From Methanohalophilus halophilus (GTDB lineage Archaea; Halobacteriota; Methanosarcinia; Methanosarcinales; Methanosarcinaceae): DNA of 64,000 nucleotides. Numbering within the stretch: position 1 is the stretch's first letter; each line of letters begins with the position of its first letter. The notes below the pieces were generated by a model. It searched no databases. It was given only the letters and a program-made list of their open reading frames with translations, and was not told the DNA's origin. Positions 1 to 64,000 of this stretch are shown here, one piece after another. Both the position numbers and the translations under genes were made by a program. The stretch spans positions 758,057-822,056 of the forward strand of contig NZ_CP017921.1 of the NCBI RefSeq assembly GCF_001889405.1, in the 5' to 3' direction.

Positions 1-728
<728 letters not shown>

Positions 729-801
729 TCGCAGCATCAATGTCTTCGCGGGCTTCTAAAGCATATTTTGAACGCTCACGAAGGCTATCAGAAACATGTG
801 A

Positions 802-835
802 GGGCGGTGTTTCAATACAATCTGAAACGCCGCCC
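802..835 (+). terminator. intrinsic-type terminator after katG
   Basis: A 13-bp stem pairs GGGCGGTGTTTCA (802-814) with TGAAACGCCGCCC (823-835), with one G-U pair and an 8-base loop, and is followed by CCTTCTTTT. GC-rich hairpin plus T-tract is the bacterial layout; archaeal termination normally relies on T-runs alone. It lies about 75 bp after the katG stop. Confidence 0.75.
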
Positions 836-1148
836 CTTCTTTTGGCCCTTACACTTTACTGGTGCACATACACGCCTCCAGCGCAGACAGACTGCTTTTG
901 TTTTTCAAGGCAGTCCTGGTTATGGAACAGGAATGGATGAAGATTTGGAACTTGGTTAAAGCAAGTCGAAAAGCTCACAGCCATGGCAAAAGATGAGTGT
1001 GCAAAGGTGGCTGCAAAGTAAATCATATTCGACTATGGTTGCAGTTTTCCATCACAGGGTTAAAATATTTTCCTTGCTCTTTTTCCCAGCGATTGTTTGG
1101 TATGAATTCCAAACACTTTACTTTTTATAGATATGTCACAGGGTTTAA
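836..1148. other. intergenic stretch between katG and polB
   Basis: No gene is supported here. Two things are visible. Around 948-1022 a short frame ends in KQVEKLTAMAKDECAKVAAK and a TAA, preceded by a stop and continuable only through a frameshift; it may be a decayed gene end. At 1094-1115 there is a perfect 7-bp inverted repeat, TGTTTGG and CCAAACA around 8 bases, 35 bp upstream of the polB TATA box, which could be an operator or the end hairpin of the decayed unit. Confidence 0.4.
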
Positions 1149-1149
1149 G

Positions 1150-1158
1150 TTATAAATA
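1150..1158 (+). promoter_or_regulatory. TATA box of polB
   Basis: TTATAAATA lies about 55 bp upstream of the preferred polB start. Transcription would begin near 1180, leaving a leader of roughly 30 bases. No clear Shine-Dalgarno sequence precedes the ATG. Confidence 0.5.
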
Positions 1159-1210
1159 AGAAAACTCATACTGCATACCCATAATCAATCACCTTTTCAC
1201 AGTGAAAACC

Positions 1211-3967
1211 ATGGCCACAAACCTACCTGATCAGCTAGAATTCCAGCTCATAGATGCCGACTACTTCAGACAGGACAACTCTCCTGTAATACGCCTGTTT
1301 GGGCGTTCCTCAGAAGGTAAAAGTATATGCTGTCAGGTACCTGGTTTCGAACCTTATTTTTATGTCAACTGTAATGCAGATCTGGAACAGGTTGCATCTG
1401 CTATCAAACAAAAGTTCGAGCAGGTGAAAGCCATAGAAGAGGTTGAGAGGTTTGAACCGGTAGGCTACCAGACCACAGCCACCCATATGTTAAAGATAAT
1501 CACCCATGATCCGGGTAACGTGCCGGAGATCAGGGATGATATAGCCGCCATGCCTGCTGTAAAAGAGATCTATGAGGCAGACATCCTATTCAGGAACCGC
1601 TTTCTAATTGATAGGAACCTGCATGGGATGGGTTGGATGCGGATAACCCCTCAGGGTTCCCTGCAGGACCTCCCCCTCTGCAATATAACCTGCAGCAGTG
1701 AGAATGTGGAAGAATTTGAAAGAAAGGAACCTGCACCTCTGCGAAACCTGGCTTTTGACATAGAGTGTTTGCCAGTGGACGGCAATATGCCCACTCCTGA
1801 AACCTCTCCGGTTATAATGATCAGTATCTCCTTTGCACCGGCCTATCAGGGTAAAGAAACCATAGTCCTGATAGCCAAACCTGCGGAGGGGCTTGACGGG
1901 GATGTGGAAGCATGTCAGGATGAAGCTTCCATGCTATCCAGGTTTTTTGAGATATTCAGGGAATACGATCCCGACGTAGTGACCGGCTACAACAGCAATG
2001 ATTTTGATATTCCATATATAACCGATCGCGTATCCATTCTCAACACAAATGGCCACAGGATTAAATCCGATGTAGGTAGGGACGGCAGGAGCCTGGGTTA
2101 CAGGAAAATAGGCACTCGCACCCTGGTTGATATCCCCGGCAGGGCCGTTGTCGATGTTTTGCCCCTGATCAGGCAGGAATTCAGCCTGAAACGTTATACA
2201 CTCAGGAATGTCTCCCATGAATTGCTCGACAAGGAAAAACTGGATGTTTCCCCTCAGGACATGGAAGAATACTGGGAAGATGACGGTGCCAAACTCTACG
2301 AATTTATCAATTATGCCAGACGTGACTCCGAGCTTGCCCTTGAACTGCTTCTGCAACTAAAATTACTCGATAAACATATAGCGGTATCCCAGGTCAGCGG
2401 CACTCTGCTTCAGGATGTTATAAGCGGTGGCCAGACCAATATGGTCGAACAGTTGCTCCTGAGTGAATATGGCAAGCAGAACAGGGTCATGTCATCCAAA
2501 CCCGATGAACACACTTCCCAGCAAAGACGGAAGATGAATGAGAACCTTAAAGGAGGAGCAGTCCTTGAGCCTCATAAGGGGTTACATGAAAACGTTCTTG
2601 TGCTGGATTATAAGTCGCTTTATCCCACCATTATAATGGCCCACAATCTCTGCTATACTACCGTTGTGGAAAACACCAATCTGGAAGCAGATGATCTTAT
2701 AATCTCTCCTACCGGGGATAAATTTGTCAAACCCCGTCTATACAAAGGCATCGTACCCTCGGTACTCGAGGACCTTTTGAGAAGGCGCAGTGAAACCAAG
2801 CAAATAATGAAAAAGACCAGTGATGAAAACCAACACCGTGTTCTTGATGCCACCCAGCTTGCTCTGAAAATCCTGCTCAACAGTTTTTATGGTTATTCCG
2901 GTTATGCCCGGGCACGTCTGTACAGTCTGGGAATGGCCGGCTCAGTAACAAGTATTGGCAGGGAAAACATCGCCCGCACAGAGGAGATTGTCTGCAGCCA
3001 GATAGGCGGTGTGATTCTCAGGAATGACGAAGTCTATTTCAGGGATGAAGCAGGCGAGATTAGACCTGATGATAAACAAGTTAACCTTTCCATTGTTTAC
3101 GGGGATACGGACAGTGTTTTTGTGCACTGTATGGATAAAGACAACAGGGAAATATCTCCTGATGACCTTACTTTGGAGGAATCTGCCCGGGTGGGCAGCA
3201 AAGTTGCTTCCCTGGTAACCGCATCCCTGCCGGATCCCATGGAACTTGAGTTCGAAGCCACCGCCAGGCGTGTCCTGCTTGTAGCAAAGAAACGCTATGC
3301 TCAATGGCTGTTTGAACCTGCGGGAGACGGCTGGAAGGATAAGATCAAGGTTAAGGGTCTGGAAACCGTCAGGCGTGACTGGTGTGAGCTGACATCCAAT
3401 ATGTTAAACCGGGTACTGGAATATGTACTGAAAGAAGGTAATGTCGAAAAGGCAGTGGAACATGTGAAAACCACTGTGGACAGGGTGCGCAATCTGGACG
3501 TCACCCGGGATTCTGATATTATTGATGATCTGGTACTGACAAAGACCTTTTCCAAGAGCCCTTCAAGTTACAAGAACAAACAACCTCATCTCACCGTTGT
3601 GGAGAAGATAGAACAGCGCACCGGCATGCGTCCTTCCATCGGAGAGAGAATCCCCTTTGTGATAGTTGCGGGCAAGGACCTTTTTGTAAATCGTGCGGAA
3701 GACCCTGAGTATGTCAGGCAGCACAACATAGCCCTGGATGTTGATTACTATATCCAGAAACAGCTCCTCCCGCCGGTGGAACGTATCCTTTCGGTATTCG
3801 GGGTGAATATAGCAACCCTGGATCATGATTCCAGACAAAAAGGGCTTTTTGATTTTTCAAAAACCAAACCTGCCGACAATGGGTGTCAGATGAATGCCGA
3901 AATAAGGGAACCTGAAAAGGAAAAGATTCCTGAAAACGGTAACCAGAGTTCTCTTCTTGATTTCTGA
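1211..3967 (+). CDS. polB: family B DNA polymerase
   Basis: Replicative or repair DNA polymerase with proofreading, 918 residues from the ATG at 1211; an in-frame GTG three codons upstream is possible but less likely. The 3'-5' exonuclease motifs are all present: FDIEC (D183, E185), VTGYNSNDFDIPYI, and YARRDSELA. Polymerase motif A is DYKSLYPTII (D466) and motif C is YGDTDS (D632, D634). No intein interrupts these motifs. The C-terminus carries two sequences of PCNA-interacting (PIP) type, QKGLFDF at 876-882 and QSSLLDF at the last seven residues, which should tether the enzyme to the sliding clamp. It is a stand-alone gene, convergent with the permease and separated from it by one base. Confidence 0.97.
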   Translation: MATNLPDQLEFQLIDADYFRQDNSPVIRLFGRSSEGKSICCQVPGFEPYFYVNCNADLEQVASAIKQKFEQVKAIEEVERFEPVGYQTTATHMLKIITHDPGNVPEIRDDIAAMPAVKEIYEADILFRNRFLIDRNLHGMGWMRITPQGSLQDLPLCNITCSSENVEEFERKEPAPLRNLAFDIECLPVDGNMPTPETSPVIMISISFAPAYQGKETIVLIAKPAEGLDGDVEACQDEASMLSRFFEIFREYDPDVVTGYNSNDFDIPYITDRVSILNTNGHRIKSDVGRDGRSLGYRKIGTRTLVDIPGRAVVDVLPLIRQEFSLKRYTLRNVSHELLDKEKLDVSPQDMEEYWEDDGAKLYEFINYARRDSELALELLLQLKLLDKHIAVSQVSGTLLQDVISGGQTNMVEQLLLSEYGKQNRVMSSKPDEHTSQQRRKMNENLKGGAVLEPHKGLHENVLVLDYKSLYPTIIMAHNLCYTTVVENTNLEADDLIISPTGDKFVKPRLYKGIVPSVLEDLLRRRSETKQIMKKTSDENQHRVLDATQLALKILLNSFYGYSGYARARLYSLGMAGSVTSIGRENIARTEEIVCSQIGGVILRNDEVYFRDEAGEIRPDDKQVNLSIVYGDTDSVFVHCMDKDNREISPDDLTLEESARVGSKVASLVTASLPDPMELEFEATARRVLLVAKKRYAQWLFEPAGDGWKDKIKVKGLETVRRDWCELTSNMLNRVLEYVLKEGNVEKAVEHVKTTVDRVRNLDVTRDSDIIDDLVLTKTFSKSPSSYKNKQPHLTVVEKIEQRTGMRPSIGERIPFVIVAGKDLFVNRAEDPEYVRQHNIALDVDYYIQKQLLPPVERILSVFGVNIATLDHDSRQKGLFDFSKTKPADNGCQMNAEIREPEKEKIPENGNQSSLLDF

Positions 3968-3968
3968 A

Positions 3969-5138
3969 TCATATACTTTCTATGGCTTCTACGGGATCCA
4001 GTTTTGATGCTTTTCTTGCCGGATACACTCCGGCGATCATATTTATTATAAAAGCAAAGATGGCGGCATAAAGGAAATTCATTGCCTCAATTTTCATGGG
4101 CATACGTGTAAGTCCCAGATACATTTCGGCAGGTAATTCTATTTCGTAGGACCCAATTGCCACAGCTGTAAAATATCCCAGTACAAGACCCAGCAGCAGG
4201 CCGAAAGCTCCCAGGATTGTGGATTCTATCAGGAATATTTTAGTGATGCTTTTTCTGGAAGTGCCCATTGCCATGAGCATTCCGATCTCACTTTTCTTGT
4301 CCATGACAATATTGATCAGTGTATTGGCGATACCAAATCCTGCGGTTATATAGATCAGGATATAGTAAAGCCACACAAACACCTTCTGGGTATTGAGTAA
4401 CTCCAGAAGTTGACTGTTGATCTCAATCCAGCTATCAGCTCTTAGGCCTGTTTCTTTTTCAATTTCCGAAGCGATTACTTCTGCATTATATGGATCTGTG
4501 ACACGCATGGATATTGCAGTGATTGTTCCCTTCTCATCATAAAAATCCTGCAGGGTTTCCAGTCTTGCATAGGCAACACTTTTGTCCCGACCAGTACCGC
4601 TGTCAAAGATCCCGATAACTTTCAGGGATAGGTCGCCGGCCTGAGGGGAGGTTATCTGTACCCATTCACCAGGTCTTGCTTCCAGATCATTGGCCAGGTC
4701 ATCCCCGATAAGGATACCTTTGCCACTTCTGGCAAGGTCTTCATAAGTCCCCTCCACGATATCGGGTTTAATGTGCATCACATTGTCTTCATCAGGTGGA
4801 TCCACTCCGAATATGTTGATCCCTGCGGAATTATCCCGATATGTAATAACGGCCTGTTTTTCAAGGTATGCAGAAGAAGCAATAACTGCGGGTGTGCTTT
4901 CTATTACAGATTTATAATAATCATAAAGGTGTATGCCTGCATCCCTTTCCTCTGCAGGATACACCACTATATGAGGAGAGTTTTCCACTGTCTTTTCTAT
5001 CAGTTCATCGGTAAACCCGGTCATAAGGGACATCAGGACTACAATAACCACTACAGCAAGGGCTACAGCAAGAATGGAAAAGAATGTATTGCGCTGTTTT
5101 GAAGCGATATGCCTGCGGGCAATCCTGAATTCGAACAT
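3969..5138 (-). CDS. ABC transporter permease of FtsX/LolC/MacB type
   Basis: 389-residue membrane protein. One hydrophobic helix lies near residues 18-42, followed by a periplasmic-type (extracellular) domain of about 200 residues, then three helices near 255-280, 300-330 and 350-375. This is the standard MacB_PCD plus FtsX arrangement. Such permeases pair with an ATPase like the one at 7407-8087 to work on envelope proteins or lipids at the membrane rather than as classical importers. It follows enolase by six bases on the same strand, so both are probably co-transcribed. The partner ATPase is 2.3 kb away and separated by other genes; that pairing is an inference. Substrate unknown. Confidence 0.85.
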   Translation of the reverse strand: MFEFRIARRHIASKQRNTFFSILAVALAVVVIVVLMSLMTGFTDELIEKTVENSPHIVVYPAEERDAGIHLYDYYKSVIESTPAVIASSAYLEKQAVITYRDNSAGINIFGVDPPDEDNVMHIKPDIVEGTYEDLARSGKGILIGDDLANDLEARPGEWVQITSPQAGDLSLKVIGIFDSGTGRDKSVAYARLETLQDFYDEKGTITAISMRVTDPYNAEVIASEIEKETGLRADSWIEINSQLLELLNTQKVFVWLYYILIYITAGFGIANTLINIVMDKKSEIGMLMAMGTSRKSITKIFLIESTILGAFGLLLGLVLGYFTAVAIGSYEIELPAEMYLGLTRMPMKIEAMNFLYAAIFAFIINMIAGVYPARKASKLDPVEAIESI

Positions 5139-5144
5139 AAAGTT

Positions 5145-6422
5145 TCAGAGCTGCACATAACGTGCAGCATCTCCCAGATTTTCTTCAATACGCAGAAGCT
5201 GGTTGTACTTGGCAGTTCTTTCCCCTCTGGCAGGAGCTCCGGTCTTGATGAGATCCGCTCCGATTGCCACTGAAATATCTGCAATCATTGCATCCTCGGT
5301 TTCTGCAGACCTGTGGCTTACCACTACATTATAGCCGCTGCGGAATGCCATGCTTGCAGCATCGAAAGACTCAGAAAGAGTACCTATCTGGTTTACCTTG
5401 AGCAGCAGGGCATTTGCGGCTTCCATCTCGATACCTTTGGCAAGCCTTGAAACATTTGTGACAAACAGGTCATCTCCCACAATGATGGTCTCCCAGGCTT
5501 CATTGGTGAGGTTTGCGAAATCCTCAAAGGCTTCCTCGTGGAAGGGATCTTCAATCATTACTATAGGGTATGTGTCAATCAGGTCGACGTAGAAATCGGT
5601 AAGTTCTGCTCCGGTCATGGTGGTCCCGTCGATATTGTAGTTCTCCCCATCGAAAAACTCAGAGGCAGCGGCGTCCATCCCGATGGTTACCTCGGACTCG
5701 GTATATCCCGCTTCTTCTATGCCACTTACCAGGGCATCCAGGGCATCCACTGTCTGGTCAATGGGTGGAGCATATCCTCCCTCATATCCCACATTGGTTG
5801 CAGAAGCACCATATTTGTCTTCCAGGACCTTCCCCAGGGCACTATAGGTCTCGCTTCCCATCTGCAGGGCATTTGAATAAGTATCAGTACCTTTGGGCTG
5901 GATCATGAATTCCTGGATTGCAAGACCATTGCCTGCATGCTTGCCCCCGTTAAGGACGTTCATTGTGGGAACGGGGAGTGCAAAGGAATTCGATCCTCCA
6001 AGATACCTGTACAGGGGCATATTGAGCGAATCTGCAGCTGCATTGGCAACAGCCATTGAAACACCCAGGATGGCATTTGCACCGAAAGTAATCTTGTTGT
6101 CGGTTCCGTCAAGGGCTATCATTAATCCATCGATCTCCCTCTGGCTGCGCACATCATAACCAGTCAGTTCTCCGGCTATTGTTGTATTGACATTGTCCAC
6201 GGCATCGAGGACACCTTTACCATTGTAGCGTTCATCCTCCTTATCCCGCATCTCAATGGCTTCGTTTGTTCCTGTGGAAGCTCCTGAAGGGACACTGGCC
6301 CTGCCAAAACCCTTTGGTGTGAACACATCAACCTCCACTGTGGGATTTCCCCTGGAGTCCAATATCTCTCTTGCATGAATCTTTTCTATCCGGTATCCTG
6401 CTTCTTCTGCCCTGTAACTCAT
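5145..6422 (-). CDS. eno: enolase
   Basis: Phosphopyruvate hydratase of glycolysis/gluconeogenesis, interconverting 2-phosphoglycerate and phosphoenolpyruvate in the cytoplasm. The 425 residues are the usual length. Family motifs are intact: ILDSRGNPTVEV near the N-terminus, the GASTG loop, the MIEDPF metal-site segment, the catalytic-lysine strand LLKVNQIG, and the SHRSAETED signature. The ATG is preceded by GGCGG at a normal distance, and a TATA box lies about 45 bp upstream. In methanogens the gene serves mainly gluconeogenesis. The following ABC permease probably shares its transcript. Confidence 0.98.
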   Translation of the reverse strand: MSYRAEEAGYRIEKIHAREILDSRGNPTVEVDVFTPKGFGRASVPSGASTGTNEAIEMRDKEDERYNGKGVLDAVDNVNTTIAGELTGYDVRSQREIDGLMIALDGTDNKITFGANAILGVSMAVANAAADSLNMPLYRYLGGSNSFALPVPTMNVLNGGKHAGNGLAIQEFMIQPKGTDTYSNALQMGSETYSALGKVLEDKYGASATNVGYEGGYAPPIDQTVDALDALVSGIEEAGYTESEVTIGMDAAASEFFDGENYNIDGTTMTGAELTDFYVDLIDTYPIVMIEDPFHEEAFEDFANLTNEAWETIIVGDDLFVTNVSRLAKGIEMEAANALLLKVNQIGTLSESFDAASMAFRSGYNVVVSHRSAETEDAMIADISVAIGADLIKTGAPARGERTAKYNQLLRIEENLGDAARYVQL

Positions 6423-6573
6423 GATAATTCCGCCTTGGACTTTGTTTACTGAATAGGAAATTACTGTATATATAATATTCTTGTCCCTGAAATTCGTGTT
6501 GCTAATGTTTTGTACGTATCTTCCTATAATGTATTCATAAAATATATATTAATGGAGCCATCTTTCTCCCTTT
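6423..6573. promoter_or_regulatory. divergent promoter region, eno and HTH regulator
   Basis: Two TATA boxes face apart. TGTATATATAATATT at 6465-6479 serves eno on the minus strand. AATATATATTAA at 6541-6552 serves the regulator on the plus strand; its centre is about 27 bp before the ATG, which predicts a leaderless transcript. The regulator may act on this shared region, but no clear operator was recognised. Confidence 0.6.
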
Positions 6574-6951
6574 ATGAATGATGCTGCTTTCATAAAGCTT
6601 GATTCCAGCAAAAGGGAGATTGCAGACCTACTTCAAAACCTGTACCTCTCCCGCATAGAAGCTCTAGCTATGACCTGCCTTATTGATGGCGATTCGCTTA
6701 CATCAAGCCAGATTGAAAATCTCACCGGCTTGAGACAGCCAGAAGTAAGTGTTGCCATGAAACCTCTCTGCAAAAAAGGTATAGTTGAGTCCTGGGATCA
6801 GAAGGTATCAAAGGATCGAGGTAGGCCTCGCCGTTACTATAAATTAAAATTATCTTTTGATAAATTCATGAGAGATCTGGAAAATGACATATCGGCCGAA
6901 ATAGAGTGTAAATCCCACGCGCTCAATAGGCTAAAGCAGATATGTATTTAA
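6574..6951 (+). CDS. winged-helix transcription regulator
   Basis: 125-residue cytoplasmic DNA-binding protein. Residues about 18-85 form a winged helix: helices around LSRIEALAMTCLI and TSSQIENLTGLRQPEVSVAM (recognition helix), then a wing with the basic turn SKDRGRPRRYYKL. The C-terminal 35 residues look helical and could dimerise. The pattern resembles the predicted archaeal regulators related to the ArsR/TrmB group. No ligand domain is present. The gene diverges from eno, and its last four bases overlap the end of the PPC-domain gene on the other strand. Target genes are unknown; eno is a candidate only by position. Confidence 0.75.
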   Translation: MNDAAFIKLDSSKREIADLLQNLYLSRIEALAMTCLIDGDSLTSSQIENLTGLRQPEVSVAMKPLCKKGIVESWDQKVSKDRGRPRRYYKLKLSFDKFMRDLENDISAEIECKSHALNRLKQICI

Positions 6952-7397
6952 TCCTCTTTTTTCGCGAAATTGATTGGGGCAAATCCTCTTGTACTGTCAA
7001 ATTTGCGTAAAGCATCCATTCCGTCAATTTCAAGAAGAAGAATTTCCGTTACCATGAAGGCTTCATTGTGTTTTCGCATGCATCCAATACTGGCTTTTCC
7101 ATCCCTGCCCAGACCGGTATGGAGATGAACTACGGGTTTTTTATTCTCAAGCATTATGTTGCCAATACCGATTATTTCGTGCGGGTCCACAAATGAATTC
7201 CACATGGGTTCTGGAGGGATCATATCTTTGAGTGGGCCGGTGACCAGATTTGAGGTCCTGCATGCTCCCAGCATGAAAAGGAATGCCTTTTCTATAGTTT
7301 TTTCTTCTGCCAGGGCCGTTATGCTCTCTATTATATCTTCACCGTCATCTACCCTGAGGACAAATACCCTTCCTATCTTTCCTTCTCTGTATTCCAT
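6948..7397 (-). CDS. PPC/DUF296 domain protein
   Basis: 149 residues made almost entirely of one PPC (DUF296) domain, the fold also found fused to AT-hooks in plants. The family hallmarks visible are FMLGACRTSNLVTG, the histidine-rich strand PVVHLHTGLGRDG and the GCMRKHNEAFMVTEILL segment. Prokaryotic members form trimers and often bind a metal through these histidines; their biochemical role is not established. It starts 9 bases after the end of the ABC ATPase gene, with GGGAA before the ATG, so it is the last gene of the surface protein-CetZ-ATPase transcript. Confidence 0.8.
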   Translation of the reverse strand: MEYREGKIGRVFVLRVDDGEDIIESITALAEEKTIEKAFLFMLGACRTSNLVTGPLKDMIPPEPMWNSFVDPHEIIGIGNIMLENKKPVVHLHTGLGRDGKASIGCMRKHNEAFMVTEILLLEIDGMDALRKFDSTRGFAPINFAKKED

Positions 7398-7406
7398 GCT
7401 ATTCCC

Positions 7407-8087
7407 TTATTCAGTAATTTTGCCATCTACGATCCTGACGATTCTGTCGGTTTTGCGGGCCATGTTTTCATCATGGGTCACCAGAATGAATGTCTGGTCA
7501 AATTCCCTATTCAGCTTCCTTAAAAGCTCATAGACCTTGTCACTGGAATGGCTGTCCAGATTCCCGGTAGGTTCGTCCCCGATGACGATCTTTGGGTGGT
7601 TTACAAGTGCTCTTGCCACGGCAACACGCTGGTTTTGCCCTCCTGAAAGCTGGCCCGGAAAATGGTGGAGACGGTCTTCCAATCCAACTTCATTGAGCAG
7701 TTTTTCAGCTTCTCTGGTAGCGTCATCCTTTTTCCTGCCGGCTATCAAAAGAGGCATCATAACGTTTTCCAGTGCGGTGAAGTCGGGTAAAAGATGATGG
7801 TACTGGAATATAAAGCCAAGCAATTTGTTTCGTGCACTGGATCGTTGCTGGTCATCCATGCTGGTGACATCCTGACCGTCAATCAGGATAGTGCCTTTTG
7901 TGGGTGTGTCCAGAATACCTATCATGTGTAACAAGGTACTTTTGCCGGAACCGGAAGGGCCAACTATTGAAAGGAATTCACCTTTTTTCACATCAAGGTC
8001 CAGTCCATCAAGCGCCTTTACCTCGACCCCATCACCATAGACCTTTTCCAATCCACGGATTTCGATGATATTGTCTGTTTGTGGCAT
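7407..8087 (-). CDS. ABC transporter ATPase, LolD/MacB type
   Basis: 226-residue cytoplasmic ATPase. Walker A is GPSGSGKST, the signature is LSGGQNQRVAVARAL, Walker B runs through IVIGDEPTGNLD, and the switch histidine is in LVTHDENMA. The loop after the Q-loop (HHLLPDFTALENVMMP) is characteristic of the LolD/MacB/FtsE group. The ATG at 8087 is preferred over one six codons upstream because AGGGAAGG stands just before it. It should drive an FtsX-type permease; the only candidate in view is at 3969-5138. It sits directly downstream of the CetZ-like gene. Confidence 0.9.
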   Translation of the reverse strand: MPQTDNIIEIRGLEKVYGDGVEVKALDGLDLDVKKGEFLSIVGPSGSGKSTLLHMIGILDTPTKGTILIDGQDVTSMDDQQRSSARNKLLGFIFQYHHLLPDFTALENVMMPLLIAGRKKDDATREAEKLLNEVGLEDRLHHFPGQLSGGQNQRVAVARALVNHPKIVIGDEPTGNLDSHSSDKVYELLRKLNREFDQTFILVTHDENMARKTDRIVRIVDGKITE

Positions 8088-8116
8088 GTCCTTCCCTGGA
8101 AACATTGCACATCATT

Positions 8117-9223
8117 TCAGTAATGCGGTTCCAGGCCTTCGATCTGGGAGAATGCCTTATCGACTTCCTTATCTTCCTGGACTCTTTCCTTTTTCTCTTT
8201 TTCGGTATTGATAGCATCGACTGCAAGATGATAAAGTTCTTCCAGTTCGGAAGCGGATTCAAGGGTAAGGACAGACAGTACCCGGGGATATTCACCTTTG
8301 CGGACAATTATTCCTTTGAAAACATGGCCTACTGAATCAGAAAGTTTCTCAACTTCCGTAGAGATTTCATCGATACTCAGGTAACTCTTGTCACCCTTGA
8401 TGATCATCATGGACCTGCTTGCTTCCTCGTAAACATTGGTATTAAACAGTAATCCGCTGGGAGATATCGCCTTTTGTATGGCTGTTCTGATAGGTACCTC
8501 CCCGTCTGCTTCGTAGTAACCAATAGTAGCAATCCCGGCTCCTCCACTCATAACAGTCTTGAAATCACCGAGATCGGTGACCATCATCATCTCGCTGTCC
8601 AGGGAATCCAGCAGGAAGATCAGCCTTTTTGCAATCATCTCATTTATGGAATCATATGCAGTTTCCACATCTCCGCCCATCTGTTTGAGGTACTGGTTAT
8701 CTGCAAGGATTATCCCGTCAACTCCACTTTCCCTTATGTCTTTGAGAGCAAATGCGGCATTTTGCAGGTACAATGTCCCTTCTTCCCTGAAAGGCAGGAT
8801 AACGACTGCATATACCGGATAATCATTTTGTTCTTTCAATTCCCGAATCAGGGAAGGAGTAAAGGATGACCCTGTACCCCCGGAGGCAGAAGTTATAACA
8901 AAAGCAATATCGAAACTGCCTCTCTCATCGAGATTGCGCATAATCTGGGATTTATTTTCATCAAAAACTTTCCTTCCCACATTTCTGTTTGCACCAACTC
9001 CGTGCAGGTGAGGTATATGGATTCGATCCTTTGCTTTGGTATATTTCATTTCCTTGAGGTCGTTTACGGCAGTATTTATGGCAAGGGTTTCCACGTTACT
9101 TTTATACTGTTGTTTTGAGTAGAATTTAGCAAACCGACTTTTGGAGCCGAATGCCTGCCTGTTTATAGAGTCCAGAATACGGTTGCCACACTGTCCGTTT
9201 CCGACCATAAGTATGTTGAGCAA
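8117..9223 (-). CDS. cetZ: CetZ/FtsZ-superfamily tubulin-like GTPase
   Basis: 368 residues with the GTP-binding half of the tubulin superfamily: GNGQCGNRI at residues 8-16, where GQxGN is more tubulin-like than FtsZ-like, and the tubulin signature loop SASGGTGSS at 112-120. A ribose-binding segment and T7-like region follow. The charged C-terminal tail (about 330-368) is unlike the FtsZ tail that binds division partners. CetZ proteins control cell shape in haloarchaea; that role is inferred here. The start is a TTG, chosen because GGAGG lies six bases upstream, whereas the next ATG (residue 6) is too far from it. Neighbours are a surface-anchored protein and an ABC ATPase. Confidence 0.82.
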   Translation of the reverse strand: MLNILMVGNGQCGNRILDSINRQAFGSKSRFAKFYSKQQYKSNVETLAINTAVNDLKEMKYTKAKDRIHIPHLHGVGANRNVGRKVFDENKSQIMRNLDERGSFDIAFVITSASGGTGSSFTPSLIRELKEQNDYPVYAVVILPFREEGTLYLQNAAFALKDIRESGVDGIILADNQYLKQMGGDVETAYDSINEMIAKRLIFLLDSLDSEMMMVTDLGDFKTVMSGGAGIATIGYYEADGEVPIRTAIQKAISPSGLLFNTNVYEEASRSMMIIKGDKSYLSIDEISTEVEKLSDSVGHVFKGIIVRKGEYPRVLSVLTLESASELEELYHLAVDAINTEKEKKERVQEDKEVDKAFSQIEGLEPHY

Positions 9224-9243
9224 TTAATTCCTCCAGATAATAT

Positions 9244-10491
9244 TTAAAAGCGGTATTGTTGGCGGCGGTAATATATCCATGCTGCTGCCCCGAGAATGAT
9301 GACTACAGGCACGATATATACATATAGCGGCTGTTCGAAGATCACATCGTATTTGCCTTTTGTGACTTCCAGTGCATTTGTTGTTGTTTCACTGTTTATT
9401 TCTTCTGCTTCAGGGTCTTCAGCACTTATGTAGGAATAGGAGGCTGTCACAGGATAACTTCCCGTTTCTTCTGCTTTGACGTTGAAAGTGAATTCCTTTT
9501 GCTGTTGCACTCCCAGGGTTTGCAGGTATATTGTGGGTGTATCACTGATAATCTCTATCTCACTGTCCCCACTTTCATATTCAAGTCCGTCAGGAAGCTG
9601 TATATCCACTGAAACAGCTTCAGCATCCCCTTCACCGTTATTTCTTATGAGTAATGTTACTTCAGTACTTTCTCCCCTGGGTATAACAGCTTCCTGGAGA
9701 TCTGCCGAGACTTCCACATCTGCCATGGCTGCAGGTTCGCCTTCTACTGTGATTGTGGGAGTATTGGAACTTGTCTGTGGGAAATCGACTCCCGCATTGT
9801 TAGAAAAGGTTGCAGTAGTGGGTTTGAGTGTAAATGTGCCGGGCTCTGTTGATTTGATGCGATAGACAAAAATTTGTTGTGACTCCCCAACGTCCAGAGA
9901 CATCTTTCCGGATTGGCTTACGAAAGTTTCCTCCAGGATGAATTTCTCGGGGAGGTTGTTGGAAAACCTGAGGTCAGTTGCATCGTCATCCCCTTTGTTT
10001 TCTGCGCTGACAGTAACTGTTACTGAATCACCTGCTTGTATGGTATTTGAACTTACACTTTTGGTAATTTCAATAATGGGTGTACCGGAAAATTCCGCCT
10101 TTTCATGACCACCATCGACAACTCCCTTTGTATTGACAATGTCCTCATCGGTAATTGTAATGGCTATTTCGGCACGGGGTACAAGAGCATCAATGGTGTC
10201 TATCAACGTTACTTCCACATCTTCATTTTCAATTTCAAAGGTAAAACTGCTGTTAATATCCAGCCCCTTGTCCATCACCTCAGTGTCCTTTTCATATACA
10301 TAAAAAGATGCATAGTCATTTGAAGGGAACACATCGCCTACATCTATGACATAATTATTTATCTGGTACCCATCTCCTGCATCAATGGTGCCTTCATAAA
10401 GAATACTTTTTGCAGAGGCAGATCCTGCAAATACCATTGAGGACAAGGCTGCTATCAAGAGCAGGCATACGATCATTTTTTTGAATTCCAT
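9244..10491 (-). CDS. membrane-anchored CARDB/NEW3-repeat surface protein (COG1361 type)
   Basis: 415 residues. A signal peptide occupies about residues 1-28 (hydrophobic core LLLIAALSSMVFAG, then SASA). Extracellular part: an N-terminal domain of about 120 residues, then two Ig-like repeats of NEW3/CARDB type, near 140-245 (SVTVTVSAENKGDDDA) and 260-370 (STEVTLLIRNNGEGDA). A single C-terminal helix, YIVPVVIILGAAAWIYY, with a basic end fixes it in the membrane facing outward. Methanogens carry many such S-layer-related proteins, often near MacB-like ABC genes, as here. GAGGGG precedes the ATG. It is the first gene of the run leading into CetZ, the ABC ATPase and the PPC protein. Confidence 0.8.
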   Translation of the reverse strand: MEFKKMIVCLLLIAALSSMVFAGSASAKSILYEGTIDAGDGYQINNYVIDVGDVFPSNDYASFYVYEKDTEVMDKGLDINSSFTFEIENEDVEVTLIDTIDALVPRAEIAITITDEDIVNTKGVVDGGHEKAEFSGTPIIEITKSVSSNTIQAGDSVTVTVSAENKGDDDATDLRFSNNLPEKFILEETFVSQSGKMSLDVGESQQIFVYRIKSTEPGTFTLKPTTATFSNNAGVDFPQTSSNTPTITVEGEPAAMADVEVSADLQEAVIPRGESTEVTLLIRNNGEGDAEAVSVDIQLPDGLEYESGDSEIEIISDTPTIYLQTLGVQQQKEFTFNVKAEETGSYPVTASYSYISAEDPEAEEINSETTTNALEVTKGKYDVIFEQPLYVYIVPVVIILGAAAWIYYRRQQYRF

Positions 10492-10569
10492 GTTCCCCTC
10501 GCCACGATTTTTTTCATAACTTGTTATCTAAATACTGCCTAAATACACTACTGGAAACCAATATAAAGT

Positions 10570-11406
10570 TTATGACATAAAAGAGTCTTTCATCTCCATA
10601 CTCAGATCGACCCATTGTGCTTTATGGATCAGGGAGCCCATAGAGATTACATCAATTCCTGTTTTTGCGTATTCTGCAAGGTTTTCGGCGTTTATCCCTC
10701 CCGATACCTCTACTATTACCTTATTCCTTAATCCCTCGTGACGTAAATTCTCCAGGGTTGATATAATTTCTGAAGGGGACATATTGTCCAGCATAACGAT
10801 GTCCACTCCCATCCTTGCAGCCAGGATTGCATCGGGTGCGGATTCAACTTCAGCTTCTACTTTTTGGGTAAAGCTTGCCATTTCTTTTGCTTTGAGGATC
10901 GCATTTTCCAGACCCATTATATTCCTGTGGTTGTCCTTTATCATTATGGAATCGGAGAGATTGAACCTGTGGGGGTCCCCACCGCCCGCGATTACAGCCA
11001 TTTTTTCGAACTCCCGGATTCCCGGGGTTGTTTTACGGGTTGCAGCCACAACTGCATCAGAACATTCATGTGCCACTTCCACGCAATTTCTTGTAAGGGT
11101 CGCAATACCGCTCAGGTGTCCCAGGAAGTTCAAGGTCAATCTCTCAGCACGCAGTAGGGATACAGTTCTCCCTTTAAGTTCAAAGAACACATCGTTATTC
11201 TGTATCCTTTCTCCCTCTGCAACCTTTCTTGTATATTCGATATCAAAATAATCAAATATGGCCTCTGCAACCTCCACACCGGCAACCACACAATCCTGCT
11301 TTGCAAAAATCACTGCTTCTGCAATCGTGTCCGGCACCATCTGGCATGAGATATCATAATAACCCAGATCTTCCCGGATGAAACTCTCTATCTGTCCTCT
11401 CAGCAT
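10570..11406 (-). CDS. nadC: nicotinate-nucleotide pyrophosphorylase (quinolinate phosphoribosyltransferase)
   Basis: Last step of de novo nicotinate mononucleotide formation: quinolinate plus PRPP gives NaMN and CO2. From the ATG at 11406 the protein has 278 residues, the family norm; a frame open 33 codons further up would run into the divergent nadX leader and is rejected. Seen motifs are REDLGYYD at the N-terminus, the substrate-binding ATRKTTPG, the SIMIKDNH loop, and the barrel-end EVSGGI. An AAAAGG stretch precedes the ATG. It is divergent from nadX with about 100 bp between starts, so the three NAD genes form one compact locus. Confidence 0.96.
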   Translation of the reverse strand: MLRGQIESFIREDLGYYDISCQMVPDTIAEAVIFAKQDCVVAGVEVAEAIFDYFDIEYTRKVAEGERIQNNDVFFELKGRTVSLLRAERLTLNFLGHLSGIATLTRNCVEVAHECSDAVVAATRKTTPGIREFEKMAVIAGGGDPHRFNLSDSIMIKDNHRNIMGLENAILKAKEMASFTQKVEAEVESAPDAILAARMGVDIVMLDNMSPSEIISTLENLRHEGLRNKVIVEVSGGINAENLAEYAKTGIDVISMGSLIHKAQWVDLSMEMKDSFMS

Positions 11407-11507
11407 CCTTTTCACCAGTTTTACTTTATGTCCGGGGAGTTTTAATATGCTTTGTAATGATAATACTTTTATGTGCTGGCCCTCTAGAACATAAAGGAGT
11501 CTCATTA

Positions 11508-12323
11508 ATGCTTAAAATAGGAGTTTTCGGTTGTGGTGCCATTGGTGGAGAAATCTGCAAGGCTATTGATAATGGCCAGATTGAAGCACAACTCTATGCT
11601 ATATATGACCGCCATGAGCAATCCCTGAACAGGGTGAAAAGTTCACTGGAAAATTTTGATCCAGAGATCATGGAAATTGTTGAAATGGTCAGGGAGGTAG
11701 ATCTGGTGGTAGAATGTGCTTCCCAGCAGGCGGTTTATGAAGTGGTTCCCACGGCGTTACATGCCAAATGTGATGTCATGGTAGTAAGTGTCGGGGCTTT
11801 TGCTGACACACAACTTCTTGAAATGACCGAAAACATAGCCCGTGAAAAAAATTGCCGGATTTACGTTCCCTCTGGTGCCATCTGCGGAATAGATGGCTTG
11901 ATTTCGGCTTCTGCAGCTGCTCTGCATTCAGTCACCCTGACAACCGAAAAACCCCCCGGGGGATTGAGGGGAGCCCCCTATGTCCTTGAAAATAATATCG
12001 ATATTGATTCCATAACCGGCAGAACTGTTCTTTTTGAAGGCTCTGCAACTGAGGCGGTACAGGCATTCCCTGCAAATGTGAATGTGGCTGCTACTCTCAG
12101 CCTTGCAGGGATTGGATTTGATAATACCAGGGTCAGGATAGTGGTCAACCCTGCCCTGACAAGAAATATCCATGAGATCGCAGTAGAAGGTGAGTTTGGA
12201 AGATTCACCTCCAGGGTGGAAAATGTGCCTTCTCCCACAAATCCAAAAACAAGTTATCTGGCTCCTCTTTCCGTAATTTCTACCTTGAAGAAGCTGACCC
12301 AATCCTTCAATGTGGGAACCTGA
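11508..12323 (+). CDS. nadX: L-aspartate dehydrogenase
   Basis: NAD(P)-dependent oxidation of aspartate to iminoaspartate, replacing the oxygen-dependent NadB in anaerobes. 271 residues from the ATG at 11508, which has AAGGAG about ten bases upstream. The Rossmann fingerprint is GVFGCGAIGGEI at the N-terminus; the catalytic-domain segment IYVPSGAICGIDG and C-terminal NPKTSYLAPLSVIS are family features. Product feeds NadA, the next gene, which condenses it with dihydroxyacetone phosphate. Confidence 0.95.
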   Translation: MLKIGVFGCGAIGGEICKAIDNGQIEAQLYAIYDRHEQSLNRVKSSLENFDPEIMEIVEMVREVDLVVECASQQAVYEVVPTALHAKCDVMVVSVGAFADTQLLEMTENIAREKNCRIYVPSGAICGIDGLISASAAALHSVTLTTEKPPGGLRGAPYVLENNIDIDSITGRTVLFEGSATEAVQAFPANVNVAATLSLAGIGFDNTRVRIVVNPALTRNIHEIAVEGEFGRFTSRVENVPSPTNPKTSYLAPLSVISTLKKLTQSFNVGT

Positions 12324-12397
12324 AATCGCATAAACTTATATGTTATATAATCTATGTATTCGCCCGGAATTCATTATCCCGGGATTGCAGTGGTAAT

Positions 12398-13315
12398 ATG
12401 CAGGATAAGCAGGCTATAATAGACAGGATTAATGTCTTGAAAAAAGAAAAAAATGCGGTGATCCTTGCCCACAATTACTGCCGTGGCGATGTACAGGATT
12501 TAGCTGATTTTGTAGGTGATTCACTTGGCCTGAGCCGTCAGGCAGTTGAGCAGCCCGCTGATATTATTGTTTTTTGTGGCGTGGATTTCATGGCGCAAAG
12601 CGCTGCTATCCTGAGCCCCCAAAAGAAAGTTCTCATTCCGGACAGGTTTGCACGCTGCCCAATGGCGGCAATGGCTACTGCAGATGAGGTAAGAAAAGCC
12701 AAAAAACAACATCCCGATGCGATGGTTGTGTCCTATGTAAACAGTAGTGCAGAGGTGAAAGCAGAAAGTGATGTATGCTGCACATCCGCCAATGCTGTCA
12801 AAGTTGTCAACTCACTGGATTGTGCGAAAGTACTGTTCATTCCTGACAAAAACCTGGGAGACCATGTGGCCAGGAACACTGACAAAGAAATAATTTTCTG
12901 GGATGGCTACTGTCCGACCCACAACCATATGCTTGAATCAGATGTGGATTCATCTCAAATATCCCATGCAGACGCCGATATTCTGGCCCATCCGGAATGC
13001 AGGCGTGAGGTGCTTGAAAAAGCAGATCACATTTTAAGCACTACAGGAATGACAAGATATTGCTCCTCTTCGGATTCAAAAGAATTCATTATAGCTACGG
13101 AAAACGGTCTTCTCCATCGTCTGCGCAAGGAAAATCCGGATAAGCACTTTTACCCCTGCTCCGAATATGCGATCTGTCCGGATATGAAAACCATCGACCC
13201 TGCATCTGTTCTGGATTGTCTGGAAAATGAAGAATATGAGATCAGGGTAGAGGAAAAGGTCACAGTGCAGGCCAAAAAAGCCCTTGATCGCATGCTTGAA
13301 GCAGGAAGAGCATAA
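12398..13315 (+). CDS. nadA: quinolinate synthase
   Basis: Iron-sulfur enzyme that forms quinolinate from iminoaspartate and dihydroxyacetone phosphate. 305 residues, standard for the short NadA form. The three cluster cysteines are visible in ARCPMA, GYCPTHN and ICPDM. ILAHNYCRGDVQDLAD marks the first of the three pseudo-repeated domains, and the LAHPECR motif is present. A TATA-like TATGTTATATAATC sits at about 12340-12353 in the 74-bp gap after nadX, so it may have its own promoter in addition to read-through. Confidence 0.96.
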   Translation: MQDKQAIIDRINVLKKEKNAVILAHNYCRGDVQDLADFVGDSLGLSRQAVEQPADIIVFCGVDFMAQSAAILSPQKKVLIPDRFARCPMAAMATADEVRKAKKQHPDAMVVSYVNSSAEVKAESDVCCTSANAVKVVNSLDCAKVLFIPDKNLGDHVARNTDKEIIFWDGYCPTHNHMLESDVDSSQISHADADILAHPECRREVLEKADHILSTTGMTRYCSSSDSKEFIIATENGLLHRLRKENPDKHFYPCSEYAICPDMKTIDPASVLDCLENEEYEIRVEEKVTVQAKKALDRMLEAGRA

Positions 13316-13330
13316 AGGCGGGCCGGTTTA

Positions 13331-14170
13331 ATGCACGCTTATTTCCAATTAATGCGTATTGCCAATTGTGCAATGGCAGCCTTTGCCGCAGTGATTGGTG
13401 TGTTAATCGCCTTTAGAATGATTTTTGAACAAACCCTTCAGGCCTTTCCATTTTTTGAGGCAGGGGGTGTGGGGATTGTAGTAATACTTGTAACCGGGGC
13501 CGGCAATACCATCAATGATTATTTTGATGTGGGTATTGATACGATAAACAGGCCTGACAGGCCAATTCCTTCTGGGAAGGTAAGTAAGAAACAGGCGTTT
13601 TTCTTTGCTGCATTCCTTTTCATAATCGGAATCGCCATTGCCTGGTTTATTAATCTGGTCTGTGCTTTAATAGCTCTTTTCAATTCTCTCCTGCTTGTCC
13701 TGTATGCCCGTAATCTTAAGACGACTCCCTTTTTTGGCAACGTTGCGGTGGGTTACCTGACAGGTTCTACTTTCCTTTTCGGTGCCGCTATATTTGGGAT
13801 AGAAGGATTGTATGTCCTTTCGGTATTATTCCTGCTTGCAACCCTGGCGACAATTGCACGTGAAATTGTGAAGGATATCGAGGATATGGAGGGAGATATG
13901 GAAGCAGGAGCAACTACTCTCCCCATTCTCATCGGGAAAAAACAGGCAGGTTTTGTAGCTTCGGCCCTTGCCCTGATAGGTATCGCTTCCAGCCCCTACC
14001 CTTACCTGAATTCCATGCTGGGTGAATATTACCTTCCTCTGGTGGGTATTGCTGACCTGCTTTTTATCGCGGCTGTTTATGCAGTGTTGAAAAATGACCC
14101 CGCCCTCTCCTCAAAACGCTTCAAACTGGCTATGTTCATGGCATTGTTTGCTTTTGTGGCAGGTGCTTAA
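13331..14170 (+). CDS. UbiA-type prenyltransferase, digeranylgeranylglyceryl phosphate synthase
   Basis: 279-residue integral membrane enzyme, about eight to nine helices. The two aspartate-rich motifs are [17 protein letters not shown] (loop 2) and DIEDMEGD (loop 6), which bind the prenyl diphosphate through magnesium. The combination with RPDRPIPSG is typical of the archaeal DGGGP synthases that add the second geranylgeranyl chain to glycerol phosphate in membrane lipid synthesis. GGGP synthase for the first chain is at 30301-31044. Starts 15 bases after nadA, same strand. It ends within a four-base overlap with the convergent HARP gene. A role in methanophenazine synthesis is less likely but not excluded. 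Confidence 0.85.
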
Positions 14171-14844
14171 CGGGATGTATGCCTGAGATATTCCTGCAAC
14201 ATCCGGGGAAATGTTTCGGCGGGAACAAACCTCACGCCCAGTTGTTCGGCCCATTTCTGGATCCCGTAGTCCTTGGCAACTACAGCTGCATCAAGCTCTT
14301 TTGCCAGCAGTAGCACATCGATATCAGGTGCACTGTCCAGTATTCCGTAACGCAGGGCTGAGCGGTATTTGTTGCGGAATTTGTTCACAACGGAACCCAC
14401 TACTTCGCGATCGATATCCTTCTCCACCATATGTTTGCTTTTTGCCTGTGAATTCTGGATAAGACACTCACGGGAAGCCTCACGGATTGCTTCTTCTGCC
14501 ACATTCATGCCTTTGTTGATTCTCTCCCTCATGTAGGATACGTATTCGTGAAAAATACGGGAGGGAATCTGTACCTCATACCTGTCAGGGGTTTTCTTGA
14601 CAAGCCAGGTATCGATCTTTGCCACGACTTCAGGGTCACAGTTATTGTTATTGGCAAATTCCTGAAGTTCATTATAAACGGAAGGGAAGGGGACATAGCA
14701 GCTGATCTGCAGATGCAGCCGGGCATCTGCTATCAGGTCCAGAATTTCTTTCATACCTGCGCAGATGGTGTCCTGTCCCAGTGACTGGCGGGCCTGAATA
14801 TCGGTAAGCCCGGTGGTATCCATTATAAATCTCTGTCTCAACAT
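14167..14844 (-). CDS. HARP family protein-only RNase P (UPF0278, PIN domain)
   Basis: 225 residues of the family first annotated as RNA ligase partner/UPF0278 and later shown in Aquifex to be an RNA-free RNase P (homolog of Aquifex RNase P). The PIN-type nuclease core is split: the first acidic residue is in [10 protein letters not shown], later ones in [17 protein letters not shown] and [12 protein letters not shown] helical insert of about 80 residues lies between, including [14 protein letters not shown]. It would cleave 5' leaders from pre-tRNAs. Published work on archaeal HARPs indicates they are not the main RNase P, which remains the RNA enzyme. The ATG follows a near-perfect GGGGAGGT. 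Confidence 0.9.
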
Positions 14845-14954
14845 GTTACCTCCCCTTATAAATAGTACAGAATAAAAAATGGTTTACAATTTAAAGTAGT
14901 TTTGTACTACCTTACTTTAATCTCCGTTTTCCGTATCTTTATGTACCACCGTAG

Positions 14955-17913
<2,959 letters not shown>

Positions 17914-17959
17914 GTAATGGCCTCTTTTTTATAGGATGGAATAAAGTGTCATATTAAAT

Positions 17960-18667
17960 ATGTTTCGAATTGTCTTTGTATTGGATATATATAATGGTAT
18001 TGCAGTCCATGCCCGGGGAGGAGACCGGAAAAACTACCAGGCGGTTCATCTGTCCAGTCAGGTATGTGAAATCTCCAGTCCCTGTGGTATAATTGAAACT
18101 CTCAATCCGCGGGAAGTCTATATTGCCGACCTCAATATCCTGCAGGGGGAAGGGAAAAACAAAGAGAATATTGATGAATTAAAATCTCTTTCATCAAAAT
18201 CTAATGTCATGTTGGATGTCGGTGTAGAAAGGCAGGAGGATGCGGATAAATGGCTGCGAATTGCAGACACCCTTGTGCTGGGTACTGAAACGGCTTCAAT
18301 GGATGTGATCAGGAAGCTGGCTGCCAGACACCCGGGCCGCATAAGTGTGAGCATAGATCGCAAAAATGGTCAATTACTGTCTAAATCATCGGATATCCCT
18401 GAAAATCCTAATCTGGCAATAGAAATATTCAATGAGTTGCCCCTGAAAGACATAATTTATCTTGATCTGGACCGTGTAGGCACTTCTTCAGGGATGGACA
18501 TTGACATGCTTTCCCGTCTTGCAAAAATATCCTGCCATCCTCTTCTGCTGGGGGGCGGTGTGCGGGATATGACAGATATTGCAGAACTTAAAAACGCCGG
18601 GATTTCAGGTGCACTTGTTGCCACAGCAGTGCACAAACAAGTTATACCAGTAAAACAACTACGATAA
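17960..18667 (+). CDS. HisA-related TIM-barrel protein (COG1411)
   Basis: 235 residues related to the histidine enzyme HisA (ProFAR isomerase) but lacking parts of its active site. Seen: N-terminal FVLDIYNGIAVHARGGDR, half-barrel repeats with VYIADLNILQG and IIYLDLDRVGTSSG, and phosphate-binding loops LDVGVER and LLGGGVRD. This COG1411 group is found in methanogens and in methylotrophs that use methanopterin-type C1 carriers. Sharing a divergent promoter with mfnB suggests a cofactor-synthesis role, but no reaction is established. A true HisA is not excluded; hisI occurs separately at 62931. Confidence 0.75.
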   Translation: MFRIVFVLDIYNGIAVHARGGDRKNYQAVHLSSQVCEISSPCGIIETLNPREVYIADLNILQGEGKNKENIDELKSLSSKSNVMLDVGVERQEDADKWLRIADTLVLGTETASMDVIRKLAARHPGRISVSIDRKNGQLLSKSSDIPENPNLAIEIFNELPLKDIIYLDLDRVGTSSGMDIDMLSRLAKISCHPLLLGGGVRDMTDIAELKNAGISGALVATAVHKQVIPVKQLR

Positions 18668-18685
18668 AAAAATCAGGTGATAACT

Positions 18686-18916
18686 ATGGATGAAGATACA
18701 TTTGAGGACGTTGAAGCAGCGTATCATGAAATAAAAATGGGTGGAGGATGGTATCTTACCATCTCACTGGAAACCAGCGAACGGTATGAAAAAGAATATG
18801 TGGAAATTGCAAAGGAAAGAGGGGGCCAGAAACGGGGTCGTTTTAATCTCAATCCCAAATATGCAAGACAGCTGGGAGAGGCCCTTATCGAATTTGCCGA
18901 CTCCAATGAGCTTTGA
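18686..18916 (+). CDS. small conserved-type protein, function unknown
   Basis: 76-residue acidic protein starting at the ATG at 18686, where AGGTGA ends five bases upstream; an in-frame GTG three codons earlier overlaps that site and is rejected. It has no cysteine cluster or membrane helix. A predicted pattern is helix (EDVEAAYHEIKM), strand (GGWYLTISLET), helix, then RGRFNLNPKYARQLGEALIEF. It follows the HisA-like gene by 18 bases, so it is probably co-transcribed. It ends immediately against the convergent tmk stop. No recognised family. Confidence 0.75.
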   Translation: MDEDTFEDVEAAYHEIKMGGGWYLTISLETSERYEKEYVEIAKERGGQKRGRFNLNPKYARQLGEALIEFADSNEL

Positions 18917-19522
18917 TCATTCAAGCCCACTGATGGCTTCGTCTACTTTTTTTTTCACTTTTTCCAGACTCTGTGATGCGTCGATGATTACAAATCGCTG
19001 AGGATTTTCTTCTGCAAGTTGCAGGAATACATTGCGAACCCCCGAAAGGAAATCCACCTTTTCAAACTTGGTCTGTGCGTCACGACTGTTACATCTTGAA
19101 ACGGCAATTTCGGGGTCGATATCAAGCAGTAAAGTAAGGTCGGGCACAACGGTCCATCCCCTGTGCAGCTGCTTGATCCACTCTACCGGCTCATTGAACC
19201 TGTCCTTAAGGGTAGATGACTGATAGGCAATTCTGCTGTCTGAGTACCTGTCTGAAATTATCACTCTGCCAGTTTCCATTGCAGGTTTGATCGTATTTCG
19301 GATGTGTTCTGCATGATCGGCTGTGAACAATAAGAGCTCTGCCAGGGGATCAACATCCGACTGGATTGCCCGCATTACAGCCTGGCCGATCCAGTCTTTT
19401 GTAGGTTCGCGTGTAAAAATAATATCCGAATAAATGGGGTTTTGTTTCAGGTATTCCATTATGGTGGTCTTGCCCGACCCGTCAATCCCTTCAATTGTCA
19501 CAAGTTTTCCTTTCATTTCCAT
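18917..19522 (-). CDS. tmk: thymidylate kinase
   Basis: Phosphorylates dTMP to dTDP with ATP. 201 residues. The P-loop is EGIDGSGKTT, the substrate loop is the FTREPT motif, DRYSDSRIAYQ carries the DRY/H-type catalytic motif, and LLLDIDPEIAVSR is the strand before the lid. The lid region (RCNSRDAQTKFEKVDF) is basic. The start at 19522 is two codons before another ATG, and either could be used. The tiny zinc-ribbon gene lies three bases upstream, so both probably share a transcript. Confidence 0.95.
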   Translation of the reverse strand: MEMKGKLVTIEGIDGSGKTTIMEYLKQNPIYSDIIFTREPTKDWIGQAVMRAIQSDVDPLAELLLFTADHAEHIRNTIKPAMETGRVIISDRYSDSRIAYQSSTLKDRFNEPVEWIKQLHRGWTVVPDLTLLLDIDPEIAVSRCNSRDAQTKFEKVDFLSGVRNVFLQLAEENPQRFVIIDASQSLEKVKKKVDEAISGLE

Positions 19523-19525
19523 CTC

Positions 19526-19654
19526 TCAGGTACGGACGGTGTCTTCACTGCCACATTGGGGACATTTTATAGGCATGAAGTTGGGGTCTGCCTGAAATAC
19601 GAAGCTGCATGTATTGCATACAAAATATACCTTTGATTGATCTATATCATCCAT
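19526..19654 (-). CDS. 42-residue zinc-ribbon protein
   Basis: Starts at ATG 19654, with AGGTGA at the right distance before it; the frame is open upstream but has no ribosome site. The sequence holds two CxxC knuckles, VCNTC and KCPQCGSEDTV, 16 residues apart, a rubredoxin- or zinc-ribbon-like fold with nothing added. It could bind zinc or iron. It shares the 60-bp upstream region with the divergent DUF166 gene. Function unknown; tiny zinc ribbons in archaea are often transcription- or ribosome-associated, but nothing here shows that. Confidence 0.75.
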   Translation of the reverse strand: MDDIDQSKVYFVCNTCSFVFQADPNFMPIKCPQCGSEDTVRT

Positions 19655-19714
19655 ATTTTCACCTGTATAATATTTACCGGTAAATAATATAACTATATTC
19701 TTCATTTCCAGTGT

Positions 19715-20383
19715 ATGACAATTATAGGAGTAATTACAAGGGGTAAATACGGCAACCGATTGATAGAAACGCTCCGTCAACATTCGGACTTTACCATCAA
19801 AACTGCCTCCCTGCCTGCCAGGTTACCCGATTTCCTGGATGAGCCGGAAGAATTTGTAAAGAGACTGGATATCAATCCGGATGTATTCACTGCAGATACC
19901 ATAATAACTTACTCCCTGCATCCCGATATTACACCGGTGATTGCTCGTATGGCCGGGAAAGCCGGTGTGTCCTCATTGATCGTACCCGGAGGTTCGGCCC
20001 GGGCTCCATTTATCGAACTGGAAAAAATAGCTTCTGAATATGGCATCTATATCGAGGTGGATGAGATATGCTGTACTCTTCCGGAAAAGGAGGAAACAGC
20101 ACCTTTTTCCAGTGTATTCGGTCTTCCGGAACTTGAAGTCTCCACTAAAAACGGCTATATATCGGATGTCAGGGTCCTGAAGGGTGCACCATGCGGCAGC
20201 ACATGGAAAATGGCGGAAAAACTGATTGGTACAAGAGTAGAGGACGCTCCGGCAAAAGCAGGTTTGTTAATCCAGCAATACCCTTGCAGGGCCGTCAGAG
20301 GGCAGCTGGGCGGAATTCATGATTCGGCGCAGCTACATAAAAAAGCAATGGAGAAGGCTCTAAAAACCTTCTCTGGGGAATGA
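19715..20383 (+). CDS. DUF166 family protein
   Basis: 222 residues of an archaeal family of unknown reaction (DUF166/COG1810). It starts with GVITRGKYGNRLIET, has an ADTIITYSLHPDIT segment, a glycine-rich IVPGGSARAPFIELE, and a cysteine-containing second half with EICCTLPE, KGAPCGSTWKMAE and QQYPCRAVRG. The four conserved-looking cysteines could bind a metal or iron-sulfur cluster. The TATA-like TAAATAATATAACTATATTC at 19681-19700 is close enough that the transcript is probably leaderless. It is convergent with marker 14, separated by two bases. Confidence 0.7.
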   Translation: MTIIGVITRGKYGNRLIETLRQHSDFTIKTASLPARLPDFLDEPEEFVKRLDINPDVFTADTIITYSLHPDITPVIARMAGKAGVSSLIVPGGSARAPFIELEKIASEYGIYIEVDEICCTLPEKEETAPFSSVFGLPELEVSTKNGYISDVRVLKGAPCGSTWKMAEKLIGTRVEDAPAKAGLLIQQYPCRAVRGQLGGIHDSAQLHKKAMEKALKTFSGE

Positions 20384-20385
20384 AC

Positions 20386-21822
20386 TTACTGGCTCTGTAA
20401 TTTGATCCTGTCCTTAAGGATGCATTTTCCGCCTGTATGGCCACCCAGGGGATTATGAGGGGTTCCCAGTGAGTTCATACATCTTGCCATGACCGCTGCA
20501 CCTCTGGCAAGCCCGTCATCGACAAATACAACTTTTTCTTCGATTTTATCTCCCAATCCCAGTGTTTCCAGTTTTTCAAGGACAAGTTTGGGTTTGTCTC
20601 CTGAAATGCCGGCCCTTCCGGTGATTCCAATGGCAGTTTCAGGAAATACAACCCCTTCTTTCTGTGCCACTTCCACAAGGCGGTAGATTACACCTGCCAT
20701 CACTTCATCGATTACTGCGAACAGGACCTTGAGTCCCTCTTCTTTGTAAATCTGCGCACCCATCTCTGTTAATTCATGCATTTTTGAACCATTGGTGCCC
20801 ACGTCACATCCAATGAGCACGACTCCGATTTCGGCTGCAGCGGCAGGATTTACAGGCACACTCCCATAGCGGGTGACATTTTCAGGTACCTTTTCGATAG
20901 ATATCTTTTCCATTAAGCGGTTTGCATATTCCTTTATTTTCTTACCCTTCAGGAACATGGTAATCATGCCCGGAGGCTTTTCGTCAAAGACATCAAGAGC
21001 GGTTCCCAGTTCCAGATCCACAAGCTGGGTTCCACGGATTATAGCATCGGGAATGGCTCCGGCATAGCCACAGAAGTTCCCAATGGTTTTTGCATATGGC
21101 TCTTCGGGGCTGATGACACGTCCATCCAGTGTGGTTCCAAAGTCCATCGATAAACAGGGATTACGGAAATCCACATTCACCCATTTCGCTCCTTCTTTAA
21201 TACCGGCGGTTGCAAGTTCCCCCTCCATTTCATTGGCCACGATTTCCACACCTGTGGCCCCGGTGGGAGGAAGGACGCTGGCAACTGCTCCATCAAAAAT
21301 AACTTTATTGAGTTTGCTGAACTTCTGGAATCTGGGGTTTATGTTTTCCTGGGACATCGGAGGCGTCATGTTCCTGGGAGGCACACCCGCCATAAGGCAA
21401 CCGTCTGCAAGAGCTTTGATAAACTCTCCCACTTCTTCCGGTGCATCGAACCCGGCCACCACACCGGTGGATCGGACAACGAAGTGAATATCTTTTTTTA
21501 TATCGAGGTTGGCTTTCTTGACAGCCTCCAGAAGCGTATTCTTGACAAGTTCTGCCACGGATTCGCGGCTTAATTCCACCCCTGTAAGCGTCTTGCCGAA
21601 TACTTCTTCTCCAGGTTTTGGTTGTCTTACATCCCTTGTCATCCTTACGGTTTTCACCACATGGTATGTCGTACCTTTTTCGAGATCTGTGGCCGTAAGG
21701 ATACATTTGGTGGTCGTATTGCCCACTTCTACAGAGGCCACTATGAAATAGGAATTGGATTTTGATTTCAGGTCTATCAGTCTAACGGAAGGAGTTTCGG
21801 CTATTCTGGGTTTGTGTGACAT
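20386..21822 (-). CDS. methanogenesis marker protein 14
   Basis: 478 residues of the family found in methanogens and named methanogenesis marker 14. It has an ASKHA/BadF-like nucleotide-binding pattern: ASVEVGNTTTKCIL near residue 30, a central CLSMDFGTTLDGR, and GCDVGTNGSKMHEL around 345. The end contains FVDDGLARGAAVMARC and GGHTGGKCILK. Such folds act in activating metalloenzymes or corrinoid proteins with ATP, which makes an accessory role in methyl-CoM reductase or methyltransferase activation plausible. That is inference; no reaction is established. GAGGGA precedes the ATG. Thioredoxin is the upstream gene, 12 bases away. Confidence 0.9.
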   Translation of the reverse strand: MSHKPRIAETPSVRLIDLKSKSNSYFIVASVEVGNTTTKCILTATDLEKGTTYHVVKTVRMTRDVRQPKPGEEVFGKTLTGVELSRESVAELVKNTLLEAVKKANLDIKKDIHFVVRSTGVVAGFDAPEEVGEFIKALADGCLMAGVPPRNMTPPMSQENINPRFQKFSKLNKVIFDGAVASVLPPTGATGVEIVANEMEGELATAGIKEGAKWVNVDFRNPCLSMDFGTTLDGRVISPEEPYAKTIGNFCGYAGAIPDAIIRGTQLVDLELGTALDVFDEKPPGMITMFLKGKKIKEYANRLMEKISIEKVPENVTRYGSVPVNPAAAAEIGVVLIGCDVGTNGSKMHELTEMGAQIYKEEGLKVLFAVIDEVMAGVIYRLVEVAQKEGVVFPETAIGITGRAGISGDKPKLVLEKLETLGLGDKIEEKVVFVDDGLARGAAVMARCMNSLGTPHNPLGGHTGGKCILKDRIKLQSQ

Positions 21823-21834
21823 AAAATCTGTCCC

Positions 21835-22227
21835 TCAGAGGAATGATTTAATTTTTTCCTGTATGTTTGCCTGTGGTAATGCGCCCACCATTCGGTCTGC
21901 AAGTTGCCCATTTTTGAACACAAGAAGGGTTGGAATTGCAGAGATCTGGAATTTTCTCGCAGTAACCTGATTCTGGTCCGTATCGAGTTTGCCAAAAACA
22001 ACGTCTCCCTGCATCTGCCTGGCAAGAGAGTCTATTATCGGTCCGACCCTTTTGCACGGACCACACCATTCTGCCCAACAGTCCACTACAACAAGTGGAT
22101 AGCGGCTTACAAAACCTTCAAAATCGGCATCTGATACTATCATGGCTTCTGCAGGCCAGTTGGCCTTTTCGAGGTCTGTCCTTATCTCTTCCATTCTCCT
22201 CTTCCTTATTTCTTCGAGCTCGTCCAT
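21835..22227 (-). CDS. trx: thioredoxin with N-terminal charged helix
   Basis: 130 residues. The thioredoxin fold runs from about residue 27 to the end, with active site AEWCGPCKR, the following DTDQNQVTARKFQI, and the cis-proline loop SAIPTLLVFKNGQ. Cytoplasmic disulfide reductant. The start at 22227 is chosen for GAGGGG just upstream; an upstream ATG lacks this. The first 20 residues, MDELEEIRKRRMEEIR and on, form a highly charged helix not needed for the fold; it resembles the N-terminus of archaeal PDCD5-like DNA-binding proteins. Upstream of marker 14, so it may serve a redox step tied to that protein. Confidence 0.93.
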   Translation of the reverse strand: MDELEEIRKRRMEEIRTDLEKANWPAEAMIVSDADFEGFVSRYPLVVVDCWAEWCGPCKRVGPIIDSLARQMQGDVVFGKLDTDQNQVTARKFQISAIPTLLVFKNGQLADRMVGALPQANIQEKIKSFL

Positions 22228-22377
22228 GCTTCCCCTCGCATTATTTAGATATTTCATAAGCTATATCTGTGATTCTGATCAATTATCATTTAGCTATGTA
22301 CTGCATACATTTAAAGGTTTGTATGGTTATTCACAAATAGTGCACAACCAACAATTGCCCATCCCGGAGGGGTTTCT

Positions 22378-22545
22378 ATTACAAAAGCAGATAGTGAAAA
22401 ATCAAGCAACCGTACAATATTCGATCAGAAATGTGTAACCTGTGGAACTTGGATGGATAGGATAGAGAATAAAAATAAAAATGCTGCCACAACAGTAACG
22501 TATTCCTGTCCAGAATGTGGCCTGTCCTATACAGTGGATGAATGA
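22378..22545 (+). CDS. 55-residue zinc-ribbon protein with ATT start
   Basis: The frame has no ATG, GTG or TTG between its upstream stop (22312) and the coding part, but GGAGGGG at 22366-22372 stands five bases before an ATT at 22378, so ATT is the likely start. The product carries KCVTCGTWMDR and SCPECGLSYTV, two CxxC knuckles 22 residues apart, with a lysine/asparagine-rich spacer. It ends at 22545, almost touching or overlapping the start of the Mrr-PH gene, so the two are one transcript. A zinc-binding partner of that nuclease is possible. Function unknown. Confidence 0.62.
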   Translation: MTKADSEKSSNRTIFDQKCVTCGTWMDRIENKNKNAATTVTYSCPECGLSYTVDE

Positions 22546-22549
22546 TTTG

Positions 22550-23530
22550 ATGTGGGAGATTAATCAACTGCTCAATACTGACCCGTATGATTTTGAAAGG
22601 CTGGTAGCTCATCTTTTTGAAAAAATGGGATATAATACCCACTCGACACAACAAAGCAGGGACGGTGGTGTAGATATTGAAATATCTATTGATAACTTTG
22701 GTCTTTCCCACCGATGGCTTGTCCAGGCCAAACGTTATTCAGGGCCTGTGGGAGTCAAGGAAGTACGTGAATATGGCAGTTTGTCCTACAGGGAAAATGT
22801 GGATGGAGTAATTATTGTTACAACTTCCAGTTTTACCGGTGAAGGAAGAAAGGAAGGGGCAAAACACAACCTTAAATTGATAGAAGGCCCACTGCTTACT
22901 GAGATGCTTAACCATTACTGTACTGATGAAGGAGAGAGTTTCCACCGGAAAGGACGGGGGGTTGATGTGCTTGAAACCGGGGAGGAAGTGTTTGGAAGAC
23001 ATAGCGCAACAATTGAAGGGAACAGGATCTGGCTGGTACTCACAAAGAAACATATCTATTTTGAAAAAATCACTGCCACCCTTTTCTCAAAGAAAAAAGA
23101 ACTTATCAGGAGAATAGATGCAAGTTCTATTATAGGTTTGAAACAGGATACAAACTCACTCTATATAGTAATCGATGAGAAAAATCCTGAGGTACTGGCC
23201 CTTTCGATCAGGGAGCCGAAAAGTTTTGCAGAAAATCTTGAATTGTTTCGTCCTTCTTTTCTGCGGGGTGAAACCCTCCTGAAGCTTGAAAAGGAAAAAA
23301 AGGGTTGTCTGGTGCTTACCAACCGTAGATTTCTCATGATGGATAAAGGCAATATCGAAACTATCAGGTTGAAGGATATTGCAGGGGCAGAAATTGAGAA
23401 ACAGGGTATTTTGCAAAAGGATAAACTTGCAATCCTTGAATCAAAGGAAAGTATTACCAGGCACATATATGATGTGGAAAACGCCTCTGACTGGAGGGAG
23501 GCAATCCTGAAAGGCCTGGGTAAGGAATGA
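22550..23530 (+). CDS. Mrr-type restriction endonuclease domain fused to PH-like domains
   Basis: 326 residues from ATG 22550 (an ATG at 22538 is also possible and overlaps the zinc-ribbon gene). Residues 5-110 are an Mrr_cat-type PD-(D/E)xK nuclease: FERLVAHLFEKMGY, the acidic QSRDGGVDIEIS, and catalytic-type WLVQAKRYSGPVG. From about 135 on there are two beta-rich repeats resembling bacterial PH domains: one around RIWLVLTKKHIYFEKI, another around CLVLTNRRFLMMDKG, each ending in a helix. PH-like domains of this kind often bind membranes or proteins. No methylase or classical restriction partner is near. A defence or stress-linked DNA-cleavage role is inferred, not shown. Confidence 0.75.
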   Translation: MWEINQLLNTDPYDFERLVAHLFEKMGYNTHSTQQSRDGGVDIEISIDNFGLSHRWLVQAKRYSGPVGVKEVREYGSLSYRENVDGVIIVTTSSFTGEGRKEGAKHNLKLIEGPLLTEMLNHYCTDEGESFHRKGRGVDVLETGEEVFGRHSATIEGNRIWLVLTKKHIYFEKITATLFSKKKELIRRIDASSIIGLKQDTNSLYIVIDEKNPEVLALSIREPKSFAENLELFRPSFLRGETLLKLEKEKKGCLVLTNRRFLMMDKGNIETIRLKDIAGAEIEKQGILQKDKLAILESKESITRHIYDVENASDWREAILKGLGKE

Positions 23531-23533
23531 ATG

Positions 23534-23746
23534 TTATTTAAGCTGTTGCAAATAGCGCTGGTTCTTGAATACCCTTGTAATCAATGTGGCCACAAAAGCA
23601 ATAGCAATACCAAGCAATATAACAAGTACCAGATTCCCTTCTTCGGCATACTGGAGGAGGAATTTAAAGAGCAGAGCAGTCAGGGCGATCCCTGCTATTA
23701 TGATATAGCCCACATTGATGTTATAGAGTTTTTCTAACAGACTCAT
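23534..23746 (-). CDS. 70-residue two-helix membrane protein
   Basis: Starts at ATG 23746 with GGGGTGA just upstream. Two hydrophobic helices, GYIIIAGIALTALLFKFLL and LVLVILLGIAIAFVATLI, are joined by a short acidic loop (QYAEEGN), and the C-terminus is basic (RVFKNQRYLQQLK), which places both ends on the inside. It is convergent with the Mrr-PH gene with three bases between stops. No family recognised. Confidence 0.65.
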   Translation of the reverse strand: MSLLEKLYNINVGYIIIAGIALTALLFKFLLQYAEEGNLVLVILLGIAIAFVATLITRVFKNQRYLQQLK

Positions 23747-23843
23747 AGTCACCCCTTGGAATCCCTTTGCAATAAATACTTTCCTTAATTTTCGCACAGT
23801 GGCAAATTTTATCAATATACAGGATTTTTTGCCAACTGGTTTC

Positions 23844-24821
23844 TCATCCCAGATCTCTATGGGGCCCCAGGTCACAACCTGTGCATGGCAGGCACATTGT
23901 CCTGAAAAGCCTTGTATCAAGCCCGGCTTGATCCAGCTCTTCTCTCAGGAAACGGGTGAGTTTGAGGATCCGCTCCTTTGAAGGCCTCTCTATATTAACC
24001 TCCCCCTTTCTGAGGGGATGGCTTGTTGCGGGTCTCAGGATAGGAACCACGCCTCTTCGTACAAGTTCCCTTATTCCTTGCATTACAGTCTCATCATTTT
24101 CTCCCAAACCGATTATGAAATTGGAACAAACCCTGTTCTTGCCAAACATCCGGACAGCTTCGGAAAGGCAGTCCAGTATAAAATCAAGATCCTGTTCGCC
24201 GCAGAGCTCGCTGTATAGCTGGCGATCCATGGTCTCGACATTATATTTTATCTCATCTGCGCCGGCCTCTTTTAACAGTTTGTTGGAATTGATTGTGGGA
24301 TATACCGAAACCCCGATGGGTACATGGTACCTTTTGCACTTCCTGACAACATCGACCGCCCGGTCAACTTCCTTTTCAACTTTTTCATCCACTCCGGCAG
24401 TGATGGATATGGCTTTCATCTTTCCTGTATCATGTGCTTTTTCTATCATGTCCAGCACTTCTTCCACTGATTTGACCCTGCCGTTGAGTTTTGGGACAGG
24501 GCAGAATTTACAGTCAAAGATACAGGTCTCGGTCATATTGATATACGCCTGCTCGGGACAGTGAAGCAATTCTTCTTCAATTTGTCCGCAGGCAAGGAGC
24601 TTCTCATCTTTGTAGATACAGATCTTTCCATCCTTTTCAATCGCTTTTAAAGGGGAATTTGCATCTGCTCCAAGTTTTACCCGGTGTCCTCCAGAAGTAA
24701 AAAAGAAACCTACTTTACCGGCACCCGGTCCTGCACTTGAAACAAGGGTTTTTCCGAGTAGGTTTTCATCGATTGCCACTCTTCCTGTTGCCAGTAATTC
24801 GGCTTTGGTCTGGGCATCCAT
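23844..24821 (-). CDS. radical SAM protein, biotin-synthase-related (COG2516 type)
   Basis: 325 residues. The radical SAM cluster motif is CIFDCKFC (CxxxCxxC) near residue 99, followed by a TIM-barrel core with SITAGVDEKVEKEV and YNVETMDRQL. A second cysteine set, MCLPCTGCDLGPHRD, closes the protein and probably holds an auxiliary iron-sulfur cluster. An N-terminal domain of about 95 residues with a glycine-rich turn (SSAGPGAGKVGFFF) precedes the core. Methanogens hold several such enzymes for cofactor synthesis; the substrate is unknown. It is divergent from the FrhB-like gene with about 100 bp between starts. Confidence 0.82.
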   Translation of the reverse strand: MDAQTKAELLATGRVAIDENLLGKTLVSSAGPGAGKVGFFFTSGGHRVKLGADANSPLKAIEKDGKICIYKDEKLLACGQIEEELLHCPEQAYINMTETCIFDCKFCPVPKLNGRVKSVEEVLDMIEKAHDTGKMKAISITAGVDEKVEKEVDRAVDVVRKCKRYHVPIGVSVYPTINSNKLLKEAGADEIKYNVETMDRQLYSELCGEQDLDFILDCLSEAVRMFGKNRVCSNFIIGLGENDETVMQGIRELVRRGVVPILRPATSHPLRKGEVNIERPSKERILKLTRFLREELDQAGLDTRLFRTMCLPCTGCDLGPHRDLG

Positions 24822-24918
24822 GTACTCATGGTGGGTAGTAAGATTAATTATAGTTTTCTGCCATCAGTTTATAATAGTGCAGACAAATCCTATTGTAGAC
24901 AGTTTTGCGGTGGATATA

Positions 24919-26085
24919 ATGAAGCAGGATCCTATTTGTAAAAGAGAGGTTGCAGAAGACACTTCTTTCCAGAAGGAATATGACGGTAAAACCTATTATT
25001 TTTGTTCAAGTGAATGCCTGAAAACATTTAATGAGATGAAGAAAAGTGTAATACGTCTCAAACGCAGTCTTGACGAAAAGAAACGTGTTTCTTTTGGCAA
25101 ACTTAACAAAGATGTTATCAAGCCCGGTATCTGTACCCTTTGCGGTGCATGTGCTGCATCCTGTGAATCCATAGCAATAAAGGATAAACGTCCCAGGATT
25201 GTAGGCCCATGTACGTCCTGCGGTGTGTGCTATAACCAGTGCCCTCGCACCATTACTACAGAAGAGGAACTTGTGGGTAAACTCAGGTTTGCATACAGTG
25301 CCAAAAGTCTGCTTCCCCACCACAATGGACAGGATGGAGGTGCTGTTACGGCATTGCTGGCTTATGGACTGGAGGAAGGTTTGATCGATTGTGCGGTAGT
25401 AACCACCCATTCAAAGGATCAACCCTGGAAACCGGTTGCAATTATTGCTGAGGATCGTGCACAGGCGCTTGAGTCCTCTGGTAGCATGTATTCTCACAGC
25501 ATGACAATGGAACAATTGATGCAGGCCATCCAGCAAGGTATGCGAAGTATTGCTTTTGTGGGTCCAAGTTGCAATATAGATGCAGTCCACAAGATGCAGC
25601 GTAGTCCCTATGGTTTTTTGCATCTGTTCATGAGAGCCAATGTGTTGCGTCTGGGACTATTCTGTATGGACACATTTTCGTATGAGGGCATCAAGGAATT
25701 TGTTGAAAACCATGGCATGAGACTTGCGGATATTGATGCAATGAAGATTCGTAAGGGTAAGTTTGAGTTTGAGCAGGCAGGTCAGATAAGCAGGTTCTCT
25801 CTATCCGAATTTGATGAATACAGGTCTAGCTCATGCAAGTTCTGTACCGACATGGCGGCAGAAAATTCCGATATAAGTTTCGGGGGTGTGGGTACGCCGG
25901 ATGGTTGCACCACGGTTTTTGCCCGATCAAGTATTGGTTATGAGATATTCAATGAAGCTGTGGAAAATGGTTTCATAGAGGCCCGGCCCCTGGAGGATTA
26001 TGAGATGGACAGGGTGCTCAATCTTGCCAGGATGAAGAAGGTACAGATGTATGGTGTAAACCGCAGGAGTAAAAAAGCCCGATGA
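24919..26085 (+). CDS. YHS domain-ferredoxin-FrhB fusion protein
   Basis: 388 residues from ATG 24919, with GGTGGA four bases before it. Domains in order: a YHS-type metal-binding domain (residues 1-42: DPICKREV, YYFCSSECLKTF); two 4Fe-4S motifs near 70-115 (CTLCGACAASC and CTSCGVCYNQCP); and the FrhB-type F420-binding flavoprotein module from about 125 on (HHNGQDGGAVTALLAYGLEEG, then FCTDMAAENSDISFGG). FrhB-type proteins pass electrons between reduced F420 and iron-sulfur partners through FAD. The partner here is unknown, because no dehydrogenase or reductase subunit is adjacent. The YHS domain is unusual in this setting. Confidence 0.82.
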   Translation: MKQDPICKREVAEDTSFQKEYDGKTYYFCSSECLKTFNEMKKSVIRLKRSLDEKKRVSFGKLNKDVIKPGICTLCGACAASCESIAIKDKRPRIVGPCTSCGVCYNQCPRTITTEEELVGKLRFAYSAKSLLPHHNGQDGGAVTALLAYGLEEGLIDCAVVTTHSKDQPWKPVAIIAEDRAQALESSGSMYSHSMTMEQLMQAIQQGMRSIAFVGPSCNIDAVHKMQRSPYGFLHLFMRANVLRLGLFCMDTFSYEGIKEFVENHGMRLADIDAMKIRKGKFEFEQAGQISRFSLSEFDEYRSSSCKFCTDMAAENSDISFGGVGTPDGCTTVFARSSIGYEIFNEAVENGFIEARPLEDYEMDRVLNLARMKKVQMYGVNRRSKKAR

Positions 26086-26345
26086 GAAAATATTAGGCCC
26101 GGGGCCGTTCCTTTTGGAAGAAAAGCACAGTTTCGTTTAGTGTAACGTCCTTTATGGTTTTGGGGTTTATTGTGGGATAACAGTAATAATGGATAGTTTA
26201 AAGAATGGATAATTGGGAATGTTGATATAAAATTGGATGTGGCTGCTGCCAATAAGTTGAAAAAATAAATAAGAAAGAAGTAGTATTTCTTCCTCAAGGG
26301 AATGGGCACACTCTCAAAATATAAGTTCAAGAGTTTCTTGTCCGT

Positions 26346-26465
26346 TCATTCCTTCTTCTTTTCTTCTTTAAGGACAAACTTCTTTCCACAAAGGTCACAT
26401 TTGCCTTCTTCTGTGACACTTGGTTGCCTTGGTGCATCACCGCCACAAACTCCACATTTTACCAT
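26346..26465 (-). CDS. 39-residue zinc-ribbon protein
   Basis: Begins MVKCGVCGGDAPRQP and continues with KCDLCGKKFVLKEE, giving two CxxC pairs, then a lysine/glutamate-rich tail. The ATG at 26465 has a near-perfect GGAGGTGA five bases upstream, which is the main support for such a small gene. It stands alone, with 260 bp of unassigned sequence on its downstream side and 440 bp upstream. Function unknown. Confidence 0.72.
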   Translation of the reverse strand: MVKCGVCGGDAPRQPSVTEEGKCDLCGKKFVLKEEKKKE

Positions 26466-26908
26466 TCTTTTCACCTCCCCAGGTTATATGCGGTTTAACA
26501 TTGGTTAACAATGGATATATGTTTGAGCATCATTAAAAAATATCTATATTGAAAATTATATTACATAATTTATGGCCAAATGATAACATAAATTGTCAAT
26601 ATTTAGATAAAAGCGTTTGTTAAATTGGTTTAGCTGGAATTTGATACCTTATTCAGGTGTAACCTTCCTTTGTTACACAATCTTCCACTACCACCTTTTC
26701 TCCACCTATGGCAATAATGACGGCTCAATGAACGAAAGCCTCTTATAAATTTATTGTTTAAAGGTGTAATCGAATAGCAGGTAGGAACTCATAAAATCAT
26801 ATCAACTTTTGAAAATCATACGATATAAAACATAGTTTCAACCAATATTGATAATATCATATTTTGTGTAACACATACGCTATATAACGCTTACCGAGGC
26901 TTCATATC
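26466..26908. promoter_or_regulatory. 443-bp AT-rich intergenic region upstream of gatC
   Basis: No gene is seen. The gatC TATA box TATATAAC is at 26881-26888, about 25 bp before the ATG, so its transcript is probably leaderless. The motif GTGTAA occurs several times: as a perfect inverted repeat GTGTAAC...GTTACAC near 26658-26678 with an 8-base gap, as AGGTGTAATC near 26763, and as TGTGTAACAC near 26867. Repetition of this motif suggests a regulator site. The minus-strand zinc-ribbon promoter (CATATAAC near 26487) is at the other end. Confidence 0.5.
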
Positions 26909-27190
26909 ATGATCACAAAGGAACAGGTAGAACACATCGGCTGGCTTGCACGGGTCAATATCGATGAGGAGGATGCTTCCGAATTTGCATCGGAACTGAG
27001 CACAGTACTGGATTATTTCGGACAGCTGGATGAGGTGGATACCTCGGATGTCAAGCCTACATACCACGTTGCAGATATCATGAATGTATTCAGGGAAGAT
27101 GAGCCAAGAGGTTCCCTGGAGCAGGATGCCATTCTTGCAAATGCTGAAGAGGTACAGGATGGCTACATTAAAACTCCAAAGATCATCTGA
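26909..27190 (+). CDS. gatC: Asp/Glu-tRNA amidotransferase subunit C
   Basis: 93-residue small subunit of GatCAB, which converts mischarged Asp-tRNA(Asn) to Asn-tRNA(Asn). The N-terminal helix ITKEQVEHIGWLARVNI and the central LDYFGQLDEVDTSDV, followed by REDEPR, are family features; GatC wraps between A and B. First of three genes, with gatA starting ten bases after its stop. In archaea the separate GatDE enzyme normally handles glutaminyl-tRNA, so this complex is expected to serve asparagine. Confidence 0.96.
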   Translation: MITKEQVEHIGWLARVNIDEEDASEFASELSTVLDYFGQLDEVDTSDVKPTYHVADIMNVFREDEPRGSLEQDAILANAEEVQDGYIKTPKII

Positions 27191-27200
27191 GGGCCAAAAA

Positions 27201-28622
27201 ATGCTGGACGGTTTATCTGATATAAAAAACAGGATTGTTTCCTCATCAGCCGAGGAAGTTGTTGCCTCCTATCTGGAAAGAATAGAAAAAAGTAACATTA
27301 ACGCCTTCACCTGTATTGCAGAAGATGCTATTGAGCAGGCTAAAAAAGTTGACTCTCTGGATATTGAAGGTCCTCTTGCAGGTGTGCCCATTGCAATCAA
27401 GGATAATATTTCCACAAAGGGATTATCCACAACCTGCAGTTCTGCCATCCTTGAAGGTTATGTGCCACCCTATGATGCTCACGTGATCGAAAGATTGCGA
27501 AAGGCCGGTGCAGTGATAATCGGCAAGTCCAACATGGATGAATTTGGTATGGGTACTTCCACTGAAACAAGTACCTATGGTCCAACTCTTAATCCCTGGG
27601 ATACAGAAAGAGTGGCTGGAGGATCGTCAGGTGGCAGTGCCGCCGCTGTAGCTGCAGGGCAGGTTCCTGTCTCGCTGGGCTCGGATACAGGTGGCTCGGT
27701 GCGTTGCCCGGCGGCTTTTTGTGGGGCCGTGGGCCTGAAACCAACCTATGGGGCGGTCTCCAGGTACGGATTGGTTTCTTATGCCAACTCTTTAGAACAG
27801 ATTGGCCCCCTGGCAAATCGTGTTGAAGATGTCGCAGCCCTGATGGACGTTATTGGCACATATGATAACCGGGATTCAACCTGTGTTAAACATAATGCCG
27901 GTTATACTGATACCCTTCAGGATGGTGTGGACGGGTTAAAGATCGGAGTTCCTGATGAATACTTCGGGGAAGGCATCGATGATAATGTACAGAAACTGGT
28001 ATGGGATGCCATTGGTAAATTCGAGGACATGGGAGCTGAATACACAAAAGTTTCCATGCCAAACACGCCTTATGCACTGGCAGCATATTATATCATAGCC
28101 ATGAGTGAAGCTTCTTCCAACCTTGCCCGTTTTGACGGTACTCGCTATGGCAATCGTTCAGAGGGGGAGAACTGGCATATGATGGCTTCAAAGACCAGGC
28201 AGGAAAAGTTTGGTGCAGAGGTAAAAAGACGTATCCTGCTTGGAACTTATGCTCTTTCTGCGGGCTATCATGACAAATATTATCTAAAGGCCCTCAAGGT
28301 CCGCACTCTTGTAAAACAGGATTTTGAAAGAGCCTTTGAGGATGTGGATGTATTAATGGCACCCACAATGCCAACTCCTGCCTTCAAGATAGGGGAAAAA
28401 ATGGATGATCCACTGTCCCTGTACCTCTCGGATGTCAACACTGTCCCGATTAATCTCGCAGGGGTGCCTTCCATATCAGTGCCGTGTGGCTTTTCCGAAG
28501 GTCTGCCTGTAGGACTGCAGGTAATCGGGAACTACTTTGATGAAGCTACTATTCTCAAAGCAGCCCACTCTTTTGAGAAAAATACCGATCATCATACCAA
28601 ATTGGCCGCAGAGGTGGTATAA
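27201..28622 (+). CDS. gatA: Asp/Glu-tRNA amidotransferase subunit A
   Basis: 473-residue amidase that frees ammonia from glutamine for the amidation done by GatB. The Ser-cisSer-Lys triad is visible: AIKDNI (lysine), GSSGGSAAAVAAG (cis-serine), and LGSDTGGSVRCPA (nucleophile). The ATG at 27201 is preceded by GAGGG; a longer open frame reaching into gatC is an overlap artefact. The TAA stop directly abuts the gatB ATG, indicating translational coupling. Confidence 0.97.
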   Translation: MLDGLSDIKNRIVSSSAEEVVASYLERIEKSNINAFTCIAEDAIEQAKKVDSLDIEGPLAGVPIAIKDNISTKGLSTTCSSAILEGYVPPYDAHVIERLRKAGAVIIGKSNMDEFGMGTSTETSTYGPTLNPWDTERVAGGSSGGSAAAVAAGQVPVSLGSDTGGSVRCPAAFCGAVGLKPTYGAVSRYGLVSYANSLEQIGPLANRVEDVAALMDVIGTYDNRDSTCVKHNAGYTDTLQDGVDGLKIGVPDEYFGEGIDDNVQKLVWDAIGKFEDMGAEYTKVSMPNTPYALAAYYIIAMSEASSNLARFDGTRYGNRSEGENWHMMASKTRQEKFGAEVKRRILLGTYALSAGYHDKYYLKALKVRTLVKQDFERAFEDVDVLMAPTMPTPAFKIGEKMDDPLSLYLSDVNTVPINLAGVPSISVPCGFSEGLPVGLQVIGNYFDEATILKAAHSFEKNTDHHTKLAAEVV

Positions 28623-30053
28623 ATGGTATACGAAAATCCCGATGGTGTGATGGTAGGTCTGGAGATACATGTCCAGCTCAACAAACTTGCTACCAAGTTA
28701 TTCTGTGGTTGTTCTACGGATTATCATACTTCACAACCCAATACTCATGTATGTCCGGTATGTATGGGCCTTCCCGGTTGTCTGCCGGTGCTGAACAAAA
28801 GGGCTGTGGAATATGCTATCAGGATCGGTCTGGCCCTAAACTGTGAGATTGTGGAACAAACCCAGTTCCATCGTAAGAATTACTACTATCCCGATCTTCC
28901 AAAAGGTTTTCAGACCACCCAGTATGATTACCCGATTGTCAGTGACGGCAGGGTGGTAATTGAAGGTGAGGACGGTGAACATGTCGTTCGTATCAGGCGT
29001 GCCCACATGGAGGAAGACCCGGGCAGACTGATGCATATGGGTTCCATTGACAGGTCCAAGGGTACACTGATTGATTACAATCGATCGGGCATGGCCCTGA
29101 TTGAGATAGTTTCCGAGCCGGATATGCGCAGTCCCCGGGAAGCCAGACGTTTCCTGGACAAGCTGCGTAACATCCTTGAATATCTGGATGTCTTCGACAG
29201 TACCCTGGAAGGCTCGATGAGGGTGGATGCTAATATTTCCATAGGTGGCGGTGACCGAACCGAGGTAAAGAACATCTCTTCCCACAAAGGCGCCGAAAGG
29301 GCCCTGCTCTATGAAATCATGCGCCAGAAGAATATCAAACGCCGGGGGGAAGAAGTTGTTATGGAAACACGTCACTTTGACGAGGCCCGTGGGGTCACGA
29401 TTTCCATGAGGACCAAGGAAGAAGAGCACGATTACCGCTATTTCCCAGAACCCGATCTGGTACCCATGAGGGTTGGAAGCTGGGTTGACGGTATCCTTGA
29501 GACTCTCCCCGAACTGCCGGATGCCAGGCGCAGCAGGTTCATTTCGGATTACGGGATGGTGGATACCCACGCCAAGGCGCTGACATCTGACATCAGGGTG
29601 GCGGATTTCTATGAAGAGGTTGCCTCAAAGGTAGACCCTGCCGCAGCAGCAGTCTGGGTTTCCGATGTTCTCAAGGGAGAGCTCAATTACCGTGATCTAA
29701 CCATAGCTTCCTTTAACGTAGAAAATATGGTAAAGATCATTGAGCTGGTGGCCAGTGGTAAAATTACCGAAAAGGGAGCTGTGGAGATCATACGCAATAT
29801 CCTTGATGAAGGTGGCTCGCCGATGGATATTGTGAAAGAGAAGGGTCTGCTGAAGGTAGAGGGTGATGTGGTCGACGAGGCTGTAGGGGAAGTTTTGAAA
29901 GAAAACCCCGACGCTTTGGAGGATTATTTTGCAGGTAAGGAAAAATCCCTGAACTTCCTTGTGGGCCAGGTAATGAAGAAAACACGTGGTCGTGCGGATG
30001 CCCGCTCAGTACGTGAGATGATGCTGGAGGAAATCGATAAGAATTATCGATGA
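28623..30053 (+). CDS. gatB: Asp/Glu-tRNA amidotransferase subunit B
   Basis: 476 residues. Binds the mischarged tRNA, activates the acyl group with ATP and transfers ammonia from GatA. Seen: GLEIHVQL at the start, the zinc-site cysteines in FCGCS and HVCPVCMGLPG, EDPGR, IDYNRSG, and the C-terminal YqeY-like helical domain from about residue 330 that holds the tRNA elbow. Full length for the family. Last gene of the gatCAB operon; about 90 bp follow before L40e. Confidence 0.97.
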   Translation: MVYENPDGVMVGLEIHVQLNKLATKLFCGCSTDYHTSQPNTHVCPVCMGLPGCLPVLNKRAVEYAIRIGLALNCEIVEQTQFHRKNYYYPDLPKGFQTTQYDYPIVSDGRVVIEGEDGEHVVRIRRAHMEEDPGRLMHMGSIDRSKGTLIDYNRSGMALIEIVSEPDMRSPREARRFLDKLRNILEYLDVFDSTLEGSMRVDANISIGGGDRTEVKNISSHKGAERALLYEIMRQKNIKRRGEEVVMETRHFDEARGVTISMRTKEEEHDYRYFPEPDLVPMRVGSWVDGILETLPELPDARRSRFISDYGMVDTHAKALTSDIRVADFYEEVASKVDPAAAAVWVSDVLKGELNYRDLTIASFNVENMVKIIELVASGKITEKGAVEIIRNILDEGGSPMDIVKEKGLLKVEGDVVDEAVGEVLKENPDALEDYFAGKEKSLNFLVGQVMKKTRGRADARSVREMMLEEIDKNYR

Positions 30054-30142
30054 TTCCTCCTCCAAAACAATTATATGTTTTGAGGGCTATTTAGCCAGCC
30101 CGATACTATTAATTTAATTACAATTATTACAAAGGTGAGAAT

Positions 30143-30292
30143 ATGGCAAGATTCCCCGAAGCTGAGGAACGTATACTTAACAAGAAGATCTGCATGAATT
30201 GCAATGCCCGTAATGCTGTAAGGGCTGTTAAATGCAGAAAGTGTGGTTACAAAAATCTCCGTGTAAAATCCAAGGAAGTAAAGAGAGGCTGA
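30143..30292 (+). CDS. rpl40e: ribosomal protein L40e
   Basis: 49-residue large-subunit protein, too short to be noticed by length cut-offs. A C4 zinc finger is formed by ICMNCNARN and CRKCGYKNL, surrounded by basic residues (VKSKEVKRG at the end). AGGTGA stands before the ATG at 30143. GGGP synthase starts nine bases after its stop, so the two are co-transcribed. Confidence 0.94.
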
Positions 30293-30300
30293 TCGGTCTG

Positions 30301-31044
30301 ATGCAGGTGGAAGAGTACCTCAATGACATTGTGAAGAGGGACGGTTGTGTCCATCTGACGCTTATAGACCCCGCCTCCCAAAAACCCGAAAGAGCGGTAG
30401 AGATTGCAAAAGCTGCCGTTGAGGGAGGCACTGATGCGATAATGATTGGGGGTTCCACCGGAGCGATGGGTCAGGTTCTTGACCAGACCCTACAGCTGAT
30501 GAAAGAACAAATTAATGTGCCAACTATTCTTTTCCCCGGCGATTCCGCAGGCGTGAGTTCATACGCCGATGCTATATTTTTCATGAGCCTGCTGAATTCC
30601 AGGGATATCAACTACATTGTTACCAACCAGGCGATGGGTGCGCCCCTTGTACGTAAATTCGGCATTGAACCCATTCCAATGGCCTACCTGATCGTGGAAC
30701 CAGGCGGTACGGTTGGATGGGTAGGGGATGCACGTTTGCTACCCCGTACAAAACCGGAGCTTGCTGCAGCCTATGCTCTTGCTGGATCTTATTTTGGAAT
30801 GCGCTATGTTTACCTCGAGGCAGGCTCGGGTGCAGAAAAACCGGTTCCAGTTGAAATGGTGGGTGCTGTGAAACATGCTATCGATAAAGGACACCTGATA
30901 GTAGGTGGAGGCATCCGCGACCGTAATGCTGCAGCTGCCTGCGCAAAGGCAGGAGCGGATATGATCGTGACAGGTACTGCCGTGGAAGATGCTGGCGATG
31001 TCCGCGCAAAGATTGCTGAATTTGTTTCTGCGATCAAAAGTTAA
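30301..31044 (+). CDS. geranylgeranylglyceryl phosphate synthase
   Basis: 247-residue TIM-barrel enzyme that joins geranylgeranyl diphosphate to sn-glycerol-1-phosphate, the first committed step of archaeal ether lipids. Seen: HLTLIDP (metal/phosphate aspartate), DAIMIGGSTG, LFPGDSAGVS, the YLEAGSGAEKPVP active-site segment, and the phosphate-binding ends IVGGGIRD and DMIVTGTAVED. ATG 30301 is used; upstream in-frame starts overlap L40e. The next enzyme of the pathway is the UbiA homologue at 13331. Confidence 0.95.
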   Translation: MQVEEYLNDIVKRDGCVHLTLIDPASQKPERAVEIAKAAVEGGTDAIMIGGSTGAMGQVLDQTLQLMKEQINVPTILFPGDSAGVSSYADAIFFMSLLNSRDINYIVTNQAMGAPLVRKFGIEPIPMAYLIVEPGGTVGWVGDARLLPRTKPELAAAYALAGSYFGMRYVYLEAGSGAEKPVPVEMVGAVKHAIDKGHLIVGGGIRDRNAAAACAKAGADMIVTGTAVEDAGDVRAKIAEFVSAIKS

Positions 31045-31073
31045 AAATGGATTTCCCTTAATGAGGTGGGGAA

Positions 31074-32792
31074 ATGCTTAAAGTAAAAGGTATTTCAAAA
31101 ATTTACGATTCTCCCTGCGGGAAAAAACAGGTACTTGAGGACATCAGTTTTACCGTACAGAATGGCGAAATACTTGGCATTACAGGTAAAAGTGGTAGTG
31201 GCAAATCTACACTACTTGAAATTTTGCGTGGAATAGAAACTTTTGACAGTGGAACGATTGAGATTGACGCAACGGCTATAAATCCGGATATGGGGCAAAC
31301 CGGTCAACGTTTTTTGATGAGCAATAGTGCCCTTCATCTTCAGCGCAACTTCAGCCTCTGGTCCGGTAAAGCGGTTGAAAATATAATCCGCAGGCTTTAT
31401 TATGCAAGGGAAGGTTACGAAGCCCTTCCGGAAAACGATCATCCCCTTTATGATGAAATGTATGAAGAGGCAATGGCCTATCTGGGTATTGTGGGTTTGA
31501 AGGAAAAAGCCCTGCATTTTTCTGGAGCATTGAGTGGGGGAGAGAAACAACGCCTCATTCTTGCCCGCCAGCTTGCATCCCGGCCATCCGTGCTGCTGCT
31601 GGATGAACCTGTCACAATGGCAGGTCCGGATTCCAAACAGCAAATACTGGACATAATTCTTCTTCTGAAAGAAAAACTCAACATTCCTATTCTGGTAGTA
31701 TCCCATCTGCCGGAAATTTTGAGCTACCTTGCCGATGATATGCTCTACATTGATGAAGGAAAAATTGTGGCATCAGGTAGCTCTGGCGAAGTTCTGGATA
31801 AGTTCCTTCATGGAATGGCTGCTAAAAAACCTCTGGGTAATTTTTCAGAAGAGGTTTGTGTCAGGGCAGAAAATCTTGCCAAGCGTTATTCCCTCTGGAG
31901 GGTAGGCGAAGTTTTGGACCTGAAGGATATCTCTCTTTCTGTTAACAGGGGTGAGATACTGGGTTTGATAGGTCCTTCCGGAAGTGGTAAAACAACCCTG
32001 CTAAGGATGCTTGCCGGTCTCCTCGAACCCCAAAGCGGAAGGGTCCTTTATTCCCTTGAGGATAACTGGGTTGATATTTCCCGTTTCAGCCCGCAAAGAA
32101 TGGAAATGCGCCGCAGAATGAGTATCATGCATCAGGAATTCACTTTGTCCCCTCATTCGACAATAGGACAGCATATAGCCTTTAAACTCAGGCTCAAAAG
32201 GGAGGGTGCAATAGAACACGCCCGCCAAAAAGCAGAGGAGCTGGGTATCTCTGAAAAGATGCTGGACACGATTTATCAGTTGCCAGATATGGCAGAGGCA
32301 GAAAAAGAACAATCCCTTTCAAAAATGGGACTGACACCACAGGTCTACCTTGAATTATTCCCCGCCTGGCCGGACCTTGATGTGGCCAAATATGCAGAAC
32401 CTGTATTTGATGCTCTGGATCTTTCTCCTGACATACTTGAAAAGAAACCTGCACAGATAAGTGGTGGAGAACATGTGAGGTCCTATATTGCAGTATCTCT
32501 TGCCACATCTCCCGATATACTCATGCTGGATGAACCCTTTGGAGATCTTGACCCCGTAACTCTGAGAGATGTTACCAATTCTCTCAAGGAAATAAATCGC
32601 AGGTTTGGTACGACCATAGTTTTTGTCAGCCATCACATGGATTTTGTGAAAGAAGTGGCCCACAGGGCAGCTTTGGTATCCGGCGGTCAGGTGATTGAAG
32701 AAGGGGATGCACGGGACGTATGTGATAAATTTATAGAATCAACCGGTGTAACCTATATTGGAAAGGGTATTGAGGGGCTCCTTTCAAAGTAA
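31074..32792 (+). CDS. atwA: methyl-coenzyme M reductase system component A2 (double ABC ATPase)
   Basis: 572 residues with two ABC ATPase domains and no membrane part. Domain 1: Walker A GKSGSGKST, signature LSGGEKQRLIL, Walker B VLLLDEPVT. Domain 2 from about residue 262: GPSGSGKTT, signature in ISGGEHVRSYIAV, and ILMLDEPFGDLD. The length and the insert between the Q-loop and signature of domain 2 fit AtwA, which uses ATP to help activate the nickel cofactor F430 of methyl-CoM reductase. GAGGTGGGG precedes the ATG. It is alone here; mcr genes are outside the window. Confidence 0.92.
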   Translation: MLKVKGISKIYDSPCGKKQVLEDISFTVQNGEILGITGKSGSGKSTLLEILRGIETFDSGTIEIDATAINPDMGQTGQRFLMSNSALHLQRNFSLWSGKAVENIIRRLYYAREGYEALPENDHPLYDEMYEEAMAYLGIVGLKEKALHFSGALSGGEKQRLILARQLASRPSVLLLDEPVTMAGPDSKQQILDIILLLKEKLNIPILVVSHLPEILSYLADDMLYIDEGKIVASGSSGEVLDKFLHGMAAKKPLGNFSEEVCVRAENLAKRYSLWRVGEVLDLKDISLSVNRGEILGLIGPSGSGKTTLLRMLAGLLEPQSGRVLYSLEDNWVDISRFSPQRMEMRRRMSIMHQEFTLSPHSTIGQHIAFKLRLKREGAIEHARQKAEELGISEKMLDTIYQLPDMAEAEKEQSLSKMGLTPQVYLELFPAWPDLDVAKYAEPVFDALDLSPDILEKKPAQISGGEHVRSYIAVSLATSPDILMLDEPFGDLDPVTLRDVTNSLKEINRRFGTTIVFVSHHMDFVKEVAHRAALVSGGQVIEEGDARDVCDKFIESTGVTYIGKGIEGLLSK

Positions 32793-32863
32793 TTCTGATA
32801 TTTTTGTGCTGACAAAGTTTTCAAGATGTGTGCTAATTCTTTCTTCTGCTTATTTTCATTTTG

Positions 32864-32900
32864 TTTATATATTATTGAAACACAATATACTGGTGGAGGT
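32864..32900 (+). promoter_or_regulatory. promoter and ribosome site of the phasin-like gene
   Basis: TATA box TTTATATATT at 32864-32873 is followed by a strong GGTGGAGGT at 32892-32900, eight bases before the ATG. The close spacing gives a very short leader. Confidence 0.55.
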
Positions 32901-32908
32901 TTAATAAA

Positions 32909-33277
32909 ATGTACGATCCTGTATATTATATGAAAAAATTTGGGCTTTTTACCGTGGGTCTGTATGCCCTGACCGAAGAGAAGATTAATGAGTATGTGAA
33001 AGACCTCGTCGAGAGTGGGGAAATTAACAGGGAAGAGGGTAAAAAGTTCGTGACGGACTTGATTGAATCCAAGAGAAAGCAGCAGGAGGAGATGGAGGAT
33101 AAGATGTCTTCCCGTGTCAAGGAAGCTGTCAATAAATCCGATGTCGCAACTCAGGAACATGTAAAGAACCTGGAAGAAAAAATCGACCGTCTTGAAACGA
33201 TGCTTGCAAAATCTATGGGCGAGGATGCACCCGCTGAGGAAAAAGGCAAGCATGAAAAAGATGATGAATGGTCCTGA
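32909..33277 (+). CDS. phasin-like coiled-coil protein
   Basis: 122 residues. An N-terminal segment, YYMKKFGLFTVGLYALTEEKINEYV, is followed by helices rich in K, E and Q (ESGEINREEGKKF, KRKQQEEMEDKM) and a heptad-like end (HVKNLEEKIDRLETML), then an acidic tail. The pattern matches the phasin/PhaF-related superfamily, whose members coat lipid or polyester granules or act as scaffolds. It lies 34 bases before an ABC1-type kinase gene, a pairing also known from bacteria. No polyhydroxyalkanoate synthase is in the window, so a granule role is not supported. Confidence 0.75.
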   Translation: MYDPVYYMKKFGLFTVGLYALTEEKINEYVKDLVESGEINREEGKKFVTDLIESKRKQQEEMEDKMSSRVKEAVNKSDVATQEHVKNLEEKIDRLETMLAKSMGEDAPAEEKGKHEKDDEWS

Positions 33278-33311
33278 TGCCATTCATCCCTAATATCTCT
33301 TTTTTGATAAC

Positions 33312-34991
33312 ATGGTACCGGGTATTTCTCACAGATATTCAATGGTTAAGCGGTACGGGCGAATCATAGATGTACTCGTATCTAACGGATTTGGTTATTT
33401 TGTGGATAAAATGGGCCTCTGGTCAATGGGGTCTGTTCGCAGTCGTGTCAAGGATCGGTTTGGAAGGGAAAAGGAAATTGATACCCGTCCGGAAAGGGCA
33501 CGGAAGGTACTTGAAGAACTGGGGCCCACCTATGTCAAATTCGGCCAGTTACTCAGCATGCGGGAAGACCTGATACCCCTGAAATACGCACAGGAATTTA
33601 CAAAACTTCAGAACGATGTCCCCCCTTTTCCCTTTGAAGATGTAAAAGCAGTACTCAAAAGTGAACTTGGCAGGGATATACCTGAACTCTTTTCTGATTT
33701 TGATGAAAAACCGGTTGCAGCTGCATCTATAGGTCAGGTCCATAAAGCACGCCTTCATAGCGGGGAAGATGTGGTTGTAAAGATACAGAGGCCAGGTATT
33801 CGCCGCATCATTGAGGCGGACCTGGATATAATGTACAGTCTTGCCGGGTTTGCCCAGCAGCATATCGAGGAAATAAAACTCTACAACCCGGTAGCTGTTG
33901 TAGACGAATTGTCAAGGTCGATTCACTCGGAAATGGACTATACTCAGGAAGCAAGGAATATCGAACACTTCCTGAACAACTTTGAAAAAGATCCTGTTAT
34001 TATAATTCCCCGGGTATACAATGATTACAGCAGCGACCGCGTACTTACCCTGGAATATATTGAAGGGGTAAAATGTAATAAATTTGAAAACCTGGCAAAT
34101 GAGAATCTGGATCGGGAAAAACTTGCCACAAATGTTTCTGAAGCTTTTATGAAACAGGTTTTTGAACATGGCTTTTTCCATGCTGATCTCCATTCGGGCA
34201 ACATATTTGCCCTGGAAGACAACAAAATAGCCCTGCTGGATTTCGGGATGGCGGGCCATCTTTCCGAAGATATGCGTGGGCTTTTGATAGATGCCCTTAT
34301 AGCCATTACAAACGGGGATAGTACCCAATACATAGAGGTTATGCGTGATCTGGGAGTAGCGGATGAAAAACTGGATGTGCGTTCCTTCAAAGCAGATTAT
34401 GATCATTTCCTTTTCAAGTATTATGGGCGCACGTTAGATCAGGTGGATGCCACAGAAGTCTCCTCTGAAATGTTGTCTCTTTTGCGTAAGCATCAGATAA
34501 AGGTTCCTCCGAATGTTGCCCTGCTTTTTAAAGGAGTAATGACTGTAAGTGGGTTTGCTATGCAAATGGTCCCGGATTTCAATGTAACTGAAATCGCCGA
34601 GCCTTATGCACGTAAATTCATGAAAAAACGCTTTTCTCCACGTAATATAGCCAAAAACAGTTCAAAGAATCTCTGGTATGTAAGCAGGCTTCTCAGTCGT
34701 GCCCCGTTGCAGCTTTCACACATTCTCGAGGTTGCCGAAAAAGGCTACCTGAATCTTAAATTTGAACATGAAGGAACCGACCGTCTCCTTTCGGAAATAA
34801 GTGTTGCCTCCAACCGGCTTGCTTTCAGTCTTATCATTTCTGCCATTATAGTTGGTTCTTCCCTGGTTATACAAACCGGTATGGAACCCCAGATGTGGGG
34901 AGTTCCGTTATTTGGTCTGTTTGGTTTCTTTGCTGCCGGGATTTTCGGTATGGGTCTGATTATATATATTATTAGAACTGGAAGTCTATAA
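33312..34991 (+). CDS. ABC1/UbiB family atypical kinase
   Basis: 559 residues. The family-specific KxGQ motif is in YVKFGQLLSMREDL, the alanine-rich loop in AAASIGQVHKARL, the lysine in VVVKIQRPG, and the catalytic and metal motifs in FFHADLHSGNIF and IALLDFGMAG. The last 60 residues form two membrane helices (FSLIISAIIVGSSLVIQ and GLFGFFAAGIFGMGLIIYI). UbiB-type proteins support ubiquinone synthesis or lipid movement; in Methanosarcinaceae the analogous quinone-like carrier is methanophenazine, so a role there is plausible but unproven. A later ATG (33342) is an alternative start. Confidence 0.9.
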   Translation: MVPGISHRYSMVKRYGRIIDVLVSNGFGYFVDKMGLWSMGSVRSRVKDRFGREKEIDTRPERARKVLEELGPTYVKFGQLLSMREDLIPLKYAQEFTKLQNDVPPFPFEDVKAVLKSELGRDIPELFSDFDEKPVAAASIGQVHKARLHSGEDVVVKIQRPGIRRIIEADLDIMYSLAGFAQQHIEEIKLYNPVAVVDELSRSIHSEMDYTQEARNIEHFLNNFEKDPVIIIPRVYNDYSSDRVLTLEYIEGVKCNKFENLANENLDREKLATNVSEAFMKQVFEHGFFHADLHSGNIFALEDNKIALLDFGMAGHLSEDMRGLLIDALIAITNGDSTQYIEVMRDLGVADEKLDVRSFKADYDHFLFKYYGRTLDQVDATEVSSEMLSLLRKHQIKVPPNVALLFKGVMTVSGFAMQMVPDFNVTEIAEPYARKFMKKRFSPRNIAKNSSKNLWYVSRLLSRAPLQLSHILEVAEKGYLNLKFEHEGTDRLLSEISVASNRLAFSLIISAIIVGSSLVIQTGMEPQMWGVPLFGLFGFFAAGIFGMGLIIYIIRTGSL

Positions 34992-35003
34992 CATCACAAT
35001 TTA

Positions 35004-35029
35004 CATATTGCAAATATGCTAAATATAAT
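35004..35029 (+). promoter_or_regulatory. palindrome and TATA box upstream of nrpR
   Basis: CATATTGCAAATATG at 35004-35018 is a perfect 6-3-6 palindrome that ends directly before the TATA box AAATATAAT (35021-35029). A dimeric repressor here would block TFB/TBP binding. It does not match the known NrpR operator pattern GGAA-N6-TTCC, so the protein involved is uncertain. Confidence 0.55.
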
Positions 35030-35052
35030 GTCCATAAAAATGGAGGATTCCT

Positions 35053-36018
35053 ATGACTGACCCCCAGATCGAAAGAAAACTTATCGAAATCATGCGTATT
35101 ATCAATGAAAGTGACAGGCCTGTAGGTGCCCGTATCATTGCCGACGAATTACGCAACAGGGGTTACAATCTTGGTGAAAGGGCTGTACGTTATCACCTCA
35201 GAATACTGGACGAGCGGGGCTTTACTGAAAAGCACGGCTATACAGGTCGCTCCATCACATTAAAAGGCAAGGAAGAACTGGAAGAGGCCCTTATCGGTGA
35301 CAGGCTTGATTTTGTAATCACAAGGATTGAGGACCTGATCTATCGCACAGATTATGATCCCGTTAAAAAGCAAGGGAATGTGATTGTAAATGTATCCTAT
35401 GTGGACAAGGATGATTTTGAAAAGACTGCCGGCTTGATGAGAAGTGCAATTGATTACTCAATAAGTCCAAGGGTAGGAATTTTTGAAGAAGATTCGGAGG
35501 ATATATTTGTTCCAACGGGGAAAGTGGGGATTGCGACAGTTTGCAGTATTACTTTTGATGGAATTCTCCTGCGGCATGGAATTCCGGTCAAACCTAACTT
35601 TGGAGGAATTCTTTCCGTGGAAAATAATGAACCAGTGGTTTTTAAAGACCTTATTTCGTACAGGGGCACATCTATAGATCCGATTAAGATTTTTTTGATG
35701 CGCCAATCAACATCGGTAACAGGATTGCTTCAGTCGGGTTTTGGAACCATATTGGCTAATATGCGTAGTATTCCACAATCTGCTGTTGAAAATGCCAGTC
35801 TTCTTTTCCAGCAATTGCATGAGTCTGATATAGGCGGGTTGCTTGCGATGGATAACGAATCGGGTAATGTGCTGGGCGCACCTGTAGATGTTGGCATGTC
35901 GGGGATTGTTGTTTCTGTAGGCGTAAATGCCCTGGCTGTTGTTGAAGAATACGGTATTGATGTAACTACCCGTCCGGTTTCAACGATTATGGATTATGGA
36001 ACAATGAAACCCCTGTGA
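35053..36018 (+). CDS. nrpR: global nitrogen regulator NrpR (NrpRI type)
   Basis: 321 residues. Residues 1-75 are a winged helix (KLIEIMRIINESDRPVGA, then ERAVRYHLRILDERGF). Residues 85-321 are one NrpR effector domain, with FVPTGKVGIATVCS and VGMSGIVVSVGVN. In methanogens NrpR represses nitrogen-fixation and ammonium-assimilation genes and is relieved by 2-oxoglutarate. One HTH plus a single effector domain is the NrpRI form of Methanosarcina, which works with a separate two-domain NrpRII. GGAGG precedes the ATG. No nitrogen genes lie nearby. Confidence 0.93.
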   Translation: MTDPQIERKLIEIMRIINESDRPVGARIIADELRNRGYNLGERAVRYHLRILDERGFTEKHGYTGRSITLKGKEELEEALIGDRLDFVITRIEDLIYRTDYDPVKKQGNVIVNVSYVDKDDFEKTAGLMRSAIDYSISPRVGIFEEDSEDIFVPTGKVGIATVCSITFDGILLRHGIPVKPNFGGILSVENNEPVVFKDLISYRGTSIDPIKIFLMRQSTSVTGLLQSGFGTILANMRSIPQSAVENASLLFQQLHESDIGGLLAMDNESGNVLGAPVDVGMSGIVVSVGVNALAVVEEYGIDVTTRPVSTIMDYGTMKPL

Positions 36019-36030
36019 GATAATCTGTTT

Positions 36031-37509
36031 TCATTTTGTATTTAGATTGTAGGGTTTCAGGAATTGTCCTTCCACCTCATCTCTGTGGAATGCATTGTAA
36101 CTACAGAAAGGAATAATCCTTCCGTCTGGTGTGGCATAATGGATCCCACAGCGGCAAACTCTTTCCAGGTCAAAATTATAGAGATCCTGGAAATGCATTG
36201 CTCCAACAAAAAGTGATTTCCGGTGGAATTGGCTGGTCACTTCCCTTTCTCCTTCCTTTATTATGTTAATCAGCATTTTTGTAATATTGATTGATTTGGG
36301 AGCCTTTTCCTGATCGACCAGTTTTGGGATTTCCCGGACTACCCTGGCAAGGTTGATAAGGTTCCTGGCTTTTGTACCGTTGAGATCCTGTGTGGCATCA
36401 TCAAGCAATTCGATAAATCCCTCAACATCAAGGAAATCTGTAATCGGTATGATCCTGCCTTCCTCCACAAAAAGGTATGTTGCGGCTCCACAGTGTGGAT
36501 GGACTGTAAATTCGGGGAGGTATTTTCCCTGTACTCCTTCTATAAAACGCGAGATGGGTACCACAAAGGGTATTGGGTACCAGGCATTTTCGGCCACTTC
36601 CCCTGAGGTCTGATCTGCAAGTCCCTTTATCAGGTCAGGAATTGTAAATCTCTGTTTTTCCCTGCTTTGCCTGTCAATTCTGCCGGTGAATGCCACAGGC
36701 TGAAAGTTGATTCCTTTCACCACGTCCAGCTTATCGGTGGCAAACCGAACAATATCGGCAAGTTGATCGTCGTTTTCCCCTTTTACCAGGGTTGGCACGA
36801 GAACGATACTGTGAATACCTGCTTCACGGCAATTACCGATTGCTTTTTCTTTTACAGGCAGGGCATTGAAATTACGTATCTTTTGGTAAGTTTCTTCTTT
36901 GACCCCATCAAAGGAGAGGTATATTGTATGCAATCCTGCATTTTTCAGTTTTCGGGCAAATTCAATATCTTTTGCGATTCTGACACCGTTTGTAGCTATC
37001 TGAATCTGGACAAACCCCATCTCCTTTGCCTTCTGGATCATGGCGGGCAGGTCATCTCTGACAGTTGGTTCTCCGCCTGAGAATTGTATTGCTGGACAGG
37101 GGGTTGGTTTTTCTTCCCTCAGGATTTTTAGCATATTTTCTATCTGCTGGAAAGTAGGTTCATAAATGAAGCCCCTGGTTTTTGCATTGGCAAAACAGAT
37201 GGGGCAATTGAGGTTACAACGGTTTGTAACATCGATGTTTGCAAGAAGGGTTGTTGTTTTATGGGACGGGCACAGTCCGCAACTCAAGGGACAACCCTCA
37301 TCATCTGAAGTCAGAGGGTTTGAAACTCCGTTTCCTTCATGACGATATTTCTGGAACTTTCGGTACAGGTTGGCATCCGACCAGTAAACTTCTTCGAATT
37401 TGCCATGTTCTGGACATTCCTTTTCCATCAATACTCTGTCATTATTTTCAAATATACTGGCTTCTATGACTTCCTTGCATTCCGGACAAACAGATTTAGT
37501 GCTATGCAT
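36031..37509 (-). CDS. radical SAM protein of the MJ0619/Tes family
   Basis: 492 residues. An N-terminal cysteine domain (VCPECKEVI, ECPEHGKFEEVYW) is followed by CPLSCGLCPSHK, the radical SAM motif NRCNLNCPICF near residue 97, the IQFSGGEPTVRDDL SAM-binding motif, and a C-terminal CRCGIHYATPDGR plus FCSYNA. These extra cysteines point to more than one iron-sulfur cluster. The architecture matches the family of MJ0619, whose members include tetraether synthase (Tes), which couples lipid tails. Several paralogues exist, and which one this is cannot be read from the sequence alone. Stop-to-stop with nrpR, 12 bases apart. Confidence 0.82.
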   Translation of the reverse strand: MHSTKSVCPECKEVIEASIFENNDRVLMEKECPEHGKFEEVYWSDANLYRKFQKYRHEGNGVSNPLTSDDEGCPLSCGLCPSHKTTTLLANIDVTNRCNLNCPICFANAKTRGFIYEPTFQQIENMLKILREEKPTPCPAIQFSGGEPTVRDDLPAMIQKAKEMGFVQIQIATNGVRIAKDIEFARKLKNAGLHTIYLSFDGVKEETYQKIRNFNALPVKEKAIGNCREAGIHSIVLVPTLVKGENDDQLADIVRFATDKLDVVKGINFQPVAFTGRIDRQSREKQRFTIPDLIKGLADQTSGEVAENAWYPIPFVVPISRFIEGVQGKYLPEFTVHPHCGAATYLFVEEGRIIPITDFLDVEGFIELLDDATQDLNGTKARNLINLARVVREIPKLVDQEKAPKSINITKMLINIIKEGEREVTSQFHRKSLFVGAMHFQDLYNFDLERVCRCGIHYATPDGRIIPFCSYNAFHRDEVEGQFLKPYNLNTK

Positions 37510-37615
37510 ATACGTACCCTTCCCACATGTGAACCTACGTTCTGCACCTATTTATCAGGTGCTTAAAAAAGGGAGGTATACATTACCCCGTCAGCAAACC
37601 TCCCTGAAATTTCAC

Positions 37616-38743
37616 TTATTCTTCAAGTATTATTCTTGCGATATCATCTCCCACATCGGAGGTTTTAGCGCTGCCTCCCATATCATAGGTTTTGACATTG
37701 TTCTCCATGATATTTTGTTCAATGGCAGAAACAATACTTGCTGCAGCTTCATTTTCTCCGAGTTGGTCTATAAGCATGGAGCCGGCCCATATTGTGGCGA
37801 TAGGGTTGACTTTGTTCTGCCCCTTGTACTTGGGTGCAGAACCGTGGATTGGTTCGAACATGCTGGTTCCTTCGGGATTGATGTTTCCGCCGGGTGCAAG
37901 TCCCAGTCCTCCCTGTATCATTGCGCCCAGATCGGTGATTATATCTCCGAACATGTTGGGGGTTACAACTACATCAAACCAATCGGGATTTTTGACAAAC
38001 CACATGGTAATAGCATCAACATAGTTGAAATCTGTTTCAACATCGGGGTGTGTGGCAGCTACATTTTCAAATTCTTCTCTCCATAATCCATAGATATCGG
38101 AGAGCACATTTGCCTTGTCCACTGAAGCCACATGTTTGTCACGCTTTTCTGCAAGGTCAAAGGCATACTCGATAACCCTTCTGGTACCCTCTTTGGAGAT
38201 CATTCCTATCTGATAGGCAATTTCCTCACTGTCGGTTTCTATGTCAAGGTCAAATTTTGCGGAGTACAGGGAACGTGAGACCTCAAGCATTTCCTTGCTG
38301 GTACCCTTCTTGGACCTTCCACCGATTCCGATATAGAAATCTTCGGTGTTTTCCCTTACCACTGTAAAGTCAATATCTTTCGGAGTTTTATCCTTTATAG
38401 GAGTCCATACTCCCTCGAGAAGTTTTATTGGACGCAGGTTGATGTACTGGTCAAAATAAAAACGTGCAGCAAGCAGAATGCCTTTCTCGAGCACGCCCGG
38501 GGCAATCCTGGGGTCTCCTATAGAACCCAGGTAGATGGTTGAATAGTCGGACAGTTCTTTGAGTGTGTCCTCGCCTATCAGTTCCCCGGTTTCAAGGTAA
38601 TGGTCAGCACCGTGCGGATAATCGATCCAGTCCACATCGAATCCGAATTTTTCTCCTGCGGCATCTATAACTTTCATTCCTTCTGCTACAATTTCCGGGC
38701 CGATGCCATCTCCGGGAATTACAGGCACTTTATATTGGGTCAT
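37616..38743 (-). CDS. leuB: 3-isopropylmalate dehydrogenase
   Basis: 375 residues of the beta-decarboxylating dehydrogenase family. Seen: [12 protein letters not shown], the substrate-specificity segment, [24 protein letters not shown], the metal-binding DAITMWFV and [16 protein letters not shown], and the NAD-binding [18 protein letters not shown] rather than NADP use is suggested by the loop. With leuD directly upstream and leuA at 50212, it catalyses the third step of leucine synthesis; archaeal homologues may also act in the citramalate route to isoleucine. GGAGAT precedes the ATG. Confidence 0.9.
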
Positions 38744-38768
38744 TGTTAATATCTCCGGTATTATCAGA

Positions 38769-39251
38769 TTAATCGATTATCTTTCGTGTGTATTCTATAA
38801 GTCCGCCGGCGTTTACAATCTCCCTTACAAAATCAGGTAGGGGGGTTGCCTGATACTTTTCTCCTTTGGACAGGTTCTCGATTACACCGGTGGAAATATC
38901 CACTTTCAGTTTATCATTCTCATCTATACTGTCGGTATCAGCACATTCCAGTAATGGTACACCGATGTTGATTGCGTTTCTGAAAAAGATTCTTGCAAAG
39001 GATTTTGCAATAACGCATCCAACCTTTGTCCCTTTTAATGCCAGGGGTGCATGTTCTCTGGATGATCCGCAGCCAAAATTGCTTCCAGCAACGATTATGT
39101 CATTTTCCTTTACATTTTCTGCAAAATCTGGTCTTACTCCTTCGAACGCATGTGCTGCAAGTTCTTCAGGGGTGTTTAGGACCAGAAATCTTCCCGGGAT
39201 AACCGCGTCAGTATCTACGTCATCTCCGAATTTCCAAACTTTTCCTTCCAT
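38769..39251 (-). CDS. leuD: 3-isopropylmalate dehydratase small subunit
   Basis: 160 residues, the swivel domain of the aconitase family. Seen: [18 protein letters not shown], the [14 protein letters not shown] motif, [18 protein letters not shown], and the closing [17 protein letters not shown]. It needs a large LeuC subunit with the iron-sulfur cluster, which is not in the window. GGTGAT precedes the ATG, and a TATA-like ATTATTATATGATTA is about 80 bp upstream. It is 25 bases ahead of leuB on the same transcript. Confidence 0.93.
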
Positions 39252-39396
39252 TCTATCACCGGCAAATCAAATCACTGGATGAGATGGCATCTTGTATCCA
39301 GAATTGTGCTAATAATACTAGATAATCATATAATAATCTCATCCTTGAATGGTATATTTTTTCCACATTTCATCTGAAATAACAATTTGTAGCATC

Positions 39397-40050
39397 ATGT
39401 ATGGTTATATCGGCTTTCCAATAGCAAAATATATCCATTTACCTGCCAGATTCCAGATGATGGCAGCTTATAATAATGATTCATTGTGTGGCAATAAGGC
39501 GCTTCCTTTACGCAAAATTGTGCATATGTCGGGAGTGGCGGTTCCTTTTATCGCGGATATTTATGGCAGGGAATATGCCGCACTGGCACTTGCAGGTGCA
39601 ACACTTGTCTTTCTCATTATGGAAGCAATCAAACCGGCTGAAAAGAAAAGGTATCTATATGGTCTTTTATGGAGGAAGGGAGAGAAGGAAGTTTTCGCAC
39701 TCGACCCTCTGTTTTACATTCTATCTTTTTTTGTCCTTCTGGGTCTGAGCTATTTTGTAAATGAAGGTATATGTTATGCTTCCATGGTAGTCCTGGCTCT
39801 GGGTGATGGAGTGGCGCCACTGATCGGTCGTCTGGGAAGATGGCGGCTGCCCGGCTCATGTAAGACGGTGGAGGGTACCACTGGAGGAATAATCCTATCT
39901 TCTATAGTAGGATTTTATTTTGTTGGAGTACTGGCTGTTATTGGTAGTGTGGCGGGGATGGTCACGGAATGTTCTATTTCCCGCCATGACAATCTTTTTA
40001 TACCCTTTGCTGCACTTGTGGCAATGCTTTTAGGAAAGGCACTCTTTTAA
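39397..40050 (+). CDS. dolichol kinase/CTP-transferase-like membrane protein
   Basis: About 217 residues with six or so membrane helices. LRKIVHMSGVAVPFIAD near the N-terminus and ALGDGVAPLIGR, followed by KTVEGTTGGII, are hallmarks of the SEC59/VTE5 group of CTP-dependent polyprenol, dolichol or phytol kinases. Such enzymes phosphorylate isoprenoid alcohols for glycan carriers or lipid recycling. The start is uncertain: no good ribosome site is seen, and ATGs at 39349 (possible leaderless start) and 39457 are alternatives. Divergent from leuD. Confidence 0.75.
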   Translation: MYGYIGFPIAKYIHLPARFQMMAAYNNDSLCGNKALPLRKIVHMSGVAVPFIADIYGREYAALALAGATLVFLIMEAIKPAEKKRYLYGLLWRKGEKEVFALDPLFYILSFFVLLGLSYFVNEGICYASMVVLALGDGVAPLIGRLGRWRLPGSCKTVEGTTGGIILSSIVGFYFVGVLAVIGSVAGMVTECSISRHDNLFIPFAALVAMLLGKALF

Positions 40051-40267
40051 AACAAATTAGGAAATATTTCAGACTATTATTTTACTAAGCCGGATTCTCC
40101 CCTTAAATATACGGGCATTGTTAATTATTATTAGTTGTAATTAAATAGAAAATAATATATACTATAACAAGGCAATATTTTTCCGTAGGGAATGGTTTTA
40201 TCTAACTCATTTAGATTCTATTTCTGAGTCTATGCTGCTTTAAATTGATATAAAACAGGTTATTACA

Positions 40268-40552
40268 ATGCACAAAGATGAACTGATCCAGTTGCATACT
40301 TTGATGGCCCAAATCAAAAGGTATCTGGAAGATCAGGGTGTAGAGCACGATTTTGAGGATTATAACTCCCTCTCCATAAGTCCGGTTCACATCCATCGAA
40401 GCAAAGCAGAACACAAGCATGCAATCTTTATCCTCGGCAATCACCTGGCATCCATTATTTCAGAAGATGAGATATCCAGTGTAAGCAGGACCTCTATCAG
40501 GATGCAGGAATTTGCCGAGAGATCGGGACATGGGGTTTCACATAGTAATTGA
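40268..40552 (+). CDS. UPF0058 family protein
   Basis: 94-residue mostly helical archaeal protein: MHKDELIQLHTLMAQIKRYLE at the start, then histidine-rich ISPVHIHRSKAEHKHAIFILG. The histidines suggest metal binding. The family has no known function. TATA-like TTGATATAAAAC lies at 40245-40256, so close to the ATG that the leader is minimal. The upstream 217 bp are AT-rich and hold no gene. Confidence 0.85.
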   Translation: MHKDELIQLHTLMAQIKRYLEDQGVEHDFEDYNSLSISPVHIHRSKAEHKHAIFILGNHLASIISEDEISSVSRTSIRMQEFAERSGHGVSHSN

Positions 40553-40559
40553 ACGGAAC

Positions 40560-41045
40560 TTAAGATATGGCAGGCCAATTGGCTGTCAGTAAATCTTCAT
40601 GCAAACCTGCGGGATATAGATATTTCTTCATAATTATTCCACATTCCCCATCTATGTAATAACCCGGTTCATACCAGCAATCGACAAATCCCATGCGACT
40701 ATAAAGATATCGGGCCTTTTTATTGCTGGCACGTACTTCCAGGCGCACATATTTTACATTCAGGTTGCGGAAATGTCTCTGTATTATTTGTAATAATGTC
40801 TGGCCTATTCCCCTTTTCTGGAATTCTTTTTTAACGGCAAGGGAAAATATCCTTCCCTCCTGTTCACTACTGCGGTATCCCATTACAAAGCCTGTAATGG
40901 TTTTCCCGCTTTCAGCAACAAAAAAACCTTCCGGGTTCATTTCATAGAAATTCATGTAGGTATAGGGGTCATGGTCCTCGAATGCCTCAATTTCAATCTG
41001 GAGTACTTCAGCAAAATCCCTTCCTTCGAATCTTCTAAACAACAA
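40560..41045 (-). CDS. GNAT N-acetyltransferase, RimI-like
   Basis: 161 residues. The acetyl-CoA binding core reads IFSLAVKKEFQKRGIGQTLLQ, followed by VRLEVRASNKKARYLYSRMGF, the standard RimI/NAT pattern of N-terminal protein acetylation. Unusually it begins with TTG: GGAGGGG stands five bases upstream of that codon and no ATG follows before the conserved LFRRFEGRDF region. It starts 20 bases after arcS ends and is probably co-transcribed with it. Target protein unknown. Confidence 0.88.
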   Translation of the reverse strand: MLFRRFEGRDFAEVLQIEIEAFEDHDPYTYMNFYEMNPEGFFVAESGKTITGFVMGYRSSEQEGRIFSLAVKKEFQKRGIGQTLLQIIQRHFRNLNVKYVRLEVRASNKKARYLYSRMGFVDCWYEPGYYIDGECGIIMKKYLYPAGLHEDLLTANWPAIS

Positions 41046-41065
41046 TGTTGCCCCTCCGGGGACTG

Positions 41066-42898
41066 TTACAATTTTTCGACGTGCCTTACATCCACGGCAA
41101 TGCCCCGGCTTGAACGTATCATTTCGGGGCCGCTCATTGCAGCACGTCCAACACAGAATGCTTTATCTCCGCATATGAACACTTCATCATTGGGGCGAAT
41201 CCGTTCATCTGCATCGAGGACTCCAGGTGCAAGTATTGAACCCCGTGGCACAAAATCATCGATATTTACAACATAATCTCCGGTTTTGATAATCCTTTTA
41301 GCTCCTTCGATGGTCAGGGCTATTGTACCATTTTCGGGAATCAGGGTTATGAGTTGTTCCTTATCGAGAAATGCCTGGTAGCGGGGGAAAGGGGCCTTTA
41401 TTTTTGAATCAGGAGGTAAAAGGGTTTCACCGGATCTCGCACCAAACTGGTAATCTGCAATGGCTTTCAGCATGTCCCGCCTGTAATCTCCCCTGTACCT
41501 GAGCCCGTCGCACAATTCTTTCATCGTATCTTCCAGTTTGTGCAGGGAGTTTTGGGAAGTCACATTTCCGTCGGATGTGTAAGTTATGTCCAATCCGAGC
41601 TTATTGGATACGTTCTCACATATACTGCGATATTCATTTTCCACATGTGCTACAATATGTTTGTAAGGATGTTTTAGCAGGAAGTCCTTCAGGCATTCCT
41701 CCACCCATCTGTGTTCCTCTGCATCCCAGTAGCCCGTTACCGTGGTGTCATAATGTGCTGCAGGATATGTGACTTCCAGTTCCCTGGGTACTATTCCCAG
41801 GGGTGAGGTAATTATGACTTCCTGTACAAGTTTGAGATTTTTGCCAAGTGCCTTGCGGAATCTGGAATGGGTCATAGAAATAGAGTAGGGTTTGCGGGCT
41901 GAACAGGGTAAAAGTAGCAGGACATCCTTGTCTGGGGGTGTATATCGCTGCTGTATTCGTCGGGCAAAGCGTACAACTTCAGGCCTTGTCAGGGATTCAG
42001 AGGTTGTTGCAAGCAGGGGTGCGGATTTGAAAAGGGCTGTTCTCTCTTCGAGGAAATCATATTCTGCATCACTCAGGCGCAGCATTGCCACAAGGGCGGG
42101 GTCATGCCGACATCTTCCTTCCACGTATTCCCTGAGGGAGGCACTGCGTATCCTTTGTCTGACAAGGGCCACTTCTGCCTCAAGGGTAGCTATGTTATGT
42201 TTTTCAAGTAGACGGGCACGTTGCTTTTTATCCATATCCTTTACTTCTTTTGCATTCATGCCGCTGCAATGGGCGCAGCAGCAGGGTAATTCTGCAAGTC
42301 TGTCCAGATGGATGAAACCGGCTGATGTCATGTATTTATCTTCAAAGGCAGCGATAGTCGCTCTTGTTGTATCCAGGATGTCCACTCCCAGGTAAATCAG
42401 CATGGCAACATTTTCCGGCAGCGCGATATTTGGTGCATACAGGGCCGAATCCGGTGCAATGTTCTTCCTGACCTTCATGAGATTAGCCAGCAGCCTGCGA
42501 GGGTTGCCTTCATGGCAGCCGATGCCGTCTGCCACATAGAGGTCCCGTATAGTTTCCGGGTCTCTTTCAGAATAGGCTATACCCGTGGGTCCCTCATCAG
42601 CTGGCACATCAATCTTTTCACAGGTAACATCTCCTGCGACCATGGGTGAATATGTGCAGGAGGGCATGATCATGAGTTTATCTTTTCCCACACGCTGCCT
42701 TAACTCCAGGGTGGCTAGTGTTGCTGCTTTTCCATTCCTGAAATGCCACTGGTTGCCTGGATATATTATATCTCCTTCTGCCTCTGGTTTGAGGGAAGAA
42801 GTGTCAATTACCGTTGGTGTAGGGATTGTGCTGTTAAGATAGAGGCTTCCCGTTCTTGCAGCCCCGTCTCGCTGGTGGACTTCAAAGTATCTGGTCAT
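41066..42898 (-). CDS. arcS: archaeosine synthase
   Basis: 610-residue paralogue of tRNA-guanine transglycosylase that acts on preQ0 at position 15 of archaeal tRNAs on the way to archaeosine. The N-terminal half is a TGT-like barrel with a zinc-site CCCAHCSGM. The ArcS hallmark LPCSARKPYSISMTH is near residue 335. The last 75 residues are a PUA domain (GDYVVNIDDFVPRGSILAPGV, ending DVRHVEKL) for tRNA binding. A TATA-like CATCTATATAG sits about 25-30 bp before the ATG with no Shine-Dalgarno, so a leaderless transcript is likely. Confidence 0.95.
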   Translation of the reverse strand: MTRYFEVHQRDGAARTGSLYLNSTIPTPTVIDTSSLKPEAEGDIIYPGNQWHFRNGKAATLATLELRQRVGKDKLMIMPSCTYSPMVAGDVTCEKIDVPADEGPTGIAYSERDPETIRDLYVADGIGCHEGNPRRLLANLMKVRKNIAPDSALYAPNIALPENVAMLIYLGVDILDTTRATIAAFEDKYMTSAGFIHLDRLAELPCCCAHCSGMNAKEVKDMDKKQRARLLEKHNIATLEAEVALVRQRIRSASLREYVEGRCRHDPALVAMLRLSDAEYDFLEERTALFKSAPLLATTSESLTRPEVVRFARRIQQRYTPPDKDVLLLLPCSARKPYSISMTHSRFRKALGKNLKLVQEVIITSPLGIVPRELEVTYPAAHYDTTVTGYWDAEEHRWVEECLKDFLLKHPYKHIVAHVENEYRSICENVSNKLGLDITYTSDGNVTSQNSLHKLEDTMKELCDGLRYRGDYRRDMLKAIADYQFGARSGETLLPPDSKIKAPFPRYQAFLDKEQLITLIPENGTIALTIEGAKRIIKTGDYVVNIDDFVPRGSILAPGVLDADERIRPNDEVFICGDKAFCVGRAAMSGPEMIRSSRGIAVDVRHVEKL

Positions 42899-42980
42899 GG
42901 CATAGAATAGAACTATATAGATGTAAACGTTTTCTACTCAATCAGATAATATTGATCAATACATTACAGGTTGAACGTAT

Positions 42981-44357
42981 ATGCTTCTTAACAGGCTGAA
43001 GGAGATAGTCGGCGATAATAACGTAAGTAATTCGGCCTCGGACATTTGTTGCTATTCTTCGGATGCATCCCAGGTAAAGGGTCGTCCTGAATATGTGGTA
43101 CGCCCCCATAATTCAGAACAGGTGAGCAAGATAGTAAAACTTGCTTCTGAAAACGAAATTCCAGTCGTGGCCCGGGGTGCTGCCAGTGGTCTTGCAGGTG
43201 GCGCAGTACCGGTCCTTGGTGGAATTGTGCTGGACATGAGTGGTATGGATGAGATTATCGATATAGACATTGATAATCTGCAGGTAACCATCGGTCCCGG
43301 GGTCGTGCATTCCAGACTAAACGAAACACTGAAGCCCCATGGTTTTTTCTTCCCTCCCGACCCTGGCAGTACTGCTATGTGCACCCTGGCGGGCCTTATC
43401 GCAAACAATGGTAGCGGAATGCGTTCCGTGAAATACGGGACCACGAAACGCTATGTGCTGGACCTTGAAGTAGTCCTTGCGGACGGCAGCATCATCAGGA
43501 CCGGTTCAAGAACACTAAAAATGGCTTCAGGTTATGACCTGACATCCCTTATGGTAGGTTCTGAAGGGACCCTGGGCATAATTACCGAGGCGGTTTTGAG
43601 GATTCATCCCCTGCCCCGCACCAGGCTGGTAATTCTCCTTTCCTTTGATAGTGCGGAAAAAGCGGGGGGCGCAGTTGTGCGTATCCTTTCCTCGGGTACA
43701 ATCCCTTCAGCTTGTGAAATACTTGATAGTACCACTATCCGTGCCCTGAAATCCTATGATCCGAGTCTTGATATCCCTGATGCAGGTGCGATTCTCATGG
43801 TTGAGGTGGATGGTTCGGAAGGTGCGGTCTCCGAGGCTTCAGAAATGGTGAAAAAGGTATGTGAAGGGATTGCGAATGACATACGTGCTGCACGGGATGA
43901 AGAGGAAAGTGACCGTATCTGGGCTGCCCGGCGAATCGTGGGTGCGGCAATAAGCCGCCTGGATCCTTTGCGCAATCGGGTGTATGTAGGTGAGGATGTC
44001 GGTGTGCCGATAAAAAAGATACCTGAAATGATCGAGAATGTGCACAGGATATCCGATGAAGTAGAAATCCCGATTATGATATATGGCCATATAGGAGATG
44101 GCAATCTGCATACCGGCATGAGTATAGATATGCTCAGTGAGGAAGAATGGGACAAGCTCCACAGGGCTGCTGACCTTATCTACCGCAAGGCAATAGAACT
44201 AGGAGGAACGGTCTCCGCAGAACACGGTATTGGTGGTGCACGCTCGAACTATATGGAACTTGAGCATCCTACATCCCTGCCGGTAATGTCCCTTATCAAG
44301 AAAGCCCTTGATCCCAAAGGAATCCTCAATCCCGGCAAATTGGGGGTGGATAAATGA
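42981..44357 (+). CDS. FAD-linked oxidase, GlcD/lactate dehydrogenase type
   Basis: 458 residues of the FAD_binding_4 plus FAD-oxidase_C family. Seen: the FAD pyrophosphate loop VVARGAASGLAGGAVP, PPDPGSTAMCTLAGLIANNGSG, and the C-terminal GHIGDGNLHTGM and AEHGIGGARSNYM. Family members oxidise 2-hydroxy acids such as D-lactate or glycolate. The next gene supplies an iron-sulfur subunit, with an ATGA overlap, so the pair acts as a soluble or membrane-associated 2-hydroxy acid dehydrogenase. Substrate not determinable here. AGGTTGA precedes the ATG. Confidence 0.9.
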   Translation: MLLNRLKEIVGDNNVSNSASDICCYSSDASQVKGRPEYVVRPHNSEQVSKIVKLASENEIPVVARGAASGLAGGAVPVLGGIVLDMSGMDEIIDIDIDNLQVTIGPGVVHSRLNETLKPHGFFFPPDPGSTAMCTLAGLIANNGSGMRSVKYGTTKRYVLDLEVVLADGSIIRTGSRTLKMASGYDLTSLMVGSEGTLGIITEAVLRIHPLPRTRLVILLSFDSAEKAGGAVVRILSSGTIPSACEILDSTTIRALKSYDPSLDIPDAGAILMVEVDGSEGAVSEASEMVKKVCEGIANDIRAARDEEESDRIWAARRIVGAAISRLDPLRNRVYVGEDVGVPIKKIPEMIENVHRISDEVEIPIMIYGHIGDGNLHTGMSIDMLSEEEWDKLHRAADLIYRKAIELGGTVSAEHGIGGARSNYMELEHPTSLPVMSLIKKALDPKGILNPGKLGVDK

Positions 44358-45415
44358 ATGATGAAGAGCGCAGGTCGATCCTGAAATGTGTGCACTGTGG
44401 AACCTGCAGGGCTTATTGTCCCGTTTTCAATGAATATGGCTGGGAATCCACCAATGCACGAGGCCGAATGCTCATAGCCCAGCAGATCGATGATGATTCG
44501 GATATTGATGACAGTTTCCGTTTTTCCCTGGATACCTGTACAACCTGCGGGATATGTGAGCAAATGTGTCCTTCCGGGGCAACACCGCCGGATGTAGTTG
44601 AAGATGCACGTGCAGCTGTTGTGCGCAAAGCCGGAGCCAGCAAGGCTCAGGAAAAACTCAAAAAGGATACTGTTGAATGGGGCAACCCCCTGCGCGAATC
44701 CCGGCAACGCCTGCACTGGCTTGAACCGGCGGAGAGGGAAGAACTGCCTGATAAATGTGAATATGTTTATTTTGCAGGCTGTATGACTGCATACAGGTAT
44801 CCGGAAGTTGCACGCAAAACCTTTGACATCCTCAAGAAATTCGGGGTGGGTGTTTTGAAGGACGAGGTATGCTGTGGCTCCCCTCTGCTTCGCACAGGCA
44901 CTGGTGCCTCCGAATTGATCGAGCACAACCTGGAGCAGATAAAAAAGAGCGGGGCAAAGACCATAATCACAGGATGCGCCGGTTGCTACACTACCCTGAA
45001 AAAGGATTATCCCGATGAGTTTGATGTACTTCATGTTTCTGAGTTTTTAGAGCAAAAACTCGATGAACTTGATATCCGCAAACTTGATATTTCCGTGTCC
45101 TATCACGACCCCTGCCATATAGGCAGGGCACATGGTATCTATGAAGCACCGCGCAATGTTATCAGGCGTATCTGCAATCTTGAGGAGATGGACACCCACC
45201 ATGAAAATGCACGTTGCTGTGGTGGTGGAGGTGGTGTGAGGAGAAGTTTCTCAGACCTTTCCCAGTCTCTTGCCTCCAAAAGACTGGATGAGATTCCAGA
45301 GAAGGCCGAAATACTCGTAACTTCCTGTCCCCTGTGCCGCTCCAATCTTGAGATGGCTGCAGGAGACCGTGAGCTCATAGATCTTATTGAGCTGCTTGAA
45401 AAGGCCATCTTTTAA
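44354..45415 (+). CDS. iron-sulfur subunit with CCG domains, GlcF/HdrD type
   Basis: 353 residues. Two 4Fe-4S motifs, CVHCGTCRAYCP and CTTCGICEQMCP, occupy the first 75 residues. Two cysteine-rich CCG domains follow: CCGSPLLRTG with CAGCYTTLKKDYP, and CCGGGGGVRRSF with CPLCRSNLEM. The same build occurs in GlcF/LldE and heterodisulfide reductase HdrD. Electrons from the flavin subunit would pass through it. The start overlaps the upstream stop by four bases. The end overlaps the convergent sensor kinase by four bases. Confidence 0.9.
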   Translation: MNDEERRSILKCVHCGTCRAYCPVFNEYGWESTNARGRMLIAQQIDDDSDIDDSFRFSLDTCTTCGICEQMCPSGATPPDVVEDARAAVVRKAGASKAQEKLKKDTVEWGNPLRESRQRLHWLEPAEREELPDKCEYVYFAGCMTAYRYPEVARKTFDILKKFGVGVLKDEVCCGSPLLRTGTGASELIEHNLEQIKKSGAKTIITGCAGCYTTLKKDYPDEFDVLHVSEFLEQKLDELDIRKLDISVSYHDPCHIGRAHGIYEAPRNVIRRICNLEEMDTHHENARCCGGGGGVRRSFSDLSQSLASKRLDEIPEKAEILVTSCPLCRSNLEMAAGDRELIDLIELLEKAIF

Positions 45416-46878
45416 TTTTGATTTGACGAGAGTTTCACGATAATTTGCGTGAGGCTCTCGCTTTCTGTTATTTTCAGTTCCCCTTTGTGTGTGTCGATTA
45501 TTTCCCTGCAAATGCGTATACCTGCATCGTCCATGTTTTCAAGAGTAGATGTACTGTCTTCGATTTTGTCTGGTAATTCACGCACATATTCAATACAGAT
45601 ATCGATATTTTCGCCCCTTTTCAGGGTTGTGATGGATATTGTGGAATCTGCCGGGCAAAACCTGATGGCATTATCCAGCAGGTGGAGGAATACTCGCCTG
45701 AGGTAATTATAACTGCCAGAAATTTCACAAATTTTGTCATCAAAGCAGGTATCTATAGTAATTCCCTTTTCCCTGATTTGAATGGAAATATCCTGTAGTA
45801 TTTCTTTTAAAAATTTGTTTATATCCAGGGGGCTAAAGGAATAGCGTATGTTGTCTCTGGCTGTATCATCTGCATAAAACAATGACTCAATGAGTCTGTG
45901 TAGAAATATTGAATTGCGAGAGATGGACTCCATGGCTTTTTTCTGTTCTGAGCCAAGTTCTCCGAGCCTTTCTTTGCTGAGCAGGTCGCTGAAGCCTTTG
46001 AGGGATATCATGGGAGTGCGAAGTTCATGACTGGTATTGGCAATGAATTCTTTTTTGACCTGATCAATAGTTTTTAGTTCTTCATTGGCCCTTTTAAGTT
46101 GCTCTTCAGTTTCTTTTTGGGCAGTAACATCTTCACCGGCAACCACTATTTCTCCAACTTCTCCTTTCTCATCCCTCAAAACAGTTTGGCGCCAGCGAAT
46201 TAACCTATTTTCTCCTTTGCGGTTTATAATATGATTTTCCAGGTATTCGGGTATGCCCTTTTCTTCTTCGAGTAGTCGTTTGAATTGCTTCTTGACCTTT
46301 ATTTTTTCCTCTGCAGGAACAAAACTGTCAATCCAGTTTTTTTCCATTAGTACGGAGGTCTCATATCCCAGCACCTTTGCAGTTTTTTGGTTTGCAAGTT
46401 TGATATTCATATGCCTGTCTAGGATTATCATTATGGAACCTGCCGTGTCTATGTACTTGAGTGCCAGGTCCCTTTCCTGACGGATCTGCTCCTGCAATCC
46501 TTTTACTTTTAAAAGGGTCTCAATACGGCTCTTGAGTATGAACTCATCAACCGGCTTCAGGACAAAATCATCCGCACCATTATTGAAGGCCCTGATTTTT
46601 TCTTCCCTGTCATTTATGGCTGTTACGATTATCAGTGGGATGGCACGTGTATCTTGGCGTTGCTTGATGATCCTGCAGATTTCATGACCACTGATATCAT
46701 TCAGCTCGATATCCAGCAAAATCACATCCGGAGTTATTTTTTCCATAATCTCCAGGCTGTCAATTCCTGAATTTGCCTTTGTTATGGTATACTCTGCCTG
46801 AAGCATCCTCTCGATAATATCGATGTCTTCAGGCCTGTCATCTACCATCAGTATTTCTAATTGCTTCTTTTGAAGCAT
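45412..46878 (-). CDS. response regulator-PAS-histidine kinase hybrid
   Basis: 488 residues from ATG 46878, with AGGAGA before it. Domains: receiver (residues 5-120) with DD near the start (MVDDRPED), phospho-acceptor DVILLDIELND and lysine in DDFVLKPVDE; a PAS domain (about 140-260); HisKA with the phospho-histidine in NTSHELRTPMISLKGF; and an ATPase domain. The ATPase N-box is degenerate-looking but present (HLLDNAIRFCPADS); the usual glycine-rich G1 (DxGxG) and G2 motifs are not recognisable. No membrane helix, so cytoplasmic. No partner regulator gene is adjacent. Confidence 0.88.
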   Translation of the reverse strand: MLQKKQLEILMVDDRPEDIDIIERMLQAEYTITKANSGIDSLEIMEKITPDVILLDIELNDISGHEICRIIKQRQDTRAIPLIIVTAINDREEKIRAFNNGADDFVLKPVDEFILKSRIETLLKVKGLQEQIRQERDLALKYIDTAGSIMIILDRHMNIKLANQKTAKVLGYETSVLMEKNWIDSFVPAEEKIKVKKQFKRLLEEEKGIPEYLENHIINRKGENRLIRWRQTVLRDEKGEVGEIVVAGEDVTAQKETEEQLKRANEELKTIDQVKKEFIANTSHELRTPMISLKGFSDLLSKERLGELGSEQKKAMESISRNSIFLHRLIESLFYADDTARDNIRYSFSPLDINKFLKEILQDISIQIREKGITIDTCFDDKICEISGSYNYLRRVFLHLLDNAIRFCPADSTISITTLKRGENIDICIEYVRELPDKIEDSTSTLENMDDAGIRICREIIDTHKGELKITESESLTQIIVKLSSNQN

Positions 46879-46953
46879 GAGCAATCTCCTGTAGAGTTTA
46901 TATCTGCAGAGTATATATACATATAGCCATATAAAATCCATTTTGAAAAAAGT

Positions 46954-48792
46954 TCATTTCTTTTTGGATTCCCACATGCCGTTTTTACCGGATATCAGAC
47001 ATTTCCAGCTGTTACCCACAAGATCCATCCGGTCTGCCTTTTTTAAAGCTTCAAGGATATATTTGCGATTTCGTTTATCCCTGTAATGAAGGATTGTGCG
47101 CTGGATCTTCTTGTCTCTTCGCGAAGTGGCAACTTCTATATTTTCCCCTGTGAAGGGGTCAATTCCGGTATGATACATGCAGGTGGATGCCGTCATGGGG
47201 GTAGGTGTGAAATCCTGGACCTGCTCACTATACAGTTTTTTATCACGTATGTATTCGGCAGTTTCTATCATCTCTTTTAGCCCGCAACCCGGATGGCCGG
47301 ACATGAGATATGTCTGGAGGTATTGCTCTTTGCCCAGTTTCTTGTTGATTGCTGAATACATTTCCACAAACTTTTCGAAAACATCCCTGCCGGGTTTTCT
47401 CATACTGTCGGTAACCTCTTTTGAATAATGCTCCGGTGCCACTGCAAGTCTTCCACTGACATGCTTTTTACATATCATTTCCAGGTACTCAGGTTGGGTC
47501 AGGGCAAGATCGTAGCGCACACCGTAGGTAATGAAAACGTTCTTTACCCCCGGTATTTGTTCCAGGCGGTTTAATAGTTCCATGTTTTTGCTGTGGTCAG
47601 TATTCATTGACGGGCAGACTCCGGGGTAGAGGCAAAACTTGTCGGTACACACCCCTTTGTCTTTCCAACGGGAACATTCCATTGAATACATATTTGCGGT
47701 GGGCCCGCCCACTCCATTGATATTTCCCTTGAAATCTTTCATTTTGGTGAGGCTTTTTGCCTCTCTTAAGAGTGATTCAATACTCCTGGAATTAACCATG
47801 CGGCCCTGATGGTGGGCGATGGCGCAGAAAGAGCAGGCACCAAAACAACCTCTGTGGGTAGTGAGGGAGAAGCGCACCGGCTCAATAGCAGGGATGTCTT
47901 CTTTGTAAGCGGGGTGTTTTTGTCTTGTGTAAGGTAACTCATAAACCTCATCCAGTTTCTGGGTTTCAAGAGGTTTTGCCGGAGGATTCTGGACAATGAT
48001 AGTTTTGGGGTGGGGCTGGACCAGCATTTTCCCGTTTCCCGGGTTTTGCTGTTGCCAGAGGGTTTTGTAATTTCTGGCAAATGCTTCCTTTTCTTCTGAC
48101 ACAGTGGTGTAGGATTCCAGTTCGATATAATCCATGCCTTTAAGTTCTTCTTTCCAGGTCTTCACCGGGGTTTTCCAGACGGTACCGGGAATGTCCTTTA
48201 TTTGTTTGATATCTTCTCCTGCCTGTAATCTGCGTGCGATTTCTTCTGTCTGGGTTTCGCCCATCCCATATATCAGAAGATCTGCCGGGGCATCTGCAAG
48301 AATTGATTTCCTTACCTTTCCTGACTGGAAATCATATTGTGCAAGTCTGCGCAGGGAAGCTTCCACGCCTGCAATCACAATAGGGGCATCCGGGTATGCC
48401 TGATGTATACGATTGGAATATACAATGGTCGCCCTGTCCGGTCGCATGCCATGGGCGCCTCCCGGAGAATACATGTCACGCTTACGTGGTTTGAGGGATG
48501 GTGTATAGTTGGATACCATTGAGTCCATGTTGCCGGCGGTTGCGGCAAAGAAAAGTTGCGGTTTTCCAAGTTTTTTAAACTCTTCCGGTTTATCGTGGGC
48601 AGGCTGGGCTATTATCCCTACTCTAAACCCTCTGGCTTCAAGGAGGCGGCCTATCAGGGCAGCCCCGAAGGAAGGGTGATCAACGTATGCATCGCCTGTC
48701 ACTATGATTATGTCAAGGGTCTCCCATCCCCTCTGATGCATTTCTTTTTTTGACATGGGGAGGGGCTTTGGTGTTTTTTTATCGTGTTTCAT
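46954..48792 (-). CDS. YgiQ family radical SAM protein
   Basis: 612 residues. An N-terminal B12-binding-like domain (VTGDAYVDHPSFGAALIGR) precedes a radical SAM core with HRGCFGACSFCAIAHHQGR near residue 315 (CxxxCxxC) and ING.GGPTANMY. Further cysteines (CTDKFCLYPGVCPSM) may hold a second cluster. The last 130 residues contain DFTPTPMTASTCMYH and a basic tail. The family is widespread in bacteria and archaea but its reaction is unknown. It is the last gene of the leuA-tatD-MBL run and starts ten bases after the MBL gene. Confidence 0.92.
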   Translation of the reverse strand: MKHDKKTPKPLPMSKKEMHQRGWETLDIIIVTGDAYVDHPSFGAALIGRLLEARGFRVGIIAQPAHDKPEEFKKLGKPQLFFAATAGNMDSMVSNYTPSLKPRKRDMYSPGGAHGMRPDRATIVYSNRIHQAYPDAPIVIAGVEASLRRLAQYDFQSGKVRKSILADAPADLLIYGMGETQTEEIARRLQAGEDIKQIKDIPGTVWKTPVKTWKEELKGMDYIELESYTTVSEEKEAFARNYKTLWQQQNPGNGKMLVQPHPKTIIVQNPPAKPLETQKLDEVYELPYTRQKHPAYKEDIPAIEPVRFSLTTHRGCFGACSFCAIAHHQGRMVNSRSIESLLREAKSLTKMKDFKGNINGVGGPTANMYSMECSRWKDKGVCTDKFCLYPGVCPSMNTDHSKNMELLNRLEQIPGVKNVFITYGVRYDLALTQPEYLEMICKKHVSGRLAVAPEHYSKEVTDSMRKPGRDVFEKFVEMYSAINKKLGKEQYLQTYLMSGHPGCGLKEMIETAEYIRDKKLYSEQVQDFTPTPMTASTCMYHTGIDPFTGENIEVATSRRDKKIQRTILHYRDKRNRKYILEALKKADRMDLVGNSWKCLISGKNGMWESKKK

Positions 48793-48801
48793 TGTTCTGG
48801 A

Positions 48802-49437
48802 TCACCATATGGATCGGGATGCACGCATTGAAAGCTGGATCTGGCGGTTGGCATCAATTTTGACCACCGGGCCATGGCCGGGATAGAGGGTTTCTACATC
48901 GATTTCTGCCAGTTTTTCTATGGATTCTGTGAGTTGTCTGGCTGAGCCACCTTCAAAATCCGTGCGTCCAAATCCGCCGGATGAAAAGACAGTGTCTCCC
49001 GAGAACAGGCTTTTGGAAAAAGGTTCGTAGAGACATATGCCTCCCGGAGTATGCCCGGGTGTGTGGATTATCTGTAGGCCTTCGATTTCGTCTAATTTGA
49101 TCATATCTCCATCTTCATAGAGAATATCCGGCTCAATAGCAGGCGCCTTTTGTCCAAAGAATGTTGATACACTTCCCATATCATCTGCAAGCATGGGGCC
49201 ATCTGCACGGTGGACACCGACCTTTGCTCCACTGAGTTCCACAAGCAGGGGCACAGCTGCTGTATGGTCATAGTGGCAGTGGGTCAGTATTATCAGTTCC
49301 AGTTTATTGAGGTCTATATGGCTTTCAATTTCCCGGGCAAGTCTTTCTCCATTCAATCCGGTATCGATGAGGATGCTGTCGTTTATAAGGTAGGAGTTTG
49401 CATCATTGGTGGTGGCATTGCATTGTATGACTTTCAT
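48802..49437 (-). CDS. metallo-beta-lactamase fold hydrolase
   Basis: 211 residues from ATG 49437, with AAAGGGA five bases upstream. The metal-binding motif is LTHCHYDHTAAVP (HxHxDH), with further ligands in HTPGHTPGG, FSGDTVF and YPGHGP. This set and the length fit the glyoxalase II-like branch that binds two metals. The substrate is unknown; members hydrolyse thioesters, among other substrates. It lies between tatD and ygiQ, spacing about 10 bases on each side. Confidence 0.88.
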   Translation of the reverse strand: MKVIQCNATTNDANSYLINDSILIDTGLNGERLAREIESHIDLNKLELIILTHCHYDHTAAVPLLVELSGAKVGVHRADGPMLADDMGSVSTFFGQKAPAIEPDILYEDGDMIKLDEIEGLQIIHTPGHTPGGICLYEPFSKSLFSGDTVFSSGGFGRTDFEGGSARQLTESIEKLAEIDVETLYPGHGPVVKIDANRQIQLSMRASRSIW

Positions 49438-49447
49438 GTGAATCCCT

Positions 49448-50206
49448 TTAGATTTTGAATGCATTGTAGGTATTTTTCCGAGTGGTTTTTGCCACATCGG
49501 CAGGCTTCATGTCCTTTATTTCTGCTATTGTATTTATTGAATCGACCAGGAATGCAGGTTCATTGCGTCCCTTGCGCGGTGAAAGATAAGGGCTGTCTGT
49601 TTCTATCAGCATGAGTTCTTCAGGTACTGTGGCAGCGATCTCTTTGTGATGGCTGGAGAAGCATACCAGAGGAGGTATGGATATGTAGTGGCCGGCATCA
49701 GTTATTTTTTCCATGGTCTCAAGGGATCCTCCGTAACAATGGAAGATTACCCGGTCCAGATGCCCTGCCATTTCAAGTGCTTCATCCTCGGCATCCCTGC
49801 CATGGATAACCAGCGGTTTTGCATGTTTCTCTGCAATCGTGATGACCTGTTTAAATACTTCCCTCTGTTTTTTGCGTAAAGGTTCAGCGGTGCAGTGATA
49901 ATAGTCCATCCCTGCTTCTCCAATTCCTATGGCGGCCGGGGCATATTCATCAAGCTGGGAAAGAACTTCCAGTACCCTGTCTTTATCTGGACTGGTGGCT
50001 AGCATGGGGCTTAACCCTATTGTTGGGTGGATGCAGTCATGGGCTTTGGCCAGTTCAAGGGTTGAAAAGTTGGTTTTCAGATCAATACCCGAGTTGATCA
50101 TTTCATCAGACCCTGCTTCTTTTGCACGGTGGATGACCTCTTCCCGATCCTTGTTGAACTTGGAAAAATCGAGATGGCAGTGTGAATCTATAAAATAAGG
50201 TAACAT
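49448..50206 (-). CDS. TatD family metal-dependent hydrolase
   Basis: 252 residues from ATG 50206; a GTG three codons upstream is the alternative. The TIM-barrel metal ligands are visible: DSHCHLDF, GIGEAGMDYYH, PLVIHGRDAEDE, FHCYGGS and IETDSPYLSP. TatD proteins act as metal-dependent DNases or deacetylase-like hydrolases; archaeal members are DNA-repair candidates. The start lies next to the leuA stop, so it is the second gene in this transcript. Confidence 0.9.
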   Translation of the reverse strand: MLPYFIDSHCHLDFSKFNKDREEVIHRAKEAGSDEMINSGIDLKTNFSTLELAKAHDCIHPTIGLSPMLATSPDKDRVLEVLSQLDEYAPAAIGIGEAGMDYYHCTAEPLRKKQREVFKQVITIAEKHAKPLVIHGRDAEDEALEMAGHLDRVIFHCYGGSLETMEKITDAGHYISIPPLVCFSSHHKEIAATVPEELMLIETDSPYLSPRKGRNEPAFLVDSINTIAEIKDMKPADVAKTTRKNTYNAFKI

Positions 50207-50211
50207 GTTCC

Positions 50212-51754
50212 TCACTTCTGGAGGAGCATGTTAATAGCGGTTACGAGTGCTTCAACGGATGCATATACAATATCTGCACTTGCAGAACGTGCGGATACTA
50301 TCCGTCCGTTTTCATCCTGTACGCCGACTATCACTTCTGCAACGGCATCCGAACCTCCGGTTACCGCTTCAATACGGAAGTCATGGATGCTTATGGTGGC
50401 GTGTTCCCCGATTATACCGGTTACTGCCTTGAGTGCTGCATCAACAGGTCCGATTCCGATGTTTGAAAGAATCTTTTCTTCATCGTTAACCAGTGCTTTC
50501 ACAACTGCTGTAGGTGTTGTGACATTACCTGTCATTACGGACAGCTCTTTGAGGTCGATTGCAGGTTTGCCCATTGGTTTGTGCATTACTGCACAGGCAA
50601 TCGCATACAGGTCGGCATCAGTCAGCCGCTTGCCCTTGTCAGCTATTGTTTTGACCTTCTCTATGATGTGATTGAGTTGTTCATCATTGGGGTTAAGTTT
50701 AGCAGCTTCAAGGGATCTGCGTACTGCATGTTTACCAGCATGTTTGCCCAACACGATACGGCGCGTGTGTCCTACCATTTCCGGGGTCATTATGCCCGGT
50801 TCAAAGGTGTTCGAATTCTCGAGGACGCCGTGAGTATGGATTCCGGATTCATGCGCAAACGCATTCTCACCAACAACCGGACGATGGGCTGTAATAGGAA
50901 CAGTTGTATAGCGTTCGACCATTCGTGCGGTTTCAACGATATATTCTGTATTGATATTCAGGCTGGCACCGTATATGGATTTGAGGCTCATGACCGTTTC
51001 CGCCAGGTCTGCATTGCCGGCTCTTTCCCCAAGACCGTTAATCGTCACCTGTGCCTGGTTTGCACCGGCTTCGATTGCCATCAGGCTGTTAGCTACAGCA
51101 AGCCCGAAGTCGTTGTGGCAGTGTGTATCTATGGGTATACTGATCTGCTGGCGAAGATCACTTATCATATTGTACATGCCCGACGGAGACATAACGCCCA
51201 CGGTGTCGGGGACATTGATAATATCACAACCGGCTTCCTCTGCTGCCCTGTAGATTGCTATCAGGTAATCGAGGTCGGTTCGTGTGGCATCCATGGCAGA
51301 AAACATGCATCTCAGTCCGTGGTCTTTTACGTATCCCACAGCCTGGGTGGCCATTTGTTGTACTTCTTCACGACTTTTGCGTATGGTATGCTCCCTCTGG
51401 ATGTCCGATGTGGAGACGAAGGCGTGCACCATGTCCACTCCCGCCTCTATACAGGCATCGATATCTTTTGTAAGCACCCGGGCAAGACCACAGACCTCTG
51501 AAGTAAGGCCTGCATTGGCTATTGATTTTACCGATTCTTTGTCTCCCTGGGATGCTATTGGAAAACCTGCTTCAATCGTATCTACCCCAAGCTTATCAAG
51601 CTGAGTTGCAATATTGAGCTTCTGTTTTGGGGTAAGGGATACACCAGGGGTTTGTTCCCCGTCGCGAAGAGTAGTATCAAAAATGGTTATTTCTTTATTC
51701 CTAATCGATTCAGCGCTGTAAAAAGCGATCCCTCAGTTGATTCTTCGCATACAT
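50212..51754 (-). CDS. leuA: 2-isopropylmalate synthase (LeuA/CimA family) with apparent 1-base frameshift
   Basis: The conserved frame (stop at 50212, open up to 51732) holds the complete catalytic barrel: EITIFDTTLRDGEQTPG, the HCHNDFGLA motif, NGLGERAGNA, and a C-terminal regulatory domain (about residues 375-510). It has no ATG, GTG or TTG before the conserved start. The only good start is ATG at 51754 in another frame, which reads MYAKNQLRDRFLQR and stops at 51710. Removing one base from the A5 run at 51720-51724 (T5 in the coding strand) joins the two into 513 residues, the family length. Either sequence error, frameshift mutation or slippage. LeuA and CimA cannot be told apart here; leuB and leuD nearby favour LeuA. 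Confidence 0.86.
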
Positions 51755-51786
51755 GATAATTCCCGCAAATTACTCTGCTTTTCTAG

Positions 51787-51798
51787 TATTTATATTTG
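51787..51798 (-). promoter_or_regulatory. TATA box of leuA transcript
   Basis: On the minus strand CAAATATAAATA lies about 33-45 bp before the ATG at 51754, consistent with a short leader. This supports that ATG as the natural start, even though a frameshift follows it. Confidence 0.5.
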
Positions 51799-51850
51799 CG
51801 TGTTATTTATGTTTGTATTCAGGGAATCCATGTGAGATATCTTGTCACGA

Positions 51851-51866
51851 AATCTATATATATTAT
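51851..51866 (+). promoter_or_regulatory. rRNA promoter P1
   Basis: CGAAATCTATATATATTA contains a strong TATA element with a purine-rich BRE-like stretch upstream. It is about 355 bp before the 16S start. Confidence 0.6.
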
Positions 51867-51953
51867 GATGGTATCTTAGGGCTGCTTTCGATGACCTGTT
51901 TCATGCGCGAACCTCGCTTGTTTGTCGTGTGAATTGGTTCGGCCTGGCCGGAT

Positions 51954-51968
51954 CAGAAGGTTTATATA
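51954..51968 (+). promoter_or_regulatory. rRNA promoter P2
   Basis: CAGAAGG (BRE-like) directly followed by TTTATATA, about 240 bp before the 16S start. Two tandem promoters are common for rRNA operons in archaea. Confidence 0.6.
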
Positions 51969-52067
51969 CCAAAAGCAATATTCATGTGTTCCCGCACAGA
52001 ACGTGTGTGGAAACATAATCACCTTCACTTTAATGGAGACAGGAGATAACAATTCTGTCTGACTCAC

Positions 52068-52095
52068 GCAATGGCAGTTCGGTGAATTCTGATCG
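52068..52095 (+). other. 16S processing stem, 5' arm with bulge-helix-bulge (partner 53700-53727)
   Basis: GCAATGGCAGT (52068-52078) pairs perfectly with ACTGCCATTGC (53717-53727). Inside it, TCGG (52079-52082) pairs with CCGA (53710-53713), and TTCTGATCG (52087-52095) pairs with CGATCAGAA (53700-53708). The 3' arm has a 3-base AAA bulge at 53714-53716 and the 5' arm has TGA plus an A-A mismatch. This is close to the canonical bulge-helix-bulge cut by archaeal splicing endonuclease to release and circularise pre-16S. Confidence 0.82.
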
Positions 52096-52113
52096 TTAGT
52101 ATTTAGAATTCAC
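52082..52113 (+). other. leader hairpin upstream of 16S
   Basis: GTGAATTCT (52082-52090) and AGAATTCAC (52105-52113) form a perfect 9-bp stem with a 14-base loop. It reuses bases of the 16S processing stem, so the two structures exclude each other. Confidence 0.6.
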
Positions 52114-52208
52114 TGTGCAGGGCCTTTAATCAGCATCCATGTTGTTTAATAGGTACCCTGCCAACAATTTCCTTTAACCTTCAAAAGGTGTGCTAGAAAT
52201 ATATTATA

Positions 52209-53683
<1,475 letters not shown>

Positions 53684-53764
53684 AAGCAAAAAAAACTTTC
53701 GATCAGAAACCGAAAAACTGCCATTGCAATCATATCATTTAATCCAACATCGTTGGGAAACCAA

Positions 53765-53837
53765 GGGCTTGTAGATCAGTTGGAAGATCGCTGCCTTTGC
53801 AAGGCAGAGGCCCTGGGTTCGAATCCCAGCAAGTCCA
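53765..53837 (+). tRNA. tRNA-Ala (anticodon TGC)
   Basis: 73 bases in the 16S-23S spacer. The acceptor pairs GGGCTTG with CAAGTCC, the anticodon arm is CTGCC-TTTGCAA-GGCAG, and the T arm is CTGGG-TTCGAAT-CCCAG. No CCA is encoded. tRNA-Ala(TGC) in this spacer is usual for Euryarchaeota. Confidence 0.97.
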
Positions 53838-53924
53838 TATTTAATGCACCAGGCAAGTAATTTTGCCCGGGAAGGATGGATGTGCTCTTTCTGACCAAGG
53901 AGAGCACGATGAGATCGTGTATAA

Positions 53925-53956
53925 GTTGCATACCTGACGCTTACTGGAGTAAGCAA
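53925..53956 (+). other. 23S processing stem, 5' arm with bulge-helix-bulge (partner 56880-56911)
   Basis: CATACCTGA (53929-53937) pairs with TCAGGTATG (56899-56907), extendable outward by four pairs. Then CGC pairs with GCG (56893-56895), and CTGGAGTAAGCAA (53944-53956) pairs with TTGCTTATTCCAG (56880-56892) with one G-U. A 3-base AAA bulge (56896-56898) on one strand and a 3-base bulge (TTA at 53941-53943) on the other flank the short central helix, which is the bulge-helix-bulge layout. The mature 23S must lie inside. Confidence 0.82.
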
Positions 53957-56879
<2,923 letters not shown>

Positions 56880-56991
56880 TTGCTTATTCCAGGCGAAATC
56901 AGGTATGTAATATGAAAAAATACACGGTCAGATGAAACGCAAAGTTTATGACGGTTGCGTCATAGAATCACGCTTCGCACATGACCAATGT

Positions 56992-57063
56992 GCCAAGGTG
57001 GCGGAGCGGCTACGCAATCGCCTGCAGAGCGATTCCATCCCGGTTCGAATCCGGGCCTTGGCT
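56992..57063 (+). tRNA. tRNA-Cys (anticodon GCA)
   Basis: 72 bases between 23S and 5S. Acceptor GCCAAGG pairs with CCTTGGC, discriminator T as required for cysteine, anticodon arm ATCGC-CTGCAGA-GCGAT, T arm CCCGG-TTCGAAT-CCGGG. No CCA is encoded. Confidence 0.96.
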
Positions 57064-57081
57064 TTCATCCATCTCATATAA

Positions 57082-57213
57082 GTTGAGAACAGCGGCCATA
57101 GCGGCAGGGTAACTCCTGTACCCATCCCGAACACAGAAGATAAGCCTGCCAGCGTTGTATACGGTACTAAAGTGCGAGAGCCTTTGGGAACTATACATCG
57201 CTGCTGACTCAAC
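57082..57213 (+). rRNA. rrf: 5S ribosomal RNA
   Basis: Contains the 5S core GGCCATAGCGGCAGGGT, CCCATCCCGAACACAGAAGATAAG-type loop B/C segment and GTGCGAGAGCCTTTGGGAA. The terminal helix involves CAGCG with CGCTG, extended outside by GTTGAG and CTCAAC, which could be a processing stem. Mature ends therefore may be a few bases inside the given limits. Confidence 0.9.
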
Positions 57214-57396
57214 TTATTGACACTTACTTACTTATTCTGAATTCTGATTTTTTAAACATCTTTCCTGAAAGTATTAATCCGATAGAGAAATCAATGACAG
57301 ATATAAAATATTATAACGATCATAACTTGAGTGGATACTAACTGGACAGTAAAGATATATTGGATATAGAACTATCTTCTACTACGGGGTAGTTTC
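57214..57396. terminator. end of rRNA operon, T-run at 57248-57253
   Basis: A run of six T in CTGATTTTTTAAAC, about 35 bp after 5S, is the most likely archaeal stop for transcription. The remaining bases up to 57396 hold a possible TATA box (AAGATATATTGG near 57351) for the next gene and nothing else. Confidence 0.4.
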
Positions 57397-57768
57397 GTGA
57401 CAATATCATCAATTATTTTTGTTTATAATGCAGATAGTGGCCTATTTAATGAGATGAAAGATTATGTCCATAAAATAGTCTCACCTGCCAGTTATGGCTG
57501 TAATTTGTGTGCAATCACCTATAGCAGCACAGGTATGAAAGATGAATGGAAGGTTTTTATCGAACATCTCGCCGTTCCGATCCGGTTCTTTCACAGGGAT
57601 GAATTTGTTGAAAACTATGGAAATATGGAACCATCCTTCCCATGTGGGTATATCGAAACGGAAAATGGCCTTGAGCTCTTTATATCTTCTGAGGAAATGA
57701 ATAAACTGAACAATATCAAAGAACTCAAGACACTTGTCAGAACAAAAATAAACGGCATTTTGGACTGA
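57397..57768 (+). CDS. uncharacterised 123-residue protein
   Basis: Starts with GTG, with GGGGT about seven bases upstream. It opens with a strand SSIIFVYNADSGLFNEM, followed by KDYVHKIVSPASYGCNLCAITYSSTGM, a conserved-looking segment with a CxxC pair, and a helical end (SEEMNKLNNIKELKTLV). No known domain recognised. The stop is four bases before the UbiA-type gene, so it belongs to that transcript with the flavoprotein. Confidence 0.78.
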   Translation: MTISSIIFVYNADSGLFNEMKDYVHKIVSPASYGCNLCAITYSSTGMKDEWKVFIEHLAVPIRFFHRDEFVENYGNMEPSFPCGYIETENGLELFISSEEMNKLNNIKELKTLVRTKINGILD

Positions 57769-57772
57769 TAAT

Positions 57773-58648
57773 ATGTCATTTAACGTTGAAACCATAAAAA
57801 ATTATATGGTTCTGACAAGGATTGGTAACTCGGTGTTTGCAACATTTTCTGTATTTCTTGCCGGTATCCTTTCTGAAGACCTGAGTGGTCATGTTATTGA
57901 ATATATGCTGGCAGCATCGGTTGCAATTTTTCTTTTCATGGGTTCCTTTGCAATCAACGATTACTATGATCGTTTTGCAGACAGGCTAAATGGGAAGATG
58001 GCACGTCCCCTGGTACACGGTAATTTATCGGAAAAAAAAGCCCTGCAGGCTGGCCTGCTTTTTCTGGCCATTTCCCTTCTCCTATCTGTACCACTGGGAC
58101 CTGTAATTCTGATTTTCATAGGTTTGAACATAGTGGTATCATTACTATACAGCATGCGCCTAAAAAAGATATTCCTTCTGAAAAATATCTCCATCGCTTA
58201 TTGTTTCATGGCAACCATTCTGTTTGGTTCCATTATTTCTGATGTTGAAATAGAGCCTCTGGCAGGTTACTATATGCTTATGGCATTCCTTGTAGGTTTG
58301 GGTTATGAAATAATGATTGATATCCCTGATATGGAAGGTGACCGTGCCTGTGGAATCAGTACCCTGGCATGTTGTGTTTCTCCCCGTTTTGCCGCAGCGG
58401 TATCCTCTGCCATATACGTGGTGGTTTTTCTTCTGGATCCATTGCCCTTTTTTGTGCAAATCCATCCGGCCCTTTTCTATGACCTTTTATTCCTTGTGCT
58501 GATCCTGCCGGTATCCTTGATGTACATCTTCATATCCAGATCGCTGCTCAATAATCCCTCGCGGGAAAATACTTTGGGTATCAGGTCCAGGACTCTTGCA
58601 GTAATGCAGGTGGGATCTGTTGCTTATCTAGTAGGTTTTATCATGTAA
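57773..58648 (+). CDS. UbiA family prenyltransferase, second copy
   Basis: 291-residue membrane enzyme with about nine helices. Aspartate motifs are NDYYDRFADRLNG (loop 2) and DIPDMEGDRA (loop 6), where magnesium and prenyl diphosphate bind. It differs from the ether-lipid homologue at 13331 in having RFADRLNGKMARPL instead of the RPDRPIPSG type, so the prenyl acceptor is probably different. Candidates in this family include methanophenazine- or haem-related acceptors; none can be chosen from sequence. Precedes a mycothione-reductase-like flavoprotein. Confidence 0.82.
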   Translation: MSFNVETIKNYMVLTRIGNSVFATFSVFLAGILSEDLSGHVIEYMLAASVAIFLFMGSFAINDYYDRFADRLNGKMARPLVHGNLSEKKALQAGLLFLAISLLLSVPLGPVILIFIGLNIVVSLLYSMRLKKIFLLKNISIAYCFMATILFGSIISDVEIEPLAGYYMLMAFLVGLGYEIMIDIPDMEGDRACGISTLACCVSPRFAAAVSSAIYVVVFLLDPLPFFVQIHPALFYDLLFLVLILPVSLMYIFISRSLLNNPSRENTLGIRSRTLAVMQVGSVAYLVGFIM

Positions 58649-58705
58649 CTTCCACCATTATCTATAATTGTTATTGGATACAATGTCTGGATGGGGTATA
58701 ATAAT

Positions 58706-60133
58706 ATGAAAGAATATGACTTGATTATCGTAGGTACTGGCTCGGGTATGAATTATGTGGGGTCCATCCTCCAGCAAAATCCGGAAATGAAAATTGCTGT
58801 TGTGGATAAGGATGAACCAGGTGGTATATGTTTAACACGGGGCTGCATTCCTTCAAAGATGCTTTTGTATCCGGCTGAACTTGTACGTGAAATAAATTCA
58901 GCACAGAAACTTGGTATTTCTGCAAAAATTGAAGATATTGATTTCAAATCTATAATGGACAGAATGAGAAATGCCATTCACTCAGACATTGCCCTGATAC
59001 GTGAAGGGCTGGAGTCTGATGATGTAATGGATTATTATCATGGTGTTGCCCGGTTTATTGCACCGTATACTCTGAAGATCGGGAATGAAACTCTCAAAGC
59101 CCCAATGATTTTTCTCTGCACAGGTTCAAAGCCCTTCATGCCACCGATTGAAGGTCTGGATAAAATTGCATATCTTACAAGTGATGAAGTACTGAATATG
59201 GAATCCCTCCCTGAAAGTCTTGTAATTGTGGGGGCCGGCTACATAGCAGCTGAATACGGACACTTCTTTTCTGCCATGGGCTGCAAGGTCACTGTTATTG
59301 GCAATGGTCCGCGGGTTCTGCAACAGGAAGAGCCCGAAATCTCCAATCTTGCAAAAAGGAAGATGGAGCAATATTTAGATATCCATACTGGATACAGGGT
59401 TGTCAGTGTAAGGGAATATAATGGAATGAAAAAGGTTACTGCGATAAATAGTGAAGGCGATGAGATAAGCATTGAAGCCGAACAAATCCTGTTGGCTGCA
59501 GGCAGGGCTTCTAATTCCGACATCCTTCATCCCGATAAAGGGGATGTTGGTACCGATGAAAATGGCTGGATCAGAGTTAATGGAAATCTTGAAACAACCT
59601 GCAAGAATGTCTGGGCTTTCGGGGACTGTAATGGACAGCATCTTTTCAAACATGTCGGGAATTATGAGTCGACTGTTGTATTCCAGAATGCTATTCTCAG
59701 ACAGGACATAAAGGTGAGTTATCATGCCGTACCTCATGCTGTATTTTCCTGGCCTGAGATAGCAGGTGCGGGGTTAAGTGAAGCAGAAGCAATCGAATCT
59801 TTCGGTGAAGAAAGTATTTCGATTGGTTTTGAAGAATTCGAAAATACAGGTAAAGGTCTTGCAATGGATTTGCATGATTATTTCGTGAAAGTAATTATTG
59901 AGGACAACACTCAACAAATCCTTGGAATCCACATTATAGGGCCTCAGGCATCGGTACTTATACATCAGGTAATACCCTTGATGTATGTGGATGGTCCCCA
60001 GACTCATCCGCTTGTACATTCAATGGATATACATCCTTCCCTAAGTGAAGTTGTGAAAAGAGCTTTTTATTCTCAATACTCCATAGGGGAGTATCATATG
60101 ATCCTTAAGGAAAAAGGGATTGAAAAATCTTAA
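58706..60133 (+). CDS. pyridine nucleotide-disulfide oxidoreductase, mycothione reductase/dihydrolipoamide dehydrogenase-like
   Basis: 475 residues from ATG 58706, with an alternative ATG five codons upstream. The FAD loop is VGTGSGMNYV, the redox disulfide CLTRGC lies in GGICLTRGCIPSKML, the NAD-binding loop is IVGAGYIAAEYG, FAD contact is VWAFGDCNG, and the C-terminal base is in HPSLSEVVKRAF. GSGM at the FAD site and LFKHVGNYE resemble mycothione reductase more than E3 subunits. Methanogens have no 2-oxoacid dehydrogenase complex of the E3 type, so it probably reduces a low-molecular-weight disulfide or another small substrate, unknown here. Confidence 0.82.
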   Translation: MKEYDLIIVGTGSGMNYVGSILQQNPEMKIAVVDKDEPGGICLTRGCIPSKMLLYPAELVREINSAQKLGISAKIEDIDFKSIMDRMRNAIHSDIALIREGLESDDVMDYYHGVARFIAPYTLKIGNETLKAPMIFLCTGSKPFMPPIEGLDKIAYLTSDEVLNMESLPESLVIVGAGYIAAEYGHFFSAMGCKVTVIGNGPRVLQQEEPEISNLAKRKMEQYLDIHTGYRVVSVREYNGMKKVTAINSEGDEISIEAEQILLAAGRASNSDILHPDKGDVGTDENGWIRVNGNLETTCKNVWAFGDCNGQHLFKHVGNYESTVVFQNAILRQDIKVSYHAVPHAVFSWPEIAGAGLSEAEAIESFGEESISIGFEEFENTGKGLAMDLHDYFVKVIIEDNTQQILGIHIIGPQASVLIHQVIPLMYVDGPQTHPLVHSMDIHPSLSEVVKRAFYSQYSIGEYHMILKEKGIEKS

Positions 60134-60156
60134 AATCGGAATACTGCCCTCCTTTT

Positions 60157-60507
60157 TCAGGAGGACAGTTGCATAATCGCTTCGGCCAAATCGCCGTTGG
60201 CATTTTTGAGAGCTTCTTTTGCTTTTTCTTCAGACACACCGGTCTGTTCGGTGACAAGCCTGACATCATCCTCGGGGATTTCAACTTCCCTTGCTACTTC
60301 CTCAGGAGTGCCGACGATTTGGTATGTGTCGACTCCCTGTGCATTCATGATGCTTACATTTGCATCATTGAATACAATATCTTTGTCAGGGGTACGGATG
60401 ATTACCTGTTCCACATCGGAAATTTCATCTACACTAATTCCCATCTGTTTCATCATCTGTTTCATCTTTTTTGGGTTCATACCCTTGCCGCCCATTCCTG
60501 GAATCAT
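60157..60507 (-). CDS. nac: nascent polypeptide-associated complex protein
   Basis: 116-residue archaeal NAC, a homodimer on the ribosome that shields emerging chains. The NAC domain (about 25-75) has VEQVIIRTPDKDIVF and ANVSIMNAQGVDTYQIVG. A UBA domain (about 80-116) ends in SEEKAKEALKNANGDLAEAIMQL. A methionine- and lysine-rich start (GMNPKKMKQMMKQMG) contacts rRNA in homologues. AGGAGA precedes the ATG. Confidence 0.95.
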   Translation of the reverse strand: MIPGMGGKGMNPKKMKQMMKQMGISVDEISDVEQVIIRTPDKDIVFNDANVSIMNAQGVDTYQIVGTPEEVAREVEIPEDDVRLVTEQTGVSEEKAKEALKNANGDLAEAIMQLSS

Positions 60508-60559
60508 ATATCATGTCTCCTTTTAAGGATGATGTCTATTACTTGCAGTTATATATAAC

Positions 60560-60883
60560 TTAGTGGCAACTGCCGCCGCATGAACCGCATCCACTCATTT
60601 CACTGGGATTGTCGATGACAAATCCATTGCCCTGAGGGGTTTCTATGAAGTCGACTGTAGCTTCGGAAAGTTCTTCATTGATGTCATTTGCCATCACGAT
60701 TTTAATTTCTTTGTCGGTGACAGTAACATCATCTTCTTTGGTTTCATTGTCAAGTGCCATACCATACTGTACGCCACTGCAACCCATTCCTGCGACAAAA
60801 ATCCTCAATGCGTGATCTTTCTTGTCTTCCGATTCCATCAGGGTTCTAAGTTCTGTTGCTGCCTTTTCTGTTATCTCTATCAT
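60560..60883 (-). CDS. IscA/ErpA-type iron-sulfur assembly protein
   Basis: 107 residues. IEITEKAATELRTLM at the start and LRIFVAGMGCSGVQYGMAL with the first cysteine are typical of A-type carriers. The usual CGCG ending is here CGSCGGSCH, with three cysteines. It would hold or pass Fe-S clusters to targets; the window is rich in Fe-S enzymes. AAGGAGAG stands before the ATG, with a TATA box near 60930. It stands upstream of NAC on the same strand with about 50 bp between. Confidence 0.88.
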   Translation of the reverse strand: MIEITEKAATELRTLMESEDKKDHALRIFVAGMGCSGVQYGMALDNETKEDDVTVTDKEIKIVMANDINEELSEATVDFIETPQGNGFVIDNPSEMSGCGSCGGSCH

Positions 60884-60978
60884 GTGTTCTCTCCTTAAGG
60901 GTCCGCTATGGTCCCTTTAGCAATGGGTCATATATATAAATTTTTCCTATATATATTGTTCGCTCCAGTATGAACAAT

Positions 60979-62040
60979 TCACATTATTTCCACATCGTTA
61001 TCGACCGGATTTAACAATACTTCCCCATTAGTAGCGTTTATTTCCACCGAATTTCTTTTACCCTTAGCTTCCCATACGGGCAAATAAACGATCTCAATTT
61101 CCATTTCAATCTCTTTTTTGGAAGGAGAAATCCGTTTGTGTTCGGAAATTATAGCTTCGCCTATAGTGTTATCGAATTTGACATCCCGGGTGTATTGGTC
61201 AATAATTCTTTCATAGATAGCTTTGGTGGCCTCTTCTTTTGTAACGATTGGGGCTTTAACCTCATAGTCGCTGACTTCTACCTCTATCTGATTATTTATT
61301 CCAGGCAGGTCCAAATCCTCAAAAATTTCATTCATTGAATTAAAGTATCCCTCTCCATCACCTTCTATGTCTATTATCTTGGAGCGGAATTGTCTCTGTG
61401 CCTGAATATCATAAGTATATTTCCACAAAGGTACAAACTTGAGTGCCGCAGTCGTGACATCTCTTTGATGTGGTTTTGCAATTGATATCGCACGCTCGCC
61501 GGTAATATTTACAGGGGCACTGCGCAAGTCGATTACCTTGTTTTCAACTGAAGGTATCGTCTCAACGTCAGATTTCACCTTAGGTTTGCTTTCAATTGCT
61601 CTATTTTCCACTTCCTTCTTGGTGCCAGCAAACATATTTGGTTTCTTTTTCTTGTCATCAGCGATGATATATTCTTCTGTGGCTTTTTCGACCGGGGTAC
61701 TTTGTTCTCCCAGTTCAATACTTTCCCCCTCGATGTCTGCCAGCACAGCGTTACCGATCTGGTATGCAAGTTCTTCCCTGTCCCATACAATAACCCCTTT
61801 TTGCTTTGCAAATTCAATTTGTTCCTCAGAGGCATTTCCTGTTGCTACTATAAGGCCAGCCCCGTCGCGGATGTTGTATGCAAAATCTTCAATATATGAT
61901 GTATTCAGGAGATTACTGAATTTTATGTACATTTTCTTTTCATCTTTTTCTGCGATCAGGTCAGCGATACTGGAGTCCACTATCCTGTATCCAGATGATG
62001 TGAAAATGTCCTTCAATATTTGTGTAACGTTTTGTTTCAT
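60979..62040 (-). CDS. nuclease-fold protein of unknown function, partner of pseudo-KaiC
   Basis: 353 residues. Residues 1-95 look like a restriction-endonuclease (Mrr-like) fold: TQILKDIFTSSGYRI, the MYIKFSNLLN strand, GAGLIVATGNASEEQIEFA and VIVWDREELAYQIG. A charged linker of about 85 residues follows, then a domain at 185-353 with YLPVWEAKGKRNSVEI and a final ATNGEVLLNPVD that resembles a PepSY-like ending. A PD-(D/E)xK acid-lysine pair is suggested but not complete. It follows the KaiC-like gene by 26 bases, so both are one transcript. Confidence 0.7.
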   Translation of the reverse strand: MKQNVTQILKDIFTSSGYRIVDSSIADLIAEKDEKKMYIKFSNLLNTSYIEDFAYNIRDGAGLIVATGNASEEQIEFAKQKGVIVWDREELAYQIGNAVLADIEGESIELGEQSTPVEKATEEYIIADDKKKKPNMFAGTKKEVENRAIESKPKVKSDVETIPSVENKVIDLRSAPVNITGERAISIAKPHQRDVTTAALKFVPLWKYTYDIQAQRQFRSKIIDIEGDGEGYFNSMNEIFEDLDLPGINNQIEVEVSDYEVKAPIVTKEEATKAIYERIIDQYTRDVKFDNTIGEAIISEHKRISPSKKEIEMEIEIVYLPVWEAKGKRNSVEINATNGEVLLNPVDNDVEIM

Positions 62041-62066
62041 TTTTCCACCAATTTAAGTTATGAATT

Positions 62067-62831
62067 TTAAAGTACCCTCGTAGTAGTTTCAAGCTCAATT
62101 CCTTTCTCGGTTACATTGTAGGGAATTGTCCGGTTTAAGGGGATCATACCTCTCATCTTACGAATCAATATGGACCTCTCGATTTCACTTCCCCTTTCCC
62201 GCATTCTGAATTCAATGACACCATCACAGACATTTTTCAGATTATTTTCAACTATATTGTCATGCATGCCAGCGGTCATTGTTATCAAATGAACGGCACC
62301 TGTAGCTTTTCCTACAGATGATATTATCTCGATTGTATCTACTACATTATTAAGCTCATAAGCTCGCAGGAAATAAGATATGGAATCTATAATTCCCCTG
62401 TATTTTTCTTTTCTCTCTTGTGTAGCAGTTGCTTTGAGAAGATTCATAGGATCTGTATTTTGTTTTATGAAATCTTTCGCAGAAAGGGATTCTGAATATG
62501 ATTTTGGGAGGACATTATAAAAGCGCAGGCTGTAGGCGTCTACGAAATTCATAGTTCCGCTTTCAATGTAATCATCTATGTCCCATCCAAAATTTTTCAT
62601 TTCAGAGGTTATTTCGGAAACCGGCTGTTCTGATGTCAGGTAATAAACGTTTTCCTCATCAGTTAGTCCCCCATAAGCAAATTGCTGGGCAAATATTTCC
62701 GAGCTGGCTCCGGGTTCTGCAAGTAATAGAATAGTACTTCCCCGCGGCACTCCACCACCCAGCTGCACATCAAGTCCCAGTATTCCTGTGCGTACTTTTT
62801 GTGCCATGTTTTCATCGAAAGCGTAATCCAT
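62067..62831 (-). CDS. KaiC/RadA-like ATPase-fold protein with degenerate Walker A
   Basis: 254 residues of the RecA superfamily in KaiC/GvpD style: [25 protein letters not shown] leads into what should be the P-loop, but it reads [11 protein letters not shown] with no GKT/S lysine. The strand-loop [13 protein letters not shown] and Walker B region ([15 protein letters not shown]) remain, as does the [13 protein letters not shown] segment. It probably no longer hydrolyses ATP in the normal way and may act as a sensor or scaffold. CGGTGA precedes the ATG. First gene of a two-gene unit with the nuclease-fold protein. Confidence 0.78.
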
Positions 62832-62930
62832 GTAATCACCGCAATATCAATTATAAATTTAAATCTCCAATCTTTTTATATATTCATTCCTCTTAGTTTT
62901 TATAGTTATAGTTTTATTTACGGTGATTCG

Positions 62931-63293
62931 ATGATAGCTATAGATGACCTGAAATTCAAAGATAACCTTATCCCGGCAATTGTGCAGGACCATGAGACCG
63001 GGGATGTATTGATGTTTGCATACATGAATCGCGAATCCCTTGAAAAAACTCTTGCTAGTGGTATTGCACATTACTGGAGCCGCAGTCGGGGGAAGTTGTG
63101 GAAAAAAGGGGAGAGTTCGGGCCACATTCAATATGTAAAGGACATCCTTGTAGATTGTGATATGGATACCCTGCTCCTGAAAGTAAGACAAGATGGGGGC
63201 GCATGCCATGTGGGTTACAGGTCATGTTTTTACAGGAATATTAAGGGAGATATAGTTGGTAAAAGGGTTTTTGATCCTGATGATGTTTATTGA
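62931..63293 (+). CDS. hisI: phosphoribosyl-AMP cyclohydrolase
   Basis: 120 residues from ATG 62931, chosen for CGGTGA just upstream; a longer open frame has no ribosome site. Third step of histidine synthesis. The signature [28 protein letters not shown] and the metal ligands [11 protein letters not shown], followed by [12 protein letters not shown], are intact. It is the stand-alone form without a HisE domain. The rest of the histidine genes are outside the window. Confidence 0.96.
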
Positions 63294-63345
63294 TCCGTAG
63301 TCATGATGCAATTAAATTAAATATCTTCGTATCATAGCAATAATT

Positions 63346-64000
63346 ATGGATAATCCTAAAGCTCTGAAGATCGTACCCGATACAAGCGTAGTTATAGATG
63401 GCCGTATTTCCCAAAAGGTGAAGGAGGGAGAGTACAGGGGATCAAAGGTTTTGATTCCCGAAGCTGTAGTGGCCGAATTGGAAGCCCAGGCAAACAGGGG
63501 GCTTGAGATCGGGCAAAAGGGGTTGGAAGAGCTTAATCAGCTTAATCGGTTTGAACAGGAAGGTCTTATAGAGATTGATTTTGTGGGGCAGCGTCCCAAC
63601 CTTGAGCAGGTGCAACTTGCAAAGGGAGGGGAAATAGATGCCCTTATACGATCAACTGCAGAGGATTTTGATGCGCTTTTTGTTACGGGGGACAGGCTCC
63701 AGGCGGACTTTGGTCGTGCCAGGGGGCTGGAGGTGGAGTACATTCATCCACCATCGGCTGAGTTAATTCCTCTGCACATAGAGAATTTTTTCACTGATGA
63801 GACGATGTCGGTACACCTGAAAAATAAAGTATCCCCGATGGCCAAAAGAGGCAGTATTGGGGACGTAAGATTTGAAAAAATCCGTGATGAACCCTGCAGC
63901 TATGGTGAACTGCATCAGATGTCTAGGGAACTTCTGGAGAGGGCCCGGGCTGACAATGAATCTTTCATTGAAATGTCTACGGGCGGGGCTTCCGTTTTGC
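63346..64000 (+). CDS. PIN domain-containing ATPase (PINA type), 3' end outside window
   Basis: The frame is open from ATG 63346 to the window end, 218 codons. Residues 8-130 are a PIN nuclease-like domain: VPDTSVVIDGR with the first acid, AVVAELEAQANRG, GGEIDALIRSTAEDFDALFVTGD with later acids, and QADFGRARGLEVEYI. The part after that, ending in SFIEMSTGGASVL, is the linker to the ATPase and KH-type parts expected in this family (PilT-N/VirB11-like). The Sulfolobus relative is a hexameric ATPase linked to DNA repair. The TATA-like AAATTAAATATC near 63314 indicates a leaderless transcript. Confidence 0.85.
   Translation, partial: MDNPKALKIVPDTSVVIDGRISQKVKEGEYRGSKVLIPEAVVAELEAQANRGLEIGQKGLEELNQLNRFEQEGLIEIDFVGQRPNLEQVQLAKGGEIDALIRSTAEDFDALFVTGDRLQADFGRARGLEVEYIHPPSAELIPLHIENFFTDETMSVHLKNKVSPMAKRGSIGDVRFEKIRDEPCSYGELHQMSRELLERARADNESFIEMSTGGASVL

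Follow-up and report, generated by a model that had tools for sequence, protein, structure and literature searches.

The two adjacent genes analyzed here, referred to as KL and PN, are best regarded as separate genes that lie side by side in one lineage. KL, a KaiC-like protein without the Walker lysine, appears to be an ancient pseudoenzyme that keeps the shape of an ATPase and has lost its active site. PN is an archaeal protein conserved widely and independently of KL, in which a PepSY-like module is joined by a flexible linker to what appears to be a dead REase-like module; it came to lie behind KL within the Methanosarcinaceae. In our preferred reading, held tentatively and at somewhat worse than even chances, KL is the dead KaiC-family partner of KW, a Walker-positive KaiC-family ATPase, in a mixed assembly serving nucleic-acid or translation housekeeping, and PN is a separate gene that probably uses the KL promoter. 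The genes are located in a stretch of 64,000 nucleotides from Methanohalophilus halophilus (contig NZ_CP017921.1, positions 758,057 to 822,056), hereafter the window, with the following features:

60563-60883, minus strand: gene for an IscA/ErpA-type Fe-S protein, downstream of PN (TIGR00049, 1e-26; synteny); context, outside the KL-PN unit.
60979-62040, minus strand: PN, a protein of 353 aa (ORF, AF2, Foldseek, Pfam on family members, active-site survey).
62041-62066, minus strand: gap of 26 nt between the KL stop and the PN start, with a ribosome-binding-like GGTGG at 62045-62049 (sequence).
62067-62831, minus strand: KL, a KaiC-fold protein of 254 aa (ORF, PF06745, AF2, Foldseek, ortholog alignment).
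62873-62884, minus strand: TATA-like element AATATATAAAAA upstream of KL, candidate promoter of KL-PN (sequence).
62922-63293, plus strand: hisI, divergent to KL (NF000768, 3e-51; synteny); context.
63346-64000, plus strand: start of a PIN-ATPase-KH gene of the PINA-like family (PRK13764), running off the window (ortholog at locus L105: NF010335, 5e-258; synteny).

KL and PN are co-directional and 26 nt apart, exactly at the coordinates listed, and an additional archaeal promoter would not fit into the gap. Moreover, the TATA-like element upstream of KL is conserved in both of the Methanohalophilus species from which KL has been deleted (described below). Based on the short gap, the lack of room for a second promoter and the retention, in these strains, of the promoter-like region of KL before PN, the two genes are probably transcribed together from the KL promoter in this lineage, as had been assumed in the initial annotation of this DNA. 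Elsewhere in the window, the ORFs at 56196-57212 resemble spurious ORFs shared between genera, the pattern that a putative rRNA operon at this place would give.

KL matches the Pfam KaiC family (PF06745) with an E-value of 7e-35 and 120.9 bits, against a cut-off of 26.6, and its AF2 model (pLDDT 85) retrieved PH0284 and KaiC CI in Foldseek searches, with E of about 1e-19. The first half of the earlier label "KaiC/GvpD-like" is thus upheld, while the second half has to be dropped: no GvpD family is among the matches of KL in Pfam and NCBIfam at E<=1, and KL is therefore better named KaiC-like than GvpD-like. At the P-loop site, residues 38-45 read AEPGASSE and do not match the Walker A pattern GxxGxGK[ST], so that a KaiC fold and a lost P-loop, the two features of inactivated KaiCs, are found together in KL. 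The Methanohalophilus protein retains Asp149 of Walker B as well as K225/R227, the trans-acting pair. This K-x-R pair aligns with K224/R226 of KaiC, residues that are supplied by the next subunit and hold the ATP phosphates (PMC2777353). The catalytic E77 of KaiC is not conserved in KL, and the position of E78 is usually occupied by Glu or Asp.

In an alignment of 56 sequences, all KL orthologs covering the P-loop site are without the lysine, and the single row with a GK[ST] P-loop (L025) is a distant Bathyarchaeotal KaiC. What had been noticed in one sequence therefore holds throughout the KL orthologs examined, which come from eight family-level groups within the Halobacteriota (f1, f2, f10, f12, f16, f22, f31 and f35); f10 is inferred to be Archaeoglobaceae from dsrA scoring above the cut-off in 6 of 10 genomes tested and mcrA in 1 of 10. 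The site is mostly conserved as A-E-P-G-x-x-x-[E/D]-x-F in Methanosarcinaceae, and in f10 the Walker B Asp is often replaced by Asn too. Purifying selection on KL is strong (dN/dS 0.03-0.10), which, together with the missing lysine in all orthologs, indicates that the site results neither from chance nor from a sequencing error. In the tree, KL orthologs stand apart from Walker-positive KaiCs, save for some long, unplaced rows. Regarding the trans-acting pair, the Lys is kept in every KL sequence compared in the alignment, and the Arg in most of the groups other than f10, f31 and f35; as this second residue is often Lys or Glu in f10 and is Pro in f35, the finger of KL is not intact everywhere.

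Structure prediction of the single chains, which the initial annotation had proposed as a check, confirmed the KaiC fold of KL and a REase-like N-domain in PN. The latter protein consists of this domain (residues 1-105), a linker (about 112-165) and a PepSY-like C-domain (about 168-345); AF2 modelled both domains confidently and showed residues 114-160 of the linker as disordered, in agreement with the linker and separate C-terminal domain described earlier. The Mrr-like fold proposed for the N-terminus also stands: Foldseek searches with the N-domain returned several REase-fold proteins (probability 0.9-1.0, E 1e-3 to 1e-1), and Mrr_cat was matched in 4 of 45 PN family members in Pfam. A weak PepSY match was found in the C-domain of 19/45 members (best E 4e-4), with Methanohalophilus PN below the Pfam cut-off, and a profile search of the PDB with PN gave no match. 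The catalytic signature D-(D/E/Q)xK was found in none of the PN lineages surveyed; D27 is kept in most members, and the E/Q and the K are conserved in no family. An active nuclease was rejected as a reading of PN because this signature is missing in all lineages, and its N-domain is predicted to be a dead REase-like module, another old pseudoenzyme. Within the order, 134 of 150 genomes carry PN, and within the phylum 117 of 295.

The KL-PN adjacency was found only in Methanosarcinaceae. There, it is kept in the KL-bearing genomes examined, with the genes co-directional and close, which leaves room for a lineage-specific functional link between the two genes. In f2, f12, f16, f22, f31 and f35 both genes are present and unlinked; f10 has KL and lacks PN, whereas the reverse is seen in the Methanomicrobia-like families and in the genomes taken to be Methanosarcina. 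Over 295 genomes, 39 of which hold both genes, the co-distribution of KL and PN amounts to a phi of 0.13. In addition, two Methanohalophilus species (G009 and G122) have lost KL through a shared internal deletion; what is left of it is a scar ahead of the intact PN, with the final codons of KL and the TATA-like region upstream still recognisable. PN of these species shows about 91% identity and a dN/dS of 0.11-0.19 versus KL-bearing relatives. The combination of a KL scar and an intact PN is most readily explained if PN is transcribed from the KL promoter and can do without KL, and this natural deletion offers a ready-made comparison.

A much closer association was observed between KL and KW, whose Methanohalophilus ortholog lies at G000:C1:744999-745769. 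Among the 295 genomes, KL occurs in 78 and KW in 90 (both in 76, KL only in 2, KW only in 14, neither in 203). The resulting phi is 0.87, as compared to 0.13 for KL/PN, and is partly due to shared ancestry: related genomes are not independent, so that Fisher values do not serve as probabilities here, and the joint absences represent few events, only about three or four of them independent. The comparison is also framed by its choice of genes, as KW was selected for its nearness to KL in some lineages and PN was the sole comparison gene, other KaiC paralogs lying outside it. Completeness is 63% and 89% for the two genomes with KL only, and among those with KW only, several contain a divergent KL that scores below the cut-off. 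True KW-only cases exist (G014, G009/G122, f5 and f3), which suggests that the dependency runs from KL to KW.

The Methanohalophilus genome has about 17 KaiC-family loci, and other partners of KL are therefore possible. One of its loci is a second Walker-less KL paralog, 39% identical (G000:C1:304240-304989; L123:5732-6493), with one in-frame TAG that aligns with a Tyr in the intact copy of G083 (L124). As the genome encodes PylS, this TAG may be a pyrrolysine codon; alternatively, the paralog may be a fresh pseudogene. Another KaiC-like protein without the Walker lysine, with ADPLSMSE at the site, is encoded at G000:C1:1898874-1899533 (L247).

The neighbours of the two genes differ among lineages. 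A divergent hisI and a PINA-like PIN-ATPase-KH gene are neighbours of KL in f1, f10, f16 and f35, the conservation of hisI next to KL thus extending to Archaeoglobaceae-like genomes, and this arrangement is the ancestral KL context. The PINA-like gene is also near KL in f22 and f31, where KW and KL lie on opposite sides of it, and in f12 it is adjoined by KW. At 10 of 11 Archaeoglobaceae-like (f10) loci and at one f35 locus, KL is followed by cgi121 (KEOPS), mostly with a 4-nt overlap; cgi121 was not seen beside KL outside f10 and f35, and in Methanohalophilus it lies elsewhere (L249). The f10 pairs can be found at loci L216-L227, including L218. In f2, KL is adjoined by the Tsr3 gene. As for PN, the archaeal recJ is directly upstream in five deep families (f12, f16, f22, f31 and f35), with overlaps or gaps within 44 nt observed at L141, L142, L145, L146, L154, L170 and L176. 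In Methanosarcinaceae, IscA/ErpA, the conserved downstream neighbour, and NAC follow PN. In the Methanomicrobia-like families, PN has a FAD-dependent disulfide reductase gene downstream and a divergent NrpR-domain gene, and in f3 a CfbC/NifH-like gene (F430 biosynthesis) lies 12-22 nt upstream (L092-L095).

These results bear on several other explanations. The initial annotation took KL and PN for one functional unit, and an obligate complex of both, working as a DNA-binding sensor or chromosome-associated regulator, would suit two apparent pseudoenzymes encoded co-directionally and closely spaced in KL-bearing Methanosarcinaceae. However, the proposed co-occurrence survey went against it, with a phi of 0.13 over 295 genomes, each gene occurs without the other, the two are unlinked in six family-level groups, and PN is kept under purifying selection where KL was naturally deleted. 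We consider such a complex highly improbable, and the impression of a self-contained KL-PN module is corrected accordingly. Even less can be said for an anti-phage defence module, to which we assign a negligible probability. The REase-like fold of PN would be in keeping with it, given that nuclease-fold proteins are common in defence, but PN shows no active site and the PADLOC models of known defence systems gave no match at E<=1. PN is single-copy, near-universal in the order (134/150 genomes) and found in synteny with hisI, IscA and NAC, which is the opposite of what defence genes show; a defence role was thus rejected on the basis of a housekeeping-type distribution and synteny, and a DNA-sensing module is not supported either.

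An alternative that we regard as unlikely, though less so than these two, is that KL works as an ATP-independent factor similar to RadA paralogs (like Sso2452/aRadC), binding DNA and modulating recombination with the PINA-like ATPase, while PN, with its Hjc/Mrr-like dead nuclease fold and RecJ linkage, takes part in the same process. Among solved structures, SSO2452 and PH0284 belong to those nearest to KL; Sso2452 has been reported as an anti-recombinase (PMC8708640), and in Sulfolobus there is a functional link between PINA and Holliday-junction resolvases (PMC8775617). The ancestral position of a PINA-family gene beside KL and that of RecJ directly upstream of PN in five deep families point in the same direction. 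Nevertheless, the closest homologs with data are Walker-positive, a DNA-binding signature was not identified in KL, and the neighbours of PN vary by order (IscA/NAC; NrpR-domain and FAD reductase; CfbC), so that the RecJ linkage is not general. Less probable still is that KL, by way of Cgi121, assists or regulates the KEOPS complex in the t6A modification of tRNA, or else the quality control of translation. The mostly overlapping KL-cgi121 pairs in f10 and f35 and the Tsr3 gene beside KL in f2 would fit this proposal, but cgi121 lies elsewhere in Methanohalophilus and was not seen next to KL outside those two groups, and a link of Cgi121 with KaiC, or with Hel308, was not found in the literature searched.

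Returning to the preferred reading, in which KL is the dead partner of KW, KW would hydrolyse ATP and KL would join it in a mixed ring or dimer. K225/R227 of KL may extend to the ATP site of the adjacent subunit, donating a finger, or KL may act as a scaffold; either way, it could tune the ATPase of KW and present its conserved C-terminal tail. The PINA-like ATPase and KEOPS Cgi121 suggest nucleic-acid or translation housekeeping as the setting, and a chromosome- or nucleic-acid-associated role is possible for KL and for PN. A bolder version, which we find rather doubtful, sees KW and KL as the active and dead subunit types of one conserved heteromeric machine of KaiC type, linked to the PINA-like ATPase and KEOPS; it would be an archaeal counterpart of catalytic/pseudo-catalytic paralog rings, retained since early Halobacteriota and jointly missing from Methanosarcina and the Methanomicrobia-like families. 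Archaeal genomes carry many KaiC-like proteins, which have been proposed as signalling hubs, but for few of them, to our knowledge, has a partner or a function been established. Here, the distribution and synteny of the genes and their conserved residues point to one specific pair of active and dead KaiCs, linked to KEOPS and a PINA-like ATPase.

Compared to known systems, the N-domain of PN has the same fold as Mrr/Hjc-type REases, TIP26 (TBP-interacting protein), Bax1 and Can2/Cdn1, but the D-(D/E)xK site is found in no PN, and PN adds the linker and the PepSY-like C-domain. That C-domain, with its weak PepSY match in part of the family and a Methanohalophilus member below the Pfam cut-off, recalls the YpeB/double-PepSY-like archaeal proteins (PMC6393860), from which PN differs in joining it to a REase-like domain. 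The archaeal KaiC/RadA-paralog ATPases PH0284 (2dr3) and SSO2452/aRadC (2w0m) match KL best in the PDB, in structure as well as in sequence, and both have the intact P-loop that KL lacks. KL shares with KaiC CI the fold, the Walker B Asp and the trans-acting K-x-R pair, but it is single-domain and is missing the P-loop lysine (K52) and the catalytic Glu (E77) of KaiC. In a limited literature search, no earlier case was found of a dead KaiC that stands alone, is tied in its distribution to an active KaiC and lies in an operon with cgi121. Inactivated KaiC-like domains (iKaiC) of archaea, in contrast, have been described (PMC5847659, citing Makarova et al. 2017), and they resemble KL in combining a KaiC fold with a degenerate ATP site. 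Inactivation of KaiC domains is therefore already known, and the link to KW and the cgi121 operon may be new: the iKaiCs of that report are fused to receiver or HalOD1 domains, whereas KL is stand-alone, ancient, present outside haloarchaea and accompanied in its distribution by an active KaiC.
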